From Emticicia agri (GTDB taxonomy: Bacteria; Bacteroidota; Bacteroidia; Cytophagales; Spirosomataceae): DNA of 64,000 bases. The stretch is from positions 124,001 through 188,000 of the forward strand of contig NZ_SEWF01000003.1 of the NCBI RefSeq assembly GCF_004168285.1, given 5' to 3'. The notes beneath the pieces are model-generated. The model did not search any database, had not been told where the DNA came from, and saw only the letters and a program-made list of their open reading frames with translations. The translations under genes and the position numbers were made by a program. This document shows positions 1 through 64,000 of this stretch, one piece after another; position 1 is the first letter of the stretch; every line of letters starts with the position of its first letter.

Positions 1-562
1 CACCATTAGAACCTTTTGATCCTTTCTTGAATAATGAACCGTCATCTACAGTTCTTTTAGGAGGTTCTGGTTTAACCGGCTCAGGTTTTGGTGCCTCTGT
101 TTTAGCTTTAGTTTCTACAGGAGTTACTTTTACAACAGGTTTGGTTTCTATTTTCTTTACAGGTTTATCATTCTCTTTTTCTTCAACCGGGCTGTCTTCC
201 TTTGAGGTAATTACAGGTTTAGCCTGTACCTCCTTCACTTTAACCTTTATTGGTTTTTCCGCTACCGGAGGTGGAGTAACCACAGGCTTAACCTTTAGTA
301 GTTTTGCTTCCTCTTGCTTAGCTGCCGGTTTTACATCATAATTATTGGGAGATGGATTTGCTTTATTGGTTGTTTGTATATCTCCACTACCCACCAGATC
401 TATTCCATAATTTAATTCAACACCCTCCGGTTCTTCAAGAGGTGTGTACATTAATTTCAGAAAAAATAAAATGGTTAGAAAAGAACCATAAATAACCAGA
501 CTAATAACAAACGCCAAAGGTTGATTCTTTTTATTGTCTTCGGAAAGCGTTGCTGTTTGCAT
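1..562 (-). CDS. TonB-like energy transducer, C-terminus cut off by the window edge
   Basis: Reading the minus strand from the ATG at 562 gives 187 codons that run off the window. Residues about 17-37 form one hydrophobic segment (LAFVISLVIYGSFLTILFFL) after a short cytoplasmic N-terminus. A long Pro/Lys/Glu-rich region with many KPV, PEP and KPEP repeats follows, as in the periplasm-spanning linker of TonB proteins. The C-terminal TonB fold lies outside the window, so the family call rests on the anchor plus linker. TonB couples ExbB/ExbD proton flow to outer-membrane receptors. A terminator at 591-626 separates it from the SPOR gene upstream, so it probably has its own promoter, although no clear TAnnTTTG motif was seen. 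Confidence 0.7.
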   Translation of the reverse strand, partial: MQTATLSEDNKKNQPLAFVISLVIYGSFLTILFFLKLMYTPLEEPEGVELNYGIDLVGSGDIQTTNKANPSPNNYDVKPAAKQEEAKLLKVKPVVTPPPVAEKPIKVKVKEVQAKPVITSKEDSPVEEKENDKPVKKIETKPVVKVTPVETKAKTEAPKPEPVKPEPPKRTVDDGSLFKKGSKGSNG

Positions 563-590
563 TTATAATATAAATTATTGTTGAACAAGA

Positions 591-626
591 AAATATAAAA
601 AAACCTGTAAGTGATGCTTACAGGTT
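591..626 (-). terminator. Rho-independent terminator of the SPOR gene
   Basis: A 10-bp perfect stem (602-611 with 617-626) and 5-nt loop are followed on the minus strand by a T-rich run (complement of 591-603). It lies just after the stop of the HU-CCDC81/SPOR gene and before the TonB-like start. Confidence 0.85.
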
Positions 627-647
627 CAAAAATATATCGAAAACTCT

Positions 648-1769
648 CTATTTACTCTTAACTATGGCTGGTTTCTCGCCTAACAAGCTCTGATGTCTTT
701 CTGCAATTACCTGAGCCTCTTCAAATGTATCAGATTCAGCAGCAATTACTTTCATAAGGCTGCCAAACTGCACAACTCTTGGTGAAAAACCATTTTTAAG
801 TAAATTCGCACTAAGCTTTTCTACGTTTTCTTTACTTCTAAAAATCCCGGAAACAATTAAATAACGCTTTTCTGTGTTAATTATTGTTGATTTCGTCTCG
901 TCACTCTTTGGTATTTCAGGAAGTTTTTGTTCTTTCTTTGTTTCAGTGATGTTTTCAGTGTTCTTGGTCTCAGTTTTAAGAACTGGAGCAATCTCTTCAT
1001 TCTTTCCCTCTAAAACCTCCTTCTTATTGAAAACGGGTTTAATAATTTCATACTCAGAAGGAGAAGTTTTATCAGTATCTTTAACTACTTTATTAGCAGA
1101 CTCTTCTCTTCTTGGAATATAATCTAAAGGATTAAAACTACTTTTTGTGGAGGTTTCGTCACCTTTTGAATTTGAAAACAATACAAAGAACAGGCCTGAC
1201 GATAACAATAATACTGGCAACGAATATAAAACATAAGTCCACTTTGAATGTGTCCCAGTAGTTGAATAGGAACTATCATGAACAAGCATTTCATCATCAT
1301 CCGCATCAAAAGTCTTGCTTAATTTATAGTTCTGTTTTTCGACCTTTCTCGGAAAAATGCTATCGAAGCCAAAGCTCTCGCTAAAGAAATTATTTCTTCG
1401 GTCAGGGTCAAAAACTAAATTATTTTCTTCGTTTAATGAAAAATCCCCGATTTTTTCAAAATGAAATGATTTCTCATTATCTAATGATGATTTAATTTCA
1501 GTTACAAAATTCTGAATAGTTCTTTTTGCTTCATCAATTGTTACACTTTCTCTTCTGGATATATAGGTAGCTAATAGCCCATCATCTTGCTTTAAAATCT
1601 CATTGAAAGCAATTCTTTTCTGAGGAGGCATAAGGGAACCGCTGATATCATTAAAACTTGATGGCATATAATTAGCGATAAATGCCCCAAAATTAGGGAC
1701 AGTTACGTAATCATGCTCATAAAGTAGTGTTCTGATGTATTCTGCAACAGGCTTCATAGGGCTTAACAT
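648..1769 (-). CDS. HU-CCDC81 and SPOR domain membrane protein
   Basis: The protein has 373 residues. The N-terminus (about 5-140; EYIRTLLYEHDYVTVPNFGAF) matches the HU-CCDC81 type of HU/IHF-like domain found in Bacteroidota. One transmembrane segment lies at about 178-199, followed by a charged, low-complexity linker. Residues about 300-373 (YLIVSGIFRSKENVEKLSA onward) form a SPOR peptidoglycan-binding domain. The inferred topology is HU-like domain in the cytoplasm and SPOR in the periplasm. Published domain analysis proposed that this family links DNA or a cytoplasmic partner to the cell wall; direct function is unproven. It is probably co-transcribed with the barrel gene 27 bp upstream. 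An ATG at 1757 is an alternative start that matches the beginning of the HU-like domain better. Confidence 0.85.
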   Translation of the reverse strand: MLSPMKPVAEYIRTLLYEHDYVTVPNFGAFIANYMPSSFNDISGSLMPPQKRIAFNEILKQDDGLLATYISRRESVTIDEAKRTIQNFVTEIKSSLDNEKSFHFEKIGDFSLNEENNLVFDPDRRNNFFSESFGFDSIFPRKVEKQNYKLSKTFDADDDEMLVHDSSYSTTGTHSKWTYVLYSLPVLLLSSGLFFVLFSNSKGDETSTKSSFNPLDYIPRREESANKVVKDTDKTSPSEYEIIKPVFNKKEVLEGKNEEIAPVLKTETKNTENITETKKEQKLPEIPKSDETKSTIINTEKRYLIVSGIFRSKENVEKLSANLLKNGFSPRVVQFGSLMKVIAAESDTFEEAQVIAERHQSLLGEKPAIVKSK

Positions 1770-1796
1770 TATTTGGGGAGCAATCTTTATGCTAAA

Positions 1797-3491
1797 TTAA
1801 AATGAAAAATTGACACCTACAAGAAAATTTAAACCTTGTTGCGGATAATATAGAAAACGCTCGTACTTCTTACCTAATATATTATTTAATTTCACGAAAG
1901 CAGTAAATTGTGAGCTGAATAAATAATCAAACTCTGCATTAAGATCATAAAATGCTTTGTTCGTCATAAGTTCTTGTGTGGTTGGATTTTTGGCGTATGT
2001 TTTGCCAAAATAATACAAATCTAAATTTGCCAACAGTCGGTCTGATACGATTAGAGTATTTCCCCATTTAGCCGTAACTAACGGTCTATGAAACGGTTGT
2101 TCAAAACTTCTTCTTTGATAGTGGTTTATATCTGTTTTTATGTAAGTACGCCATATTTCGGCAGGCTGATAGTTTAGTTGAACAACCAAGTTAAAGTACT
2201 GAGTTCTTAAACTGTCATATAAAATATTAAATTTAGCTGTATCGCCCAATGCCTCGCCAAAATCAGGCGTATAGTTATTGAAATAATATAAGTTTTTATA
2301 ATAACCCATCGCTCCTCTGATGTTGAAACTTACCCCAGAACCTAAATCTCCTTTTCCACCGACGTAATACTCCTGACTTTTTTCAGTGTTCATTAATCTC
2401 ACCTGAGACTTTAAATAAGGATTTTCATTTAACATGCTACCAAGGGTATTTCTTACAATATCTCCATCCATACCAGCAAAGAAATAGAGCAAACTCGGAG
2501 ATTTATACGTTAATTCAACTGTTGGGAAGCCTTTAGTACGGTTAATCTTTTTAATCTCATCAAATTCATTAACCGCTTTATAACCAATACTGGCACCAAA
2601 ACTGTTAAAATTAAGTTTAAACGTCGGTTCTACTCTAAAAAGATTTCTTTTGTCCACCTCTAAATCGCTTCTTTGAGTGATAAATGCCTCTGCATCAATT
2701 ACAGCAACAAATTTTTCATTAATAATCGGGAAATAAGTATTAAAGTTTGAGGCCCAGTCGGTTTCTTGCGCGCCATAAATATTCTTTAGAGACTTCAGGT
2801 TAGTTTTCAATGAATAATCAACGCGGGGATTCGGTGCAGTATTTTCGAAGCCAACATTAAATTGCACTATATTTAATATCTGACGAATGTCTTTACGATC
2901 TAAATCTTCACGTGGTCTTTGGTAACCATAAAAATAGTATTGGTCTCTGTTATAATTAACACCAGCATTTACCTGAAATTTCTGCGCAATATACTTTCCG
3001 GTGATTTCTGCCTTATCATACATATTAGCAGAGTTTTTGTCATCAACTGGCCCTCTCATGGTTGAATTATGGTAGGCATGAACACCGATAATCAAGTTGT
3101 TTTCTTGGTTAGAATTTAAAAAAACCTCTCCTAAAATTCGCCCATAATTCCCTGCTCCAATTGTTACATAATTATTATAGCTTTCTGTTTCTTCTTTTTT
3201 ATTTCCTCCTTCGGGAGCCACCACATTCGGGCTGAATTTTACCTCTTCAACTCCTTTCGGTTTACGGTCAAAAAAAGTATATTTCATCTGTTTTTCATCA
3301 GAGCTTGATTTTAAAGGAGGGATTTTTTCAAAAACCCTATTCGCAGGAGGTAGTTCAACTTTTCGGTCTTTGGTAATAATAATATCATCATCTATTTGTG
3401 CAAATGATGGTAATATAATAAAACTTAGACCTATAACAAGTAAAAAGAAATTTATGGTTTTTATAGACTTGGTTTGCATCAGGAATTTCAT
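1797..3491 (-). CDS. TonB-dependent-receptor-like outer-membrane beta-barrel protein without plug
   Basis: The 564-residue product begins with a signal peptide ending near ILPSFAQ. It is then rich in alternating polar/hydrophobic strands with many Tyr, Phe and Asn, and ends in Phe (FLVGVNFSF), as outer-membrane barrels do. I see no carboxypeptidase-like domain and no TonB plug, and the length is about half that of a SusC protein, so this is a barrel-only relative. It sits between the TPR gene (50 bp upstream) and the SPOR gene (27 bp downstream) on the same strand. An operon is likely, and the encoded proteins would span outer membrane, periplasm and inner membrane. Its ligand is unknown. An ATG at codon 5 is a possible alternative start. 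Confidence 0.8.
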   Translation of the reverse strand: MKFLMQTKSIKTINFFLLVIGLSFIILPSFAQIDDDIIITKDRKVELPPANRVFEKIPPLKSSSDEKQMKYTFFDRKPKGVEEVKFSPNVVAPEGGNKKEETESYNNYVTIGAGNYGRILGEVFLNSNQENNLIIGVHAYHNSTMRGPVDDKNSANMYDKAEITGKYIAQKFQVNAGVNYNRDQYYFYGYQRPREDLDRKDIRQILNIVQFNVGFENTAPNPRVDYSLKTNLKSLKNIYGAQETDWASNFNTYFPIINEKFVAVIDAEAFITQRSDLEVDKRNLFRVEPTFKLNFNSFGASIGYKAVNEFDEIKKINRTKGFPTVELTYKSPSLLYFFAGMDGDIVRNTLGSMLNENPYLKSQVRLMNTEKSQEYYVGGKGDLGSGVSFNIRGAMGYYKNLYYFNNYTPDFGEALGDTAKFNILYDSLRTQYFNLVVQLNYQPAEIWRTYIKTDINHYQRRSFEQPFHRPLVTAKWGNTLIVSDRLLANLDLYYFGKTYAKNPTTQELMTNKAFYDLNAEFDYLFSSQFTAFVKLNNILGKKYERFLYYPQQGLNFLVGVNFSF

Positions 3492-3540
3492 AAAGGAATA
3501 TTTTAATGTTTTAAAAAATCAGAAAAGCATAAGTAAATCA

Positions 3541-6500
3541 TTACTCTTTATTTTCAATTTCTTTCATTTTTTTCTTGGCAACATCAACGGTTTCTGGGGT
3601 TTCTGAATTCTCAATAATTGATTTCAAGGTTGCTTTCGCCATGAAATAATCATTTAATGCAACATAATTATCCGAAATCAGTATAAAACCTTTTTCATAC
3701 CAATACAAAAACTCCGAAAATTCAGCTGCCAGTTCTTGCAATAATTTAATTGACTCCTTGTATTTCTTCTGACGATAAAGCATTTCACCGATAAAATACT
3801 TTGCTTCTGCGCCATTATTGTCTTTGGCCATTGCAATAGTCTTATTAAATTCCTCCTCTGCTTTTACAAAGTCATTTTTTGCCAGATAGGCTTTTCCAAT
3901 GTATAATTGAGCTTTATTTGATGCCCCCATTACAATATTACCCCCATTGTTGATAATTTCCCTTGCATAATAAATTACAGAGTCTTGATTACCTGAAAAA
4001 TAATACGCATCAGTTAAGCCTTGCCAGGCATTAATCATATCTCGTTTGTTGGCTGATGAAATAAGCACAGCACGATAATTAGCTATAGCATTTTTATAGT
4101 TTTTTGAAGAAGTTTCAATACTGGCGGCTCTTAAAGCTGATTTTGTTACAAAGCTTGTTCGGTTATCGCTTATTACCTGATTATAATACTTTAAGGCATT
4201 TGGTTTGTCATTCAGAATATAGTACGAATCAGCTAAATAATACTTAGCCTCATACATACTTGAACTTCCCGGATAATTATTGATAAATTTTATCAGAGCG
4301 GCTACGGCATTGCTATATTTTTCATTCAGGTATAGATTTTTAGCTGTTTCGTATTCCAGGTTTTCAACAGAACCGCTACCCGGATTACTTTTTTTATACT
4401 CATCTACAATTGAAGAGAACTCTTCAGGTCGCCCTAAAGTGTTGAGCGTTTCCTGCAATCCTAAGAGTGCATTTTCAGCCACATCTGTTTTCCCGTATCT
4501 TATTACAATGACTTTATAATCATTTAGCGCAGCTTCATAGTTTTTTAGATTCCCGTACGCCAATGCACGCTTCAATAGAGCTTGTGGAATCAGACCACTC
4601 TTGGGGCGCTCCCTAACCATTTTACTTATAAGATTTACAGCACTCTGATAATTACCTTTATCTAATTCTAAAGTCGCATTCTGAAACCAAGCATCATCCA
4701 CTAATCTTGAATTTGGATATTGGGTTGCTATTCTATCAAAGATTTGAAGAGCTTCTTGATTTCTGCCTAAAAAGGTCAGTGTTAGTGCTTTTTGATACAT
4801 GGCATAGTCTTTTTCAGTTCTGTTCTCTTTGATGGCTAAATCGTAGTATCTGATTGCTTCTTCGTAATTTTTGATTGCTAAATTACAATCTCCAATTCTT
4901 ACGATGGCATCTTCATAATTCTGGCGATTTGATTCATCTTTTTTACCTTTAACAAATTCTTTAAAATAATTGGCTGCTTGTCTGTAGTCTTTATTATTGT
5001 AATTCAGGTAAGCCAGCGCATATTTACTTTTTTGTTTAAGGGTCTCGCTGGAACTGCTGTTAATAATGTCTTTATAGTAATCGCCAGCCTCTGGCAGTTT
5101 AGCTGCATACGATGCCTCAGCTTTCCAGAAAGTGGCATTTTGTTTTAATTCATTATCAATAGGTTGGGTAAGAGATTTTTCAAAATACTGAATAGCCCTT
5201 GTATAACGCTCTGCATTAAAATCTAAAACTCCTTGATTGTAGGCAAGTTTCTGATAAGCTGCATTAAGTTTGGGCGACTTCTTTTTTAATCCTTCAATAT
5301 AAGCTATAGCCTGAGCATAATTATTTGCATCAAACATCACTTCACTCATTACCTCACTTGCTTCATCTTCATATTTGCCGCCCGGATAAGTTTTCAGGTA
5401 CTGCTCTAATTCTGTGATTCCTTGTTGGCTATTGCCTAAGTCTATGGCTACTTTTGCGAAGTTAAACTGCGCCTCCTCTTGCACAATTTTATCAAAATTG
5501 CTATTTTTTGCTCTTTCAAATGCGGCAGAAGCTGCATTTAAGTCATTTGCTTTTAACGAAGAAATACCCAGATAATAAGCAGCTTGTTGACCCAATTCGT
5601 TGTTTTGCGCGGCGATTTTCTTAAAATTTTCAATGGCCTTTTCATAGTTTTCTATTTTATAAAGGCTATAAGCGTGTCTGAAAGTAACCTGATTAGAGAC
5701 AGTTCCTTTTCTAAAAGTCCTGAATTTATCGTAATATTTTGCAGCCTTTACAAAATCGTCTCTGAAATAACAAACCTCTGCAGTAACCAAACACATATCA
5801 TCTATTTTTCTACCATTTGGTTTTTCAATAATAGGCTCGGTATAGGCCAGAAGTTCATCATATCTTTTCTCAACATAAAGAATATTAGCAATCCAGTTTG
5901 GAATTTCTGTTTTATAAGGAGCTACATTTTCCACCTTCTTTAGATCAGACAAGGCGGCATCATAATTAGCATTTTTGTAATTAATCACTCCTGAATAATA
6001 ATAGGCATGGATGGAATAATCGGAAGCAAGGCTTTTTACTTCATTAAATAAAGGCAGTGCTTTTGTGTAATTATTGGTCTGATAATAAGCTATTGCCAAC
6101 TTATACTTATACTCTAAAGCTATAGCAGATGAAGAATTAATGTTAATCGCTTTTTCGAGGTATTGAATAGCTCGATTATAGTCTCCGTCAGCATAGAAAT
6201 AGTTACCTAAATCTCCGTAAATTACTTTTGCCTTCGGGTGGTCTGAGTGATTAACAACGAATCTCTCAATTTCAATATCGGCATCAGGTGCTTTGACATA
6301 CAATCCTGCCAAAGCCGCATAATATTCTGCATTTGTCAGATTAAATTCATTAGCATTTAATGATTTCTGCGTGGATTTTATGTATTGCCTGAATTCCTCG
6401 CGGGAAGGTGCATAAACTTTTTTCTGAAAAAGTTCAATACCTTTATGGTAATACGATTCAGGATCAGTATAAGCAATTGTGTTTTGGGCAAAAGACTGAT

Positions 6501-6552
6501 AGCCCATATTTAGTAAGCCATAGACGGTGGAAATTAAAATCGTCTTTTTCAT
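3541..6552 (-). CDS. large secreted tetratricopeptide-repeat protein
   Basis: About 1003 residues made almost entirely of TPR units, recognisable by repeated A-x3-Y...A...Y patterns such as NYEKAIENFKKI, NYEEAIRYYDLAI and YRQAANYFKEF. The chosen start, six codons into the longest frame, gives MKKTILISTVYGLLNMGYQSFAQ-type signal sequence ending near residue 23, which places the protein in the periplasm or at the outer membrane. It is the first gene of the run into the barrel and HU-CCDC81/SPOR genes. The likely role is scaffold for an envelope complex; no enzyme motif is present. A good promoter lies at 6652-6683. The whole cluster resembles Bacteroidota loci that also carry exbB/exbD near tonB. 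Confidence 0.85.
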   Translation of the reverse strand: MKKTILISTVYGLLNMGYQSFAQNTIAYTDPESYYHKGIELFQKKVYAPSREEFRQYIKSTQKSLNANEFNLTNAEYYAALAGLYVKAPDADIEIERFVVNHSDHPKAKVIYGDLGNYFYADGDYNRAIQYLEKAININSSSAIALEYKYKLAIAYYQTNNYTKALPLFNEVKSLASDYSIHAYYYSGVINYKNANYDAALSDLKKVENVAPYKTEIPNWIANILYVEKRYDELLAYTEPIIEKPNGRKIDDMCLVTAEVCYFRDDFVKAAKYYDKFRTFRKGTVSNQVTFRHAYSLYKIENYEKAIENFKKIAAQNNELGQQAAYYLGISSLKANDLNAASAAFERAKNSNFDKIVQEEAQFNFAKVAIDLGNSQQGITELEQYLKTYPGGKYEDEASEVMSEVMFDANNYAQAIAYIEGLKKKSPKLNAAYQKLAYNQGVLDFNAERYTRAIQYFEKSLTQPIDNELKQNATFWKAEASYAAKLPEAGDYYKDIINSSSSETLKQKSKYALAYLNYNNKDYRQAANYFKEFVKGKKDESNRQNYEDAIVRIGDCNLAIKNYEEAIRYYDLAIKENRTEKDYAMYQKALTLTFLGRNQEALQIFDRIATQYPNSRLVDDAWFQNATLELDKGNYQSAVNLISKMVRERPKSGLIPQALLKRALAYGNLKNYEAALNDYKVIVIRYGKTDVAENALLGLQETLNTLGRPEEFSSIVDEYKKSNPGSGSVENLEYETAKNLYLNEKYSNAVAALIKFINNYPGSSSMYEAKYYLADSYYILNDKPNALKYYNQVISDNRTSFVTKSALRAASIETSSKNYKNAIANYRAVLISSANKRDMINAWQGLTDAYYFSGNQDSVIYYAREIINNGGNIVMGASNKAQLYIGKAYLAKNDFVKAEEEFNKTIAMAKDNNGAEAKYFIGEMLYRQKKYKESIKLLQELAAEFSEFLYWYEKGFILISDNYVALNDYFMAKATLKSIIENSETPETVDVAKKKMKEIENKE

Positions 6553-6651
6553 AGGGTCTGAAATCCCCAACCCCGTGGGGAATAATTTTTAAAGGAGTCA
6601 ATATTTGGGGTTAGTAATATTGAGTATAAAAGCACTTAAGCCACTTTGAAT

Positions 6652-6683
6652 CAAAGGTAGCTATTGATAATATAAATAAACAA
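6652..6683 (-). promoter_or_regulatory. Bacteroidota-type promoter of the TPR gene
   Basis: On the minus strand TTG (6683-6681) is followed after 21 nt by TACCTTTG (6659-6652), matching the -33/-7 pattern TTG-N19-21-TAnnTTTG. Transcription would start near 6645, leaving a leader of roughly 90 nt. Confidence 0.65.
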
Positions 6684-6822
6684 TCTAAAAGATAAAAGTT
6701 TAAATCAAACAGAATGCCATTTTTGGTAAAGAAGAAAAATTGGAGTAATTTCAAGCAAAAAACGTCTATCTGAAAAAAAAATTGTCTTAATACATCAACA
6801 AATCCATTAATCCCCAAACAAA

Positions 6823-8628
6823 ATGATAAAAAAAACGTTTCTCTGCTTTTTTCTATTTTTATTCCTGTCATTTTCTATTTTAAAAGCACAGTCTACCACT
6901 ATTAATTATTCACTTTCAATGAATGAGCCCTGGACTCATTACTTTGAAGTAACCATGACTTTGAGTAATATTCAGAAAACAAAAGAACTTACTAGAAAGG
7001 AGTATGTGGATTTTAAAATGCCTGTCTGGACACCCGGTTCCTATCTGGTGAGAGAGTATGCCAAAAACGTAGAAGGATTTGAAGCAAATGCGGGGGCAAA
7101 AAAAGTGAAAGCTGATAAAATTAATAAAAATACCTGGCGAGTTTACTCCGCTGGTGCAGATGAAATTAAAATCAGCTATAAGGTGTATGCGTATGAACTA
7201 AGTGTTAGAACAAGTTATTTAGATGATTCACATGGGTATCTGAATGGGGCAAGTATGTTTATGTATGTTCCACAGTTGGCAAAATTTCCATCAAAAATTA
7301 CAATTAATCCTTATAAAGATTGGAACTCTATTTCTACTGGATTAAAAAAAGTGGTCAATGCAGAAAACACTTTTTATGCACCAGATTATGATATGATTGT
7401 TGATAGCCCTATTGAGATTGGCACCCACAAAGTTTTAAATTTTGAGATTCAGAATATTCCTCATTCAGTGGCTATGTACAGTAATGGGCCTTTGGAGTAT
7501 AACGAAGAGAAAGTTATTGATGCTTATAAAAAAGTTACCCAGGCTGCCTCAACTGTTGTAGGAGAACACCCCTGCAAAGACTATACGTTTATTATCCATC
7601 ATTTACCTGGTATAGGCGGAGGCCTTGAACATCTTAATTCCACAACCTGTCAGACCTCACCATTTGCGTATACGTCTGATACAGGATTTAAAGGTTTTAT
7701 GGGTCTGATTGCGCATGAATATTTTCATCTATGGAATGTTAAGCGTATAAGACCGATAGCTCTGGGTCCATTCGATTACGATAATGAGAACTACACCCAT
7801 ATGCTTTGGGTTGCTGAAGGTTTTACCTCATTTTATCAGGAGAATATCCTTCTGAGAGCAGGAATTCTTACCCCCGAAGAATATAAAAGCAAGGTTGCCG
7901 CATCAATCAGCGGTATTGAAAACCAACCTGGTCAGAAGGTTCAATCAGTAGCTGAAGCAAGTTGGGATGCCTGGATTAAATATTACCGCCCAAATGAAAA
8001 TTCTCAAAATAGTACAATATCTTACTATAATAAAGGTGGAGTAATAGGTAGTCTGTTAAACCTTTACATCATAGGAGAAACAAAAGGTAAAAAGTCTTTA
8101 GACGATGTTTTTAAATATTTATGGGCGGAATACTACAAAAAACAAGGACGTGGATATAAAGATGATGAGTTTCAGGCAGCTTGCGAAAAAGTAGCAGGGA
8201 AAAGCCTGGAAAGTTTCTTTCAGAAATATGTATGGAATACAGATGCTATCGATTATGACACCTATTTCAATTATGTAGGTGTAAAATTAGTAAAAGAATA
8301 TGATACCAAAACACCATTTTTAGGCGCCAATATAGTGAATAATAAGATAACAACCGTTTTAAAAGGTACTTCTGCCTATGCAGGAGGGTTGAATGTAAAC
8401 GACGAAATTTTAGAAATAGATGGAATTAAGTATCCGGTTGGAAGCAGCTATATTTCCGGAAAACAGATTGGAGAAACCATTAAAGTTAAGGTCAAAAGAT
8501 TTGGCAGAGAATTTACTTATGACTTAAAATTGATGCCAAATCCTTCAGCAAGAATCAAACTTGAAAGAGTTGAAAATATATCGGCGGAACAAGAAGAACT
8601 TTATAAAAAATGGTTATTCATAAAGTAA
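6823..8628 (+). CDS. M61 family (glycyl aminopeptidase-like) metallopeptidase with PDZ domain
   Basis: The 601-residue protein has an N-terminal signal sequence (FLCFFLFLFLSFSILKAQ). The zinc motif HEYFH is at 298-302, and the third ligand is probably E332 in WVAEGFTSFY, the arrangement of M61 peptidases. The GGGLEH stretch (265-270) before it is also family-typical. Residues about 480-575 form a PDZ domain (LGANIV...GLNVNDEILEIDG). It should act in the periplasm as an aminopeptidase or general protease. Length and order (beta-sandwich N-domain, catalytic domain, PDZ) fit the family. It is monocistronic: the next gene is convergent and separated by a terminator. Confidence 0.92.
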   Translation: MIKKTFLCFFLFLFLSFSILKAQSTTINYSLSMNEPWTHYFEVTMTLSNIQKTKELTRKEYVDFKMPVWTPGSYLVREYAKNVEGFEANAGAKKVKADKINKNTWRVYSAGADEIKISYKVYAYELSVRTSYLDDSHGYLNGASMFMYVPQLAKFPSKITINPYKDWNSISTGLKKVVNAENTFYAPDYDMIVDSPIEIGTHKVLNFEIQNIPHSVAMYSNGPLEYNEEKVIDAYKKVTQAASTVVGEHPCKDYTFIIHHLPGIGGGLEHLNSTTCQTSPFAYTSDTGFKGFMGLIAHEYFHLWNVKRIRPIALGPFDYDNENYTHMLWVAEGFTSFYQENILLRAGILTPEEYKSKVAASISGIENQPGQKVQSVAEASWDAWIKYYRPNENSQNSTISYYNKGGVIGSLLNLYIIGETKGKKSLDDVFKYLWAEYYKKQGRGYKDDEFQAACEKVAGKSLESFFQKYVWNTDAIDYDTYFNYVGVKLVKEYDTKTPFLGANIVNNKITTVLKGTSAYAGGLNVNDEILEIDGIKYPVGSSYISGKQIGETIKVKVKRFGREFTYDLKLMPNPSARIKLERVENISAEQEELYKKWLFIK

Positions 8629-8660
8629 GCATGCAAAACATTAAAAAAGTACAATTAAAG

Positions 8661-8690
8661 AAGTGGCGCAACAACCATATTGCGCCACTT
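8661..8690. terminator. bidirectional terminator between M61 peptidase and 80-aa gene
   Basis: A perfect 11-bp stem (8661-8671 with 8680-8690) with an 8-nt loop sits between convergent genes and is flanked by A-rich and T-rich sequence on either side. Confidence 0.85.
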
Positions 8691-8696
8691 TAATTA

Positions 8697-8939
8697 TTAA
8701 TCTACCGAATCTAAAATTAAATCAAAGTCTTCCGACATATCTTTGAAACGCTTGATTACTTTTTCCATAAACGAATCACCGAGCATTTCTTCAATTTCAT
8801 CTTCTCCAGAAACATCGTATTCATTTACTTTATAGGTTTGCTCAAACATACCTGCTTCAAATTTTATGATAAATTTATTGTTCCAGGCATACAAAGATGC
8901 TTTACAATAATTATTGGGGATTTCTTTTATAAATTTCAT
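8697..8939 (-). CDS. small acidic hypothetical protein
   Basis: An 80-residue cytoplasmic protein without signal peptide or membrane segment. The second half is very acidic (DVSGEDEIEEMLGDSF, MSEDFDLILDSVD). I do not recognise a named domain. It is believed real because it starts with a normal ATG, ends right at the shared terminator at 8661-8690, and has coherent amino-acid composition with hydrophobic and charged residues alternating as in a folded alpha/beta protein. No function is proposed. Confidence 0.6.
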   Translation of the reverse strand: MKFIKEIPNNYCKASLYAWNNKFIIKFEAGMFEQTYKVNEYDVSGEDEIEEMLGDSFMEKVIKRFKDMSEDFDLILDSVD

Positions 8940-9041
8940 TGTTGTTTATGAAGTTTGTATTTTCTGACACAATTTTACATAAGATTTATCGAATCAGAAA
9001 GCAAATGTTAAAATATAAATAGAACTTTTGACACAAATAGA

Positions 9042-10085
9042 ATGAATTATACTTATAATACTTTTAAAACTTTCATTAAATCAATTACATTTAGTACTAT
9101 TATTTTCTTATTTTCCTGTTCAAGAAAAGAGAAGGACTCAGAATTGTTTTTTATTCAGGGAAATGTAGCGTATAAAAATGGTGATTATGAGAAGGCTATA
9201 AAGTATTTTTCAGAAGCTATTGATAAAACTCCGACATTTGCAGATGCCTATAATAATCGTGGTTCTTCAAAACTGGCTAATCAAGATTTAGCCGGAGCAG
9301 TATTAGATTTTGAAAAAGCAGTATCTTTAGACAATAATTTTATCTTAGCAAAGTACAATCTGGCTGAAGCCCTTTCAAACACTGATAGATTAGATGAGTC
9401 GTTAATTTTATTAAAAGCAATTGAAAGAAAATATCAGGATTCTTCTTTTTACTTTGTTACGCTAAGTAATATTTACATTCAAAAGAATAATTTTTCTGAA
9501 GCAAAACAAGTTTTACAAAAAGCATTATCACTAAACTCACAAAATGACAAAGCACTGACTAATCTTGGTTTTATACAATATCAAGAAAAAGATGTGAGTA
9601 GTGCAAAGGCAAATTTTGAGAAAGCCATAAAAATAAATCCAAAACAGGATTTTGCTTTAAATAATCTGAGTCTGGTTTATTCGCAAGAAGATAATTTCAA
9701 TAAAGCTATCGAGTTAGTCAATAAAGCTATTGAATTAAATAAAAATCCGCTTTACGAAAACAATAAAGGTTTCTTTTTACTGAACACCGGAAATTTAACT
9801 GACGGGAAAAAGTTAATTGAAAAAGTTTTAGAAAGTAATCAAGAAAATGCCTGGGCAATCAGGAATTTGGGGATTTATGAGTTTTTGAACCATAATCCCC
9901 AACAAGCCATTGTTTATTTAAAACAAGCAGATAAGATTGACCCTGATGTGGAGCTTCTAAATTATTATCTTGGAGAAGCAAGTTTTGCTTTAGGCGATAA
10001 AGTAAAAGCTTGTGATTATTGGAAGGTAGGTTCCCTATTGAAAGAACATAAATCTATTAACAAACTAACTGAAGTCTGTAAATAA
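9042..10085 (+). CDS. TPR-repeat lipoprotein
   Basis: The 347-residue protein starts with a basic/hydrophobic N-terminus and a lipobox-like LFSC, so Cys27 would be lipidated and the protein anchored in the outer or inner membrane. The rest is TPR repeats (AYKNGDYEKAIKYFSEAID, AYNNRGSSKLANQDLAGAV). No catalytic domain is visible. It could scaffold an envelope complex. Its last 21 bases overlap the 3' end of menD on the other strand, which shows how tightly the two genes converge; no terminator is seen in between. Confidence 0.85.
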   Translation: MNYTYNTFKTFIKSITFSTIIFLFSCSRKEKDSELFFIQGNVAYKNGDYEKAIKYFSEAIDKTPTFADAYNNRGSSKLANQDLAGAVLDFEKAVSLDNNFILAKYNLAEALSNTDRLDESLILLKAIERKYQDSSFYFVTLSNIYIQKNNFSEAKQVLQKALSLNSQNDKALTNLGFIQYQEKDVSSAKANFEKAIKINPKQDFALNNLSLVYSQEDNFNKAIELVNKAIELNKNPLYENNKGFFLLNTGNLTDGKKLIEKVLESNQENAWAIRNLGIYEFLNHNPQQAIVYLKQADKIDPDVELLNYYLGEASFALGDKVKACDYWKVGSLLKEHKSINKLTEVCK

Positions 10086-11792
10086 TTTTTTATACTTACG
10101 AAAAACTTCAGCACTTATCTCTCCATCAACTATTACTTCTAAAAGTTTGGATTGAGTACTCATTTCATAAAATGTTTCAAGCGTTTTTTCTAACTCATCA
10201 TCAGTTGATGCATATAAATATAAAACTCCGGCATCTTCACAAGTTCGTTTAGCAAAAAATTGTTGATTTGTAACAAAATACTCTTCCAACTCAGTTTGTC
10301 TGTTCGGGCCATCAATTATTCTAAAAATGTTCCCTCCCCTATTGTTTAATAGAATTACTCTTAAATTTCCTGGAAGATAACTATTCCATAATCCATTTCT
10401 ATCATAAAAGAATGATACATCACCGATTAGGCATATAACTAATTTATTAGTTGACAACGCATTACCTACTGCCGAACTAAGTATGCCATCAATCCCACTC
10501 GTTCCTCTATTAGCAAAAATTTCAATATTTTTGTTAACTGACAATCCAATGAGATTTGCATATCTGACTGGCATACTATTCCCAAGGTGAAATATCGAAT
10601 TCTCAGGCAGTTTGTTCGCTACATTTTTTACTATTTTAAACTCTGAATATAATGAATCTAATAAAAAATTAGACAATTTCAACTCAGATTTTTGATTTGC
10701 TGTCTGCCATAGGCTAAAATAGTCACTATTTTCCTCATCAAAATCTCCTTCCTTCAATTTCATCATGTCTAAATCACCAAACAAAGTTTCAAAGAAATAT
10801 TCACTCGAAACTTCAAGTTTGTGGGTCAACGTCTGGAATGGATCAATCAGTTCAACATTTTCCTGAATATGGAAATGATACTTTGGCTTGTACTTTCGAA
10901 TAAACTGTTTTAAATTTTTTGAAATAATAGACTTGCCACAAGTAATTATTAAATCCGGACGAAGTGATTGTAAAAATGATTCATTCTTAGAAGACAAGAA
11001 AACATCATGTGAAGAAATAACATTCTCAAACATCACGTTAGAAATAATATCACTCAAAACCGGAATACCAAATTCATCAGAGATATTATTTAAGACATCA
11101 GAGAGTTGAGTATTCTGTTGCTGGCCAACAATAATGAGTTTTTTATCACAGCTTTTCCAGGTCTCATAAAACTTTTCAAAGAATTCTTTCGACAATTTTT
11201 TGGAGATTGAAACATTCTCAATAATCCTTACATGCTTATCAAATTTTACAACTTCATGTTCTATTGGGTAGAATGGCTCACGTATAGGGATATTAATATG
11301 CACTGGGCCTTGGGGAAAAGACTGTGTAAGATTAATCGCCTCATTGAGTACTCGCTCAATTTGCCAAACAGAGTCCTGATGGGTATAATCAGCGGGTAAA
11401 TGGAAACTCTTCTTAATATTTCTGCCAAAAATATTTTCCTGATAAATAGTTTGCCCATCATACTGATGAATCCATTCAGGGGGTCGGTCCGCTGTTAGAA
11501 TCAATAGTGGAATTTCTTGAAAAAATGCCTCAGCTACTGCAGGTGCCAGATTATAGGCTGCTGTTCCTGAAGTGCAAACAATGGCAACTGTTTCATTGGT
11601 AATCTGAGCCATACCTAAACCTATAAACGCAGCCGAACGTTCATCACTTATGCTGTAAGTTTTTATGTCAGGATGGCGCACCATTGAAATTGTCAATGCT
11701 GCACTTCTTGAACCAGGGCAAAGAATCGCAGTCTTAACATTTTTCTGTGCGCATAGTTCAGCAATATTATGTATTGGTTGTAAAAGAGCCAT
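10065..11792 (-). CDS. menD: 2-succinyl-5-enolpyruvyl-6-hydroxy-3-cyclohexene-1-carboxylate synthase
   Basis: MenD is a thiamine-diphosphate enzyme that joins isochorismate and 2-oxoglutarate in menaquinone synthesis. The 575 residues show the N-terminal domain with CPGSRSAALTISM and the ThDP-activating Glu in DERSAAFIGLGMA, then TADRPPEW, and the C-terminal ThDP/Mg motif GDVSFFYDRNGLWN with NNRGGNIFRII after it, all diagnostic of MenD. No other men gene is adjacent. It lies downstream of rpoD on the same strand but a terminator at 11803-11830 separates them. The predicted use of menaquinone agrees with a Bacteroidota host. Confidence 0.96.
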   Translation of the reverse strand: MALLQPIHNIAELCAQKNVKTAILCPGSRSAALTISMVRHPDIKTYSISDERSAAFIGLGMAQITNETVAIVCTSGTAAYNLAPAVAEAFFQEIPLLILTADRPPEWIHQYDGQTIYQENIFGRNIKKSFHLPADYTHQDSVWQIERVLNEAINLTQSFPQGPVHINIPIREPFYPIEHEVVKFDKHVRIIENVSISKKLSKEFFEKFYETWKSCDKKLIIVGQQQNTQLSDVLNNISDEFGIPVLSDIISNVMFENVISSHDVFLSSKNESFLQSLRPDLIITCGKSIISKNLKQFIRKYKPKYHFHIQENVELIDPFQTLTHKLEVSSEYFFETLFGDLDMMKLKEGDFDEENSDYFSLWQTANQKSELKLSNFLLDSLYSEFKIVKNVANKLPENSIFHLGNSMPVRYANLIGLSVNKNIEIFANRGTSGIDGILSSAVGNALSTNKLVICLIGDVSFFYDRNGLWNSYLPGNLRVILLNNRGGNIFRIIDGPNRQTELEEYFVTNQQFFAKRTCEDAGVLYLYASTDDELEKTLETFYEMSTQSKLLEVIVDGEISAEVFRKYKKLFTDFS

Positions 11793-11802
11793 GGGAGATT
11801 AC

Positions 11803-11830
11803 AAAAAAAGGCACGAGAACCGTACCTTTT
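11803..11830 (-). terminator. Rho-independent terminator of rpoD
   Basis: Arms 11806-11815 and 11821-11830 pair over 10 bp (one G-U in the minus-strand RNA) around a 5-nt loop, followed on the minus strand by seven T (complement of 11803-11809). Confidence 0.8.
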
Positions 11831-11858
11831 AATATTAGTCTTAATTGTATTTAATATC

Positions 11859-12722
11859 TTATCCTAAGTATGCTTTCAAAGCTTTACTTCTTGAAGTCTG
11901 ACGTAAACGACGAATTGCTTTTTCCTTAATCTGGCGGACACGTTCACGGGTAAGATTAAACTTCTCACCTATTTCTTCCAGTGTCATTGCTTGCTCACCG
12001 TTCAATCCGAAGTAATAGGTAATTACTTCTGCTTCACGCTGCGTAAGTGTTGACAATGCCCGCATAACTTCTCTGCGAAGAGAGTCATTAATTAAGCCCT
12101 GATCAGGTTTTTCTTCACTATCATTTTCTAAGACATCTAACAAGCTATTTTCTTCACCCTGAACAAAAGGAGCATCAACAGATACGTGACGACCAGAAAT
12201 TTTCAGCGTATCAATTACTTCTGCAGCAGTAATCTCCAACACTTCTGCCAACTCTTCCGGTGATGGCTCTCTTTCAAATTTTTGTTCCAGATCAGAAAAA
12301 GTCTTAGAGATTTTATTAAGCGAACCTACACGGTTCAATGGTAAACGTACAATACGTGATTGTTCGGCTAATGCCTGAAGGATAGACTGGCGAATCCACC
12401 AAACTGCATAAGAGATAAATTTAAAACCACGGGTTTCATCAAATCTTTGGGCAGCTTTAATCAAACCAAGGTTTCCTTCATTTATCAGGTCACCTAACGA
12501 AAGTCCTTGATTTTGGTATTGCTTTGCAACTGAAACCACAAAACGTAGGTTGGCTTTGGTTAAGCGTTCTAAGGATAGTTGGTCTCCGTCACGGATTTTC
12601 TGAGCAAGTATTACTTCCTCATCTGGTGTTAGCAAATCAACCTTTCCAATTTCTTGTAAATATTTATCAAGAGATTGACTCTCCCGATTGGTAATTTGCT
12701 TACTTATTTTTAGCTGGCGCAT
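11859..12722 (-). CDS. rpoD: primary RNA polymerase sigma factor (sigma-70, SigA/RpoD type)
   Basis: At 287 residues this is the short primary sigma factor of Bacteroidota. It lacks the long region 1.1 of E. coli RpoD. Region 1.2 begins at [16 protein letters not shown], region 2 contains [13 protein letters not shown] and [10 protein letters not shown] (promoter -10 recognition), region 3 follows, and region 4 ends with the helix-turn-helix [19 protein letters not shown]. This factor should recognise the TAnnTTTG promoters annotated in this window. A possible promoter of its own is TTG (12808-12806) with TACCTTTA (12785-12778) at 20 nt, one base off consensus. Confidence 0.96.
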
Positions 12723-12777
12723 ATTAAGTTAGTGAACAGTTTTGTTAAAGAGTTTTATGATACTTTAATCAATATTT

Positions 12778-12808
12778 TAAAGGTAGCCAATAAAACACCA
12801 AAAACCAA
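12778..12808 (-). promoter_or_regulatory. possible rpoD promoter
   Basis: Minus strand TTG, 20 nt, then TACCTTTA: correct spacing but the final G of TAnnTTTG is A. It is about 60 bp upstream of the rpoD ATG. Confidence 0.4.
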
Positions 12809-12941
12809 TTTCTTTATTAACGTAAAAATTCAAATGTTTTCTTGTTAAATGAACAATTAATTTTTATTAACGGTTCGGCCACTCGGCTCCCTTTTAATAT
12901 AAATAATTTTTCATTTCATAAGCATTGCATGAAAACCCCTA

Positions 12942-15071
12942 TTATGGTTTAGCGGGTCTTGGTAAAAGAACTTTTCTTGAAAGTCTGAACTTGCCCGTTT
13001 TAGGGTCAACTTCAAGCAGTTTCACTTGCAGTTCTTCGCCAATTTCTAAAACCCCGTCCATGCTTGGTAAGCGTTCCCATGAAATTTCAGAAATATGTAA
13101 TAAACCCTCTTTACCCGGCAAAAACTCAACAAAAGCGCCAAAAGGTTGAATTGATTTTACTTTAGCATCATAAACTGCTCCCACTTCTGGTTGAGCTACA
13201 ATACCATATACTCTCTTCTTCGCTTTCTCCATACTCTCGCCATTAGAAGAGAATATAGAAACATAACCTTTGCCATCTTTCTCTTCTATAGTGATAGTAG
13301 CCCCAGACTCTCTTTGAATCTCCTGAACTATTTTACCACCAGGCCCTATAACTGCACCTATAAATTCTTTCTCAATTACTATAGTGAAAGCTCTTGGCGT
13401 ATGAGGCTTCAAATCTGGTCTTGGGGCCTCAATTGCCTCTTTCATTTTACCTAAAATATGGATACGTCCTTGCTTGGCCTGCATTAACGCTTGCTCTAAC
13501 ACCTCAAATGATAATCCACCAATTTTTATATCCATCTGGCACGCCGTAATCCCATCTTCTGTTCCCGTTACTTTGAAGTCCATATCACCTAAGTGGTCTT
13601 CGTCACCTAAAATATCAGAAAGAACAGCCCATTTACCAGTTTCATTATCAGTAATTAGTCCCATAGCAATTCCTGAGATAGGGGCTTTAATAGGAACTCC
13701 GGCATCCATTAGTGCTAAACATCCGGCACATACTGTAGCCATTGATGAAGAACCATTTGATTCTAATATATCTGAAACTACACGGATGGTATATGGGTTT
13801 TCCGAATCTGGAGGAAGAATTTTCTTTAAAGAACGTTGAGCCAAATTACCATGTCCAATCTCACGTCTTCCTGGACCTCTGTTAGGTTTTACCTCTCCGG
13901 TAGAAAATCCTGGGAAATTGTAGTGCAAGAAGAATTTGCTATAACCTGATGTCATTACCTGATCTACAATCATTTCATCGAGCTTAGTACCTAAAGTAGC
14001 AGTTGTCAATGATTGGGTCTCACCACGCGTAAACAATGCTGCACCATGCGCCGAAGGTAAATAATCTACCTCACAAAGTATAGGACGAATCTCATCTAAT
14101 TTACGGCCATCAAGTCTTTTGCGTTCATCCAATACCAGATTTCTCGAGGCATAATACTGAATATCTCCAAAATAAGTTTTGGCAAAACCTTTTTTCTCTG
14201 CCAGTTCTTCTTCAGAAAAAGTAGCTAAAAATTCATCAAGAATTGCTTTGAAGCCTTGTCTTCTTACATCTTTTTGATTGCTACCTAATTGACATACAGC
14301 ATATACTTTATCATATAACTCTTTGTACATACGTTCCTTTAATTCTTCGTCATGTACTTCGTGGTTATACTCTCTTTTCTCTGTTTTCTGTAATTCTACT
14401 TCAAATTCTTTCAGAGCATTTACCTGAATCTTTATAGCTGCATGAGCTTCTCGCAAAGCCTCAATCATTTCTTCTTCTGTACATTGGTCTGCCTCGCCTT
14501 CTACCATAATAATATTATCAGCCGTACCTGCAACTATTAAATCAAGGCTGGCTTTTACTATTTCACTGGAAGTTGGATTGACAACATATTTCCCATCAAC
14601 TTTGGCTACACGCACTTCTGAGATAGGCCCATTAAACGGAATATCTGAAGTTGCTAAAGCAGCAGCAGCAGCTAATGCTGCTAAAGAGTCGGGTTGAACT
14701 TCTGGGTCAGCAGAAATCAGAATAACATTAACCTGGACTTCTGCATGATAATTTTCAGGAAAGATGGGTCTCAAAGCACGGTCAATCAGACGGCTGATAA
14801 GTATTTCGTTATCTGATAAACGTCCTTCACGGCGTTGAAAACTTCCTGGGATTTTACCAGCAGAACCAAATTTTTCTTGATAGTCAACTGAAAGTGGTAG
14901 GAAATCAATACCTTCTTTGTGTTCTTGGGCTGCAACAACAGTAGCCAAAAGCATTGCATTTCCTGATCTTAGAAGAACAGAGCCATCTGCTTGTCTTGCT
15001 AATTTTCCGGTTTCAAGGCTAATCACTTTGCCATCGGGCATTTCGATGGTCTTTGAGTGAATATTAAACAT
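12942..15071 (-). CDS. pnp: polyribonucleotide nucleotidyltransferase (PNPase)
   Basis: The enzyme degrades RNA 3' to 5' with phosphate. The 709 residues contain two RNase PH cores, the alpha-helical linker between them, a KH domain with [15 protein letters not shown], and a C-terminal S1 domain ([18 protein letters not shown]). The second core has [14 protein letters not shown] and [13 protein letters not shown], standard PNPase motifs. The length is normal. The gene follows rpsO in the order also found in E. coli (rpsO-pnp), with a 176-bp gap that holds an rpsO terminator and a leader hairpin, suggesting both read-through and separate control. Confidence 0.97.
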
Positions 15072-15089
15072 TTTTGATTTGATTATAAA

Positions 15090-15112
15090 CCACGTTTCCG
15101 CTTTCGACGTGG
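15090..15112 (-). promoter_or_regulatory. hairpin in the pnp leader
   Basis: CCACGT and ACGTGG arms (15090-15095 and 15107-15112) enclose an 11-nt loop about 20 nt upstream of the pnp ATG. In E. coli a pnp leader stem-loop is used for autoregulation; a similar role here is inference only. Confidence 0.4.
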
Positions 15113-15206
15113 AAATTTTTTATCCGAATTCCGCGGGGATATTCCAATTACTTTAGGTAATAAAGTTCTGAAAATATAAATTGTTTTTAGTAGCTGCTTA
15201 AAAGAC

Positions 15207-15236
15207 AATCAGAGAATGAAATTTCATTCTCTGATT
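15207..15236 (-). terminator. terminator or attenuator after rpsO
   Basis: A near-perfect palindrome with arms 15207-15220 and 15223-15236 starts 12 bp after the rpsO stop. The T-run after it is weak (TTGTCTTTT), so partial read-through into pnp is plausible. Confidence 0.65.
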
Positions 15237-15247
15237 ATCCTATAAAA

Positions 15248-15523
15248 TTACTTACGAATGCCTAAGTCAGCAATAATCGCTCTGTAACGAGCAATATCTT
15301 TCTTATACAAATAGTCTAACAAACGACGACGTTTACCAACCAGTTTCAATAAACCGGATCTGGTAGAATAATCATGTTTGTGACTTTTAAGATGCTCTGT
15401 AAGGTGAGAGATACGATAAGTAAATAATGCAATCTGAGATTCGGCTGAACCGGTATCAGTTGCTTTTTTCTGGAAGCCTTTGCCTTCAAAGATTTCTTCC
15501 TTCTTCTCCGTAGTTAAATACAT
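15248..15523 (-). CDS. rpsO: 30S ribosomal protein S15
   Basis: The 91-residue sequence is a full-length S15, with the typical [21 protein letters not shown] and [15 protein letters not shown] segments that bind 16S rRNA at the central domain. Length matches the family (about 88-91). It is the first gene of the rpsO-pnp pair. A -7 element TATCTTTG lies at 15571-15564, about 40 bp upstream, on the same strand. No ribosomal protein gene other than this one is nearby, which is normal for rpsO. Confidence 0.98.
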
Positions 15524-15563
15524 TTGATGTTAACTTAGATTTAATAAATATTTAAAACAACTG

Positions 15564-15571
15564 CAAAGATA
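15564..15571 (-). promoter_or_regulatory. rpsO promoter -7 element
   Basis: TATCTTTG on the minus strand is an exact TAnnTTTG match, placed to start transcription about 30 nt upstream of the rpsO ATG. No well-spaced -33 TTTG is present. Confidence 0.55.
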
Positions 15572-15996
15572 ATAATTTATTTTCAAAAAAAAGTGAAAAT
15601 CACAAAAATATAAGCTACTGCGTTAAAAACTTTTGAGTACTTTTTAAGAGTTAAAATATAATTTATCAAATCAGTATATAATCTATTACTACTCGGATTA
15701 ACTCTTCTATCTTTTATCCAATATATTCAACTATTGGACACTATAATATTCAGCCTCTACTTAGAAAAATCACATTTTAACACATTATTCAAAGACTTTT
15801 TTAAGAAAAGCAGAAGTAGGAATAGTAAGACCTTTGTAAAATAGGATCTTCTTTCTTTTATCCTATTATTTTCAGTCTTGAGTTCGGTCATTCCTTAGAC
15901 TTAGCTTAAAAAAATTACATTTTTGTTTAGTTAATCGGAGATTCGTGGAAAATTTAGTAACACTTAATAAAATTAAGCTTATAACTACTTATGGAC
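15572..15996. other. AT-rich intergenic region without recognisable gene
   Basis: This stretch between the rpsO promoter and the tRNA-Leu terminator is AT-rich and has many stops in all frames. I found no convincing RNA gene, repeat or coding sequence. Confidence 0.5.
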
Positions 15997-16031
15997 AAAA
16001 AAATACCTGTAAATCATCGATAAACAGGTAT
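15997..16031 (-). terminator. terminator of tRNA-Leu
   Basis: Arms 16003-16010 and 16024-16031 (8 bp) with a 13-nt loop lie 40 nt after the tRNA-Leu 3' end on the minus strand and are followed by a run of T (complement of 15997-16003). Confidence 0.65.
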
Positions 16032-16070
16032 CTAATAACAAATGTTCAACTTAAACTTAAATCTTAATTG

Positions 16071-16154
16071 TGACGATGGCGAGATTCGAACTCGCACAGG
16101 CTAACGCCCACTACCCCCTCAAAGTAGCGTGTCTACCAATTCCACCACATCGCC
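16071..16154 (-). tRNA. tRNA-Leu (anticodon GAG)
   Basis: The minus strand folds as an 84-nt class II tRNA with acceptor arms GGCGATG (16154-16148) and CATCGTC, TGGTAGACACG in the D-arm, anticodon loop with GAG, a variable arm, and GTTCGAATC in the T-arm. The 3' CCA is not encoded. Confidence 0.95.
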
Positions 16155-16284
16155 TTTCTTGGAAATACAAAACTACAGAAGGCTATAGATTATTCCAAAT
16201 ATTTGATGGATATATAATTACTTATTCGTTTAAGACACGCTTAATTTGCCTTAATATCTAAACTGTAATGAGAAATTTCTGGGT

Positions 16285-16314
16285 AAAAAAAAGACAAGTC
16301 AATGACTTGTCTTT
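16285..16314 (-). terminator. terminator of the tRNA-Lys pair
   Basis: A perfect 11-bp stem (16290-16300 with 16304-16314), 3-nt loop, then T-run on the minus strand, beginning 6 nt after the 3' end of the second tRNA-Lys. Confidence 0.85.
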
Positions 16315-16319
16315 GGAAG

Positions 16320-16392
16320 TGATCCCGCTGGGACTCGAACCCAGGACCCATACATTAAAAGTGTATTGCTCTACCAGCTGAGCTACGGAATC
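16320..16392 (-). tRNA. tRNA-Lys (anticodon TTT), copy 2
   Basis: A 73-nt tRNA: acceptor GATTCCG pairs with CGGGATC (with one wobble), D-arm GCTCAGCTGGTAGAGC, anticodon loop CTTTTAA, T-loop TTCGAGT. It is identical base for base to the copy at 16444-16516. CCA is not encoded. Confidence 0.96.
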
Positions 16393-16443
16393 TTCTTTCT
16401 ATTATCTACTCTAAAGGAAGATTAAAGGTTTTTATACGTTTTG

Positions 16444-16516
16444 TGATCCCGCTGGGACTCGAACCCAGGACCCATACATTAAAAGTGTATTGCTCTACCA
16501 GCTGAGCTACGGAATC
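16444..16516 (-). tRNA. tRNA-Lys (anticodon TTT), copy 1
   Basis: Identical in sequence to the tRNA-Lys 51 bp downstream. Both are probably made from one precursor starting at the promoter at 16630-16661 and ending at the terminator at 16285-16314. Confidence 0.96.
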
Positions 16517-16574
16517 TTTTGGTTGCTGAATCAGAATAAGTGAAGGAAGAAATGAAAGAAAAATAAATTTTCGC

Positions 16575-16582
16575 TAATTTTG
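16575..16582 (+). promoter_or_regulatory. -7 element for the BatE-like gene
   Basis: Exact TAATTTTG on the plus strand, about 70 bp before the ATG at 16652. No -33 TTG at the right distance. Confidence 0.4.
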
Positions 16583-16629
16583 CTTTCTCTATTACTTTAG
16601 AGCCTTAACCCCTTTCCTGAATCGCGGTG

Positions 16630-16661
16630 CAAAATTACACTTTTAGATATTATGAAGCAAA
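16630..16661 (-). promoter_or_regulatory. promoter of the tRNA-Lys pair
   Basis: TTTG (16661-16658), exactly 20 nt, then TAATTTTG (16637-16630) on the minus strand, a full match to the Bacteroidota consensus. The -33 box lies inside the first codons of the divergent gene at 16652. Confidence 0.75.
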
Positions 16662-17392
16662 CATACTTTCTGAAATTTCTGAAAAAACTTTTTTTACTAA
16701 CTATTTTTTTGATACAAATACCTGATAGTCAAGCTCAAAGAAAATTGTATTTATCTGCAGATTCTTTATTTAAACAACGAAAATTTGACGAGGCTTCAGA
16801 CTTATATGAAAAAATACTGAATTCATCGAGTAATTTCAATCCGAAAATCTATCTCAAATTGGCCAACATCTATGAGAACAAAGGAGACTTTGTTAAGGAG
16901 CTATACTATCTCAATTTGTATTCTTTCAGATTTGCAGACGAGCGTGTCTTTGAAAAAATATATACTATCGCTACCGAGAATGGATATAAGGGCTACGAAA
17001 AGAATGACTTAAATTATTTTCTTTACTATTTCAGGCAATACTCTATTTATATCTGGATAGGCTTTCTGTTAGTAGGGGTTTATGTCTTTGCAGTTTTTAT
17101 TATCAAGCGCATCAACAATCAATTTACCCCAACACACCATAAAGTAATATTTTTACTTTATTTGATTTTTTTAATAGTGCTAATTAACCTGCCTAATAAT
17201 TACCGTACGGTAATCATCAAAAATGAACATGTATATTTAAGAGATTATCCATCGGCAGGCTCACAGATTGTCGGAAGTATTGGCGAAGGGCATCGGCTGA
17301 ATGTAATTAATTCAGAAGATATATGGTATCAGGTCCTTTGGGATGGGAAATTCTGTTACCTTAAGCAAAGCGATATATTACTGATTCACTAA
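16652..17392 (+). CDS. BatE-like TPR/SH3 membrane protein
   Basis: The 246-residue protein has a signal peptide (ending near IPDSQAQ), a TPR-like region (about 30-100), two membrane helices (about 130-150 and 163-183) and a C-terminal SH3-like domain (HVYLRDYPSAGSQIVGSIGEG). This order is that of BatE from the Bacteroidota aerotolerance (bat) operon, but no MoxR, BatA, BatB or BatD gene is adjacent, so it is a stand-alone relative. Function is inferred to be an envelope scaffold, perhaps for cell-wall binding. It converges on the T9SS cargo gene, with only 8 bp between stops and no clear terminator. Confidence 0.7.
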   Translation: MKQTYFLKFLKKLFLLTIFLIQIPDSQAQRKLYLSADSLFKQRKFDEASDLYEKILNSSSNFNPKIYLKLANIYENKGDFVKELYYLNLYSFRFADERVFEKIYTIATENGYKGYEKNDLNYFLYYFRQYSIYIWIGFLLVGVYVFAVFIIKRINNQFTPTHHKVIFLLYLIFLIVLINLPNNYRTVIIKNEHVYLRDYPSAGSQIVGSIGEGHRLNVINSEDIWYQVLWDGKFCYLKQSDILLIH

Positions 17393-17400
17393 AAAACTTT

Positions 17401-19599
17401 TTATCTTACCAGATGAATAACTCCTTTATAAACTTCATCAGTAAAATAGAGAACATAAAAATAATCGCCGGAAGGTTCTTTGTCTCCGCTCCACCTGAAG
17501 TCTTTTTCAGCCGTAACAAAAATTGATTTACCATATCTGTTAAAAATTTCAAATCTTACAAACTGCCTGTTGCAATTATCTTCCGGAATTGAGCCAATAG
17601 TGAAATAATCGTTAATGCCGTCCTCATTGGGTGTAAACGTATTAAAAGGCTTTAAAGGGTTTTCCGCTGATAAATTGTTTTTTAGCAAGAATTTTACACT
17701 AACAGTATCTTGTTTCTGGTCACAGGCTTTATCTTGCGTAAGAAACTTGACTACAAATTCTTTAGAATCTTTTCCTGCTAATAAATAACAGGTTGGTACC
17801 CAAGTAAAAAGGCTATTGACCATACTTATTCCCTCTTTTTCCTGAAAAGTCATAGAAGCGGTTTTAAGGTCAAATCCTTCTGCAATAGCTCCCAAAGTGA
17901 TCATTTCTTTATCTGAATCTACTGCTTCTACCTCAAATTTCACTTCTGTTTTCCCGTCAGGTGAAAGAATTACCTCTACTACACTATCTGTTAAAGTAGT
18001 TGAAACTATAGGCGCATTATTGGGTATAGACTGAATGGTAACCGGAACTGAATAAGCCGTTTGATTACTAACACCACATCGCAAATCTCTTGCTACAAAA
18101 TCAAGCACAACCTGTTTTTGCCTGACAGCCTCACAGTTTGGAATAAATTGCAAAGTTGATTGAACACTTCCGATTCCTTTACTGGAAGGAAATGAAAACC
18201 CGAGACTCCCCAGATTAAAATTTCGCCCGGCACCAGACATGGAGAGCGTATCTAGATCTATATCATTGCCAAATACCTCAAACTTTAAAGTATCTCCATA
18301 CATCACTGAAGGAGATTCGGTCAGAGAAGTCGTAATAACAGGCCGAGTATTATCAGCATCAGCCAAATTAATCTTCATCCGATAACTCTTGACCTGCGGC
18401 ACAGGGCAACCGTTATCCTGGATATTAAGAATAAATTCTGCAGCCTGGTTATTTTTGGTAATGATACACTCATCGAGGCAAAAAGAATTTTTCAGGGTAT
18501 CTGCATTCTGAATAACTACATTAGAAATTGAAGGAATATTTATTTTTTTTGTATCAAAGTTTACTCCTCTCGCAGTAATTGTCACTTTCTGACTAATGTC
18601 CGGGTCTAAAAATAAAATATCAAAACACTTTTTATCCCCCTTCTTTAAATTAATAATTTCTCCCTCTTGAATAAAGGCATTGACACCCTGATTTCTCACC
18701 ATAATCTGGGGAGGGAGATTTATTTTACAATCGACAACTTTCAACTGAAAATCTCTTTTTATCCTGCCAATCATCACCCCTGCTCTATATTCATTTACCA
18801 TCACAGAAAACACAAATAAGCCGAGTTTATCAGGTCTGGCATATAAAACACCAGTGTTTCTATCAATCCTTAAAGGCACAGTACCGGGAATAACATTGTT
18901 TAAACCAATCCCATCAACCCACGTTGCTTCAGGATAACTGCTTCTACCAATACTTATTGGGTTAGGCTGACCCATAGTGGCGTATCCAATCCATGGAGTA
19001 ATTAACTCATAAGTCAAACTATCTCCGTCTGCATCAGTAGCACTAAAATCCATTTCAAAATTCTGGTTGATACACAGATAATCAGCAACAACATCTTTAA
19101 AGTGAGGAGAATTATTGGCAATAGAAAGCGGAGGAAATTCGGTGTAAAACACCATTCCCACTGAACTTGGATTCCTGATATTAGTAATAATCACATTCCG
19201 GCAACATCTTTCCCACACAATTGCATATCCACCTGGGTCAGAAAATGAAGCCTCAGGCAGATTCAAGGTAGCCTGGTATCTGATGAGTAATGTTTGAAGG
19301 TCGCCTTTTGAACAGGCAGGGTCAATATATTTTATCAAATCGCGATATACCCTCTGACAGACCGCTTCACCCACCCTTGCCAAATCTCTTTTACGGATAA
19401 AAGTTAAGGTTATAGAAATATCTTCAGCCGCAGGGCGGCCATTTATGGCATCAAAATACAAGTTTAATGTAACCTCGTGCGTAGTACCGGGAGCAGGGTT
19501 TTTTATTTTGGTCAATTCAATCTCTCCACCAACAATATGAGAAGCAACAGATTCGAGAGCAATAGCAAGAAAAAATATAAGGTAAAGATACTTTTTCAT
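17401..19599 (-). CDS. secreted T9SS type B (CHU_C / gliding-motility-type C-terminal domain) protein
   Basis: About 732 residues. A signal peptide precedes the mature N-terminus SHIVGGEIELT, a motif shared by a large Cytophagales family. Several Ig/cadherin-like beta domains follow (for example FSATDADGDSLTYELITPW). The last ~90 residues, from PFNTFTPNEDGINDYF through FEIFNRYGKSIF to the end, are the CHU_C type B sorting domain that directs export through the type IX secretion system. The protein should be surface-bound or released. The start two codons inside the longest frame (MKKYLYLIFF) is preferred for the signal peptide. Cysteines are frequent, consistent with an extracellular protein. 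Substrate unknown. Confidence 0.88.
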   Translation of the reverse strand: MKKYLYLIFFLAIALESVASHIVGGEIELTKIKNPAPGTTHEVTLNLYFDAINGRPAAEDISITLTFIRKRDLARVGEAVCQRVYRDLIKYIDPACSKGDLQTLLIRYQATLNLPEASFSDPGGYAIVWERCCRNVIITNIRNPSSVGMVFYTEFPPLSIANNSPHFKDVVADYLCINQNFEMDFSATDADGDSLTYELITPWIGYATMGQPNPISIGRSSYPEATWVDGIGLNNVIPGTVPLRIDRNTGVLYARPDKLGLFVFSVMVNEYRAGVMIGRIKRDFQLKVVDCKINLPPQIMVRNQGVNAFIQEGEIINLKKGDKKCFDILFLDPDISQKVTITARGVNFDTKKINIPSISNVVIQNADTLKNSFCLDECIITKNNQAAEFILNIQDNGCPVPQVKSYRMKINLADADNTRPVITTSLTESPSVMYGDTLKFEVFGNDIDLDTLSMSGAGRNFNLGSLGFSFPSSKGIGSVQSTLQFIPNCEAVRQKQVVLDFVARDLRCGVSNQTAYSVPVTIQSIPNNAPIVSTTLTDSVVEVILSPDGKTEVKFEVEAVDSDKEMITLGAIAEGFDLKTASMTFQEKEGISMVNSLFTWVPTCYLLAGKDSKEFVVKFLTQDKACDQKQDTVSVKFLLKNNLSAENPLKPFNTFTPNEDGINDYFTIGSIPEDNCNRQFVRFEIFNRYGKSIFVTAEKDFRWSGDKEPSGDYFYVLYFTDEVYKGVIHLVR

Positions 19600-19673
19600 A
19601 GGCAATCAGGTATTTATCTTAAACATTAGGGTAATCTATTAGTAAGACGTAATTTAATTACAAAAGGTTGAAT

Positions 19674-19704
19674 TTTGAAGTTATTGATAAGTTAAATATT
19701 TTTG
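19674..19704 (+). promoter_or_regulatory. rlmD promoter
   Basis: TTTG (19674-19677), 19 nt, TATTTTTG (19697-19704): full consensus and spacing. It lies downstream of the most upstream ATG at 19668 and so supports translation from 19737. Confidence 0.75.
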
Positions 19705-19736
19705 CAGAAAATTTAAATAGAACAAATACTGCATAC

Positions 19737-21143
19737 ATGGCCAAAAACAAAACATTTGTTATTGAAAATATTGAAGTAGAAAATTTTGCTGCAGAAGGAA
19801 AATGTTTTGCAAGGCACAATGGACAAATAATTTTTATCGAGGGTAGCAACGTTTCTCCTGGCGATAGGGTGAAACTATGGGTAAATAACCGAAAAAAGAA
19901 TTATGCCGAGGCCAATGTCTTAGAGTTATTAGAGCCTTCTCCGTTACGTATAGAGCCGTTTTGCCAGCATTTTGGCGTTTGTGGTGGGTGTAAATGGCAA
20001 CATATCCCCTACGAAAAGCAATTAGACTTGAAATGGCAACAGGTGAACGACCAGTTGAACCGGATAGGAAAATTAGAGCTTCCTCTCATAAACCCGATTT
20101 TAGGTTCAGAAAATGTTCAATTCTATCGGAATAAATTAGAATATACTTTTTCGAATAGCAGATGGTTTACCAGAGAAGAAGCCAACAAAGGCGATGATTT
20201 AGATAAAAACGCCTTAGGATTTCATGTACCAAAGCGTTTTGAAAAGGTTTTACCTATCGAAAAATGCTATCTACAGAAAGACCCCTCTAATCAAATCAGG
20301 CTTGCCTTAAGAGATTATGCTAACAAGCATCAGTATTCTTATTATGACCATATTGCTCATCAGGGTTTTCTCAGAAATATCATGATCAGAACTTCTTCAA
20401 CCGGAGATTTAATGGTGATGATTCAATTTGCCCAGAAAAACGAGGAGGCAATTGAAGGAGTTTTGAATCATCTGCAAACCAGTTTTCCTGAAATAACCTC
20501 CTTGAACTATGTACTTAATCAGAAAAGAAATGATACTTTTTATGATTTAGAAGTACACACTTATCATGGAAAGCCTTTTATTGAAGAAAGAATGGAAGAC
20601 TTGATCTTCAGAATCGGTGCTAAATCATTCTATCAGACTAATTCTGAACAGGCTTATGAATTATATAAATTAACACGAACTTATGCGGATTTAACTGGCA
20701 AAGAATTAGTATATGATTTATATACGGGTACAGGTACAATTGCTAATTTCGTAGCCCGAAACGCCCGAAAAGTAATAGGCATTGAATATGTAGAAGATGC
20801 AGTAGCCGATGCAAAAATAAATTCTCAGGTCAATGGTATTACCAATACCGAATTTTTTGCAGGAGACATGCGCAAATTTCTGACTCAGGATTTCATTACC
20901 AGTAAAGGGAAGCCTGATGTAATTATTACTGACCCTCCGAGAGCCGGAATGGACGAGCCTGTAACGCAAACAATTTTAGAGGTAGCTCCTAAGAGAATCG
21001 TTTATGTAAGTTGTAATCCGGCAACACAGGCACGAGATTTATCGTTGTTAAGTGCCAAATATAATATCGTTGAAGTGCAACCAGTAGATATGTTCCCCCA
21101 TACTCACCATGTAGAAAATATAGCAAAACTGGAATTAAGATAA
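19737..21143 (+). CDS. rlmD: 23S rRNA (uracil-C5)-methyltransferase RlmD/RumA family
   Basis: The 468-residue enzyme methylates a uracil of 23S rRNA at C5 with SAM. An N-terminal TRAM domain (about 1-60) is followed by the iron-sulfur cysteines CQHFGVCGGC, the SAM-binding DLYTGTGTI, DPPRAGMD, and the catalytic Cys in VSCNPATQARDL near the C-terminus. Length and order are those of RumA. I chose the ATG at 19737 because the promoter overlaps the region before it and because MAKNKTFVIENIEVE starts the TRAM domain directly. A close paralogue role (RlmCD) cannot be excluded. Confidence 0.92.
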   Translation: MAKNKTFVIENIEVENFAAEGKCFARHNGQIIFIEGSNVSPGDRVKLWVNNRKKNYAEANVLELLEPSPLRIEPFCQHFGVCGGCKWQHIPYEKQLDLKWQQVNDQLNRIGKLELPLINPILGSENVQFYRNKLEYTFSNSRWFTREEANKGDDLDKNALGFHVPKRFEKVLPIEKCYLQKDPSNQIRLALRDYANKHQYSYYDHIAHQGFLRNIMIRTSSTGDLMVMIQFAQKNEEAIEGVLNHLQTSFPEITSLNYVLNQKRNDTFYDLEVHTYHGKPFIEERMEDLIFRIGAKSFYQTNSEQAYELYKLTRTYADLTGKELVYDLYTGTGTIANFVARNARKVIGIEYVEDAVADAKINSQVNGITNTEFFAGDMRKFLTQDFITSKGKPDVIITDPPRAGMDEPVTQTILEVAPKRIVYVSCNPATQARDLSLLSAKYNIVEVQPVDMFPHTHHVENIAKLELR

Positions 21144-21233
21144 ATGGTATGAAAATGAATGAATAGTTTTCTTAAATTTTAAGCTACTCTTACAAGCGAA
21201 TGCTTAGGTCATATAAGAAATGGGAATCTACTG

Positions 21234-22373
21234 TTAATCATTTTTATTAACGGCTGTTTCTTCGTTTTTTTCTTTTATTAAACCTTCGGTATTATAATCT
21301 TCTGGTAATAAATTAGAGAAGCCGTTAGAACCCCAGTAGCCTTTTAAAATAATGTCTTTGGGTTTATTCAACAACCCATTTTCATTAAATCCGGCATTGC
21401 CTTTTGGTAAAAGTATTTCGGAATATTGAAAAGGGTAATCTGTATATTGAGGTTTTCCTTGAAATCTTTTTTTCACAAAAACTAAAAGTGGCAATTCTGA
21501 GTGCAGGAAAAAACTTTCGGAATCTTTATCGAAGGAGTAAATTTCTGAGTCATTTACTGATACAAGTGTACCGTCCTTTAATTCTTTGGCGACAGTTGTC
21601 TGTGTATTCGTTTTATTTTTCAGGGTTGTAATTCTGAAAATTTCAAAATTGCTTACATCTGATTTATTAAGCGTAAGAGCCATTAAAAAACTTCTGAAAG
21701 AATCGCTAAAAATATCCTTTCGATTCTTTTCCCATTTAATTCGATTAATCTCGCTATCAGGAACATTTTTTTCAAAGAATTTTAGGCCTGAAACATTAGC
21801 ATTTTTTCCATCAGACTCGAATTTATCCATCATGAAGTATATTGTATATCCTAAAGCTGTATTTTTTATTAAAATAGGCCCTTTAGCATTAGCAATTACC
21901 TTTTTGTCATGGCTATAATTCAGATTTATTACTGAAGGATTAATAATTTTGCACTCTTTTGAAAACTTCGAATCTCCCACTATAGCGTCCTCAAAAGTCT
22001 TCCACTTCTTGCTCCAATCTTTATCATCTATTGTTGATACCCCTGCTTCATTTAGTGCCTCTGCGTTTTCTAATTGAAATTTAAAGATTTGAATTTCAGG
22101 AGAATAATTGATTTTTCTTTTAAGAGTTTTATATCCTACTGCGTAAATGCTCAACTCAATCTGAGAAAATTTATTAGGAATGTCTAATTTGAAACTACCA
22201 TTAACATCGCTAAAAGCTCCTATAGAAGTATTATTTATAAAAACGCTTGCAGAAGAAACCGGTGTTTTTTTTTCTTGTACTATATTGCCACTAATTGTCC
22301 AGTAGCTTTTTTGACAGATGCCAGAAAAGGAGACAATTATAAGCACATAAAATGTAATAAATTTTGCTTTCAT
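21234..22373 (-). CDS. secreted carboxypeptidase-regulatory-like domain protein
   Basis: The 379-residue protein has a signal peptide (FYVLIIVSFSGICQ), then a CarboxypepD_reg-like beta-sandwich (about 25-100; SSASVFINNTSIGAFSDVNG) as found at the N-terminus of Bacteroidota receptors, and an uncharacterised C-terminal part (about 130-370) with no plug or barrel visible. It should be periplasmic or surface located. It resembles the widespread 'carboxypeptidase-like regulatory domain-containing' proteins of unknown function. A TAAATTTG -7 match at 22418-22411 lies about 40 bp upstream of the start. Confidence 0.75.
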   Translation of the reverse strand: MKAKFITFYVLIIVSFSGICQKSYWTISGNIVQEKKTPVSSASVFINNTSIGAFSDVNGSFKLDIPNKFSQIELSIYAVGYKTLKRKINYSPEIQIFKFQLENAEALNEAGVSTIDDKDWSKKWKTFEDAIVGDSKFSKECKIINPSVINLNYSHDKKVIANAKGPILIKNTALGYTIYFMMDKFESDGKNANVSGLKFFEKNVPDSEINRIKWEKNRKDIFSDSFRSFLMALTLNKSDVSNFEIFRITTLKNKTNTQTTVAKELKDGTLVSVNDSEIYSFDKDSESFFLHSELPLLVFVKKRFQGKPQYTDYPFQYSEILLPKGNAGFNENGLLNKPKDIILKGYWGSNGFSNLLPEDYNTEGLIKEKNEETAVNKND

Positions 22374-22536
22374 CAGATTCGTTTGTCCAGTTAAGACAAA
22401 GCAATTTAAGCAAATTTATATTTTAATTACAAAAAATATCACTATTTTATGTTTTACAAAAAATAATTGTTAGCCCAATAATGGAACTATGTCCTGTAAA
22501 AATTAGATTGATAAGGTCTGAAATCAGGAAAGAAGG

Positions 22537-24159
22537 TTAGAAGGGAAATTCATTTTCTTCATCAAGGTTACGGGCCTGATTAGCTTTACTGCCAAAAGTC
22601 ATTGAACCACTAGCATTGCCTGCATTTGGGGGACTCCCACCTTGTTCAAAGTTTTCTAAAGAATTTGTAGAAGGAAACGGCTTTGGCGCATTAAAGTCTC
22701 CGAAACCATCCTGAATTGGAGTATAGAAACCATCCAAATCGGTAAATTTAGTATATTTCCCTATAAATCTTAATCGAACGGTATCAACGGTACCACTTCG
22801 GTTTTTGGCAATAATTACCTCACCTACACCTGTAGTGGGGTTTCCATTTTCGTCCTGGGTAATTTTATAATATTCCGGACGATACAAGAACATAACCATA
22901 TCCGCATCTTGCTCAATAGAGCCCGATTCACGTAAGTCAGAAAGTTGCGGACGTTTATCACCTCCACGTGTTTCTACTGCCCGGCTTAACTGAGAAAGTG
23001 CTATAACAGGTACATTAATTTCTTTGGCAAGATTCTTTAACGAGCGGGAGATTGTGGCAATTTCCTGCTCACGATTACCGCTTTTACCTCCTCCGACTTC
23101 CGCTGTCATTAACTGCAGATAATCTATAATTACTAACCCAATATCAAACTGAGCTTTAAGGCGGCGGCACTTTGCTCTCAGTTCCAAAACTGATAAGGCA
23201 GGAGTATCGTCGATATAAATCGGGGCTTTAGATAATCTGTCTATTCTATGGTGCAATTGTTGCCATTCATGACTTTCTAAAGTACCTTTTCTTAGTTTCT
23301 CGCTATCAATTTCTGCCTCGGCTGAAATCATCCGAAGCATTAACTGTGTCGAGGACATTTCTAAGGAAAATATAGCCACCGGAGTATTCCATTCAACTGC
23401 AGCATTTCTCATGGCAGATACCACAAAAGCAGTTTTCCCCATAGCCGGACGTGCCGCAATAATGGTCAACTCTGTATTTTGCCAACCACTTGTAATACGG
23501 TCAAGTTCCGTAAATCCACTGGCAACACCTGTTAAACCGTCTTTATTGTTTTTCTTTTTTTCGAGTTCCTCTATCGTAGCCCTCATAATAGAACTGGCAT
23601 CAGCATAGCTTTTTCTGATATTTCGTTCCGAAATCTCAAAAAAGGTCTGTTCAGTTCTATCTAATAGATTAAATACATCAGTGGTATCTTCAAAAGCATC
23701 ACGAAGAATATCTCCTGCCACTCGAATCATATCCCTTTTGATGGCCGATTGTGAGATAATACGCGCATGCCATTCTATATTAGCGGCAGAGTTTACTTTA
23801 CTGGTTAACCTTGCGAGATATTGCGCTCCTCCAACAAATTCCAACTCCCCAAGGCTCCTTAATTGCGAGGTAACCGTCAATAAATCAATGGGTTCTGATT
23901 TACCGAAAAGTATCAGAATGGCATTATAAATACGTTGATGCGATTCTTTATAAAAACTGGCTGGCTGCAAAATGTCAACAACAGTTGTAAGTGCATCTTT
24001 TTCAATCATCAAAGCACCCAAAACAGCTTCTTCCAATTCAATTGCCTGAGGAGGAAGCTTGCCTGACTCACTACGAGCAGTTTCCAAAAAAAGATTTTTT
24101 CCGAATCCTCTCTGGTTCTGGTTTCTGTTTGATTGATTATTTGAGTATTTTTGTTCCAT
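22537..24159 (-). CDS. dnaB: replicative DNA helicase DnaB
   Basis: DnaB unwinds DNA at the replication fork as a hexamer. The 540 residues show the N-terminal primase-interaction domain (ELEEAVLGALMIEKDALT), the RecA-like motor with Walker A ARPAMGKTAF, SLEMSSTQLMLR, Walker B VIIDYLQLM and the FLYRPEYY C-terminal segment. No intein interrupts it. The 30-residue Asn/Gln-rich start and the Gly/Ser/Asn-rich tail are typical of Bacteroidota DnaB. It stands alone, with no replication gene beside it on this strand. Confidence 0.97.
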   Translation of the reverse strand: MEQKYSNNQSNRNQNQRGFGKNLFLETARSESGKLPPQAIELEEAVLGALMIEKDALTTVVDILQPASFYKESHQRIYNAILILFGKSEPIDLLTVTSQLRSLGELEFVGGAQYLARLTSKVNSAANIEWHARIISQSAIKRDMIRVAGDILRDAFEDTTDVFNLLDRTEQTFFEISERNIRKSYADASSIMRATIEELEKKKNNKDGLTGVASGFTELDRITSGWQNTELTIIAARPAMGKTAFVVSAMRNAAVEWNTPVAIFSLEMSSTQLMLRMISAEAEIDSEKLRKGTLESHEWQQLHHRIDRLSKAPIYIDDTPALSVLELRAKCRRLKAQFDIGLVIIDYLQLMTAEVGGGKSGNREQEIATISRSLKNLAKEINVPVIALSQLSRAVETRGGDKRPQLSDLRESGSIEQDADMVMFLYRPEYYKITQDENGNPTTGVGEVIIAKNRSGTVDTVRLRFIGKYTKFTDLDGFYTPIQDGFGDFNAPKPFPSTNSLENFEQGGSPPNAGNASGSMTFGSKANQARNLDEENEFPF

Positions 24160-24423
24160 ATATTAATGCAATGTTAAGAAAAATTACTTTCTCATAAAAC
24201 AAAGCAATTCCTTAGAACAATATTCATATAAAGATAAACGATTGATAGTCAATATCTAATCTTTAAACACTTATTTTTTTGTGGAAAAAACATTTAATAT
24301 TGTGAATAATTTTTGATTTTTGAACTGTAAATTCACAACATATAATAAAAACTAAATTTTTAGGTCTGACGTTTTAATTGCACAGACCCGATTTATTAAC
24401 CCGTAATCAAACTAATCAGGATT

Positions 24424-25371
24424 TTGACAGAAAAAGTATTCACATTAGACGAAGTGTCATTGATAGATTTTCTCGGAGTAGAAAATAGTAATATCAAAGT
24501 AGTAGCGGCGGCGTTTCCGGAAAGTAAAATTATTTCAAGAGGAAACCAGATATTAATTAAAGGGAATAATACTGAAATCAACAAAATCTCGGATATATTA
24601 GAGTCATTACTTGAACATTATCAGAAATACGGCAGATTAAGTAACGAACAGGTAAAAAACTATATTCAGCAGGATATTGAATCGGCCAATCATGAAGCAA
24701 CTGACGATGATGTCATTCTTTATGGTACTAAGGGTGTTGTAGTCAGAGCCAAAACCGCCAATCAGAAAAAAATGATTGAGGCAGCTCAAAAATACGATAT
24801 AGTGTTTGCCACTGGTCCGGCCGGAACTGGTAAAACTTATACGGCTGTTGCATTAGCAGTAAAAGCCTTAAAAGATAAAGAGGTCAAAAAGATTATCATC
24901 ACCAGGCCGGCAGTGGAGGCAGGCGAAAATTTAGGTTTCTTACCAGGCGATTTAAAAGAAAAAATTGACCCTTACCTAAGACCTATTTATGATGCACTTG
25001 ATGATATGATTCAGGCAGAAAAGCTGAAGTTTTATATTGAAAACAGAACCATCGAAATTGCGCCTTTGGCCTATATGAGAGGTAGAACTCTGAACAATGC
25101 GTTTATATTGCTTGATGAAGCACAGAACACCACACCGATGCAAATCAAGATGTTTCTGACTCGTATGGGTCCGCTTTCTAAAACTATTATTACTGGTGAT
25201 AGAACTCAGATAGACTTACCTAAGAACCAAAGATCAGGATTAGCCGATGCTTTGGAGATTCTTAAAAATATTACTGGTATTGGATTTGTTGAATTAGATG
25301 GCAGAGATGTGGTTCGCCATAGACTTGTCAGAGATATTTTGAATGCCTACGAAAAAGCAGAAAGTAAATAA
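24424..25371 (+). CDS. PhoH-family ATPase
   Basis: The 315-residue protein has an N-terminal KH-like segment (about 10-75) and a P-loop ATPase: Walker A GPAGTGKTYTAVA, Walker B ILLDEAQNTT, and the conserved ITRPAVEAGENLGFLPGDL and GDRTQIDLP motifs of PhoH/YbeZ. These proteins are linked to RNA metabolism and ribosome quality control, usually near ybeY, which is not seen here. Translation begins with TTG (24424), with a short AGGA a few bases upstream; no ATG fits as well. A 6-bp hairpin (24363-24368 with 24383-24388) lies in the leader. Confidence 0.92.
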   Translation: MTEKVFTLDEVSLIDFLGVENSNIKVVAAAFPESKIISRGNQILIKGNNTEINKISDILESLLEHYQKYGRLSNEQVKNYIQQDIESANHEATDDDVILYGTKGVVVRAKTANQKKMIEAAQKYDIVFATGPAGTGKTYTAVALAVKALKDKEVKKIIITRPAVEAGENLGFLPGDLKEKIDPYLRPIYDALDDMIQAEKLKFYIENRTIEIAPLAYMRGRTLNNAFILLDEAQNTTPMQIKMFLTRMGPLSKTIITGDRTQIDLPKNQRSGLADALEILKNITGIGFVELDGRDVVRHRLVRDILNAYEKAESK

Positions 25372-25373
25372 TG

Positions 25374-25533
25374 AACCTGTTTAAACTTTTTATTTAATGA
25401 CGAGAATGAGGGATTTTTTTAATCAGATGAGATTATTTGTTGAGTGCGTAGCAGCGCTACGGACGAAATAAATAAGCGAAATATGATTGAAAAATAACCA
25501 TTCGTAGTCGAAAGAAATAAGTTTAAACAGGTT
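25374..25533. mobile_element. 160-bp palindromic MITE-like element
   Basis: Exact 15-bp terminal inverted repeats (25374-25388 and 25519-25533, AACCTGTTTAAACTT) flank a 160-bp unit whose two halves can be aligned as imperfect inverted copies (shared GAATG, AATCA, TTATTT and CGTAGC blocks). Its centre is a 6-bp hairpin CGTAGC-AGC-GCTACG (25447-25461), exactly at the midpoint. It carries no ORF. It starts three bases after the PhoH stop codon and may also act as a terminator. No clear target-site duplication was found. Confidence 0.6.
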
Positions 25534-25593
25534 TAAAATGCTTATTTTCTGAATATCTGCAACCATAAGCTATTATTCACCCGTCATTAGAGC

Positions 25594-26883
25594 ATGAAAA
25601 AAGCTTTATATATCTCTTTATTGGCATTGATTTTACATCCGGCATTGGCACAAAAAAGACATTTTTGCGCCAATGCCGTTACTGATTCTCTTCGGTCTCT
25701 GAAAGACCCATCAAGGTTAAGCAAAAAAACAAGATTTGAGCAAGTGCTTCAGAATTATCAGTTAGATAGAAGCAAAAATGGCCGTTTGAGTGTAGTCGAA
25801 GATGAAATTATCCGTATTCCTGTAGTGGTACATATCATTCATAATCAAGTTGATGGTGCGATAAAAGGCTCCAATATCCCAGATGAGCAGGTATTTTCGC
25901 AAATTAAAGTTTTGAACGAAGATTACCGGAGAAAAGAAGGCACAATGGGATTTAACAACAACCCCATCGGTGCTGATACTCAAATTGAATTTTTTCTTGC
26001 CTCTAAAGACCCATATGGAAATCCTACTACCGGAATAACCAGAACCTACAGTTCAACTACTGAGTTTAGCTTAATTAATGACAATGACCGTCAAAGAATT
26101 TCAAATCTGGTTTATTGGGATAGCAATAAATACCTGAACATCTGGGTAACAGCCTATAGAGATCCATATATTGGTTATGCAGAATTTCCTTATGCAGAAA
26201 CGATTGATGGTTTAGAAGAAGATATTCCCGAGAGTCTTGATGGTACTTTTATCGATTACCGGGTTTTTGGAAAAAAAATAGGTACCAATACAGAAGGTTT
26301 ATACAGTTTTGGCAGAACATCTACACATGAAGTAGGCCATTGGTTAGGTCTGATTCATACCTGGGGAGACGAATATTGTGGCACTGATTATGTTCAGGAT
26401 ACTCCACAGGCAAGTGGTTCTAATAGTACAGCTTTTTGCAGAGATATGTTTTCAAGCTGTAATGGTGTCCGAACCCGAAATCTGATTGAAGATTATATGG
26501 ATTATTCGCCTGACTCATGTATGAACATTTTCACGGAAGGTCAAAAACAAAGAATGAGAGCAGTTCTGGAATTAAGTCAAAGACGCAAAAGAGTAGTCAA
26601 TTATGCAAAGTTTCAGCTTCCTCCTTCAAACACACTTGCAGTAACCCTTATTCCTAATCCAACAACAAAAGATAATGTAAAAGTACAGGTGTTGCTGCCT
26701 GATTTTCAGGATTTTACCATTACATTGACTGATGTAAAAGGTAGAAGTATCTATTCAGAAACTTTTAGCGACTACCCGAGTACCATTATTACCCTCAAAA
26801 CCTATGATTTGCCAGCTGGTATCTATATCATGAATGTGGTCTCCAAACAAGAACGAACCACAGAGCGACTGGCTATTTTTTAG
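25594..26883 (+). CDS. secreted M43 (pappalysin-like) zinc metalloprotease with T9SS sorting tail
   Basis: The 429-residue protein has a signal peptide (ALYISLLALILHPALAQ), a propeptide-like region, and the zinc motif HEVGHWLGLIHTW (HExxHxxGxxH) about residue 250, with the Met-turn likely in EDYMDYSPDSCM. This is the M43/cytophagalysin family. The last ~75 residues (VTLIPNPTTKDNVKV...LPAGIYIMNVVSKQ) form a type A (Por_Secre_tail) sorting domain for type IX secretion. It should be exported to the cell surface or medium as an endopeptidase. Cys pairs in the catalytic domain fit an extracellular enzyme. Confidence 0.93.
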   Translation: MKKALYISLLALILHPALAQKRHFCANAVTDSLRSLKDPSRLSKKTRFEQVLQNYQLDRSKNGRLSVVEDEIIRIPVVVHIIHNQVDGAIKGSNIPDEQVFSQIKVLNEDYRRKEGTMGFNNNPIGADTQIEFFLASKDPYGNPTTGITRTYSSTTEFSLINDNDRQRISNLVYWDSNKYLNIWVTAYRDPYIGYAEFPYAETIDGLEEDIPESLDGTFIDYRVFGKKIGTNTEGLYSFGRTSTHEVGHWLGLIHTWGDEYCGTDYVQDTPQASGSNSTAFCRDMFSSCNGVRTRNLIEDYMDYSPDSCMNIFTEGQKQRMRAVLELSQRRKRVVNYAKFQLPPSNTLAVTLIPNPTTKDNVKVQVLLPDFQDFTITLTDVKGRSIYSETFSDYPSTIITLKTYDLPAGIYIMNVVSKQERTTERLAIF

Positions 26884-27013
26884 CTTCCTTTCACTATTGT
26901 TGAAAACAAAAAAGTACATCAGATAAACCCATTTTCATATTTTAGAATTAGCTTTGTCTTTCTTTATGCTCCTTGCACAGAAGATTAGACAGTTACAACT
27001 AAACATATAAAAA

Positions 27014-27478
27014 GTGGTAAAAGACAAACCTGATTTTGATGAAATTTTTATGAACCTTGCCAAAAACCTTGCACAGCGTTCGCATTGCGTAAAGGCTCAG
27101 GTAGGTGCAGTTTTAACTAAAGATACAAGAATCATATCAATTGGCTACAACGGACCACCTTCAGGTACTCATAATTGCGATGAAGATTTTCCGGAGGAAG
27201 GGTGTCCGAGAGACTCAAAAGGAAGTTGTTCGCTTGCACTTCATGCTGAACAAAATGCCATATTATATGCCTCTAAAAATGGTGCAAATCTGGAAGGTAG
27301 CACGCTCTACGTAACACTATCACCATGCATAGCGTGTGCACGGGTGATTTTCTCAATGAAAATAAAGAAAGTCTTTTTTATGGAGTCTTATGCCCGGTAT
27401 AAGGGAATACCTGTAGATGAAGGCGTAGAATTTTTAAGAAAATTTGGTATTGAAGTAATAGACTTTGGGTGTAATTAA
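27014..27478 (+). CDS. dCMP deaminase family (cytidine/deoxycytidylate deaminase)
   Basis: The 154-residue enzyme has the zinc/catalytic motif HAEQNA and the second site PCIACARVIF, the CxxC pair of deoxycytidylate deaminases (ComEB-like), plus the GYNGPPSG loop. It converts dCMP to dUMP for dTTP synthesis. It starts at GTG (27014); no ATG is available before the conserved region. A -7 match TAGCTTTG lies at 26949-26956. The gene converges on the FKBP gene and their last four bases overlap (27475-27478). Confidence 0.92.
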   Translation: MVKDKPDFDEIFMNLAKNLAQRSHCVKAQVGAVLTKDTRIISIGYNGPPSGTHNCDEDFPEEGCPRDSKGSCSLALHAEQNAILYASKNGANLEGSTLYVTLSPCIACARVIFSMKIKKVFFMESYARYKGIPVDEGVEFLRKFGIEVIDFGCN

Positions 27479-27987
27479 TGAATTACACCCCCATGCCCAT
27501 GTACATGACCATGCGCAATTTCGTCCGGATTTGCGTTTCTGATACCAACAATTTTCCCTTTAAAATGTAAGGTTTCACCAGCTAACGGATGATTAAAATC
27601 TAACATCACCATTTCAGGATGCACTTCAACTACCCTGCCATTCATACGATGCCCTTCTTCATTAGAAAACGGAATAAAATTTCCTATTTCCAACATTCCA
27701 TCAGGTATTTTACCATCATCAATTTTAAAATGTTCAATCGGAAAATCTATCAACGCTTCGTTATCTACTTCTCCATAACCTTCTTCAGCACTCACAGAAA
27801 AGTCAAATGTATCACCTACACTTAAACCTATCAGGTTTCTTTCAAATGCTTCAGGAAGCCCACTCATACCATGTATAAATACAATTGGGTCTGTTTCATC
27901 TGAAACCTCTATAATTTCTCTATCCTCTCCTTCTCCAACATACAATTCATAAATGGCAGTAACTACTTTTTTTTCTTCAACTTTCAT
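27475..27987 (-). CDS. SlyD-type FKBP peptidyl-prolyl isomerase
   Basis: The 170-residue protein has the split FKBP fold with an inserted IF domain of SlyD: AIYELYVGEG, FIHGMSGLPEAFERNLIGLSVGD and SAEEGYGEV at the front, the insertion about 75-130, and FNHPLAGETLHFKGKIVGI at the end. The C-terminus is His-rich (HGHVHGHGGVIH), the metal-binding tail type seen in SlyD. It is cytosolic and acts in folding; a role in nickel handling is possible. Confidence 0.93.
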   Translation of the reverse strand: MKVEEKKVVTAIYELYVGEGEDREIIEVSDETDPIVFIHGMSGLPEAFERNLIGLSVGDTFDFSVSAEEGYGEVDNEALIDFPIEHFKIDDGKIPDGMLEIGNFIPFSNEEGHRMNGRVVEVHPEMVMLDFNHPLAGETLHFKGKIVGIRNANPDEIAHGHVHGHGGVIH

Positions 27988-28097
27988 ATACTTAAATTTT
28001 ATTTTTCCCTAAGGAATAAATCTAACTAAAACAAGGATATTTTATTAGGTGTTATTTCATAACTTTGCCACAAACGTACAAATTCTACCCTTTATAA

Positions 28098-28724
28098 ATG
28101 AATTTTTTAGCACATTTATTTCTTTCAGGTGATCATGATGAAATTATAGTTGGAAATCTTCTGGAAGACTACGTGGTGGGTAGAATTGAACACCCTCGTA
28201 ATCAGCACTACTCACAGAATATAAAAAACGGAATCCTGCTTCATCGCTTGATTGATACCTTTACAGATACTCATCCAGCGGTAAGTACTTGTAAAACCGT
28301 ACTTTATAAAAACTACCATAAATACGCTTCTGTAGTAATTGACATCTATTTTGACCATTACCTGGCCAAGCATTGGTACAGCTATTCAACGGAGCCTTTT
28401 GAGGATTTCAGAAGACGTATTCATCAGGCATTTATCGATTATTGGAATATTATTCCTGATAGAATGAAACCCATGATTGATTCCATGATAAAATATGACT
28501 GGCTAAAAAATTATGGTGAATTCTGGGGTATGGAAAGAGCCTTATCAGGCATAGCCAAGCGAACGGCCTTTCAGTCGAACATGGAGCAGGCCGTTAATGA
28601 TTTAAAAGTTCATTATAATTTTTTTGATGAGAACTTCAGCATATTTTTTCCTCAGATGATCGAACAGTGTACGAATTTCTTAACCGATAAATTTTATACC
28701 TACAACCATATAATTCTGAAATAA
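28098..28724 (+). CDS. acyl carrier protein phosphodiesterase family (AcpH, DUF479)
   Basis: A 208-residue HD-like hydrolase with MNFLAHLFLSGDHDEIIVGN at the start (20 residues), GILLHRLIDTFTDTHP and DIYFDHYLAKHW, the metal-binding His/Asp positions of the AcpH family. It would remove the 4'-phosphopantetheine arm from holo-ACP. Some family members act on other substrates, so the activity is a family inference. A TAACTTTG -7 match is at 28060-28067. The holA gene follows after 3 bp, so the two are co-transcribed. Confidence 0.85.
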   Translation: MNFLAHLFLSGDHDEIIVGNLLEDYVVGRIEHPRNQHYSQNIKNGILLHRLIDTFTDTHPAVSTCKTVLYKNYHKYASVVIDIYFDHYLAKHWYSYSTEPFEDFRRRIHQAFIDYWNIIPDRMKPMIDSMIKYDWLKNYGEFWGMERALSGIAKRTAFQSNMEQAVNDLKVHYNFFDENFSIFFPQMIEQCTNFLTDKFYTYNHIILK

Positions 28725-28727
28725 GGT

Positions 28728-29735
28728 ATGTCAGAACTACTTAAATCAATTAAAAAAGATTCCATAAAGCCCTTGTATTTTCTTCATGGAGAAGAACCTT
28801 TTCATATAGAACAAGTTATAGAAAAAATACAGCAATTAGCTATTCCTACGCACGAAAAAGGCTTTAATGAATTTATTCTTTTTGGTAAAGATTTAACAGC
28901 AGGTGCATTATTAAATTATGCCCGTCGGTTTCCGATGATGGCAGAAAGGCAACTAATCATTGTAAAAGATGCGCAACAGATTCAGGGAATAGACCAGAAA
29001 GAAAATCAGAAACTGATTGAAGACTATGCACTCCAACCATTAACTTCAACTATTTTAGTATTAGCTTTCAGTAATGCCCAAGACGAGCGAAAAAGTTGGG
29101 TAAAGGCGTTTGGTAAAAATGGTGTGCTTTTCAATTCTAAAAAATTCTATGATAATCAGTTACCTGAATTTCTGGCAGGTTTCTGCCATTCGCAAGGAGT
29201 AAAAATAAGCATGAAAGCCATTCAATTGTTGATTGAACACATTGGAAACGACTTGAAAAGGCTTACAAGTGAATTAGACAAAGTGGTTTTAAATGTAAAA
29301 TTAGGCGAAGGAATTGATGCCGATACGATACAAAAATTTGTAGGAATCAGTAAAGAATACAATGTTTTTGAATTACAAAAAGCACTCATTCAGCGAGATG
29401 TAGTAAAGGCTAACCAGATTATTATTTACTTTGGTCATAACCCTAAAGACAATCCCATACAGCCTGTTTTGATTATTCTCTACAACTTTTTCAGCAAAGT
29501 AATTTTAGTTCATGCTACTAACGATAAATCAGAAGGTGCGGTGGCTTCTTTACTGAAAGTGAATAGTTTTTTTGCCAAAGACTACCTGAATGCGGCAAGA
29601 AGCTATTCCTTACATAAATTAACTTCGGTTATTCACTCGTTAAAAATTGCAGACATGAAAGCTAAAGGTGTTGAATCAGGAGAAGAAAAAGAAGGAGATA
29701 TTTTGCAGCAATTAGTTTTTGAAATTCTTCACTAA
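28728..29735 (+). CDS. holA: DNA polymerase III delta subunit
   Basis: HolA is the delta subunit of the clamp loader, which opens the beta ring. The 335 residues show the HolA pattern: PLYFLHGEEPFHIEQVIEKI, an AAA+-like domain without Walker A lysine, IQLLIEHIGNDLKRLTSELD and the C-terminal collar helices (ILYNFFSKVILVHA...). The length fits. Spacing of 3 bp from the upstream acpH-like gene suggests translational coupling. Confidence 0.94.
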   Translation: MSELLKSIKKDSIKPLYFLHGEEPFHIEQVIEKIQQLAIPTHEKGFNEFILFGKDLTAGALLNYARRFPMMAERQLIIVKDAQQIQGIDQKENQKLIEDYALQPLTSTILVLAFSNAQDERKSWVKAFGKNGVLFNSKKFYDNQLPEFLAGFCHSQGVKISMKAIQLLIEHIGNDLKRLTSELDKVVLNVKLGEGIDADTIQKFVGISKEYNVFELQKALIQRDVVKANQIIIYFGHNPKDNPIQPVLIILYNFFSKVILVHATNDKSEGAVASLLKVNSFFAKDYLNAARSYSLHKLTSVIHSLKIADMKAKGVESGEEKEGDILQQLVFEILH

Positions 29736-29902
29736 TCATTTATTGAGCCGTAATTTTACTGATTTCTCATTTTTTCTTCTTACTTTTCAATATCCTGCTA
29801 ATTTCTGAATTAATAAATTCAAAGAAACTCATGAATTTCTGTTTTTATTCACTATAATTCGGATAATTATTGGAGTATTTACATTAAATTTCTGATTGCT
29901 CG

Positions 29903-30247
29903 GTGGAAACGAAGAAAAGAAAACTGACCTTTTCGAATAATCCTGTTCAGATTGATTCCCTACCTAAGTATAGCTGGATAGAGAGGGACACCCTTTTGCT
30001 TCATATTGCATTTCAGATATTTATGGATGCCCTTGAAAAAGACAGAGTACTGGAGGTGATTGATTGGGATTGTAATGAAGAATACCGTACAGTCAGAATG
30101 TATATTGTTCAATTAAGAAAATGGTGGTTAGAAAGAAAGGATAAAGACCGCCTAAAAGAAATTGACTACTCTGATGAAAAACAATACGAAGAAGACAGTA
30201 ATCATCTGCATATGTTAATGCTAATCCGCAAATATCTGGTAGTATAA
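29903..30247 (+). CDS. hypothetical protein of unknown family
   Basis: A 114-residue cytoplasmic protein from a GTG start, with many Trp, Arg, Lys and Glu residues (YSWIERDTLLLHIAFQIFMD, RKWWLERKDKDRLKEIDY). It has no signal peptide, membrane segment or motif that I recognise. The base composition and residue pattern look coding, and no better ORF occupies this strip. It lies between holA and the EBO cluster, 340 bp upstream of eboA, so it may or may not be related to it. No function is proposed. Confidence 0.5.
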   Translation: METKKRKLTFSNNPVQIDSLPKYSWIERDTLLLHIAFQIFMDALEKDRVLEVIDWDCNEEYRTVRMYIVQLRKWWLERKDKDRLKEIDYSDEKQYEEDSNHLHMLMLIRKYLVV

Positions 30248-30587
30248 GTTTCTCATCTTCAAAACTCTTAATTTTTTTATAGATTAATGTGTCTGTATAT
30301 ATGTATTCTCTTTGTAACGTAAAGAATCTTGCTTAGATTTCTGATATTATACGGTGAATATTGACGCATAAACATTCCACATTTTAAGCCAATTCGTTTG
30401 GGAATCCAGGCTTTTCTTTTTGAATATACCGATAAAAAAACTACAAGATATTTACTAGGAAAGTTAATTAATAGCCCCGAAAAACCTTGATTCGTCTATA
30501 TTAATCTCAACTTTTTGAACAAATACTATATGAAGCTCAGAATTCTTCTTTAGATTTGCTTAAAAATAAATACTAAGGAATAAAGGA
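30248..30587. other. intergenic region upstream of the EBO cluster
   Basis: This 340-bp AT-rich stretch has no convincing ORF or RNA. The only usable signal is TAGATTTG at 30551-30558, an exact TAnnTTTG match about 30 bp before the eboA ATG, with no correctly spaced -33 box. Confidence 0.5.
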
Positions 30588-31406
30588 ATGAATTATTCTT
30601 CTTTGCTGCTTGATAAAATTCAAAGTCAGGCATCATCAAAAGAGATAAGTTGGGTGGAGATGAAAGACAAAGGAAGTTTACAATCTTTGCAAACGGCTTT
30701 TGTTACAGTTCCGAGGTTTATTAGTAAAGATAAAATTCAATTTACCTCGCCTATCAATGAAGTTTCATTTGATAATTGGACTTTAGATAGACTTGTGAGA
30801 GTTTATCTTTTGACAAAATTTGATAGCTCAGATAAAAGTTCATATACTAAGGCAATAGATACATTATTTGATACGGCTGAAAACAATGAGGCGGTGGCAT
30901 TAATTTCAGCCCTGCCATTTTTGGCCTATCCTGACTACTGGATACTTCGAGCTACGAATGCTGTAAGGTCAAATATAGGCCCCGTTTTTGATGCTATTGC
31001 TTTTGAAAATCCATTTGCCAGAAACCACTTTTCAGACTTAGCCTGGAATCAACTGGTCTTAAAATGTATTTTCAATGATAAACCCATTAATAAAATTGAA
31101 GGGTTAGCAGAAAGAGCCAATCAGGAATTAGCTACATCAATCTCTAATCTTGCTCATGAACGCTGGTCTGCAGGTCGAACTATTCCTTCCCAAGCCTGGC
31201 GTTTAGTTAGTCAATTTATGAATGATGAAATTTTTAAGGATATTCAGCATTTGCTTTCATTCGGAAACGAATCAGATAGAATGGCAGCAGCTTTAGTTTG
31301 TACAGAGACTGATTTTCCGGAAGCAAAAAAGGCATTGGTAAGCAATGAAGATTTACAGTTAAAAATAGCCAATAAGGTTTTTAACTGGCAAAAGATCGAA
31401 AATTAA
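30588..31406 (+). CDS. eboA: EboA: EBO cluster protein of unknown function
   Basis: A 272-residue protein with no signal peptide and no known catalytic motif. It is predicted to be alpha-helical and matches EboA in length and in position as the first gene of the cluster (LVRVYLLTKFD, LISALPFLAYPDYWILRATN, ARNHFSDLAWNQLVLKC). EBO clusters are known from Bacteroidota, cyanobacteria, Pseudomonas and eustigmatophyte plastids. In cyanobacteria ebo genes are needed for export of a scytonemin precursor to the periplasm. EboA itself has no assigned reaction. The identification rests on the five downstream genes as much as on its own sequence. Confidence 0.85.
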   Translation: MNYSSLLLDKIQSQASSKEISWVEMKDKGSLQSLQTAFVTVPRFISKDKIQFTSPINEVSFDNWTLDRLVRVYLLTKFDSSDKSSYTKAIDTLFDTAENNEAVALISALPFLAYPDYWILRATNAVRSNIGPVFDAIAFENPFARNHFSDLAWNQLVLKCIFNDKPINKIEGLAERANQELATSISNLAHERWSAGRTIPSQAWRLVSQFMNDEIFKDIQHLLSFGNESDRMAAALVCTETDFPEAKKALVSNEDLQLKIANKVFNWQKIEN

Positions 31407-31438
31407 TAACAAAGAAGTATATCAATTACCACGAAAAG

Positions 31439-32458
31439 ATGTGTCAGAAGCACTCAGAAATAGCTCAAAATCCTTCCCATTTTGAAGGAAGTACAGATGA
31501 ATTGAAAACATCGAATGAAATTCAGTCTTATTATACAGAATATATAAAAGGCATGAAGTTCTTCGACCCCCATATTCATATGACGTCCAGAACTACGGAC
31601 GACTATACAGCTTTAATCGATGCCGGTGTAGTTGCTATTATTGAACCTGCTTTTTGGTTAGGACAACCCCGCACTGGTCTCTCTTCGTTTAAAGATTATT
31701 TTAGCAGTCTGGTGGGTTGGGAAAGATTCCGTTCTTCTCAGTTTGGCATTAAGCACTACTGTACCATAGGTCTGAACTCCCGTGAAGCAAACAACGAAGC
31801 TCTGGCTGAAGAGGTAATGGAAATACTGCCTGTATTTATATACAAAGAAGGAGTTGTTGGCGTAGGCGAAATCGGATTTGATGACCAGACTCCAGCTGAA
31901 GAAAAATATTATCGTCTACAATTAGAATTAGCCAAAGAGGCCAATATTCCGGTTCAGGTTCATACACCCCATCGTGACAAGAAAAAGGGTACTGAACTAA
32001 GTATATCTATTGCTTTAGAACACGCCCTTGACCCGGGTATGGTAATTATCGACCATAATAATGAAGAAACCGTTGAAGGTGTGCTTGAAAAAGGCTTTTG
32101 GGCAGCTTTTACCATTTATCCGTTTACCAAAATGGGGAATGAGCGTATGGTAGAAATTGTAAAAAAATATGGTTCAGAAAGAATTATGGTAAACTCGGCT
32201 GCAGATTGGGGGATAAGCGACCCTTTGGCTGTACCCAAAACAGCCGCCTTAATGAAAATAAAAGGGATTTCAGACGAAGATATCCGATTGGTTACTTATC
32301 AAAATGCTATCACCGCCTTTGCCCAGAGTGGTCAGATCAATGTCGCAGATTTTGAAACCCCTATGATTATAGACCAAAGTCTCAAATTTAATGGAAATAC
32401 CGTTCTACGTGGAGGGCAGATACCAAGAATTGAGAAAGATTCAATAATTATTAGTTAA
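31439..32458 (+). CDS. eboB: EboB: TatD-like metal-dependent hydrolase
   Basis: The 339-residue TIM-barrel protein has the metal ligands of the TatD/amidohydrolase superfamily: HxH in FFDPHIHM (H45, H47), Glu in GVVGVGEIGFD, His in VQVHTPHRDK, His in VIIDHNNEE and a late Asp in NSAADWG. TatD proteins are nucleases or phosphoesterases; the EBO form acts on an unknown substrate. It follows eboA after 32 bp. An internal ATG at codon 39 (MKFFDPHIHM) is a possible alternative start because the first 38 residues look poorly conserved. Confidence 0.88.
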   Translation: MCQKHSEIAQNPSHFEGSTDELKTSNEIQSYYTEYIKGMKFFDPHIHMTSRTTDDYTALIDAGVVAIIEPAFWLGQPRTGLSSFKDYFSSLVGWERFRSSQFGIKHYCTIGLNSREANNEALAEEVMEILPVFIYKEGVVGVGEIGFDDQTPAEEKYYRLQLELAKEANIPVQVHTPHRDKKKGTELSISIALEHALDPGMVIIDHNNEETVEGVLEKGFWAAFTIYPFTKMGNERMVEIVKKYGSERIMVNSAADWGISDPLAVPKTAALMKIKGISDEDIRLVTYQNAITAFAQSGQINVADFETPMIIDQSLKFNGNTVLRGGQIPRIEKDSIIIS

Positions 32459-32543
32459 TAAAAACAGCTATTTTATCAATCAGGTTAAATAGATGACCCA
32501 TAGACTTTAGTGATTAACTTATCACTAAACAATTACTAAGGCC

Positions 32544-33425
32544 TTGAATATAAAACCCTACTTACAACTAACCCGACCTGCAAACATTATTACAGCCATC
32601 TCTGATATTCTGGCAGGAATCGCTATTGCTGGGTTTTCGTTTTCATTAAACCAGATTGACCTTTGGAAAGCAGCCTTCTTATGTATGGCTACAGTGGGCT
32701 TATATGGTGGTGGAATCGTCTTCAACGATATATTTGATTTAGAGTTAGATAAGATTGAACGTCCTGAGAGAGTGATTCCAAGCGGTAAAATAAGTAAAGA
32801 AAAGGCCACTGTCTTTGGCGTTTTATTGCTGACAATGGGTATAACAATGGCATGGCTCAATAGCCCTGCCAGCGCCATGATTGCTTTAGCAGTAGCCATT
32901 TGCGCTTTAGTATATGACAAATTTGGGAAGCATCATTCTTTTCTGGGACCAATTAATATGGGCCTTTGCAGAGGGGGAAACCTGATTTTAGGTATTAGTA
33001 TTATTGAGACGGCCATTAACCATTGGTGGTTGATAAGTATCTTACCGATTTGCTACATAGCGGCAATCACGATGATTAGTCGTGGTGAGGTTCATGGCGG
33101 AAACAAAGCCACACTCTATTTTGCCGCTTTTCTTTATATCGTGGTTAGCAGTGTACAGCTCTATGTTGCATTCAAATTAGGTAATATCCTATTGGCTGCA
33201 CCGTTTGTAGCTTTACACATATACCTGATTTTCAATCCTTTAACCAAAGCAATAGCCAATCCAATAGGGCCAAATATAGGGAAGGCCGTGAAAGCAGGGG
33301 TTTTATCATTAATTGTGATGAATGCGGCATGGGTTAGTGTGTCTGGTAATATTATTTTTGCATTGGTAGTGCTCTGTCTGTTACCTGTTTCAATAAGTCT
33401 GGCAAAGATTTTTGCAGTAACATAA
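32544..33425 (+). CDS. eboC: EboC: UbiA-family prenyltransferase
   Basis: The 293-residue integral membrane protein has about eight membrane helices and the Asp-rich site NDIFDLELDKIERPERVIPS (NDxxDxxxD...RPxxSG), which binds the polyprenyl diphosphate with Mg. This marks it as a UbiA-type aromatic prenyltransferase. It presumably prenylates, or condenses a lipid with, the product of the cluster. Translation starts at TTG (32544) with no better ATG before the first helix. A gap of 85 bp separates it from eboB. Confidence 0.9.
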   Translation: MNIKPYLQLTRPANIITAISDILAGIAIAGFSFSLNQIDLWKAAFLCMATVGLYGGGIVFNDIFDLELDKIERPERVIPSGKISKEKATVFGVLLLTMGITMAWLNSPASAMIALAVAICALVYDKFGKHHSFLGPINMGLCRGGNLILGISIIETAINHWWLISILPICYIAAITMISRGEVHGGNKATLYFAAFLYIVVSSVQLYVAFKLGNILLAAPFVALHIYLIFNPLTKAIANPIGPNIGKAVKAGVLSLIVMNAAWVSVSGNIIFALVVLCLLPVSISLAKIFAVT

Positions 33426-33473
33426 AGTATAGATGCCATAGTTTTCGTTTATTTTTATTTATTCAACCTTTCA

Positions 33474-34622
33474 ATGAGTGTAATTCAACAGGCTTTTCAA
33501 GTCCCTTATTCATTTAATATTATTTTCACCCAAAATCTTTTCTCTTCAGAGAACAAAGAGTTAATTAATTTCTTGTTACACTTCGGAGATAACGGTTTTC
33601 AAAAGAAGATTTTATTTTTAATTGATGAAGGTGTAGCAGAAAAGCATCTTTTTCTAACAGAATCAATCAGAAATTATTTTGAAGGGCAAACACAGATTTT
33701 ATTAGCCGAAGAAATACTGATTTTGCCAGGTGGAGAGCTTGTAAAAAACAATCCTCAGTATTTAGAACAGACACTTCTCGCAATTAATAATTACGGCATA
33801 GACAGACACTCTTTTGTAGCGGCAATTGGTGGTGGTGCCTTTCTTGACATGGTTGGCTATGCTTCCTGCATTGCGCACAGAGGGGTAAAACATATTCGTA
33901 TTCCTACCACAGTTCTTTCTCAAAACGATTCGGGTGTGGGTGTAAAAAACGGAGTAAATTTCCTGGGTAAAAAAAATTTCCTTGGTACCTTTTCACCACC
34001 TGTAGCAGTTTTTAATGATTCTGATTTCTTAAAGACACTTTCAGACAGAGACTGGCGTTCAGGTATTTCAGAGGCTATAAAAGTAGCTTTAATTAAAGAT
34101 TTAGCCTTTTTTGAGTGGCTTGAGAAAAATGCAGAACGTATGGTTGCCCGTGAAATAGAAGTAATGAACGAACAGATTTTCAGGTCAGCAGCTTTGCACA
34201 CCAATCATATTTCAAGTGGCGACCCTTTTGAGATGGGTTCTGCCAGGCCTCTCGATTTCGGGCATTGGGCAGCGCATAAATTAGAGTATCTCAGCAATTT
34301 TGAAATACGTCATGGGGAGGCTGTAGCTGTTGGTATTGCACTTGATTCTGTTTATTCGCACCTTTTAGGGTTAATTTCGGAGGAAGATGCTTTAAGAATT
34401 ATAAGGGTTTTAAAAACATTAGGTTTTACCCTCTATCATCCATCGCTTTCAGAAAATGATAAGCAAAATCTTCTGGAAGGCCTCAATGAATTCAGAGAAC
34501 ATTTGGGTGGTAGATTGACCATCACAATATTAGAAAAATTAGGAAAAGGTAAAGAAGTGCATGAGGTAAACTTCGGGTTAATGAAACTTGCGGTTGACCG
34601 TCTGAAATTAACCCTTGATTAA
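33474..34622 (+). CDS. eboD: EboD: 3-dehydroquinate-synthase-like sugar phosphate cyclase
   Basis: The 382 residues follow the dehydroquinate synthase fold. NAD loop GGGAFLDMVGYAS and IPTTVLSQNDSGVGVKNGVN are visible, and the zinc ligands are intact: Glu in SGISEAIKVALIKD, His in LDFGHWAAHKLE and His in RHGEAVAVG. It is thus probably an active cyclase, but sequence alone does not tell its sugar phosphate substrate; shikimate-pathway AroB is a different, closer-to-canonical gene elsewhere. It overlaps functionally with eboE, whose ATG lies 2 bp after the eboD stop. Confidence 0.9.
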   Translation: MSVIQQAFQVPYSFNIIFTQNLFSSENKELINFLLHFGDNGFQKKILFLIDEGVAEKHLFLTESIRNYFEGQTQILLAEEILILPGGELVKNNPQYLEQTLLAINNYGIDRHSFVAAIGGGAFLDMVGYASCIAHRGVKHIRIPTTVLSQNDSGVGVKNGVNFLGKKNFLGTFSPPVAVFNDSDFLKTLSDRDWRSGISEAIKVALIKDLAFFEWLEKNAERMVAREIEVMNEQIFRSAALHTNHISSGDPFEMGSARPLDFGHWAAHKLEYLSNFEIRHGEAVAVGIALDSVYSHLLGLISEEDALRIIRVLKTLGFTLYHPSLSENDKQNLLEGLNEFREHLGGRLTITILEKLGKGKEVHEVNFGLMKLAVDRLKLTLD

Positions 34623-34624
34623 AT

Positions 34625-35818
34625 ATGAATACACCCTACGGACATTTAAGCTATTGTAGTAATATTCATCCGGGAGAAAACTGGGATGAGCATTTTGCAG
34701 TGCTGCAAAACAGTATTCCACAAATTAAAGCAGAAGTTTGTCCTGATGCGCCAATGGGTATCGGTCTCCGGTTAGCCAATCAGGCAAGTATAGATTTATC
34801 AATAAATGAGCACTTTAGTTCATTTAAAAACTGGCTTGCAGAGAACAATTGCTATGTTTTTACAATGAACGGTTTCCCATTCGGAAATTTTCATCACACC
34901 ATTGTAAAAGACATGGTTCATGCTCCTGACTGGACAACTCAGGAAAGAACCGATTATACAATCAGACTATTTGAACTATTAGCCGAGCTTTTACCTGAAA
35001 ACCTACAGGAAGGAGGAATTTCAACCTCCCCTCTCTCCTACCGTTTCTGGTGGGCAACTGATGAATTGTTAGAGCAAGCAACCATTAAAGCAACCGGAAA
35101 TATGATTTCAGTTGTTGAGGCTTTAATTGAATTACACAAAAAAACCGGTAAACTATTACATCTCGATATTGAACCTGAACCTGATGGTATTCTTGAAAAT
35201 TCTGACGAGTTTATACATTGGTACAATAACTACTTATTGCCCATTGGGATAAAACAGCTTCAAAGTAAAGGCTTATCGACGGAAGAAGCTACCGAGGCCA
35301 TAAAAAACCATATTCAGCTATGCTATGATGTCTGTCATTTTGCAGTAGGTTTTGAGAAACCGGTTAAAGTTTTAGAAAAATTAAATGCAAATCAATTGAA
35401 AGTAGGCAAAATTCAAATCAGTTCAGCTTTAAAAGTAGATTTCTCAGAAAATGCTGAAGAAAAACTAAATGAAATTGCTCAGTATAATGAACCTACCTAT
35501 TTACATCAGGTAGTCGCTAAAAAAAATGATGGGTCTTATATAAAATTCCCTGATTTAAATGAAGCTATAACTAATTTCAGCAATGAAATCAATTCGTGGC
35601 GAGTACACTTCCATGTTCCATTGTTTCTTGAACAATACGGGTTATTGAGTTCCACGCAAAAAGATATTGTTGATGTACTCGATATCCATAAAGAAAAGCC
35701 TTTTACGCAACATTTAGAAATAGAAACTTATACATGGGGCGTTTTACCAAAAGAATTTCAGGCACCATTGAATGAAAGCATTATCAGAGAAATTAAGTGG
35801 GTAAAAGGTGTTTTATAA
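34625..35818 (+). CDS. eboE: EboE: TIM-barrel sugar isomerase / AP-endonuclease-like protein
   Basis: A 397-residue protein of the xylose-isomerase-like / AP endonuclease 2 superfamily: YGHLSYCSNIHPGENWDEHF at the start, then GIGLRLANQAS, FTMNGFPFGNFH, LHLDIEPEPDGIL and CYDVCHFAVGFE, which hold the likely metal ligands (Glu, Asp, His). The activity is not known, but a sugar or sugar-phosphate isomerase or lyase is the natural guess given EboD before it. Only 2 bp separate it from eboD, indicating translational coupling. Confidence 0.87.
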   Translation: MNTPYGHLSYCSNIHPGENWDEHFAVLQNSIPQIKAEVCPDAPMGIGLRLANQASIDLSINEHFSSFKNWLAENNCYVFTMNGFPFGNFHHTIVKDMVHAPDWTTQERTDYTIRLFELLAELLPENLQEGGISTSPLSYRFWWATDELLEQATIKATGNMISVVEALIELHKKTGKLLHLDIEPEPDGILENSDEFIHWYNNYLLPIGIKQLQSKGLSTEEATEAIKNHIQLCYDVCHFAVGFEKPVKVLEKLNANQLKVGKIQISSALKVDFSENAEEKLNEIAQYNEPTYLHQVVAKKNDGSYIKFPDLNEAITNFSNEINSWRVHFHVPLFLEQYGLLSSTQKDIVDVLDIHKEKPFTQHLEIETYTWGVLPKEFQAPLNESIIREIKWVKGVL

Positions 35819-35907
35819 AGCGTTTTTTAATCATAAATCTTTCACTCAAATCGTAGATAGTAAAGAATGCTATTCTATTGATTTAGGGCATTTCATTTTA
35901 TAATATT

Positions 35908-37287
35908 ATGCAAAAAACGGTAGTTATTGACATTGTAGGGCTTAGTACTAGTGTAATAGGTGAACATACACCTTTCTTGCAGAAATTTATTGCTCAAAAT
36001 CATTTAAAACATATCAAGCCTGCTTTTCCGGCAGTTACTACTACTTCTCAAAGTTGTTACATCACAGGCAAGAACCCCGATGAGCACGGCATTGTAGGAA
36101 ACGGTTGGTATGACCGTGAGGCTTGCGAAATGAAGTTCTGGAAACAATCTAATAACCTGGTTGATGCTGAAAAAATTTGGGAGGCAGCTAAAAGAAAGAA
36201 TCCTGAATTTACAGTATCAAAAATGTTTTGGTGGTATAATATGTATTCATCTGCTGATTTTTCAGCTACTCCACGACCACAATATCATTCAGATGGGGTA
36301 AAGGTTCCTGATTGTTATACCTTTCCAGCTGATTTAAGAGACAAGTTACAGGCAAAATACGGTACATTTCCTCTTTTTAAATTCTGGGGACCCAATACAA
36401 GTATCGAATGCTCTAAATGGATTGCCAATGCGGCTTTGGAAGTTGACAAAGACCATGATCCGACGCTGACGCTAATATATTTACCACATTTAGATTATTG
36501 CTTACAAAAGTTTGGAGTTGATTTTAATAAAATTTCAAAAGACCTGACCGAAATAGATAAACTTGTTGAAGAAACTGTTAATTACTATCAACAAAAAAAG
36601 GCCAATATAATTTTATTATCTGAGTACGGGATAAACAATGTCAGTAATCCTATTCACATCAACCGAATTCTTCGTAAAAACGGTTTGCTCTCTGTAAGAG
36701 TTGAAAGTGGCCTTGAATTGCTCGACTGTGGTGCATCAAAAGCCTTTGCAGCCGCCGACCATCAGATTGCGCATATTTACATCAATGATTTAAGTGAGAA
36801 AGAAAGAATTAAAGATATACTCTCAAAAGTAGATGGTATTCGGCTAATAATGGATGAAGAAGAGAAGAAAAAACATCACATTAATCATACGAGAGCAGGA
36901 GATTTAGTTTTGATGGCCAGAGCAGATAGTTGGTTTACTTATTACTATTGGTTTGATGACAAAGTAGCTCCTGATTTTGCAAGAAGTGTAGATATTCATA
37001 ATAAACCGGGTTATGACCCTGTGGAAATGTTTATGAATCCGGCAAATCCACTAATAAAGTTAAGAGCAGCTTATAAATTAGCACGCAAATTATTAGGATT
37101 CAGATATAGGATGGATGTAATTCCGCTGGATGCAAGCCTTATTAAAGGATCACATGGAACTTTAGATATTAATAAAGAATATTATCCTGTGCTAATTAGC
37201 AATCAAAACCTATCAACCGAAATTGCCGCTACTGATGTTTATCAAGTAATCTGGGATAGTATTTTTGGTTATGAGAAAACTAAATGA
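35908..37287 (+). CDS. eboF: EboF: alkaline-phosphatase-superfamily (NPP-like) protein
   Basis: The 459-residue protein has the nucleotide pyrophosphatase/phosphodiesterase fold. The first metal Asp is D8 (VVIDIVGLS) and the nucleophile T44 in FPAVTTTSQS; D196 in YLPHLDYCLQKFG and H416 in GSHG are kept. However the ligand expected at 200 is Gln, not His, and the usual SDHG motif is SEYG (E239, Y240). The binuclear metal site is therefore altered and hydrolysis of a phosphate ester is uncertain. The same changes may be shared by the whole EboF family. No signal peptide is seen, so it is likely cytosolic. It ends the cluster, 89 bp after eboE. Confidence 0.87.
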   Translation: MQKTVVIDIVGLSTSVIGEHTPFLQKFIAQNHLKHIKPAFPAVTTTSQSCYITGKNPDEHGIVGNGWYDREACEMKFWKQSNNLVDAEKIWEAAKRKNPEFTVSKMFWWYNMYSSADFSATPRPQYHSDGVKVPDCYTFPADLRDKLQAKYGTFPLFKFWGPNTSIECSKWIANAALEVDKDHDPTLTLIYLPHLDYCLQKFGVDFNKISKDLTEIDKLVEETVNYYQQKKANIILLSEYGINNVSNPIHINRILRKNGLLSVRVESGLELLDCGASKAFAAADHQIAHIYINDLSEKERIKDILSKVDGIRLIMDEEEKKKHHINHTRAGDLVLMARADSWFTYYYWFDDKVAPDFARSVDIHNKPGYDPVEMFMNPANPLIKLRAAYKLARKLLGFRYRMDVIPLDASLIKGSHGTLDINKEYYPVLISNQNLSTEIAATDVYQVIWDSIFGYEKTK

Positions 37288-37316
37288 CACATAATTACTT
37301 TAGTATCAAATCTTTA

Positions 37317-38699
37317 TCATTGAGCCAGCCGACCTGCCGCATAATCAATTGCTATAATTGATTTGGCAACCTTGGTTTGCAGGGAAATTAATTTTTGCTG
37401 GGCTTCATAAAACTTATTTTCTCTGCTATTGACTAAAAACAGACTACTTTCGCCATTAATAAACTTCGTAATTTCAGCCTGATAAAGCCTTTGATAGCTA
37501 TTTACAGTTTGCTGATAAATTTCTAACTGACGTTGCAACTGCACCGCATCATTAAAATAACTGTTTACTTTATTTTGCTGCTCAGTAAACAAAATGCGGT
37601 TTTCCCACGATTGTTGCATTATTTTTAGATTAGCTTTTCTATATTCAGCACGGGCTTCCCTCAGAAGCAAAGGCATTCCAATTGTAAAACCCCATTTATA
37701 ATTATTCTGAAATAGGTTAGGTTCGGCAATAAATCCATAATCCTTATTCAGAAAATTATAGTTCAGATTCAATGTGGGTAAAAGGCTCTGGAACTTGAGT
37801 TGTTTTTCAATAGATAATACATTACTTTTAATTTGTGCCTGCCTTAATTTAGGGTGAGTGGGCAATGTAGTCATGTAATCACTCAGGGGCATCAAAGGCT
37901 GACTGATTCGAGTAGGATTAGGTTGAACAGTTGACGGCAATTGGTAAGACTGTTCATTTTCCTGCCACAAAAAATTATTCAATTCAAATCCGGCATTATT
38001 AAGTGCTTGTTGAGCCTCAGTTTGTTGAAACTCAAAACTCTGCAATTGCGCCAGTGTTTCTACCGTATCAATAGCCGGACGGTCGCCAAGAATTACCCCA
38101 TTTTTAATAAAATCATAACGCCTCAGATTGGTTTGCAAAAGACTATCTGCCAACTGTTTAACAAAAAAAGCATTTTGCCATTCGTAATAAGCACTTGTAG
38201 CCTCATAAAGCAAATCATTCAGAATCAACCTTCTTTCTTCATCTGAATAAGACACCATTTCTCTTGCTTGCCTGACAGCAGCCCTTCTTTTATCAATCAA
38301 CAAACCTTTTCCTAAAGCTACCTGTGCCCCTATAAAGCTACTTCTACCTTTGGTAAGTTCTGTAGCTGTGTATTGTCCTTGATTGTTTTCAGTTCCGGCT
38401 TTAAAATCTACCCCATACCAGGTTGGAACCTTCAGCTCTGATGTTAGATAAGTATAGTAATGCTTACCTCCGAATTGCTTCTCGTTTTTATTAAAATAAA
38501 CGGAAGGCTCAAATGCACCTCTGGCACTTTGTAGCTCGGCTTTGGCTATTTCAGTTTGCAGTGCAGCCTGTTGTGCTACAGGATGGTATTTTCTGACTAT
38601 ATTTATAAACTCGTCGTAAGACAATTTGTCTTGTCCAAAAGCAATTTTTGTGTAGCTCAGACAAATAATTATATAAAACAATAATTTTTGCATTTTCAA
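37317..38699 (-). CDS. TolC-family outer membrane efflux protein
   Basis: The 460-residue protein has a signal peptide (LLFYIIICLSYTKIAFGQ) and the duplicated coiled-coil/beta pattern of TolC, with long heptad stretches such as QTEIAKAELQSARGAFEPS and QNKVNSYFNDAVQLQRQLEI. It should form the outer-membrane channel of the export system encoded with hlyD and the ABC gene upstream (9 bp from hlyD). A Met two codons in is an alternative start. It converges on eboF with 29 bp between and no obvious terminator. Confidence 0.88.
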   Translation of the reverse strand: MKMQKLLFYIIICLSYTKIAFGQDKLSYDEFINIVRKYHPVAQQAALQTEIAKAELQSARGAFEPSVYFNKNEKQFGGKHYYTYLTSELKVPTWYGVDFKAGTENNQGQYTATELTKGRSSFIGAQVALGKGLLIDKRRAAVRQAREMVSYSDEERRLILNDLLYEATSAYYEWQNAFFVKQLADSLLQTNLRRYDFIKNGVILGDRPAIDTVETLAQLQSFEFQQTEAQQALNNAGFELNNFLWQENEQSYQLPSTVQPNPTRISQPLMPLSDYMTTLPTHPKLRQAQIKSNVLSIEKQLKFQSLLPTLNLNYNFLNKDYGFIAEPNLFQNNYKWGFTIGMPLLLREARAEYRKANLKIMQQSWENRILFTEQQNKVNSYFNDAVQLQRQLEIYQQTVNSYQRLYQAEITKFINGESSLFLVNSRENKFYEAQQKLISLQTKVAKSIIAIDYAAGRLAQ

Positions 38700-38708
38700 A
38701 ACAGATAT

Positions 38709-40058
38709 TTACTTTTTAGCAGTTTTACTGGCATCTTGTTCAATATAATATTCAGGTGGAAAACCATTGATATTACGCCATACCTCATAACCAAGTGGTA
38801 CATCTTTTAATAAAATAAAGGTATCTGTGGCAGTTCCTAATCTTAAACCATTGGGCCATGGCCGCTCATTCGGGTCGGGTTTTACAAGAACCCTGAAATT
38901 TCCACTTGCCGCATCTACATTATTAGATATTGCCGTAATTACACCTCTGAAAGTTCCATACGATTGCGTAGGCCAGCCACTAAATACAATGGCCGGAAAT
39001 CCATCAAAAATCACGTTTACTTTCCTGCCCGGTTGCAGTAATGTAATATCAAGCGGCTTCACAAAAATTTCAATAGCCATTGCACTCTGGTCAGGTACAA
39101 TCTGCGCCAGCTCTTCTCCTTCTTTCACAATTTCACCAATTCCTGCTTTATTAGCTCTTGTTACTTGCCCACTTTGAGGAGCTATTACATAATATAATTC
39201 ATTACGCAACCGATAGCTGCTATATTGATTTTCAAGTTTGGCAATATCTGCATCACCACTCGCAATCTGAGAAAGAGACTGGTAACGCTCTCCTCTCGTT
39301 TTAGAAATTTTCTCAATATACTCCTGATTTACTGTATTCAATTCTAATGAAAGGTTAATTAAATCCTGTTTCGAATTCATGAATTTAATTTCACTTCCTG
39401 TCCGTTTAGCCAACGAATTCTGAAATGCTTGGTTTCGTTGCTCATATTGCGTTAGTGATACAAGACCTTGGTCGTATAACTGTTTTTGTCGCTTCAATTG
39501 TTCGCTGGCAATGGCAAATTCATTCCTTGCAGCAAGCATATCCATACTATCAGCTTGAATTTTAGCCTTGGTCTGAGCTATTTTGTTATTTATCTGAGCT
39601 ATTTTCAATCGTTGTGCCGCTTCCATAGCTTTGGTTTGCTCATCTGCGGTATTGGCTTTACTCAGGTAATTTTCATTAGCAAGTTCTTTAGCGGTAATCT
39701 GTTGGCGGGTACGTTCAATTAAATTAGGGTCAAGGTATTCCACCTTTACCTCTTGCAATCGTGCTATGGTATCTCCTTGTTTTATCATGTCCCCTTCTTT
39801 TACATACCATTGTACAACTTTTCCGGTAATAGCACTGTAGACTCCCTGTTGCCTTTGTTCCTGGCGTAAGGTAGTTACTTTTCCGCGGCTCTTGATATTT
39901 TGAGTCCAGGGCAAGAAAGCTGCCAGAATCAATAAACCCAGCAAGCCAAACGCCCAGGCTTTAACATTACTCCGCCGATCAATAAAATAAATATCTCTGA
40001 AAGATTTAGGCTGTTTGGTCAAATCTTCTTCTTCAAAAACTGTATCTATAAATTTCAT
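38709..40058 (-). CDS. HlyD-family membrane fusion protein
   Basis: The 449-residue protein has an N-terminal cytoplasmic tail, one membrane helix (about 33-51, WAFGLLGLLILAAFLPW), a biotinyl-lipoyl half-motif (GKVVQWYVKEGDMIKQGDTI), a long alpha-hairpin with many Gln/Lys heptads, and the second lipoyl half plus beta-barrel domain (VIAPQSGQVTRANKAGIGE; PGRKVNVIFDGFPAI). This is the adaptor joining an inner-membrane transporter to TolC. It lies between tolC-like and ABC genes in one transcription unit, with gaps of 9 and 48 bp. Confidence 0.9.
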   Translation of the reverse strand: MKFIDTVFEEEDLTKQPKSFRDIYFIDRRSNVKAWAFGLLGLLILAAFLPWTQNIKSRGKVTTLRQEQRQQGVYSAITGKVVQWYVKEGDMIKQGDTIARLQEVKVEYLDPNLIERTRQQITAKELANENYLSKANTADEQTKAMEAAQRLKIAQINNKIAQTKAKIQADSMDMLAARNEFAIASEQLKRQKQLYDQGLVSLTQYEQRNQAFQNSLAKRTGSEIKFMNSKQDLINLSLELNTVNQEYIEKISKTRGERYQSLSQIASGDADIAKLENQYSSYRLRNELYYVIAPQSGQVTRANKAGIGEIVKEGEELAQIVPDQSAMAIEIFVKPLDITLLQPGRKVNVIFDGFPAIVFSGWPTQSYGTFRGVITAISNNVDAASGNFRVLVKPDPNERPWPNGLRLGTATDTFILLKDVPLGYEVWRNINGFPPEYYIEQDASKTAKK

Positions 40059-40106
40059 GTGTGCTCATGCTTTTAGTTATACCTAAATTAGTTGCGGGTA
40101 CCTGAT

Positions 40107-41744
40107 TTACTTTATTTCTATAATCCGGTTAAAATAAGGTAGTACTCCTTCCTGGTCTGAAGCTACTATAACTGTCATAGGTAGACTATTAATATAATCT
40201 GCCACTTTCTGGCGCTTTGCCTTATTGAGGCTTTTAAAAGGTTCATCAAGAATCATTAACTGACAAGGCTGAACAAACGTACGGAGTAATAAAATTTCCT
40301 GCACTAAGTGAGAAGGCAATTTTGCTCCCTTTGTAAAAAGTATAGTGGCAAAACCTTTCTCAAACTCATCAATGAATCCGGTAAAACCTAATTTCTTAAT
40401 TAACTCATTCGTAGTTTCAGGCTTCACATCAGGATTACCAATAGTAATATTTTCCCAGAGAGTTCCATTAAAAACTTCATTTTGCCCACTCAGATAATTG
40501 ACATTCTTACGGAAACTATGCATTTCATAATTATCTACTGGTGTATCATTAATTAGAATACTGCCGGAATGTTCTGTTAAATTATTGCTGATAAGTTTTA
40601 ATATAGTACTTGTACCAGCACCAGAAGCTGTTTTATTCAGTAAGGCTTTCTCTCCTGCCTCTACTTTGAATGAAATGCCATTAAGCAACTGATTATTAGG
40701 TGTATAAGAGAAGCTGACTTTCTTAAACTCAACACTCAGGGGGCTTTTTGGATTAAGTATTAAGGTACCATTAGATTCTGTAGGCGTTTGTAATACTTTA
40801 TTTAATTTTTCAACAGCAGTCAGTACATCATAGACAATATCAATACTTGTAATCAGTTTTTCGACAGAGGCCATAATAGCGATAATCACAATTTCAGCAG
40901 CAATAAACTGACCAATATTAATTAAATTGTTAAGGAGCAGAATACAGCCAATGATTAACATAGCTGCCGTTAAGACTACCTTAAAAACTACAAGGCTCCA
41001 GTACTGAGTGGTCAGAATACCAAAGTGATTGGTACGATTCTGCAAATACCCCTGCGTATATTCATCTGTTTTCTGAATATTTAACCGGGTATATTCAAAG
41101 TTTTTGAAAGTATTCTGGGTACGGCTGATTTCCTGTAACCAGGCTGCTACTTTATATTTAAAATCGCTCTCTCTTAAGCTCGTTGTCAATCCTCTTTCAG
41201 AACTCAATCTGAAAATCAGATAGACTATTAACAGCAATAATGCACCAAAGGCGATGAAAATTGAATGATAAAAAGATAATAATAAAATCCCGAAAAGTAT
41301 CTGTATAAATGCGGTTGGTACATCGAGTAGTAGTTTCGATAAACCTTTTTGCAGATTTACTGTATCAAAAAAACGATTTGTCAGTTCGGGCATGTAGTAT
41401 CCTTCTGTAGCTTCGGGCCGAATCTTGGGCAAAGTATCTGCATAAGCAAAAGCATACCTTACAAAAATTTTTTGCTGAATTTTCTCGCTGAGTTTCATTT
41501 GCTTAATCTGCAAAAAACCGGCAAAGAAAACACTAAAAATTACCAGACAGATAAGCACAATCAACGAAGTGGAGGCCGTATTGTACATAACAAAGTTAAT
41601 GATTGACTGGATACCTAATGGTAAAACCAACTGGATAATTCCGGATAAGATGGCATAGAAATAGAGCGAACTAATATCCAGTTTGTCAAGCCTTAAAAGA
41701 TTTATAATTCTTATAAAAGGGTGGAAATCATGATTGTCAGCCAT
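40107..41744 (-). CDS. ABC exporter (membrane plus ATPase) with degenerate ATP-binding motifs
   Basis: The 545-residue protein is a half-transporter with six membrane helices (about 25-290) and an NBD. Unlike a normal exporter, the Walker A is TASGAGTST (372-380), with Thr378 where the invariant Lys should be. The LSGGQ signature is replaced by LPSHL (476-480), and the H-loop reads VIVASDQE with Asp530 instead of His. The Q-loop Gln (421) and Walker B LMILDEP with Glu501 remain. No C39 peptidase domain is present. ATP binding and hydrolysis are therefore doubtful. Whether it needs a partner NBD or another energy source is unknown. Expressed first in the abc-hlyD-tolC run; a -7 element is at 41771-41764. 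Confidence 0.88.
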   Translation of the reverse strand: MADNHDFHPFIRIINLLRLDKLDISSLYFYAILSGIIQLVLPLGIQSIINFVMYNTASTSLIVLICLVIFSVFFAGFLQIKQMKLSEKIQQKIFVRYAFAYADTLPKIRPEATEGYYMPELTNRFFDTVNLQKGLSKLLLDVPTAFIQILFGILLLSFYHSIFIAFGALLLLIVYLIFRLSSERGLTTSLRESDFKYKVAAWLQEISRTQNTFKNFEYTRLNIQKTDEYTQGYLQNRTNHFGILTTQYWSLVVFKVVLTAAMLIIGCILLLNNLINIGQFIAAEIVIIAIMASVEKLITSIDIVYDVLTAVEKLNKVLQTPTESNGTLILNPKSPLSVEFKKVSFSYTPNNQLLNGISFKVEAGEKALLNKTASGAGTSTILKLISNNLTEHSGSILINDTPVDNYEMHSFRKNVNYLSGQNEVFNGTLWENITIGNPDVKPETTNELIKKLGFTGFIDEFEKGFATILFTKGAKLPSHLVQEILLLRTFVQPCQLMILDEPFKSLNKAKRQKVADYINSLPMTVIVASDQEGVLPYFNRIIEIK

Positions 41745-41763
41745 ATGATTTTAATAATTTTCG

Positions 41764-41771
41764 CAAAGATA
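41764..41771 (-). promoter_or_regulatory. -7 element of the ABC-HlyD-TolC operon
   Basis: Minus strand TATCTTTG, an exact TAnnTTTG match 20 bp from the ABC start codon. The -33 box is not recognisable. Confidence 0.5.
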
Positions 41772-41789
41772 ATAAAACTTTTTTCTGAG

Positions 41790-41840
41790 ATAGTAATACT
41801 ATTATTATAAAGTGTAATGTTATTAATTATTGTATAATTA
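41790..41840. promoter_or_regulatory. candidate TetR operators in the divergent promoter region
   Basis: Two perfect palindromes lie between the divergent promoters: ATAGTA-A-TACTAT at 41790-41802 and TAATTAT-TGT-ATAATTA at 41824-41840. The second covers the -33 TTG (41830-41832) of the tetR promoter, the place expected for an autoregulating TetR. The region is AT-rich, so chance palindromes are possible. Confidence 0.4.
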
Positions 41841-41859
41841 CTATTAATATTTAATTTTG
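41830..41859 (+). promoter_or_regulatory. promoter of the TetR-family gene
   Basis: TTG (41830-41832), 19 nt, TAATTTTG (41852-41859): full consensus. Transcription would begin about 10 nt before the ATG at 41876. Confidence 0.65.
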
Positions 41860-41875
41860 TTTAAAATTTTTTAAT

Positions 41876-42550
41876 ATGGAATACCAGCTAAATTTTAGTC
41901 TGAACAATAATATATATCTGCGCGACCCAGAAAGTAGTGAGTTAGGTAAATTAATTGTCAGAAAAGCCATAGAACTGATTTATGAAATGGGCTATGAGCA
42001 CTTTACTTTTAAAAAACTGGCTTTAGAGGTAGGCACTACCGAGGCCAGTATTTACCGCTATTTCAAGAATAAACATTTTTTATTAGTATATATACTGAAT
42101 TGGTATTGGAGCTACCTGGATTTTTTGCTGATGTTTCATCTGAAAAATATCAGTAATCCGAAGCTAAAAATCAGAAAAGTTATTGAGTTGCTAACAAGGG
42201 AACTCCCCACCGATTCAGGTAAAATAAAGTATAATATTTCTTACCTGAATCAGATTGTTATCAGAGAAAGTAGCAAAGTATATCTGGTGAAAGAAATCAA
42301 TGAGATTAATCAGGCGCAGGTATTTAAACCATTCAAAGATTTGTGCAATACAATAGCTGGTATTATTCTGGAACTCGACTCTGAGTACCCTTATCCACAT
42401 TCTCTCAGTAGCACACTTATCGAAACTTCCCATAATCAACAGTTTTTTAGTTCGCATCTAAAAAGGCTGACTGATGTAAAATCTGATGAAAACGTATCAG
42501 GATATGTAGCTGCTTATCTGGAAAATTTAGTTTCCCGTGTTTTAGAATAA
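41876..42550 (+). CDS. TetR-family transcriptional regulator
   Basis: The 224-residue protein has an N-terminal helix-turn-helix of TetR type (GYEHFTFKKLALEVGTTEAS then IYRYFKNKHFLLVYIL, about residues 40-80) and a helical C-terminal domain that would bind an effector. It is divergent from the ABC exporter operon, 131 bp apart, the usual setting for a local repressor of an exporter. The C-terminal ligand domain matches no well-known subfamily that I can name. Two palindromes in the shared promoter region are candidate operators. Confidence 0.9.
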   Translation: MEYQLNFSLNNNIYLRDPESSELGKLIVRKAIELIYEMGYEHFTFKKLALEVGTTEASIYRYFKNKHFLLVYILNWYWSYLDFLLMFHLKNISNPKLKIRKVIELLTRELPTDSGKIKYNISYLNQIVIRESSKVYLVKEINEINQAQVFKPFKDLCNTIAGIILELDSEYPYPHSLSSTLIETSHNQQFFSSHLKRLTDVKSDENVSGYVAAYLENLVSRVLE

Positions 42551-42650
42551 AAATATCTGTTATATTATTGATAGCTTATTACAATTGAAATTTTATAGAA
42601 TCTATTTCAAAAATTCCTGTCATTATTGGTGTAATAATCTATAAAAACAA

Positions 42651-42682
42651 AAAAAGCAGGCCGTTTTAACACGTAACTGCTT
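42651..42682 (-). terminator. terminator of tRNA-Met
   Basis: A 6-bp stem (42654-42659 with 42677-42682) with a large loop, followed on the minus strand by a T-run, 12 nt after the tRNA 3' end. Confidence 0.5.
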
Positions 42683-42693
42683 GATTATCAGAG

Positions 42694-42767
42694 TAGCGGG
42701 GAGCAGGATCGAACTGCCGACCTTAGGGTTATGAATCCTACGCTCTAACCATCTGAGCTACCCCGCC
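42694..42767 (-). tRNA. tRNA-Met (anticodon CAT, elongator type)
   Basis: A 74-nt tRNA with acceptor GGCGGGG pairing CCCCGCT (first pair G-U), D-arm GCTCAGATGGTTAGAGC, anticodon loop TTCATAA (CAT), T-loop TTCGATC. The first base pairs, as in elongator rather than initiator tRNA, and there is no GGG/CCC run in the anticodon stem. CCA is not encoded. Because CAT is also used by tRNA-Ile2 before lysidine modification, Ile2 cannot be fully excluded. Confidence 0.92.
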
Positions 42768-42824
42768 GGAATATAAATAATATAAAAAATGTGGTGTGTT
42801 GCCCTCATCTTTAATATTATGTTG

Positions 42825-42856
42825 CAAAATTAGGGAAAGTTTTCATACATTGCAAA
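42825..42856 (-). promoter_or_regulatory. tRNA-Met promoter
   Basis: TTTG (42856-42853), exactly 20 nt, TAATTTTG (42832-42825) on the minus strand: perfect match to the Bacteroidota consensus. Confidence 0.75.
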
Positions 42857-42965
42857 AAATAAAATTCAACAAAATGAATTTTAAGAAAAAATCATATAAA
42901 TTCTTGGAAAAATCAATCATTCATGCTAAATAGAATCGGGTATGAATGATTAACAAAATTTTGAT

Positions 42966-43349
42966 ATGGGAAAATTTAAGTTTACACGGGAGTACGAATT
43001 TAGGGCATCACCTAAAGTCTTATATCAATACATCAGCACTCCTTCAGGGTTGCAACAATGGTTTGCATCGAAGGTAAAATATGTGAATGACGGGAATTTT
43101 GATTTTGTATGGGATAACGAAAGCCACCCGGCACGTCTTACCTCTCAGAGATTGAATAAAGCTACCAAGTTCGATTTTTTGAATGATGAGCAAAGGGGTA
43201 ACTATGTAGAATTCAAATTAGAACAAAGTGAACTCACGAATGCCACTTTTTTTAAGATAATTGACTATTCTGACATCAGTGATGCTTCTGAATTAGAAGA
43301 CTTGTGGGACGGAATGATTGATAAATTACGGGAGATAGTTGGTGGCTAA
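42966..43349 (+). CDS. START-like (SRPBCC/AHSA1-type) domain protein
   Basis: A 127-residue single-domain protein: FKFTREYEFRASPKVLYQYI, GLQQWFASKV and FDFVWDNESHPARLTSQ follow the helix-grip START/AHSA1 pattern and LWDGMIDKLREIV ends with the long C-terminal helix. Bacteroidota genomes often pair this gene with an LptF/LptG-type permease, as here (the permease starts 77 bp downstream). It may bind a lipid or hydrophobic ligand; the true role is unknown. Confidence 0.8.
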   Translation: MGKFKFTREYEFRASPKVLYQYISTPSGLQQWFASKVKYVNDGNFDFVWDNESHPARLTSQRLNKATKFDFLNDEQRGNYVEFKLEQSELTNATFFKIIDYSDISDASELEDLWDGMIDKLREIVGG

Positions 43350-43426
43350 TTTGTTAAATATGCTTAATAGGCTTGCGCAAACAAAATTCATTTAAGAATT
43401 TTGTGCCGCAATCATTTATGTCTTTA

Positions 43427-44899
43427 ATGAAGAAAATTGATTTTTTGGTTATAAAGTCCTTCATCGGACCGTTTATATTAACTACCTGTGTGGTAGTTTT
43501 TATTTTTTTAATGCGTTTCCTGATGCTTTATTTTAACGATTTCGTAGGTAAAGATTTAGGTTATGATATTTTTGCCAAGCTTTTTGTTTATTTTTCTCTC
43601 ATTACCGTACCAATTTCTCTTCCATTAGCTACCCTTCTTGCTTCCTTAATGTGTTTTGGCAATTTGGGCGAACATTCAGAACTCACAGCCATCAAGGCTT
43701 CGGGTATTCCTATTTCAAGGGTTCTTTTACCTACCTTAATTTTTGCTTTGGGGGTCAGCATTTTCTCTTTTTGGTTCAATAATAAGGTAAGTCCCTGGGC
43801 AAATCTGAAAGGATATAGTTTGCTATATGATGTAAAAACAACTAAGGTAACACTCAATATTAAAGATGGCATTTTTTATGGTGAATTGCCCGGATACAAA
43901 ATTAAAGTATTAAAAAAATATCCTGATGGAAAAACCCTTAAAGGTGTAACTATTTATAATCATACCACCAACGAAGGTAATATTAATGTAACATTGGCCG
44001 ACTCTGGTAAAATGTATACGATGATGGATAATAATTATCTGGTTTTCGAACTCTATAATGGTATCAATTACATGGATTACAGAAACAATCCGGGTGGAAA
44101 TTATAATGAAACTCAGTTTGTAAAAAATTCTTTTAAAAAGAACAGACTTGTTTTTGCCCTTGAATCATTTGGCATGAAAAGAACTGACGAATCGCAGTTT
44201 AAATATCATGAATACATGAAAGATGTTTCAGACCTTTCAAAGCAGGTAGATTCAATTCATAAAGAAATTGCCATGTCCAAGAAGGTTCAACTGGGTTCAA
44301 TGGATCAATTTTATAACCATCATCTAAAAAAAATCATTAAAGATACTTCAAGTAAAAGGATAATATTACCGGGAAAGTGGGTAGATAAACGAATGAACAC
44401 CCTACATGAAGACTCGAAACTGATGGAATCATTTGAAACAGCTTTTCAACAGGCTAAAAGTGTTCAGGACCATTACAAAACAAATGTTGATATTCAGAAA
44501 AGCAAAATAAAAGATGCTAACAGGGCAGACGTAGAGCGCTGGCATAAATATACAATGGCATTTGCCTGTTTTGTTATGTTTCTCATTGGTTCATCGTTGG
44601 GGTCCATTATTAAAAAAGGTGGTTTTGGCATGCCTGTCTTACTTTCAATCACCTTTTTTATTTTGATGTATGTGCTGATGCAATTGGGAGATAAATATGC
44701 CAAAGAGAGTATCTGGTATGTAATCGTAGGGGTTTGGATGCCCGATACAGTTTTATTAGGCTTCGGTATTTATTTCTTATATAAAGCCACCAATGATGCC
44801 CGATTGTTTGATAGCGACATTTACGATGTTTATTTAGATAAATTTAAAGTTTTCCTGAATAAAAAATTCAAGAAAAAAAGCCAACTCGAAACCACTTAA
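43427..44899 (+). CDS. LptF/LptG (YjgP/YjgQ) family lipopolysaccharide export permease
   Basis: About 490 residues with three membrane helices at the N-terminus (SFIGPFILTTCVVVFIFLMR and the next two), a large periplasmic beta-jellyroll segment (about 115-380) and three helices at the C-terminus. This is the layout of LptF/LptG, which with LptB extracts LPS from the inner membrane toward the Lpt bridge. The longest frame begins 18 codons earlier with TTG, but MKKIDFLVIKSF is the better start because the first helix follows at once. The other permease and lptB are not in the window. The family call is firm; LptF or LptG cannot be separated here. Confidence 0.88.
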   Translation: MKKIDFLVIKSFIGPFILTTCVVVFIFLMRFLMLYFNDFVGKDLGYDIFAKLFVYFSLITVPISLPLATLLASLMCFGNLGEHSELTAIKASGIPISRVLLPTLIFALGVSIFSFWFNNKVSPWANLKGYSLLYDVKTTKVTLNIKDGIFYGELPGYKIKVLKKYPDGKTLKGVTIYNHTTNEGNINVTLADSGKMYTMMDNNYLVFELYNGINYMDYRNNPGGNYNETQFVKNSFKKNRLVFALESFGMKRTDESQFKYHEYMKDVSDLSKQVDSIHKEIAMSKKVQLGSMDQFYNHHLKKIIKDTSSKRIILPGKWVDKRMNTLHEDSKLMESFETAFQQAKSVQDHYKTNVDIQKSKIKDANRADVERWHKYTMAFACFVMFLIGSSLGSIIKKGGFGMPVLLSITFFILMYVLMQLGDKYAKESIWYVIVGVWMPDTVLLGFGIYFLYKATNDARLFDSDIYDVYLDKFKVFLNKKFKKKSQLETT

Positions 44900-44928
44900 A
44901 ACCTGTTTATGGTTACTGAATAAGCAAT

Positions 44929-45570
44929 CTAAAGAGGATTAATCTCTAACTGTGTGCCTACATTGATATTTTTATCTATCAAATCAACAATCGTTTGAAA
45001 ATCCTCTTCATTCTCGGCATAATTCAGATTATTGACATCTATAATCAATAATTTCCCATGCGTGTAGAGGTTCACGAAATCCTCATACAAAACGTTTAAT
45101 TTAAGCAAATAATCAGGGTCAATATTTCTTTCAAAATCACGGTTACGTTTACTTATCTGCCGTTGCAGTTTTGGCAAATCAGCTCTCAGATAAATCATTA
45201 ATTCAGGGTGCGAAATAGCCTGCGTAATCGTATTGAACATACTTCTGTATGTCTGATAATCTGTTTCATTAAACTTGCCTGATTCGTATAAATTACGGGC
45301 AAAAATATAGGCATCTTCGTAAATCGAGCGATCCTGTATGATGGTTTTATCTTCTGCTAATTTTTTAATTTTCAAGACTTGTTCAAAGCGACTATTCAGA
45401 AAAAAAATCTGTAAGTGAAAAGCCCATTTCTCCATATCTTCATAAAACGGAGGCAGATAAGGATTACCTTCAACAGCTTCATATAGTACTTCCCATCCGT
45501 AATGCTCTGCTAATCTGGTTGCTAATGTCGTTTTTCCTGCACCTATATTTCCGGTAATCGCAATGTGCAT
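44929..45570 (-). CDS. deoxynucleoside kinase
   Basis: The 213-residue enzyme has the P-loop GNIGAGKTTLATRLAE, the substrate-binding EAVEGNPYLPPFY and WAFHLQIFFLNSRFEQ, and the catalytic IIQDRSIYEDAYIFA (DRS) motif with the LID arginines in ISKRNRDFERNID. It phosphorylates deoxynucleosides such as dA, dG or dC in the salvage path; the specificity cannot be read from sequence. The ATG at 45570 is taken as start since it directly precedes the P-loop strand (HIAITGNIGAG). Confidence 0.93.
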   Translation of the reverse strand: MHIAITGNIGAGKTTLATRLAEHYGWEVLYEAVEGNPYLPPFYEDMEKWAFHLQIFFLNSRFEQVLKIKKLAEDKTIIQDRSIYEDAYIFARNLYESGKFNETDYQTYRSMFNTITQAISHPELMIYLRADLPKLQRQISKRNRDFERNIDPDYLLKLNVLYEDFVNLYTHGKLLIIDVNNLNYAENEEDFQTIVDLIDKNINVGTQLEINPL

Positions 45571-45707
45571 CTAATGATAATTTAATTTTGATTGATTTTT
45601 TTTCAAAATAAACGCTAAAATGACTAAAATCATAGAACATCAAAAATAACTTTTGTAATTTTGCAGCGTTCAAATCAAGTCTGCGCCTTGAAATATTGGA
45701 TTTTATT

Positions 45708-46751
45708 ATGAAGACAGAAGAAAGAAAAACACAAATTACCTTACCGGAACAATCACAAAAAACTGAAACCGGAAAATATTCCGTATTACTCTATTATATA
45801 TACTCACCTATCGAAAACGTGGTTGAGTACCGTGATATTCATCACCAATACTGTATAGACAATCATCTATTAGGTCGCATAATTATCGCCCCCGAAGGGC
45901 TTAATGGAACAGTATCAGGACTGATAGAAGACTGCGAAAAGTATATGGCCTGGGTAAAATCAGACCCACGTTTTGCAACAGTTGACTTTAAGGTTGAAAA
46001 TTATCCTTCTCATACTTTTGCTAAATTGTATGTAAGAATAAAAAAGGAAATTGTCCATTCTGAATTACCCGTTAATCCCTTAGAGAGAACCGGAAAGCAT
46101 TTAGAGCCAAAAGAATTCAAAGAAATTCTTCAGAATGACCCAGATGTGGTTTTAGTAGATATGCGGTCAAACTACGAGCACTCGGTTGGAAAATTTAAAG
46201 GAGCAATTACCTTTGATATGGAAAACCTGCGTGAGTTACCTGGCCACATGAATGAAATTGAGCATCTGAAAAACAAAAAAGTAATCACCTATTGTACCGG
46301 AGGAATTAAGTGCGAAAAGGCCAGTGCCTATTTATTGTCTCAGGGCTTTACAGATGTTTACCAGTTGCATGGTGGCATTATTAAATATGGTTTGGAAGAA
46401 AATGGTGAAAATTTTGATGGTAAATGCTATGTATTTGATAATCGCCTGACTACTGAAGTGAATAAGGTAAATCCGGAAGTAATTTCTAAATGCCATGTTT
46501 GCGGTACAATATGTGACAGAATGGTTAACTGTGCTAATTCTGACTGTAATGAGCATGTGCCAATCTGTGAAAAATGTGGTGAGGAATTAGAGGGTGCGTG
46601 TTCGGTGAGTTGTAAAGAAAACCCAAGAAAACGGGTCTATGACGGAACAGGATATTATTCCAAAACAACCGAAGGCTATAAACCTGAAATTGCTTTCAGA
46701 ACACGTAAAAACACCAAAAATTTGCATATTGTTGAAAATCTTGGTTTATAA
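45708..46751 (+). CDS. trhO: tRNA uridine(34) hydroxylase TrhO (rhodanese-related)
   Basis: TrhO (YceA) hydroxylates uridine 34 of certain tRNAs in an oxygen-dependent way. The 347 residues show an N-terminal acylphosphatase-like domain (LLGRIIIAPEGLNGTVSG), then a rhodanese domain with active-site loop CTGGIKCEKA, and a Cys-rich C-terminal zinc segment (CHVCGTICDRMVNCANSDC). The ATG at 45708 is used rather than the upstream TTG. A -7 match TAATTTTG lies at 45656-45663, which fits that start. Some homologues in other genomes carry the Cys-rich tail too, so it is not unusual. Confidence 0.94.
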   Translation: MKTEERKTQITLPEQSQKTETGKYSVLLYYIYSPIENVVEYRDIHHQYCIDNHLLGRIIIAPEGLNGTVSGLIEDCEKYMAWVKSDPRFATVDFKVENYPSHTFAKLYVRIKKEIVHSELPVNPLERTGKHLEPKEFKEILQNDPDVVLVDMRSNYEHSVGKFKGAITFDMENLRELPGHMNEIEHLKNKKVITYCTGGIKCEKASAYLLSQGFTDVYQLHGGIIKYGLEENGENFDGKCYVFDNRLTTEVNKVNPEVISKCHVCGTICDRMVNCANSDCNEHVPICEKCGEELEGACSVSCKENPRKRVYDGTGYYSKTTEGYKPEIAFRTRKNTKNLHIVENLGL

Positions 46752-46773
46752 CCCTTGACTTTTCAAAACTTTG

Positions 46774-46814
46774 CCTCAATTCAATTTATGATTAGATTGA
46801 TTTGAGGTATTTTT
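46774..46814 (+). terminator. terminator of trhO
   Basis: 12-bp arms (46774-46785 with 46796-46807, one mismatch), 10-nt loop and a following ATTTTT run, 23 bp after the trhO stop. It overlaps the -7 element of the next gene. Confidence 0.6.
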
Positions 46815-46815
46815 G
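46808..46815 (+). promoter_or_regulatory. -7 element for the YdeI-like gene
   Basis: TATTTTTG at 46808-46815 matches TAnnTTTG. It overlaps the most upstream possible TTG start (46813) and so favours the ATG at 46846. Confidence 0.45.
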
Positions 46816-46845
46816 TATTTGATAAAACACCTGATAGTTAACTTT

Positions 46846-47400
46846 ATGGAACCTAAATTTTTTACTCATCAATCTGATTTCCGCCAATGGTTAGAAGAAA
46901 ATTATAAGAAAGAAAAAGAGATAGTGGTTGGCTATTATAAGGTTAATTCAGGTAAGCCGAGTCTTACCTGGTCGCAATCGGTTGATGAAGCCTTGTGCTT
47001 TGGATGGATTGATGGCATCAGAAGATCCATTGATGCTGATAGCTATTGTATCCGTTTTACTCCTCGTAAACCTACAAGTATCTGGAGTTCAGTAAATATC
47101 AAAAAGATGGAAGAAATGATTCCGAAAGGTTTGGTAAAGGAAGCAGGATTGCTGGCATATGAAAAAAGGAAAGATAATAAATCTAACATTTATGTATATG
47201 AGCAGGACGAATTGGCATTTACTCAGGCGATGGAACATAACTTTAAATCCCATTCTAAAGCATGGGATTTTTTTCAGAAACAACCGCCTTACTACAAAAA
47301 ACAAATGACAGGATGGGTTATTAGTGCCAAACAGGAAACTACTCAATTAGCAAGATTAAAAAAACTAATAGAAGCAAGCGAAGATGGCAAAAGATTATAG
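46846..47400 (+). CDS. YdeI/OmpD-associated family protein
   Basis: A 184-residue cytoplasmic protein. FWLEENYKKEKEIVVGYYK-like start (EKEIVVGYYKVNSGKPSLTW), then VDEALCFGWIDGIRRSID and FTPRKPTSIWSSVNIKK, are the hallmarks of the YdeI family. A C-terminal helical part (LARLKKLIEASEDGKRL) is the 'bacteriocin-protection' tail of these proteins. Their biochemical role is unknown; some have been tied to antimicrobial-peptide resistance. The stop overlaps the end of the convergent GNAT gene by 6 bp. Confidence 0.88.
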   Translation: MEPKFFTHQSDFRQWLEENYKKEKEIVVGYYKVNSGKPSLTWSQSVDEALCFGWIDGIRRSIDADSYCIRFTPRKPTSIWSSVNIKKMEEMIPKGLVKEAGLLAYEKRKDNKSNIYVYEQDELAFTQAMEHNFKSHSKAWDFFQKQPPYYKKQMTGWVISAKQETTQLARLKKLIEASEDGKRL

Positions 47401-47904
47401 TCTCTTTCGCATCACATAATCGTTCATAAAATATTCACCAATAGGTATATCCTCTTCTGCCATAACCTCAAAGCCCATTCTCTCATAAAATTGTTTGGCT
47501 TTATTATATCTATTCACATTCAAATCAAGCCACAACCCTCCTACTTGCTGCAATCGATTTTCAACTTCAACTAATAATTTCTTTCCTAATCCGCCTCCCT
47601 GAAATTCAGGATTCAAATAAAGTTTATTTAGTTTATAGATTTTTTCATCAGCATCTTTTATCGAATATGAGGCAAATGCAACCGGGGTATTTTCTTTATC
47701 TTTTTCGGTAATATGCTGTATAACAAATACCTGACCGCTATTCATCTGTTCACCTAAACCTTCGGGGCTGTAAATCAAGTCAAACATATATTGAGGCTGT
47801 TCCTTTCCTAATATTGGTTCATAGGTAGAAAACCATGTTTTTTGCGCAATTTCTCGAATAATTGAAATGTCGTCAATGGTTGCGTACCTATAGGTCAGAT
47901 TCAT
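47395..47904 (-). CDS. GNAT-family N-acetyltransferase
   Basis: A 169-residue acetyltransferase: LTYRYATIDDISIIREIAQK at the N-terminus, KLYLNPEFQGGGLGKKLL with the acetyl-CoA loop (QGGGLGK), and NRYNKAKQFYERMGFEV at the end are the GNAT motifs A and B. The substrate is not predictable. The start at 47904 is preferred to the one at 47946 because an exact -7 element TATATTTG (47932-47925) lies between them. Confidence 0.9.
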   Translation of the reverse strand: MNLTYRYATIDDISIIREIAQKTWFSTYEPILGKEQPQYMFDLIYSPEGLGEQMNSGQVFVIQHITEKDKENTPVAFASYSIKDADEKIYKLNKLYLNPEFQGGGLGKKLLVEVENRLQQVGGLWLDLNVNRYNKAKQFYERMGFEVMAEEDIPIGEYFMNDYVMRKRL

Positions 47905-47924
47905 GTAGTAAAGAATTTTCTTTG

Positions 47925-47932
47925 CAAATATA
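47925..47932 (-). promoter_or_regulatory. -7 element of the GNAT gene
   Basis: TATATTTG on the minus strand, between the two possible start codons of the GNAT gene; it supports the internal one. No -33 TTTG at the right distance. Confidence 0.45.
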
Positions 47933-48032
47933 AACTCTGCTAACATAACATTTTGTTAATTTGCATAAAATTTCTAACCTTCTGTAAGCTAATTCCTGCA
48001 TACTTGAACTTGGCATTCTTTAAAAACCAATT

Positions 48033-48800
48033 ATGAAACCACTTATTTTAGTAACAAACGATGATGGTATAACCTCAAAAGGAATTTCTGTTTTAATTGA
48101 GGTAGTTAAAACTTTAGGAGATGTTTTTGTAGTGGCTCCTGACAGCCCCAATTCGGGTATGGGTCACGCAATTACAGTAGATAGTACAATTCATATAAAA
48201 AAGTCTAAAATTTTTAAAGACATAGAAGCTTATGAGTGTTCGGGCACACCTGCAGATTGTGTAAAATTAGCAAAACATCATTTTCTAAGAGGCAGAAAAA
48301 TTGACCTCGTGGTGAGCGGTATTAATCACGGAATGAATGCTTCGGTTTCAGTTCTTTACTCAGGTACTATGTCGGCAGCAGTTGAGGCTTCCATTGAAGG
48401 AATTCCTGCTATAGGTTTTTCATTAAACGATTTTCGTTATGATGCTGATTTCAGGCATGTTAAACGGTACCTGAAGCGAATTGTCGAAAAATCTCTAAAA
48501 AATGGTGTTCCTCCTCATATCGCATTAAATGTAAACTTTCCGGCTAAATCAGATAAGCCAATAAAAGGAATAAAAATTTGTCGTCAGACCAACGGATATT
48601 GGCGAGAAGAATTTGATGCACGGACTGACTTATACGGAAGACCTTACTTCTGGATGGGTGGAGATTTCGTAAATCGTGAACCAGAGAGTGAGGATACAGA
48701 TATTTGGGCAATGGAAAATAATTATGTGGCTATTGTTCCTGTTCAATATGACAGAACAGCATATCCAGAGATTAAATCCTTAAAAAAATGGAAATTATAA
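48033..48800 (+). CDS. surE: 5'/3'-nucleotidase SurE
   Basis: SurE removes phosphate from nucleoside monophosphates. The 255 residues contain VTNDDGITSKGI at the start (metal ligands Asp-Asp), APDSPNSGMGHAIT, SGTPADCVKLA, SGINHGMNASVSVLYSGTMSAA and LNVNFP, all family motifs. The length is standard. It is divergent from the GNAT gene (128 bp between coding starts). Confidence 0.96.
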   Translation: MKPLILVTNDDGITSKGISVLIEVVKTLGDVFVVAPDSPNSGMGHAITVDSTIHIKKSKIFKDIEAYECSGTPADCVKLAKHHFLRGRKIDLVVSGINHGMNASVSVLYSGTMSAAVEASIEGIPAIGFSLNDFRYDADFRHVKRYLKRIVEKSLKNGVPPHIALNVNFPAKSDKPIKGIKICRQTNGYWREEFDARTDLYGRPYFWMGGDFVNREPESEDTDIWAMENNYVAIVPVQYDRTAYPEIKSLKKWKL

Positions 48801-48913
48801 ACAGGCATATATAGGATTTCCCGGAATTATTTAACAACTTTAGTTAATAATCTTTCAATATTTAGCTAAAGGTCGTGCTGTTTGCAATTCACCTACTAAA
48901 GATTTATTAATAT

Positions 48914-50476
48914 ATGGCAGTCTTAGGAAGTTTATTAAAAGGAGGTATAAAATTTACGAGTACATTACAAAAGATAAGAAGAGTTAAACCGCTGAAATGG
49001 CAGAAAAAAGCTTTTACAAAATTAATAGCCAAAGCAAGATATACTCAATTTGGTGAAAAGTATCATTTTGATGAAATATTAAGTACCGCTATTTTTGAAA
49101 AAGGCACGGAATTTTACAGCAAGTTTCAAGAATTAGTTCCTATTTACGACTATAATAAAATTTATGACGAATGGTGGTATAAGGCACGTAATGGCGAAAA
49201 AAATGTTTGTTGGCCTGGTCGTATAAAATACTTTGCTTTAAGTTCAGGCACTTCAGATGCCGCTTCGAAAGCAATTCCGGTTACCAAAGATATGATTAAG
49301 GCTATTCAAAGAACCAGTATTAATCAGATTATTTCTTTAGGTCATTATAATAAGTTACCCTCAAATATCTACGAGACTGGGTACCTGATGCTGGGTGGAA
49401 GTACAGCACTTAACGAGGTAGATTCGCACTATGAAGGAGATTTAAGTGGTATCACTACAGGAACATTACCTTTCTGGTTTCAGAATTTTTATAAACCTGG
49501 ACAAAAGATAGCAGCCGAACGCAACTGGGGCAACAAGCTTGAAGAAATTACAGAAAATGCCAAAAACTGGGATATTGGTTTTTTAGCCGGTGTACCAGCA
49601 TGGCATACCATTCTCCTTGAAAAAATCATCAAGCGTTATAATCTTAAAAATATTCATGAATTGTGGCCTAATCTAACAGCCTTTGCATGGGGCGGCGTTT
49701 CCTTGGAGCCTTATAAACAAGGTCTGGAAAGGTTGTTTGGCAAACCAGTTATTTATATTGAAACCTACATGGCCTCTGAAGGTTTTCTCGCTTACCAAGA
49801 CCGACCTGATGGAAATTTAAGATTAGTACTTAATCAAGGCCTTTTTTTTGAATTTATTCCTTTCAATGAAAACAACTTTGATGAGGATGGAAATCTTGTT
49901 GCAAAACCTCAGACCCTGATGGTACATCAGGTAGAAGAAGACATTGATTATGCTCTATTGATTTCTACGTGCGCAGGAGCGTGGAGGTATCTGATTGGTG
50001 ATACAGTAAAATTCACCAACAAAAACCGGGCAGAAATAAAAATTACAGGTAGAACCAAGCATTTTCTGAGTTTATGTGGAGAGCATCTATCGGTTGATAA
50101 TATGAATAATGCGATTGAATTGGTTTCTAAAGATTTAGGTATTGATATTCGAGAATTTACTGTTTTAGGCATTAAACATCCCCCGTTATTTGCTCATCAA
50201 TGGTATGTGGCAACCGATGATAAAGTTGATGAAAAGCAACTGTGCGAGCTAATAGATAAAAAGCTATTTGAACTCAACGATGATTATGCCGTTGAAAGAG
50301 GACACGCACTAAGGAATGTTTTCTTAAAAGTTCTGCCAACCAAGGCATTTTATGATTGGATGAAACATAAAGGTAAAGAAGGCGGACAACATAAATTCCC
50401 GAGGGTTCTCAAAGGAAAATTAGTTGATGAGTGGCAAGATTTTATTAAAAAGAATTATGAAAAGGTTGGGGTTTAA
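48914..50476 (+). CDS. GH3-family (auxin-responsive-promoter-like) acyl-adenylate/amide synthetase
   Basis: The 520-residue protein belongs to the bacterial GH3 branch of the acyl-activating enzyme fold, with the nucleotide motif ALSSGTSDAASKAIPVT, the YMASEGFLAYQ strand, and GRTKHFLSLCGEHLSVDNM at the C-terminal domain. In plants GH3 enzymes join amino acids to hormones; the bacterial substrate is unknown. The last codons form part of a terminator stem: the stop TAA (50474-50476) sits in the hairpin loop. Confidence 0.88.
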   Translation: MAVLGSLLKGGIKFTSTLQKIRRVKPLKWQKKAFTKLIAKARYTQFGEKYHFDEILSTAIFEKGTEFYSKFQELVPIYDYNKIYDEWWYKARNGEKNVCWPGRIKYFALSSGTSDAASKAIPVTKDMIKAIQRTSINQIISLGHYNKLPSNIYETGYLMLGGSTALNEVDSHYEGDLSGITTGTLPFWFQNFYKPGQKIAAERNWGNKLEEITENAKNWDIGFLAGVPAWHTILLEKIIKRYNLKNIHELWPNLTAFAWGGVSLEPYKQGLERLFGKPVIYIETYMASEGFLAYQDRPDGNLRLVLNQGLFFEFIPFNENNFDEDGNLVAKPQTLMVHQVEEDIDYALLISTCAGAWRYLIGDTVKFTNKNRAEIKITGRTKHFLSLCGEHLSVDNMNNAIELVSKDLGIDIREFTVLGIKHPPLFAHQWYVATDDKVDEKQLCELIDKKLFELNDDYAVERGHALRNVFLKVLPTKAFYDWMKHKGKEGGQHKFPRVLKGKLVDEWQDFIKKNYEKVGV

Positions 50477-50493
50477 CCCCAACCTTTATTTTT
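50461..50493. terminator. bidirectional terminator overlapping the GH3 stop codon
   Basis: A perfect 11-bp GC-containing stem (50461-50471 with 50477-50487), 5-nt loop and a following T-run on the plus strand, with A-rich sequence for the minus strand. It overlaps the ends of both convergent genes. Confidence 0.85.
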
Positions 50494-52015
50494 TCTTATA
50501 AACATCATCACTTACCTCGTTAGGCTTTGCTTTCAGAAATTCTGCTATTTGCTGCTCTGTCATTCCTAAATCTACTTTTAAATCAGGCAAATTTTTCTTT
50601 AACGCCTCTACACCTTTAGGGGTTACTTCGGTTTTCCACAAATACAGTTTTTTAAGATTTTTTAAAGAAGCAAGTTGCTTAATACCAGCATCTGAAACTT
50701 TTGTACCTATAAGGTTGAGGTATTCCAGATTAGTTAATTTGCCTAACTGATTTAACCCTTGGTCGGTAATCTTGGTTTGTTCCAGATGTAACCTTGTTAA
50801 ATTAGTTAATTTTACTACCTCTGCTAAACCCTTATCTGTAATCTGGGTATCGCTCAACCTCAGCCAGAGTGTCTGGTCCTGTACTTTCGAAATTCCGGTT
50901 ATCTGGTCGTCAGTAAGTTTTGAATTATTAATATAACTGATTTCTACAAAATTATTATTCTGCGCAAAGGGCAAAATCAAGGCTCCTGATTTTTTCAATT
51001 CTACTAATATATTATCATTTATAGGTGATGTAGAACCACTCAGAATTTTTTCTTCTATCACAAACTTATCCTGTTGAACTCCTTTAGTTTGTTGAGTATT
51101 AACAGAATCTCCAACTCCCAAACTTGCCAGTACAGGCTTAATTGCATCAGTAACTGTTACTTGAGAAACTTTCTTATCAAAAGGGACACCTTGTTCAATC
51201 CACCATTTCATTAAAGCCAATTCATTTTCAGTAATCTGAATTTTGCCTTTAGGTGGCATATGGTCATCATCTGATTCCGGCAAAAGTATCCTTTTGATAA
51301 ACTCACTTCCCTCAACGTTATTAGCTTCAAAAATAGCACCATGCTTCCCTCCTTTTTTCAATAAATCTATTTCATCCATTCTCAACTCACCTTTCATTTT
51401 ATTGGCATTGTGGCAGGATTCACACTTCTGTTTAAAAATAGGCCGGATAATATCCTGATAAACCATTGCTTCATTGATATTCTGAATTTTAGGCTTATCG
51501 GTTAAACTTTCTGATTCTTTTTCAGTTTTTTCGGGCATTCCCAACCAGGCTCTGAAAGGTTGTGGAGTGTTATCAGTGAGGTAAGTTTCACCATGCGTCA
51601 GGTTGCCTCCATGATGGCCTGCCACCATCATCAAAATCAAAGATAAAATCAGAGCAGGGGCATAAAGTATTTTATTAACCCCTATTCTTTCATTCAGATA
51701 TGTGTTTTTAGCCAACCATGCTACCCAACAGAAAACTGCTAACCATATACCCTGTATTTTGTGTTCTTCAAGCATTTCATCGTTGTAGCCCCCTTCTAAT
51801 GATAAAAAGTATCCTGCAACACAGGCAAAAGTAGCACTAATCGCAGAAATAAATAATAGCACTCTGATTGTCTCCTGGCTGATAGTTAAGCGGCCGATGA
51901 TTTTTAAAAGTTCAAAAACGCCGACAACAATCAGGAAACCTATGGGTAAATGAACCAGAATTGGGTGGAAACGGCCAAAAAAAGAAGTCCACTCTGAAAT
52001 GGCAAGGATAGACAT
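50486..52015 (-). CDS. DUF2231-like membrane protein fused to cytochrome c and leucine-rich repeats
   Basis: About 509 residues in three parts. The N-terminus (about 1-140) has four membrane helices starting with FFGRFHPILVHLPIGFLIVV, a DUF2231/'FHPxxVHLPIG' domain. Residues about 190-290 form a c-type cytochrome domain with one heme motif CESCH and DHMPPKGKIQIT, as in Planctomycete/PSD1-type proteins. The C-terminal ~170 residues contain leucine-rich repeats (LTNLTRLHLEQTKITDQGL, LTNLEYLNLIGTKVSDAGI). It is probably an inner-membrane electron-transfer protein with a binding surface. The start at 52015 is preferred because a -7 element (52065-52058) lies upstream of it but downstream of the farther Met. 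Confidence 0.85.
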   Translation of the reverse strand: MSILAISEWTSFFGRFHPILVHLPIGFLIVVGVFELLKIIGRLTISQETIRVLLFISAISATFACVAGYFLSLEGGYNDEMLEEHKIQGIWLAVFCWVAWLAKNTYLNERIGVNKILYAPALILSLILMMVAGHHGGNLTHGETYLTDNTPQPFRAWLGMPEKTEKESESLTDKPKIQNINEAMVYQDIIRPIFKQKCESCHNANKMKGELRMDEIDLLKKGGKHGAIFEANNVEGSEFIKRILLPESDDDHMPPKGKIQITENELALMKWWIEQGVPFDKKVSQVTVTDAIKPVLASLGVGDSVNTQQTKGVQQDKFVIEEKILSGSTSPINDNILVELKKSGALILPFAQNNNFVEISYINNSKLTDDQITGISKVQDQTLWLRLSDTQITDKGLAEVVKLTNLTRLHLEQTKITDQGLNQLGKLTNLEYLNLIGTKVSDAGIKQLASLKNLKKLYLWKTEVTPKGVEALKKNLPDLKVDLGMTEQQIAEFLKAKPNEVSDDVYKKK

Positions 52016-52057
52016 TAAAAATGGATTTAAGGTTAATTTGTTAAGGTTGATTTTTCT

Positions 52058-52065
52058 CAAAGATA
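52058..52065 (-). promoter_or_regulatory. -7 element of the cytochrome/LRR gene
   Basis: TATCTTTG on the minus strand, exact TAnnTTTG, about 43 bp upstream of the preferred ATG; no proper -33 box. Confidence 0.5.
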
Positions 52066-52084
52066 CTAACAATCAGCATAAAAT

Positions 52085-52117
52085 AAAATAGCCAAAGTCT
52101 ATGACTTTGGCCATTTT
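52085..52117 (-). terminator. terminator of the susCD operon
   Basis: 15-bp arms (52085-52099 with 52103-52117, one G-U in the minus RNA), 3-nt loop, T-rich tail on the minus strand, 20 bp after the SusD stop. Confidence 0.85.
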
Positions 52118-52136
52118 AAAATATTGAGCTTATTTA

Positions 52137-53903
52137 TTAATACCCTGGGTTTTGAACTAATACCGGTTTGCCATCTTTCTGGCTATTCAGAATTTCATCC
52201 TGAGGAAGCGGATAATAGTTATTTTTAGAAGTAAATACCTTACCAGCCATATAACCGCGCTTAACGAATGTTCTACCTGATGGTTCTTTTCCAGGAACGG
52301 CCTCTTCTTGGGCATATTTGTTTAATACTTTCTCTGCAATTCCCCAACGAACTAAATCGAAGAAACGATGACCTTCCATAGCAAATTCCAAACGAGACTC
52401 CATGTGAACCGCATTTCTTGCAAAATCAGCACCTTTTGAGGCAAAAGTTCCGGCAGGATAAAGCTCAATCTTGTAATTTACCGAAGCATCCTGAACACTT
52501 CCGGTTTTTGCACGGTTACGAATCATATTTACTAACTCTTCACCTCTTGCCAGATTGCCCAATTCTATTTCAGCTTCAGCTAACCACAAAATTACACTCG
52601 ACAACTTAATGACTCTAAAGTTATTATTCGTACTGCGTTTATTAGTTGAATGGGTACTGCTACCTTCTTCAGCTAAATAGTACATCCATTTTTTACCAAT
52701 GAACGGACCTGCATAAGTCTGGTCACGTACCCAGGTAGAACCCGGCATGCCACCCCAATCAAGGAAGTTAACCCCTCTGCGACCTACTGTCCAGTCTAAA
52801 CGAGGATCAACAGGAATTGATTTGTCTAATGTAAAAGCAGTACCTGCAGTAATACCCTGATCGTTTGGTAAATCGACCTGGTTGTAAGTGTCTTGTGAAC
52901 CATCTACTGCACTACCAATTAATGGCAAACCGTTTTCATCAGTTTTGAACGCATTTACGAGGTTATGAGAAGGTTGATAGAAACCACAACATCCTCTACC
53001 AGGTCCTGTTGATGCGTAAGGCCAGTTAAGATTATCTCCTACATTACCGTTGTCACCATTAGTACCATCATTGATTGAGAACTGTACTTCAAAGATAGAT
53101 TCAGCATTATTATTGGTAACATTTCTATAGTTATCATGATAATTTGTCATCAATCTTTTACCTGAATTAGCAAGCACATCATCTAACAAAGCTTTTGCTG
53201 GTGCCCATTTCTTTTGAAAAATGTAAGCCTTTGCAAGATAGGCTTTTGCGGCCCATTGCGTTGCTCTTCCTTTTTGCGTTTGAGTTGCAGGAAGGTTCTT
53301 GGCTGCAAAATCAAAGTCAGCTTCAATTTTTGGCCAGATATTTTCGCTATTAGGAATCTTTGTAGAATTAGGGTCAGCGGCTACGTACACACTTTCGTCA
53401 ATGTAAGGAACGTTATTCCACATTTTCTTACATTCAAAATGGTAGTGTGCTCTTAAAAAACGAGCTTCGGCAATTACCACATTCTTTTCTGCTTCAGTCA
53501 TATCCTTAATTTCAGGGCTTTTTACAATTTGAATGACTTCGTTGCAACGCGCTACTCCATCATACATACCCCACCATTTTCCAAGGAAATAAGTATTATC
53601 TGCCAGCCAGTTATATTGCTCAATGAACGATTGTTCTGGTTGATCACCTGCATCAGTACCTTTAACAGCGTCATCGGATGCAACCCCGCCGAATACATAA
53701 TTAGAAACAGTAGATGTACGGCCCGTATTACCAGAACCAACACCGTCAAGTAAAGAGTAGGCCCCTACTAAAAGAGCTGTAACCCCGTTTTTATTCTTGA
53801 GCTGATCTACCGAGGCACGCCCTTGTGGTTTTATATCGAAGAACTCATCAGAACAGGCAAAGTTTGTTCCGATTAAGAGCGCTATTATAATTAATTTTTT
53901 CAT
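52137..53903 (-). CDS. RagB/SusD-family nutrient-uptake lipoprotein
   Basis: The 588-residue protein has a signal with lipobox (LLIGTNFAC, Cys17), then the SusD TPR-like fold: KPQGRASVDQLKNKNGVTAL, LRAHYHFECKKMW (the family FLRA-type motif), and the C-terminal RLEFAMEGHRFFDLVRWG and YYPLPQDEIL. It caps the SusC channel and binds the nutrient, which cannot be predicted. It follows SusC by 29 bp. No glycoside hydrolase, sulfatase or regulator is next to it. Confidence 0.95.
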   Translation of the reverse strand: MKKLIIIALLIGTNFACSDEFFDIKPQGRASVDQLKNKNGVTALLVGAYSLLDGVGSGNTGRTSTVSNYVFGGVASDDAVKGTDAGDQPEQSFIEQYNWLADNTYFLGKWWGMYDGVARCNEVIQIVKSPEIKDMTEAEKNVVIAEARFLRAHYHFECKKMWNNVPYIDESVYVAADPNSTKIPNSENIWPKIEADFDFAAKNLPATQTQKGRATQWAAKAYLAKAYIFQKKWAPAKALLDDVLANSGKRLMTNYHDNYRNVTNNNAESIFEVQFSINDGTNGDNGNVGDNLNWPYASTGPGRGCCGFYQPSHNLVNAFKTDENGLPLIGSAVDGSQDTYNQVDLPNDQGITAGTAFTLDKSIPVDPRLDWTVGRRGVNFLDWGGMPGSTWVRDQTYAGPFIGKKWMYYLAEEGSSTHSTNKRSTNNNFRVIKLSSVILWLAEAEIELGNLARGEELVNMIRNRAKTGSVQDASVNYKIELYPAGTFASKGADFARNAVHMESRLEFAMEGHRFFDLVRWGIAEKVLNKYAQEEAVPGKEPSGRTFVKRGYMAGKVFTSKNNYYPLPQDEILNSQKDGKPVLVQNPGY

Positions 53904-53932
53904 TCTCTTTTTTGCTGTTTTTTTTAATAATT

Positions 53933-56900
53933 TTAGAATCCTAAACGCAAACCAACTAAATATGATTTTGCAACAGGGTAAGCACCTTCATCAATACCCA
54001 TATGAATATCCTGGTTATCATTACCAGATCTTCTCAAGTTAATATCAGGATCAAGACCAGTATATTTTGTCAAGGTAAACATGTTTTGTCCTTGAACATA
54101 TACCTGAGCTGAACCTAAACCAATTTTCTTAATCCAACCTGTAGGAAGTGAATAAGTTAACTGAACGTTTTTCAAACGGAAGTATGATCCATCTTCAATA
54201 AAGTAAGTAGAAATTTGTTGGCTGGTTGCATCACCCGAGTTTAGGCGAGGAAGTTTAGCCACATCACCAGATTTTTTCCATGAATTGTATAACATTTCAT
54301 GTGATCTGTTGCCCTGGAAAGTATTGAAGTCTGTCCAGTATCTAACATAATTGAAGATTTCGTTACCTTGAGAGCCTTGACCGAATAAAGTCAGATCCCA
54401 GTTTTTGTAGCCTAAACTAATATTAACACCATAAGTAAAATCAGGATGAGGATTACCGATGATAGTTCTGTCGGCAGCTGTAATTACACCATCACCGTTT
54501 ACATCTCTGAATTTGAAAGTTCCTGCTCTTGTATAGGTACCAAATTTAGGAGCTGCTGCTGCTTCGGCATCATCTTTAATAACGCCATCAACAATATAAC
54601 CATAATAGCTTGCAATCGGTAAACCTGCTTTGGTAGCCGAAATAGCCGGAAGACGTGTGGCAAAACCAAAGATAGTAGCATTTGGATCATTGTTAAGTTT
54701 AATAACTTTGTTTTTATAATGAGCAAAGTTAACACCTACTGTATATCTGAAATTACCCACTTTATCTCTGTAATTCAGACCTATATCAATACCTTTGTTT
54801 TGTACTTCACCAATGTTTGTGAAAGGAATAGTACCTGTTCCGGCTGTTCTTGGGATAGCAATCTGAGTCAACATATCAGATGTTATACGGTTATACAAAT
54901 CAACAACTACTTCTAATTTGCTGTTGAATAATACCGCATCTAAACCAATATTAGTAGAAGTAGTAGTTTCCCATTTACCATTAGGATTACCAAATTGGAC
55001 AAGGTCAAATCCTCCTACAATTGAACTACCGGTACCATTAATATCATAAGCATTTCTAATAGGGTCAGCCGCATAAAGTGTGTAAGCATTATACACGTTA
55101 GGAATTAACTGGTTACCTGTTTTACCCCAACCTAAACGAACTTTCATATCGTTCAAGAACTTCAAATCTTTCATGAAAGCATATTCAGATAGACGAACAC
55201 CTACTGAGAACGCAGGGAAAATACCATATCTGTTGGCAGCAGAGAAACGAGAAGAACCATCACGACGAAGTGTAAAGTCAGCCAGATATATATCTTTATA
55301 TGAATAGTTAACTTTACCGAATTGAGAGAACAAGGCACTGATGGTAGCACCACCACCTGAGTTATTTAAACCAGAAGCCGAGCCTGCATCAAGATAACGA
55401 TACTCTAAATCATCAAATGCGAAACCAGCTCTATTTGCCTGAAAGCCGAAAGAATAAGTTGTAACGGCCTCAGTACCTACTAAAACATTCAGGTTATGTG
55501 CTCCAAATTCTTTGTTATAATTCAAAGTGTTAAACCAGGTAACTGATCTATCGAAGTTATTGATAACGTTTAAGCTGTTTGCAGCTCTTGCTTCAGCCGC
55601 CTCAATATCACGGTGGAAATATTCAGATCTGTTATACAGGTTGTATTCAAGACCCAAACTTGTTCTTGCTTTCAAACCAGGGATAATGTCTAATTCCCCA
55701 AATACGTTTCCAAATACGTGAACACCTTTTGTAATATTGTCTTTTTCACGATACAATCTTGCTAATGGGTTGGGTGCGTTTCCAAGGTTAACACCTTTAC
55801 TTCCTGCAAAACCATTGTAAGGCGAGCTGTTAGTACCGCCTAATTCAGCAGGACCACCTGTGATGTCAAATACAGGAATGATTGGGTGAACACGAATGGC
55901 AAACATAATCGGGTTTGACTCATCGTTGTTAGTTATACCTTGTCTTTCATCGTATGAAACGGTTAAGTTTTCACCAAAAGTAAATTTACCTTTCTTAAAT
56001 TCAGTATTTGCTCTTACTGAATATCTGTTATATTTCGTATAACGCAAGATACCGTCTTGTTTGAAGTAGTTGGCAGAAATGGCATATTTAGCATTGTTTG
56101 AACCACCTGTTGCACCAATCTGATAATTTGAAATCGGAGCCGGGTCAAAAATTACATCTTGCCAGTCAGTACCTTCTTTATTAGCTTTAGTAATGTTAAA
56201 TGCTGTTTTACCAAGGTTAGGGTCAGCAATATCATTGGTGTAAGTATAGTTAGCAGGTAGAGTTCCGTACACGTTTGGATAAATATAGTCAGCAATGGTT
56301 TGTTCACCATTAGGGCCAAATTTATACTGAACCGAAGGAGAAGTAACCGAAGGGTTTTTTCCTGCACCTAAATCAGCCTGATAAAGATATTCTCCCAATT
56401 CTTTCGTATTTAACAAATCAAGCATTCTGCCGGGTCTTTGTGTACCTGTGTAAAAATCGAACGAGAAGCTCGGCTCACCAGGTTTACCTTTCTTGGTTGT
56501 AATGATAACCACCCCATTGGCAGCACGTGCACCGTAAATAGATGCAGCAGAAGCATCTTTCAACACCTGCATAGACTCAATGTCGTTAGGGTTAATCTGG
56601 TTCAGCGTCCCTTGTGTTGGCACACCATCAATTACATACAATGGGCTGTTGTTGTTAATAGAGCCGAATCCGCGGATACGCACCATTGTACCACCACCTG
56701 GCGAGTTATCGTTTCCAACAACTACCCCTGATGCTCTACCTTGCAGCATTTGTGTAACACTCGCAGTTGGTGTAGCCGTCAATTCTTTGGCACCTACAAC
56801 TGTTACAGCTCCTGTAATGTCTTTTTTACGTTGTGAAGCGTAACCTGTTACAACCACCTCATTAAGCGATTTGGTGTCTGCATTTAAAGAAACATTAATT

Positions 56901-57187
56901 TCAGAACGATTACCAACTTCCTCTTCTCTCGTTTCATAACCAATTGACGAGAAAACGATTGTACCTCCATTTTGTGGAACATCTAATGAATAATTTCCAT
57001 TAGCATCTGTTGCAGTACCTTTTGTACCACCTTTGATGAGGACAGTAACCCCGGGAAGGCCAATCTGAGCATCGGCATCAACAACTTTACCGGTTACTTT
57101 TCTTTGAGCGAAGGCAGCAGACCCGAGAATAAAGAATAGCAGAATCAGCGCTCTCGCCCTGATAGGAATAGAGTAGGATTGTTTCAT
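53933..57187 (-). CDS. SusC/RagA-family TonB-linked outer membrane protein
   Basis: The 1084-residue receptor has a signal peptide (ALILLFFILGSAAFAQ), a carboxypeptidase-like domain (about 28-110; GTKGTATDANGNYSLDVP), a TonB box in SLNEVVVTGYA, a plug (about 115-235) with NDIESMQVLKDASAASIYGA and NGVVIITTKKG, and a 22-strand barrel ending AKSYLVGLRLGF. It imports a substrate with its SusD partner, driven by TonB. It lacks a DUF4880/FecR or anti-sigma gene nearby, so regulation is unclear. The region upstream has a -7 match TATATTTG at 57245-57238. Confidence 0.96.
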   Translation of the reverse strand: MKQSYSIPIRARALILLFFILGSAAFAQRKVTGKVVDADAQIGLPGVTVLIKGGTKGTATDANGNYSLDVPQNGGTIVFSSIGYETREEEVGNRSEINVSLNADTKSLNEVVVTGYASQRKKDITGAVTVVGAKELTATPTASVTQMLQGRASGVVVGNDNSPGGGTMVRIRGFGSINNNSPLYVIDGVPTQGTLNQINPNDIESMQVLKDASAASIYGARAANGVVIITTKKGKPGEPSFSFDFYTGTQRPGRMLDLLNTKELGEYLYQADLGAGKNPSVTSPSVQYKFGPNGEQTIADYIYPNVYGTLPANYTYTNDIADPNLGKTAFNITKANKEGTDWQDVIFDPAPISNYQIGATGGSNNAKYAISANYFKQDGILRYTKYNRYSVRANTEFKKGKFTFGENLTVSYDERQGITNNDESNPIMFAIRVHPIIPVFDITGGPAELGGTNSSPYNGFAGSKGVNLGNAPNPLARLYREKDNITKGVHVFGNVFGELDIIPGLKARTSLGLEYNLYNRSEYFHRDIEAAEARAANSLNVINNFDRSVTWFNTLNYNKEFGAHNLNVLVGTEAVTTYSFGFQANRAGFAFDDLEYRYLDAGSASGLNNSGGGATISALFSQFGKVNYSYKDIYLADFTLRRDGSSRFSAANRYGIFPAFSVGVRLSEYAFMKDLKFLNDMKVRLGWGKTGNQLIPNVYNAYTLYAADPIRNAYDINGTGSSIVGGFDLVQFGNPNGKWETTTSTNIGLDAVLFNSKLEVVVDLYNRITSDMLTQIAIPRTAGTGTIPFTNIGEVQNKGIDIGLNYRDKVGNFRYTVGVNFAHYKNKVIKLNNDPNATIFGFATRLPAISATKAGLPIASYYGYIVDGVIKDDAEAAAAPKFGTYTRAGTFKFRDVNGDGVITAADRTIIGNPHPDFTYGVNISLGYKNWDLTLFGQGSQGNEIFNYVRYWTDFNTFQGNRSHEMLYNSWKKSGDVAKLPRLNSGDATSQQISTYFIEDGSYFRLKNVQLTYSLPTGWIKKIGLGSAQVYVQGQNMFTLTKYTGLDPDINLRRSGNDNQDIHMGIDEGAYPVAKSYLVGLRLGF

Positions 57188-57631
57188 TGAAAAATATAAA
57201 ATTAGGTTAATAAAAACAGTGCAATAATATTGCGTTTCAAATATAAAATTTTGCTTTATCTATTTCTAATATTGAATGAAGATTTTAACAAGAAAATGCT
57301 AATCCTGAAGCAACAAAAAAATAGGGTTAAAAGGTTAAGTTTTGGCGCAACATTAAAAACTATTACAATAGTATTATATTAAGAGTAAATATAAAAATAT
57401 GCACATCAACAAAAAGGCACAAAAATCTATGCAAACGTTTTAAATTGATGTAATTAACAAAAAAATTACATTAAAAATTTCTATTTTTACACATTGCAAA
57501 TTTATTAAAAGGTACTGTATTTCTTAATCCGGGTAAACTCTTATCAGGAAAGTTTTTTTTAATAAATTGAATTTCTCCGGCAATTAGCTAATAATTTTTA
57601 ACCTAAAGTAAATTGTTATAATTTCGCAACC
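57188..57631. other. intergenic region between susC and the Nudix gene
   Basis: 444 bp of AT-rich sequence between divergent genes. It contains a -7 match for susC (57245-57238) and a LacI-operator-like palindrome CAAACGTTTT (57432-57441). A near match TAATTTCG lies about 10 bp before the Nudix ATG. I found no ORF or RNA. Confidence 0.5.
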
Positions 57632-58189
57632 ATGAATGAGAATAATAATCCCTGGACAATCCTTGACTCTGAGGTAAAATACGAGAATAAATGGATAAAA
57701 GTATTTCATCAGAATGTGCTGAATCCGAATGGTGGAAAAGGGGTTTACGGCACGGTACATTTTAAAAATGTGGCCATTGGCATAGTACCCATTGATAACG
57801 ATGGAAACACCTGGCTGGTTGGCCAATACAGATTTCCGATTGAAGAATACTCATGGGAAATACCTGAGGGAGGAAGTCCTGAAGGAGAAGACATATTGGA
57901 GACAGCTAAAAGGGAGCTTTTAGAAGAGACTGGGTTGATAGCTCAAAACTGGACAATGCTTTCAAAGCTTCATACCTCCAATTCAGTCTGCCGTGAGGTT
58001 TCCTATATTTTTTTGGCTGAAGACCTTACGCAAACAGATAGCCAACCCGAAGAAACTGAACAATTGCAAATCAGGAAAGTACCTATCCTTGAGGCCTATC
58101 AAATGGTTTTGGCGGATAAAATTACAGACTCTATCAGTGTGGCAGGAATTTTGAAAACCATGATAGTAAGATTCTCTAATCTATTGTAG
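57632..58189 (+). CDS. Nudix hydrolase (ADP-ribose pyrophosphatase-like)
   Basis: A 185-residue Nudix protein with the box G-x5-E-x7-REL-x2-EE-x-G spanning about 81-103 (begins GGSPEGED, ends EETG), after WLVGQYRFPIEEYSWEIPEG, which is typical of the ADP-ribose/NDP-sugar subgroup. It would hydrolyse X-P-P-nucleoside compounds; exact substrate unknown. The LysE-like gene begins 29 bp later, so they may be co-transcribed. Confidence 0.92.
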   Translation: MNENNNPWTILDSEVKYENKWIKVFHQNVLNPNGGKGVYGTVHFKNVAIGIVPIDNDGNTWLVGQYRFPIEEYSWEIPEGGSPEGEDILETAKRELLEETGLIAQNWTMLSKLHTSNSVCREVSYIFLAEDLTQTDSQPEETEQLQIRKVPILEAYQMVLADKITDSISVAGILKTMIVRFSNLL

Positions 58190-58218
58190 GTCTTCTATTA
58201 AATTAACACAACACCAAT

Positions 58219-58824
58219 ATGCTTGAAGCAATTTCTTTAGGTTTTCTAACAGGTCTCGTATTAAGTTTTGGGTTTGGAAGTGTATTTTTTGCTTTAATTC
58301 AGAACAGCATTGACTATGGTTATATGGCTGGTGTAAAAATATCATTAGGGGTTATTTTTGGTGACCTTATTATGATTGTTATCGCCTTTTTAGGCACTTC
58401 TTTTTTACCGGATATTCCACATTTCGCTACATATTCCCGTGTTTTTGGCTCTCTCTTATTGGTAGGCTTAGGTGTTGCGCAATTCAGTAATTCCAAACCT
58501 CCCGGAAAAATTCAGGATTTTAAGTTGGCTCGTTTCTTTTATTTCTTCGGAAAGGGATTTCTGCTGAATGTCATTAATCCGGTAAATTTTATTTCGTGGA
58601 TGGTAGTATCAGCTACACTTAAGGGATATAAATATGATATTTATGACGAAACTGCCTTTTTTCTTACTTGTATCATTATAATTTTTGTAATGGAATCAGC
58701 CTTCGCCATTTTTGCTGATAGAATCAAAAGCAGGATGAATAATTTGACTATTCAGCGAGTTAAGTATTTTTCTGGAATAGTTTTTATAGGAATAGGAATG
58801 AAATTAATCTATGATATTTTCTGA
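58219..58824 (+). CDS. LysE-family transporter
   Basis: A 201-residue membrane protein with six predicted helices. The N-terminus (FLTGLVLSFGFGSVFFALIQ) and GLGVAQFSN...INPVNFISWMVV match the LysE/RhtB amino-acid export family, where the conserved NP in helix 4 is typical. It would export amino acids or similar metabolites. A bidirectional terminator follows at once. Confidence 0.88.
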   Translation: MLEAISLGFLTGLVLSFGFGSVFFALIQNSIDYGYMAGVKISLGVIFGDLIMIVIAFLGTSFLPDIPHFATYSRVFGSLLLVGLGVAQFSNSKPPGKIQDFKLARFFYFFGKGFLLNVINPVNFISWMVVSATLKGYKYDIYDETAFFLTCIIIIFVMESAFAIFADRIKSRMNNLTIQRVKYFSGIVFIGIGMKLIYDIF

Positions 58825-58826
58825 AT

Positions 58827-58858
58827 GAAAACGGGAGCCTTGCCGGGCTCCCGTTTTC
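58827..58858. terminator. bidirectional terminator between the LysE and SPFH genes
   Basis: A perfect 13-bp GC-rich stem (58827-58839 with 58846-58858), 6-nt loop, between convergent genes. Confidence 0.88.
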
Positions 58859-58864
58859 AAGTAT

Positions 58865-59800
58865 CTATTTCTTTGCACTCAGCTTTTCATTCGCATCTCT
58901 TTGGTGCATGGCCATCATCTGTTTCATAGTTCTGTCCATTCCCTCAACCGAGCCATCCAGAAAAATAACGTTGCCTTTCCCCTCTTCTGCAAAATGTTTC
59001 AGCGATTCAGTCCACAACGAAAACAGAATTAAAGAAGAATCAAGATTGGCTTTTTCCATTTCTTTGGCGGCTACTGCCATACCTTTGGCAACTTCTTCTC
59101 TGAATTGAGCCAAACCTTGCCCTCTTAACCGGGAAGCCTCACGTTCAGCTTCAGCCTGAATCCGAATATAATTTCCCTCTGCCTCTGCGGCTTTGGTTTT
59201 TGTAATTAATAAAGCCTGCCCCTCATTTTCAGCAGCAGCCCTTGAATTACTTGAAGCTACCACTTTTGCCATTGAGCGAATGATTTCTTCGTCAAAAGTG
59301 ATGTCATTGATTTGCAAGTCTATTAAATGATAGCCCCAGCCTAATAATATATGGTCAAGGTTTTCTTTTACATCCAAAACGATTTCTGTGCGTAAACTCA
59401 AAATTTCAGCCTGCCTTTTTGTTGCTACAAAACTACGGATAGAACCCTCAATCGAACGAACTAAAGCCTGCATAAAATTGGCCTGGTCTATAAATTTGAA
59501 TGCCACATTTTTGATAGACTCTTCCTGTTGGTCGGTTACTGTATAGAGTAACATGGCTTTGAAGTACACGTTAGCCTGATCGTTAGTGATAGCCTGAAAC
59601 TGAAGTTCAGCAGAACGGTTCTGAATAGAAATAGTACGGAAAACGTACTCAATAAAAGGAATCTTAAAATTAAGTCCCGGAGTCATTATACGTTGATATT
59701 TACCAAAAACTGTAATAACCGCAACATTTCCTTGTTGTACTATTACAACTGATAAATAAAGAACAATTATTACAATAACAATACCGATTATGGCATTCAT
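58865..59800 (-). CDS. stomatin/prohibitin-like SPFH (band 7) protein
   Basis: The 311-residue protein begins with a membrane anchor (IIGIVIVIIVLYLSVVIV), then an SPFH/band-7 domain (about 25-205; GKYQRIMTPGLNFKIPFIEY) and a coiled coil of alternating Ala, Glu, Arg and Lys (AEAEGNYIRIQAEAEREASR), as in stomatin-type proteins. These form membrane-bound rings or scaffolds. No partner NfeD gene is adjacent. The ATG at 59800 is chosen because the only earlier start (TTG 59833) falls inside the -7 box of a full promoter. Confidence 0.9.
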   Translation of the reverse strand: MNAIIGIVIVIIVLYLSVVIVQQGNVAVITVFGKYQRIMTPGLNFKIPFIEYVFRTISIQNRSAELQFQAITNDQANVYFKAMLLYTVTDQQEESIKNVAFKFIDQANFMQALVRSIEGSIRSFVATKRQAEILSLRTEIVLDVKENLDHILLGWGYHLIDLQINDITFDEEIIRSMAKVVASSNSRAAAENEGQALLITKTKAAEAEGNYIRIQAEAEREASRLRGQGLAQFREEVAKGMAVAAKEMEKANLDSSLILFSLWTESLKHFAEEGKGNVIFLDGSVEGMDRTMKQMMAMHQRDANEKLSAKK

Positions 59801-59830
59801 ACGATTGAAAGTTTTAGTTAAATAATGAGT

Positions 59831-59861
59831 CAAATGTAATTTGCTTGCCGAAACCTACAAA
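59831..59861 (-). promoter_or_regulatory. promoter of the SPFH gene
   Basis: TTTG (59861-59858), 19 nt, TACATTTG (59838-59831) on the minus strand: full consensus and spacing. Confidence 0.75.
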
Positions 59862-59967
59862 CTTTTTTAGGGATATATGGCAATTTTCAAGAAAATATAA
59901 GTAGAAAATTTATTTGACGCATGTTCTTCAATCATTTAGACCTAACAAGTCTCCTGAAAAAGAAATC

Positions 59968-59999
59968 GGTTCAGTTAAATTTGTTGTATTAACCGAACC
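59968..59999 (-). terminator. likely terminator of the NTF2-like gene
   Basis: 11-bp arms (59968-59978 with 59989-59999, one mismatch) and a 10-nt loop, followed on the minus strand by TTTCTTTTTC, 17 bp past the stop. Confidence 0.6.
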
Positions 60000-60015
60000 C
60001 ATTATAACTTAAATA

Positions 60016-60429
60016 TCAGAAGGCATAATAATAAAGTACCTTATCGTCTTTAAAAACAGCTACTCCAACATAGTCTTTTGTAAAATCAGGTTTACCAATT
60101 AATTTCCCTTCAAAACGTCCGGTTATCACTACTTTCTCGCCTAACTCTTTGAACTGCATATTTGTAAAATTATACACTTCAAAATTATTTCTATGCTCCA
60201 TAAAAGCCATAGCGCCTTCTTTTCCCTTAAAAACGGTTTTAGATGATTCTGCCCCATCTGTATAAATACTTATAACCACGTTGCTATCACATATTTCTTC
60301 AAAAGCAGTAACATCTTTATTAATAGCAGCCGTAAATCCTTTTCTGGCTATTTCCGCTTTAGAATTTTTTGGAAACTTGGCAGCAATTGAAATAAGTACA
60401 AGTACAGCTATGGCAATAATTTTTTTCAT
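60016..60429 (-). CDS. exported NTF2/SnoaL-like small protein
   Basis: A 137-residue protein with a short signal sequence (IIAIAVLVLISIAAKF) and a cone-like alpha+beta SnoaL/NTF2 fold pattern: AINKDVTAFEEICDSNVVIS, KGKEGAMAFMEHRN, and VVITGRFEGKLIGK at the C-terminus. It should be periplasmic or membrane-attached; the ligand is unknown. The Met at 60429 is used because the more upstream one lies on the promoter. Confidence 0.8.
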   Translation of the reverse strand: MKKIIAIAVLVLISIAAKFPKNSKAEIARKGFTAAINKDVTAFEEICDSNVVISIYTDGAESSKTVFKGKEGAMAFMEHRNNFEVYNFTNMQFKELGEKVVITGRFEGKLIGKPDFTKDYVGVAVFKDDKVLYYYAF

Positions 60430-60465
60430 GGCATTTAAAAACTTTGATTGTTCGGTTTGATACCA

Positions 60466-60495
60466 CAAATCTATTCCGAATCAAAAAATCACAAA
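60466..60495 (-). promoter_or_regulatory. promoter of the NTF2-like gene
   Basis: TTTG (60495-60492), 18 nt, TAGATTTG (60473-60466) on the minus strand. Spacing is at the short end but both boxes match. Confidence 0.6.
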
Positions 60496-60560
60496 ATAAG
60501 CGATTGACGGGTGGTTTTATCAATCTTACAAGTGGTTAATTTTGGTTGAAATACGGCAAA

Positions 60561-60588
60561 TAAAAAGAGTAGCCTTTAGAGCTACTCT
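60561..60588 (-). terminator. terminator of the cytochrome c gene
   Basis: 8-bp arms (60566-60573 with 60581-60588), 7-nt loop, and a TTTTTA run on the minus strand, 24 bp after the stop of the diheme cytochrome. Confidence 0.8.
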
Positions 60589-60612
60589 CAGGACTCCATT
60601 TGACTTTATCAG

Positions 60613-61608
60613 TTAAATTTTTGTTTCCGGCTTATAAACAAAGCGTTCAATCGGGTTCTTAATCGGTTTTATAGTTTTTAAAAACTCATAAATAGCTCCC
60701 AAATCTTTCTCTGTCATTCCGGCATACATTGTCCAGGGCATAATCGTATTAAATTCCCCTTTACCAACAGTATGTGCTTTATAAGTACTATCGCCATAAG
60801 TTTTAAAACGGGTAATGAATGATTCTTTTGTATAATTACCAATACCTGATTCTTTATCAGGAGTAATGTTGGCAGAAGTAACAATTCTACCACCACCTAT
60901 ATTAAATGACCAACCACCTGCGAAATCCATTCCTGCTACTTTATTCCCTTTATCATCTGGCTTGGTATGGCATTCATAACAACCTGCACTATAAACCAGA
61001 TATTTGCCATACTCTACCTCATTATTTGAATCAGGGATTTTTTGATGCGCAGGAGCAGTCGGAATAGTATTCAAAATAAAATTCATCGGAAAATCAGCCT
61101 TTGGCTCGTCAGTTACATTTTCAATTGGTTTTAATGTCCGTAGAAAGGCAATTATTGAGTACACGTCTTCTTTATCCATTTTTCCATAGTAAGCATAAGG
61201 CATCACCGGAAAGATAGGCGTTCCGTCCTTTTTTACACCTGATGTAATCGCACGATAAATTTCACCATCCGACCAGTCTTTCAAATTAAATGGGGTAATG
61301 TTTCTGGCAATGAATCTACCCGGAAAACCAAAACTCTGGTCAAATACCTCACCACCTTTTCCGTCTGAACCTGCCACTAACGGTGCCGAAAAAAGATTGT
61401 AATCACGGGCACTATGACAGTCCATACACACCGTAACATGATAAGCAAGATACTTACCCCTTTCAACTCTTTCCGGCGTGGCCTCCACCTGGAGGTCTTC
61501 GGGAGCATCAATATTAGGTAAAGCAAATTTTACATAAGCTAAGGCAATTCCAATGGCAATCACAACAAACAGAAGTGTAAAGCCAAGAATACGGAGAGTT
61601 TTTTTCAT
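60613..61608 (-). CDS. membrane-anchored diheme c-type cytochrome
   Basis: The 331-residue protein has an N-terminal membrane helix (ILGFTLLFVVIAIGIALAYV) and two cytochrome c motifs, CMDCHS (about residue 65) and CYECHT (about 220), each in a domain with a downstream Met (YSIIAFLRTLKPI; GAIYEFLKTIKPI). It should carry electrons in the periplasm, likely for an oxidase or an alcohol or sugar dehydrogenase. The chosen ATG removes 18 poorly convincing residues before the helix. Confidence 0.9.
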   Translation of the reverse strand: MKKTLRILGFTLLFVVIAIGIALAYVKFALPNIDAPEDLQVEATPERVERGKYLAYHVTVCMDCHSARDYNLFSAPLVAGSDGKGGEVFDQSFGFPGRFIARNITPFNLKDWSDGEIYRAITSGVKKDGTPIFPVMPYAYYGKMDKEDVYSIIAFLRTLKPIENVTDEPKADFPMNFILNTIPTAPAHQKIPDSNNEVEYGKYLVYSAGCYECHTKPDDKGNKVAGMDFAGGWSFNIGGGRIVTSANITPDKESGIGNYTKESFITRFKTYGDSTYKAHTVGKGEFNTIMPWTMYAGMTEKDLGAIYEFLKTIKPIKNPIERFVYKPETKI

Positions 61609-61742
61609 GATTTTAAGGAGTGGTAAATAACTGGTAGTAAATAAGTTGTAACAGAGTGGCAAGCTAAAAAAAGTTTTTTGCTACACCAAATTATTAAACT
61701 ATCTATTTATCGAGTGGTAATATTCCTTAAAATCTGATAAAA

Positions 61743-62426
61743 TCAAAGGCTCAAAACTTTCAGAAATTCATTTTTTTTCTCTTCTTCCTTGAACACTCCT
61801 CCGTAATAAGCTGTTATAGTTGAACTTGTCTGGTCAGCTACCCCTCTTGAAGATACGCACTGATGGTCTGCGTCTATCATTACAGCCACATCTTCTGTCA
61901 TCAAAGCAGCCTTTAAAGCAATGCCAATTTGCATAGTCATTCGCTCCTGTACCTGTGGACGGCGGGCATAATAATTAACAATCCGGTGTAGCTTCGATAA
62001 TCCTATTACCTTACCACCTGAAATATACGCAATATGAGCTTTACCAATGATAGGCACAAAATGATGCTCACAGTTAGAGTAAAACTGAATATTTTTCTCT
62101 ACCAGCATTTCATTGTAATTGTAGTCGTTGGTAAACAATGTCATGGTTGGCTTATTGTCAGGGTTCAGTCCTGCAAAAGTTTCCTTCACATACATCTTAG
62201 CTACCCTGTGCGGCGTACCTCTCAGGCTTTCGTCTAAAAGGTCGAGCCCCAAGATGTGCATTATCTCCCTGAAATGTACTTCAATTAATTCTATCTTGGT
62301 CTCATCATCCATATCAAAGGCATCTTCTCGCAGAGGCGTGTCAGGATTTGCAGAAAAATGAGCCTCCCCTACTTCCTCAATAGATAAATGCTTGTAATCA
62401 GGATTTTTATTTTTGTCAATCATCAA
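61743..62426 (-). CDS. folE: GTP cyclohydrolase I
   Basis: FolE converts GTP to dihydroneopterin triphosphate at the start of folate (or biopterin) synthesis. The 227 residues contain YSNCEHHFVPIIGKAHIAYI, the zinc site Cys/His, KLHRIVNYYARRPQVQERMT and DHQCVSSRGVADQTSST with the second zinc Cys and catalytic His. Length is normal with a short acidic N-terminal extension. Two ATG codons in a row begin the frame. A -7 match TATTTTTG (62456-62449) lies just upstream. Confidence 0.96.
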   Translation of the reverse strand: MMIDKNKNPDYKHLSIEEVGEAHFSANPDTPLREDAFDMDDETKIELIEVHFREIMHILGLDLLDESLRGTPHRVAKMYVKETFAGLNPDNKPTMTLFTNDYNYNEMLVEKNIQFYSNCEHHFVPIIGKAHIAYISGGKVIGLSKLHRIVNYYARRPQVQERMTMQIGIALKAALMTEDVAVMIDADHQCVSSRGVADQTSSTITAYYGGVFKEEEKKNEFLKVLSL

Positions 62427-62553
62427 TATTTGTGCTATGATTTATGTACAAAAATAAGCGATTGTGTTACGAATAAAATAATATTTATACACTAAACTTT
62501 TGAAATTGCGTAATTAGTCTATTTTTTTGCAAAAAATCTTTCTTAACCAAACT

Positions 62554-63894
62554 ATGAAAAGACGCGACTTTATCTCTGCCAGCCTGGCCACGTCAAGCCT
62601 GCCATTTATCGTGAAAAAGAAACCTATAGAAGACAAAAAAGTGAGATTAGGATTTATAGGTGTTGGTTTAAGAGGTAGAACCCACCTTCAACAAGTCATG
62701 TATCGACCTGATGTTGAGGTTCCGGCTATTTGCGATATTGATAAAAATTCCATAGCAGAAGCCAATAAGATTTTCCAGAAATTCAATAAACCTGCTCCAG
62801 CCACTTACACCAAAGGAGAAAGAGATTTTGAGAACATGGTGAAACGAGATGATTTGGATGGGATAGTGATATCTACACCCTGGGAATGGCACGTGCCGAT
62901 GGCGGTAGCCACTATGAAAGCTGGCAAATATGCAGGTGTTGAAGTGTCGGCCACTGTTACTTTACAGGAATCATGGGATTTGGTGGATACTTTTGAGCAA
63001 ACAGGTTCACATTGCATGATATTGGAAAACGTTTGTTACAGACGCGATATTATGGCTGTTTTAAATATGGTCAGAAAAGGAATGTTTGGCGAAATGCTTT
63101 ATGGACACTGTGGCTACGAACACGATTTGCGTTTTGTAAAACTGAATGACGGAAAGTCAGCCTATGGCAAAGGAGTAGAATTTGGTGAAAAAGGATTTAG
63201 CGAATCTCGTTGGAGAACTCAGCACTCCATAGATAGAAACGGAGATTTATATCCAACTCATGGGTTAGGCCCTGTAGCCCACTGGATGGATATTAATTAT
63301 GGAAACCAGTTTTTGTATTTAACCTCAATGGCAACAAAAGCAAGAGGTATGCACAATTATATTGTTGCCAATGGTGGTGAAAACCACCCCAATGCCAAAG
63401 TAAAATTCAAATTGGGTGATATTGTAACGACAACCATTCAATGTGCCAATGGCGAAAATATTGTCATTATCCATGATACAAGCAGTCCTCGCCCTTACTC
63501 ATTAGGTTTCAGAGCACAGGGAACTAAAGGGATTTGGATGAACGACGGCAACCAGATTTATATAGAAGGAACTTCTAAGAAACATGATACCTGGGAGCCT
63601 TTTGCTGAGTATCAGAAGGAGTACGATCATCCTTTATGGAAAAGGTTTGAACAAGATGCCGTAAATGCCGGACATGGGGGCATGGATTTTTTTGTAATCC
63701 GAGCCTTTATTGAATCTATCAAAAGAAAAGTTGCGCCACCCATTGATGTGTATGATGCAGCAGCCTGGAGTGCCATCAGTCCGCTTTCTGAATTATCCAT
63801 TGCCAGAGGAAGTTCTTCTGTTGAAATACCTGACTTTACCAGAGGTAAATGGCGTACCAGAAAAAGAATGTTTGGCCTGAATGATGAGTATTAA
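62554..63894 (+). CDS. Gfo/Idh/MocA-family protein, GH109-like (alpha-N-acetylgalactosaminidase type)
   Basis: The 446-residue protein has a twin-arginine signal (MKRRDFISASLATSS), then a Rossmann fold with GFIGVGLRGRTHL and the Gfo/Idh/MocA C-terminal domain. YGHCGYEHDLRF, HGLGPVAHWMDINYG and RGMHNYIVANGGENHP match GH109 enzymes, which hydrolyse glycosides (typically N-acetylgalactosamine) using bound NAD without net redox change. It would be folded with cofactor before export to the periplasm. Only 65 bp separate it from the next ORF, a probable sugar permease, which supports a role in sugar scavenging. The ATG at 62554 fits the Tat signal. Confidence 0.88.
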   Translation: MKRRDFISASLATSSLPFIVKKKPIEDKKVRLGFIGVGLRGRTHLQQVMYRPDVEVPAICDIDKNSIAEANKIFQKFNKPAPATYTKGERDFENMVKRDDLDGIVISTPWEWHVPMAVATMKAGKYAGVEVSATVTLQESWDLVDTFEQTGSHCMILENVCYRRDIMAVLNMVRKGMFGEMLYGHCGYEHDLRFVKLNDGKSAYGKGVEFGEKGFSESRWRTQHSIDRNGDLYPTHGLGPVAHWMDINYGNQFLYLTSMATKARGMHNYIVANGGENHPNAKVKFKLGDIVTTTIQCANGENIVIIHDTSSPRPYSLGFRAQGTKGIWMNDGNQIYIEGTSKKHDTWEPFAEYQKEYDHPLWKRFEQDAVNAGHGGMDFFVIRAFIESIKRKVAPPIDVYDAAAWSAISPLSELSIARGSSSVEIPDFTRGKWRTRKRMFGLNDEY

Positions 63895-63959
63895 CATTAA
63901 TTATAACCTGAACAAATTTATCTTACAAATCAGTTACCTGATTTCTTAACCCTATTCAT

Positions 63960-64000
63960 ATGGAACAAAATAATAAAAGCTATCTTGGCCCTCTTTTTCT
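63960..64000 (+). CDS. start of a probable MFS sugar permease (partial)
   Basis: Only the first 13 codons (MEQNNKSYLGPLF plus one) are visible. The NKSYxGPL start resembles the N-terminus of Bacteroidota fucose/glucose-galactose MFS permeases. The call is tentative because almost all of the protein is outside the window. Confidence 0.3.
   Translation, partial: MEQNNKSYLGPLF

Follow-up and report, generated by a model that had tools for sequence, protein, structure and literature searches.

EBO gene clusters are spread over many phyla and also occur in the plastids of some algae (PMC5133447); the same source reports the order ABCDEF for Bacteroidetes, Cyanobacteria and Leptospira. No isolated ebo product is reported in the literature examined; that the product is not known and is probably a prenylated cyclitol-like compound, as a sequence-only reading of the present locus had proposed, had been published as a hypothesis by Yurchenko et al. 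2016 (PMC5133447). In Nostoc punctiforme, every tested ebo deletion retains the scytonemin monomer in the cytoplasm (PMC6282210); according to the account of Klicki et al., eboD was not analysed and no lipid-conjugated monomer was found. In a Pseudomonas, transposon insertions in eboA, eboD or eboE homologues are described as abolishing nematode repellence, and the EDB cluster of Pseudomonas fluorescens NZI7, linked to this repellence, is said to include a full ebo cluster (PMC6282210).

The locus studied here lies in a stretch of 64,000 nucleotides from Emticicia agri (Bacteroidota, Spirosomataceae), the whole of which is referred to as the window. Its positions 30588-37287 on the forward strand hold a complete eboA-eboF cluster, an ordinary copy of the known six-gene bacterial cluster. 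The six same-strand genes named by the sequence-only reading are all present in that order, with open reading frames that begin and stop exactly at the coordinates reported below, and its identification of an EBO cluster was confirmed by Pfam and NCBIfam profiles, which place all six Ebo families next to each other. The EboA domain, EboC, EboD and EboE exceed NCBIfam cut-offs, and EboB and EboF are matched by Pfam. The genes, separated from eboA to eboF by 32, 85, 48, 2 and 89 bases, share families, single strand and order with the ABCDEF operon (PMC5133447), so that this standard D-type operon (with eboD) departs in nothing from the published type. The Nostoc cluster has orthologues of EboA, B, C, E and F as in the window, and the Nostoc EboD gene is located nearby on the opposite strand (PMC6282210). 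No match above 25 bits to the ScyD/ScyE family was found in the whole window with a single-sequence model. A promoter/terminator scan gave no excess over shuffles (23 vs a mean of 24.9; 3 vs 5.1), and an Rfam scan of the window at gathering thresholds returned tRNAs only.

An EboA match was detected in 35 of 58 genomes, comprising the window's own, all 10 of the same genus, 20/25 from the rest of the family and 4/22 from the rest of the order. Gene order was compared across 20 relatives' loci (L185-L204; 10 same-genus, 7 from elsewhere in the family, 3 from elsewhere in the order). The expected conservation in related genomes was borne out: A-B-C-D-E-F is kept in 9/10 same-genus loci, the tenth being cut by a contig end, and A to F stand in order in 6/7 other family loci (L195-L201), L198 showing A, B and C only on the fetched stretch. 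The full set appears in none of the three other order loci on their fetched stretches (A; A and B; A). The whole of F plus at least about 1.5 kb past it is covered in 14 of the 20 loci; the TolC/HlyD genes downstream of the window's cluster are present in one of the 20 (L185) and its upstream ORFs in none. Since the order is kept while the flanks change, the six ebo genes are a unit within the genus and family, far beyond chance, and a functional tie to the TolC/HlyD genes, a flank shared with that single relative, was rejected. In a sample spanning Bacteroidota, 16 of the 198 genomes, among them that of the window, have an EboC above cut-off.

The first gene, eboA (30588-31406, +), encodes an orphan protein of 272 aa with 164.6 bits against the EboA domain model NF035938 (cut-off 50); the narrower EboA_family model NF035937 gives 178.6 bits, below its cut-off of 320, which is reached in 0/58 genomes. 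Its AlphaFold model (pLDDT 96.7) is all helix. Foldseek returned no PDB structure at E<=0.001; its top rows, which are mostly HEAT/ARM-like, have E>=0.27. Profile searching against the PDB yielded no credible relative. Residues E101, R127, K159, R176, L181, E191, A195 and R197 are invariant in 53 aligned rows. The TatD/amidohydrolase-like metal hydrolase EboB (31439-32458, +; 339 aa) matches Pfam TatD_DNase at 56.7 bits, and its closest solved relative by profile is 3guw, AF_1765. Its H45, H47, E144, H175 and H206 occur in 112/112 rows, and H178 and D256 in 111/112, positions which we take to be TatD-family metal ligands. EboE (34625-35818, +; 397 aa) scores 511.4 bits with NF035939 (cut-off 250). 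Sequence searches of the PDB returned chance-level matches only, and its AlphaFold model (pLDDT 95.3) matches xylose isomerases, AsbF and glucal hydratase in Foldseek (E about 1e-6, TM-score 0.4-0.5 by query length), as a xylose-isomerase-like TIM barrel in which E183, E185, D235, H238, H294, H328, H330 and E367 are conserved in 66/66 rows.

EboC (32544-33425, +; 293 aa, TTG start) scores 415.5 bits with NF035940, against a cut-off of 250. The NDxxDxxxD motif (N61, D62, D65, D69) is present in 79/79 rows, the second motif retains only E182 (78/79), and a simple hydropathy scan shows eight hydrophobic segments; with the first Asp-rich motif and multiple membrane helices, EboC is a UbiA-family membrane prenyltransferase. 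In vitro farnesylation of 8-hydroxyquinoline-2-carboxylic acid (8-HQA) is described for Ubi-297 and two other EboC orthologues, and EboC orthologues also farnesylate quinaldic acid (PMC9235831). From the same source, an R145A mutant is still active and phenols and catechols are not accepted, and therefore these quinolines may be surrogates. No cyclitol is among the measured acceptors, which are aromatic quinolines, and this counts against a cyclitol model of the product.

The sugar-phosphate cyclase EboD (33474-34622, +; 382 aa) reaches 552 bits with NF004852 (cut-off 333) and matches Pfam DHQ_synthase (108.7 bits) and DHQS_C (112.1 bits). With the AroB model TIGR01357 it scores 219.5 bits, below the cut-off of 305, and the same genome encodes a distinct AroB at another locus, which scores 335.7 bits. 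Of two positions that presumably have roles in 3-dehydroquinate synthase (1dqs numbering), K250 is not Lys and N268 is Asp, each in 59/59 rows. On these grounds, namely the score, the two positions and the genome's own AroB, EboD as a true AroB (3-dehydroquinate synthase) was rejected. ValA (4p53) agrees with EboD in having Asp at N268 and no Lys at K250, but has Pro at the H275 position, where EboD retains His; EboD is therefore probably not simply like the EEVS type of S7P cyclase.

The product of eboF (35908-37287, +; 459 aa) was assigned to the Phosphodiest family (PF01663, 203.9 bits vs 23), a score that is not independent evidence, since the Pfam seed is reported to include five EboF sequences (PMC5133447). 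No signal peptide-like N-terminus was apparent by hydropathy. T44 and D196 are retained, and three ligands are exchanged, H to Q200 in 86/89 rows, D to E239 in 89/89 and H to Y240 in 89/89, at what we assume to be the nucleophile and two-metal ligand positions of PF01663 proteins. These positions were read from pairwise alignments to 4lqy, 6wet and 4zg7, which are weak (the second stretch about 5 bits each) but concordant; on these alignments EboF lacks the canonical two-metal ligand set. The description "alkaline-phosphatase-like" in the sequence-only reading thus stands for the fold family and fails for the metal ligands. An ordinary two-zinc phosphodiesterase is doubted, given the same altered residues against three NPP structures in weak alignments, and because three metal-ligand positions appear altered, "phosphodiesterase" is an unsafe name for EboF. 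Taking the altered site into account corrects the automatic annotation, which would send assays in the wrong direction.

To place the D-type operon among other EBO loci, gene content was compared in 115 annotated stretches (L043-L051, L054-L133, L156-L171, L176-L184 and the window), where letters A-F denote EboA-EboF, M a gene of the myo-inositol-1-phosphate-synthase (MIPS) family and X an extra isomerase. The 81 stretches with B, C and F each above 100 bits were counted; the 34 that lacked at least one of the three at this level were set aside (8 carry D, 4 carry M and 22 have neither), and the short stretches L001-L042, L134-L155 and L172-L175 and the relatives L185-L204 lie outside the count. 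In this set, which is not random (chosen EboC/EboB matches in plasmids, the 80 best of 399 genome loci and one phylum sample) and contains the near-copies L132 and L163 as well as two loci from one genome (L159 and L162, G399), D occurs in 52 loci with the window counted, M in 24, both in none and neither in five (L060, L159, L113, L120, L050). The Lewinella locus L120 has no EboD over cut-off in its whole genome. M-type loci belong to Actinomycetota (20), haloarchaea (3) and Gemmatirosa (1). The order is D-C-A-B-E-F in Pseudomonas and Rheinheimera (L059, L062, L078), including the Pseudomonas ISL-33 locus, which differs in this from the window's ABCDEF and is a locus other than that of NZI7, and M-C-X-A-B-E-F in actinobacteria. 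The M-to-C distance is <=407 bases in 21/24 M loci and <=2.1 kb in the three haloarchaea. The actinobacterial cluster of SCO3242 type, composed of MIPS, prenyltransferase, isomerase, EboA, TatD, EboE and phosphodiesterase family, shares EboA, EboB, EboE and EboF with the window, together with a relative of EboC, and carries a MIPS-family protein instead of EboD plus the extra isomerase. The main text of Yurchenko et al. 2016 (PMC5133447) lacks this MIPS-type variant, the word "inositol" occurring 0 times; a fusion of EboA with a xylose-isomerase-like domain is mentioned there for Actinobacteria, and in L043 and L044 isomerase and EboA share one open frame.

An even sample of Actinomycetota has EboB in 12/246 genomes, at 13 places. 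One of these (L093) is the sample's centre itself, M-type, and another (L167) is a weak partial match with B only; the other 11 loci (L156-L166) all carry C and F, with M adjacent to C in 10 of them and D in none. EboD was over cut-off in 4/4 D-type vs 0/21 D-less genomes. By PF07994, genome-wide MIPS was found in 0/6 and 5/39 D-type genomes (331-351 bits) and in 11/13 D-less genomes, the search leaving out L043's record and L079's genome; the two D-less actinobacterial genomes with no such match (G260, G262) have cut ebo contigs. PF07994 gave no match in the control Corynebacterium glutamicum, which we take to have a mycothiol-type Ino1, and so seems to miss that type. The cluster MIPS scores 170 bits with PF07994, 101 bits with PF01658 and 228 bits with 1u1i, and has lysine at the two positions where entries 3qvw and 3qvx show alanine. 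Three cluster MIPS tested reach 30-47 bits with the mycothiol Ino1 model (cut-off 638). These profiles and residues mark the cluster protein as a genuine relative of MIPS and set it apart from the housekeeping mycothiol Ino1.

The EBO cluster and the prenylated cyclitol idea were already known (PMC5133447); the exchange of EboD and MIPS in one gene slot is new here, and no statement of it as cyclitol evidence was found in the literature searched. Two unrelated cyclases in one slot are comparative evidence that points to a cyclitol, a ring-shaped sugar alcohol, as the product core, because EboD is replaced in other bacteria and in archaea by an unrelated inositol-type cyclase; the cyclitol part of the earlier product idea gains independent support in this way. 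We consider it fairly probable that in the D-type operon a cyclitol made by EboD is prenylated by EboC to give a membrane carrier for metabolite export, the ring being supplied by MIPS elsewhere. EboD would most likely close a linear sugar phosphate, with sedoheptulose 7-phosphate as leading candidate, to a neutral carbocycle. EboC, in the inner membrane, would attach a prenyl chain to this cyclitol or a derivative; prenyl transfer itself is established for orthologues on surrogates. EboE and EboB, with their conserved metal-site residues, may tailor the ring or its substituents, EboF may bind or act on a phosphate-bearing intermediate through its rebuilt active site, and EboA could perhaps be a helical scaffold or substrate-binding subunit. 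The prenyl-cyclitol would stay at the inner membrane as a lipid carrier or cofactor by which a small cytoplasmic metabolite reaches the periplasm. Such periplasmic delivery is known from Nostoc genetics (PMC6282210) and is putative for the window organism. In actinobacteria and haloarchaea, a MIPS-family enzyme would supply the ring of a parallel prenyl-inositol-type compound; a single end product common to M and D types is unlikely, because MIPS would yield an inositol phosphate and EboD a C7 cyclitol without phosphate. Also weighing against the model are the failure of Klicki et al. to find a lipid-conjugated monomer, the five B, C and F loci that have no adjacent cyclase, and the two D-less genomes G260 and G262 with no MIPS by PF07994.

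The in vitro farnesylation of both quinolines (PMC9235831), together with a best NCBIfam model for EboD that bears the name 3-dehydroquinate synthase, could instead suggest a prenylated aromatic product, quinoline- or shikimate-derived, with DHQS-like EboD feeding the ring that EboC prenylates. We regard this as quite unlikely: EboD has the non-DHQS residues at K250 and N268 in all rows, the genome already has its own AroB, the MIPS family that takes EboD's place in 24 loci has cyclitol phosphates and not aromatic precursors as known products, and the R145A and acceptor results leave the quinolines as possible surrogates. It seems similarly improbable that small molecules are translocated by a membrane-anchored protein complex of the Ebo proteins themselves, with enzyme folds co-opted and no new metabolite made. 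In favour of this stand the export block shared by every tested Nostoc mutant, where intermediates specific to single genes are absent (PMC6282210), the predicted all-helical EboA with its insignificant best rows, mostly HEAT/ARM-like, and the altered EboF metal ligands. Against it, EboB, EboC, EboD and EboE show almost no variation at their active-site residues over 59-112 rows, and the exchange of EboD for a different cyclase family that retains its lysines can be understood only if catalysis is important.

MIPS beside EboC in actinobacteria might belong to a separate pathway and not replace EboD, their EBO-like clusters making something unrelated: the EboC relative in L176 fits the SCO3242 family at 349 bits and the EboC model at only 111 bits, M-type clusters carry X, and SCO3242 and SCO3243 (myo-inositol phosphate synthase) of S. 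coelicolor are listed in the calcium-dependent antibiotic cluster (PMC3610822). We think this unlikely, since M and D never occur together in the 81 loci, M sits in D's position with the order otherwise identical and EboA, B, E and F retained, and M also accompanies B, C and F in haloarchaea and Gemmatirosa. On trees, the minimum number of D/M changes is 2 for EboF, 2 for EboB and 1 for EboC, the EboC tree holding 80/81 rows (EboC of L181 is in two pieces). Gemmatirosa EboC groups with the actinobacterial M-type (support 99/96); a single clade of all M rows is supported only at 65/76. With L050 and L113 counted as M rows though without adjacent MIPS, placing Gemmatirosa EboC outside the clade of other M rows was not rejected (AU p 0.16), and placing its EboB in the M group was rejected (p 2.65e-49). 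The Gemmatirosa locus is a mosaic, with EboC between EboF and a MIPS-isomerase pair and an EboB of Deinococcus type.

More tentatively, and with some reserve, EBO may be one branch of a bacterial and archaeal pathway for prenylated cyclitol lipids that move small metabolites across the inner membrane. Either of two unrelated cyclases would make the ring, EboD one of C7-cyclitol type and a dedicated MIPS one of inositol type, and the cyclase would be swapped as a pair with the prenyltransferase, as in the Gemmatirosa mosaic. If two unrelated ring-formers do fill the slot, the cyclitol step is no longer a guess from one homology and becomes testable by a swap, and the comparison identifies Streptomyces strains in which labelled inositol could be traced into the product.

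The ebo cluster of the window lies on the forward strand at 30588-37287 and comprises six genes separated by gaps of 2 to 89 bases. Their products correspond, one after the other, to families EboA through EboF, confirming the sequence-only reading of a complete same-strand eboA-eboF cluster. EboC and EboE exceed the curated equivalog cut-offs, and EboA scores above the domain cut-off and below that of the narrower family, a threshold reached in none of 58 genomes, 35 of which contain an EboA match. The genome (6.65 Mb, 174 contigs) encodes a second, true 3-dehydroquinate synthase (AroB) on a different contig, which scores 335.7 bits, above the AroB cut-off, versus 219.5 for the window's EboD, below it. 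Gene order in related genomes, proposed with that reading as a test, was largely kept: of the same-genus loci, 9 of 10 retain the six-gene unit between varying flanks (a contig end truncates the tenth), as do 6 of 7 further loci of the family. The whole set was not seen on the stretches fetched for three other loci of the order. In the EboF tree, the window's row clusters with Runella and Dyadobacter (Spirosomataceae). The window cluster is a further example of the already known ebo operon. Convergent on eboF, at 37317-41744 on the reverse strand, lie a gene for a TolC-type outer-membrane efflux protein and genes that on visual inspection resemble HlyD and ABC transporters; the TolC/HlyD pair is present in only one of 20 relatives' loci. 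Upstream of eboA lies a 114-aa ORF (29903-30247, forward strand); Pfam and NCBIfam searches at E≤1 matched nothing in it, and tblastn at E≤1e-4 did not find it in any of the 20 loci from relatives.

The operon was named by Yurchenko et al. (PMC5133447), who assigned EboD to a new sugar-phosphate cyclase clade and proposed an isoprenoid-cyclitol product. Nostoc ebo deletions, in which eboD was not among the genes analysed, retain the scytonemin monomer in the cytoplasm, and a cyclitol-lipid carrier was proposed (Klicki et al., PMC6282210); the same paper, citing Burlinson et al., describes Pseudomonas turning edible to nematodes upon hits in eboA, eboD or eboE homologues. EboC orthologues farnesylate quinolines (Amiri Moghaddam et al., PMC9235831). 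Because these papers already give the operon, the cyclitol-lipid idea and prenyl transfer, the prenylated or lipid-linked cyclitol-like product suggested from the sequence coincides with the published interpretation.

In other ebo loci, a gene of the myo-inositol-1-phosphate synthase (MIPS) family takes the place of EboD. This swap was first met in a search of plasmid records for EboC relatives, which led to a Gemmatirosa locus with a MIPS gene adjoining EboC, an arrangement likewise present in Nonomuraea and Streptomyces loci. The locus set combined an EboB-alignment scan over one genome per species (best 80 of 399 loci), stretches from an even Actinomycetota sample (EboB in 12 of 246 genomes) and additional plasmid loci, and was annotated with locally built models. 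Among the 81 loci with EboB, EboC and EboF, 52 carried EboD, 24 MIPS, none both and five neither. D-type loci, with EboD, belonged to Bacteroidota (30, window included), Pseudomonadota (11), Cyanobacteriota (6), Deinococcota (2), Acidobacteriota, Myxococcota and Spirochaetota (one each); M-type loci, with MIPS, belonged to Actinomycetota (20), haloarchaea (3) and Gemmatimonadota (1). The cluster gene is annotated by NCBI as inositol-3-phosphate synthase in two Streptomyces loci (L176, L177) and three haloarchaeal ones (L178-L180). The order D-C-A-B-E-F occurs in loci L059, L062 and L078, and M-C-X-A-B-E-F, where X is an extra sugar isomerase, in 10 actinobacterial loci, the remaining 10 differing by the strand shown or an additional X nearby. 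MIPS lies at most 407 bases from EboC in 21 of the 24 M loci and 1.5 to 2.0 kb away in the three haloarchaea. Gene content, this swap and the residue changes given below are direct results of the analysis.

Five cyclase-less loci weaken a strict either-or rule. Two of them, L159 and L113, have a MIPS-bearing EBO-type counterpart in the same genome (L162 and L168, respectively); the actinobacterial genome G399 holds two ebo-type clusters, L162 with MIPS and L159 without. In L060, the first gene, X, begins at contig base 270, and MIPS occurs elsewhere in the genome in a different context. The Lewinella locus L120 comes from a genome with no EboD above the cut-off and one MIPS elsewhere, and a search confined to the plasmid of the Haladaptatus locus L050 found no MIPS. 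Genome-wide, EboD exceeded the cut-off in 4/4 D-type genomes and in 0/21 whose cluster is without EboD. MIPS (PF07994) was detected in 11 of 13 D-less genomes, and in 0/6 and 5/39 D-type genomes of two sets; the D-less genomes G260 and G262 gave no PF07994 match, and the ebo contigs of both stop inside the cluster. As PF07994 was silent in the C. glutamicum control, mycothiol-type Ino1 probably escapes this profile. In Lewinella IMCC34191, whose ebo cluster is without EboD, five ORFs separate a MIPS gene from an X-type sugar isomerase of the same strand (L171:407-7975). Saccharothrix S26 has, within the 16 kb fetched, a further MIPS-isomerase-EboA group (L170:6175-8652) unaccompanied by other ebo genes, and the annotation splits EboC of Ketogulonicigenium vulgare WSH-001 into two overlapping pieces (L181:4951-5798).

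The cluster MIPS matches the solved MIPS 1u1i over residues 5-374 (228 bits), and more weakly the five-membered-cyclitol-phosphate synthase 6k96 (51 bits). At the two positions where entries 3qvw and 3qvx show alanine for lysine, the cluster protein has lysine. Judged from its sequence, it is a genuine MIPS relative with a putative inositol phosphate output. Identity with the housekeeping actinobacterial enzyme was ruled out, the three tested scoring 30-47 bits against a cut-off of 638. Our literature search found no paper joining ebo with inositol or MIPS, although subscription papers could hold one, and "inositol" is absent from the main text of each of PMC5133447, PMC6282210, PMC9235831, PMC6092422 and PMC9796282. 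Figure 3 of PMC9235831 depicts Saccharomonospora loci and may contain an unremarked MIPS arrow, since the check covered main-text wording. In PMC3610822, SCO3242 (putative transferase) and SCO3243 (myo-inositol phosphate synthase) are adjacent in the list of the S. coelicolor calcium-dependent antibiotic cluster, and its relevant passages do not link them to ebo.

D and M rows cluster strongly on the trees, with a minimum of two D/M changes for EboF, two for EboB and one for EboC, a difference that arises from the placement of Gemmatirosa. In the Gemmatirosa locus, EboB has its nearest neighbour in Deinococcus (100*), with membership of the M group rejected (p 2.65e-49), and EboF falls among D-type rows (97*). 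Its EboC clusters with actinobacterial M-type EboC (99/96), the alternative not being rejected (p 0.16); these tests treated L050 and L113 as M rows. A single EboC clade of all M rows received support of only 65/76. With caution, this one case suggests that cyclase and prenyltransferase may have been exchanged together.

In EboD, H242, R258, D261, H264, H268 and H280 do not vary across 59 rows. By the dehydroquinate synthase numbering of 1dqs, none of the 59 rows has Lys at K250, and N268 is replaced by Asp, the residue also found in ValA (4p53); EboD retains His where ValA carries Pro. EboF keeps T44 (88/88 filled rows), D196 (89/89) and H416 (all 85 filled rows), with Asp at D8 in only 47/88; positions aligned to NPP-enzyme ligands, taken from weak pairwise stretches concordant across 4lqy, 6wet and 4zg7, are Gln (86/89), Glu (89/89) and Tyr (89/89). 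EboC retains NDxxDxxxD in 79/79 rows and, of the second motif, only E182 (78/79). EboB retains HxH, Glu, His, His and Asp; the solved structure nearest its profile is 3guw (uncharacterised AF_1765, 144 bits), which, like 1u1i, the closest MIPS structure to the cluster MIPS, derives from Archaeoglobus fulgidus. A simple hydropathy scan gave eight hydrophobic segments in EboC and one internal segment in EboD, and no signal-peptide-like N-terminus in EboA, B, D, E or F. The EboA model, of high confidence (pLDDT 96.7), is all helix without a significant match in the PDB, and is consistent with the scaffold role suggested in PMC6282210. The EboE model (pLDDT 95.3) resembles xylose isomerases, AsbF (a dehydratase) and a 2-hydroxy-3-keto-glucal hydratase (E about 1e-6, modest TM-scores), so that EboE may plausibly carry out an isomerase- or dehydratase-type reaction on a sugar or cyclitol.

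Accessory genes adjoin several clusters. A protein of about 590-675 aa and a ferritin-like protein lie next to D-type ebo genes in five loci from three phyla (L046:3620-6702, L049:3162-6222, L183:10981-14262, L054 and L103). The larger protein has a weak VioB match in L049 (28.9 bits), and the ferritin-like one matches PF12902 in L046 and L049 and a local model in the other three. The pair, not found in the window, may represent an oxidative dimerisation step inherited along with these clusters. In Streptomyces NBC_00019, the MIPS-type cluster has a ScyD/ScyE family protein (L176:3082-4281; NF033206, 256.5 bits) immediately upstream and a multicopper oxidase downstream; the vicinity of the Streptomyces NBC_01450 cluster holds a second family member (L044:18055-19203), recognised by a local model. 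ScyE is described as a periplasmic enzyme acting downstream of ebo in scytonemin synthesis (PMC6282210).

Other work has shown prenyl transfer on surrogates (PMC9235831) and the export block in Nostoc mutants (PMC6282210); the substrates, step order, product and carrier role we infer. Most likely, a sugar phosphate would be cyclised by EboD or MIPS, tailored by EboE, EboB and perhaps EboF, and prenylated in the membrane by EboC, yielding a lipid that would help a small molecule across the inner membrane.
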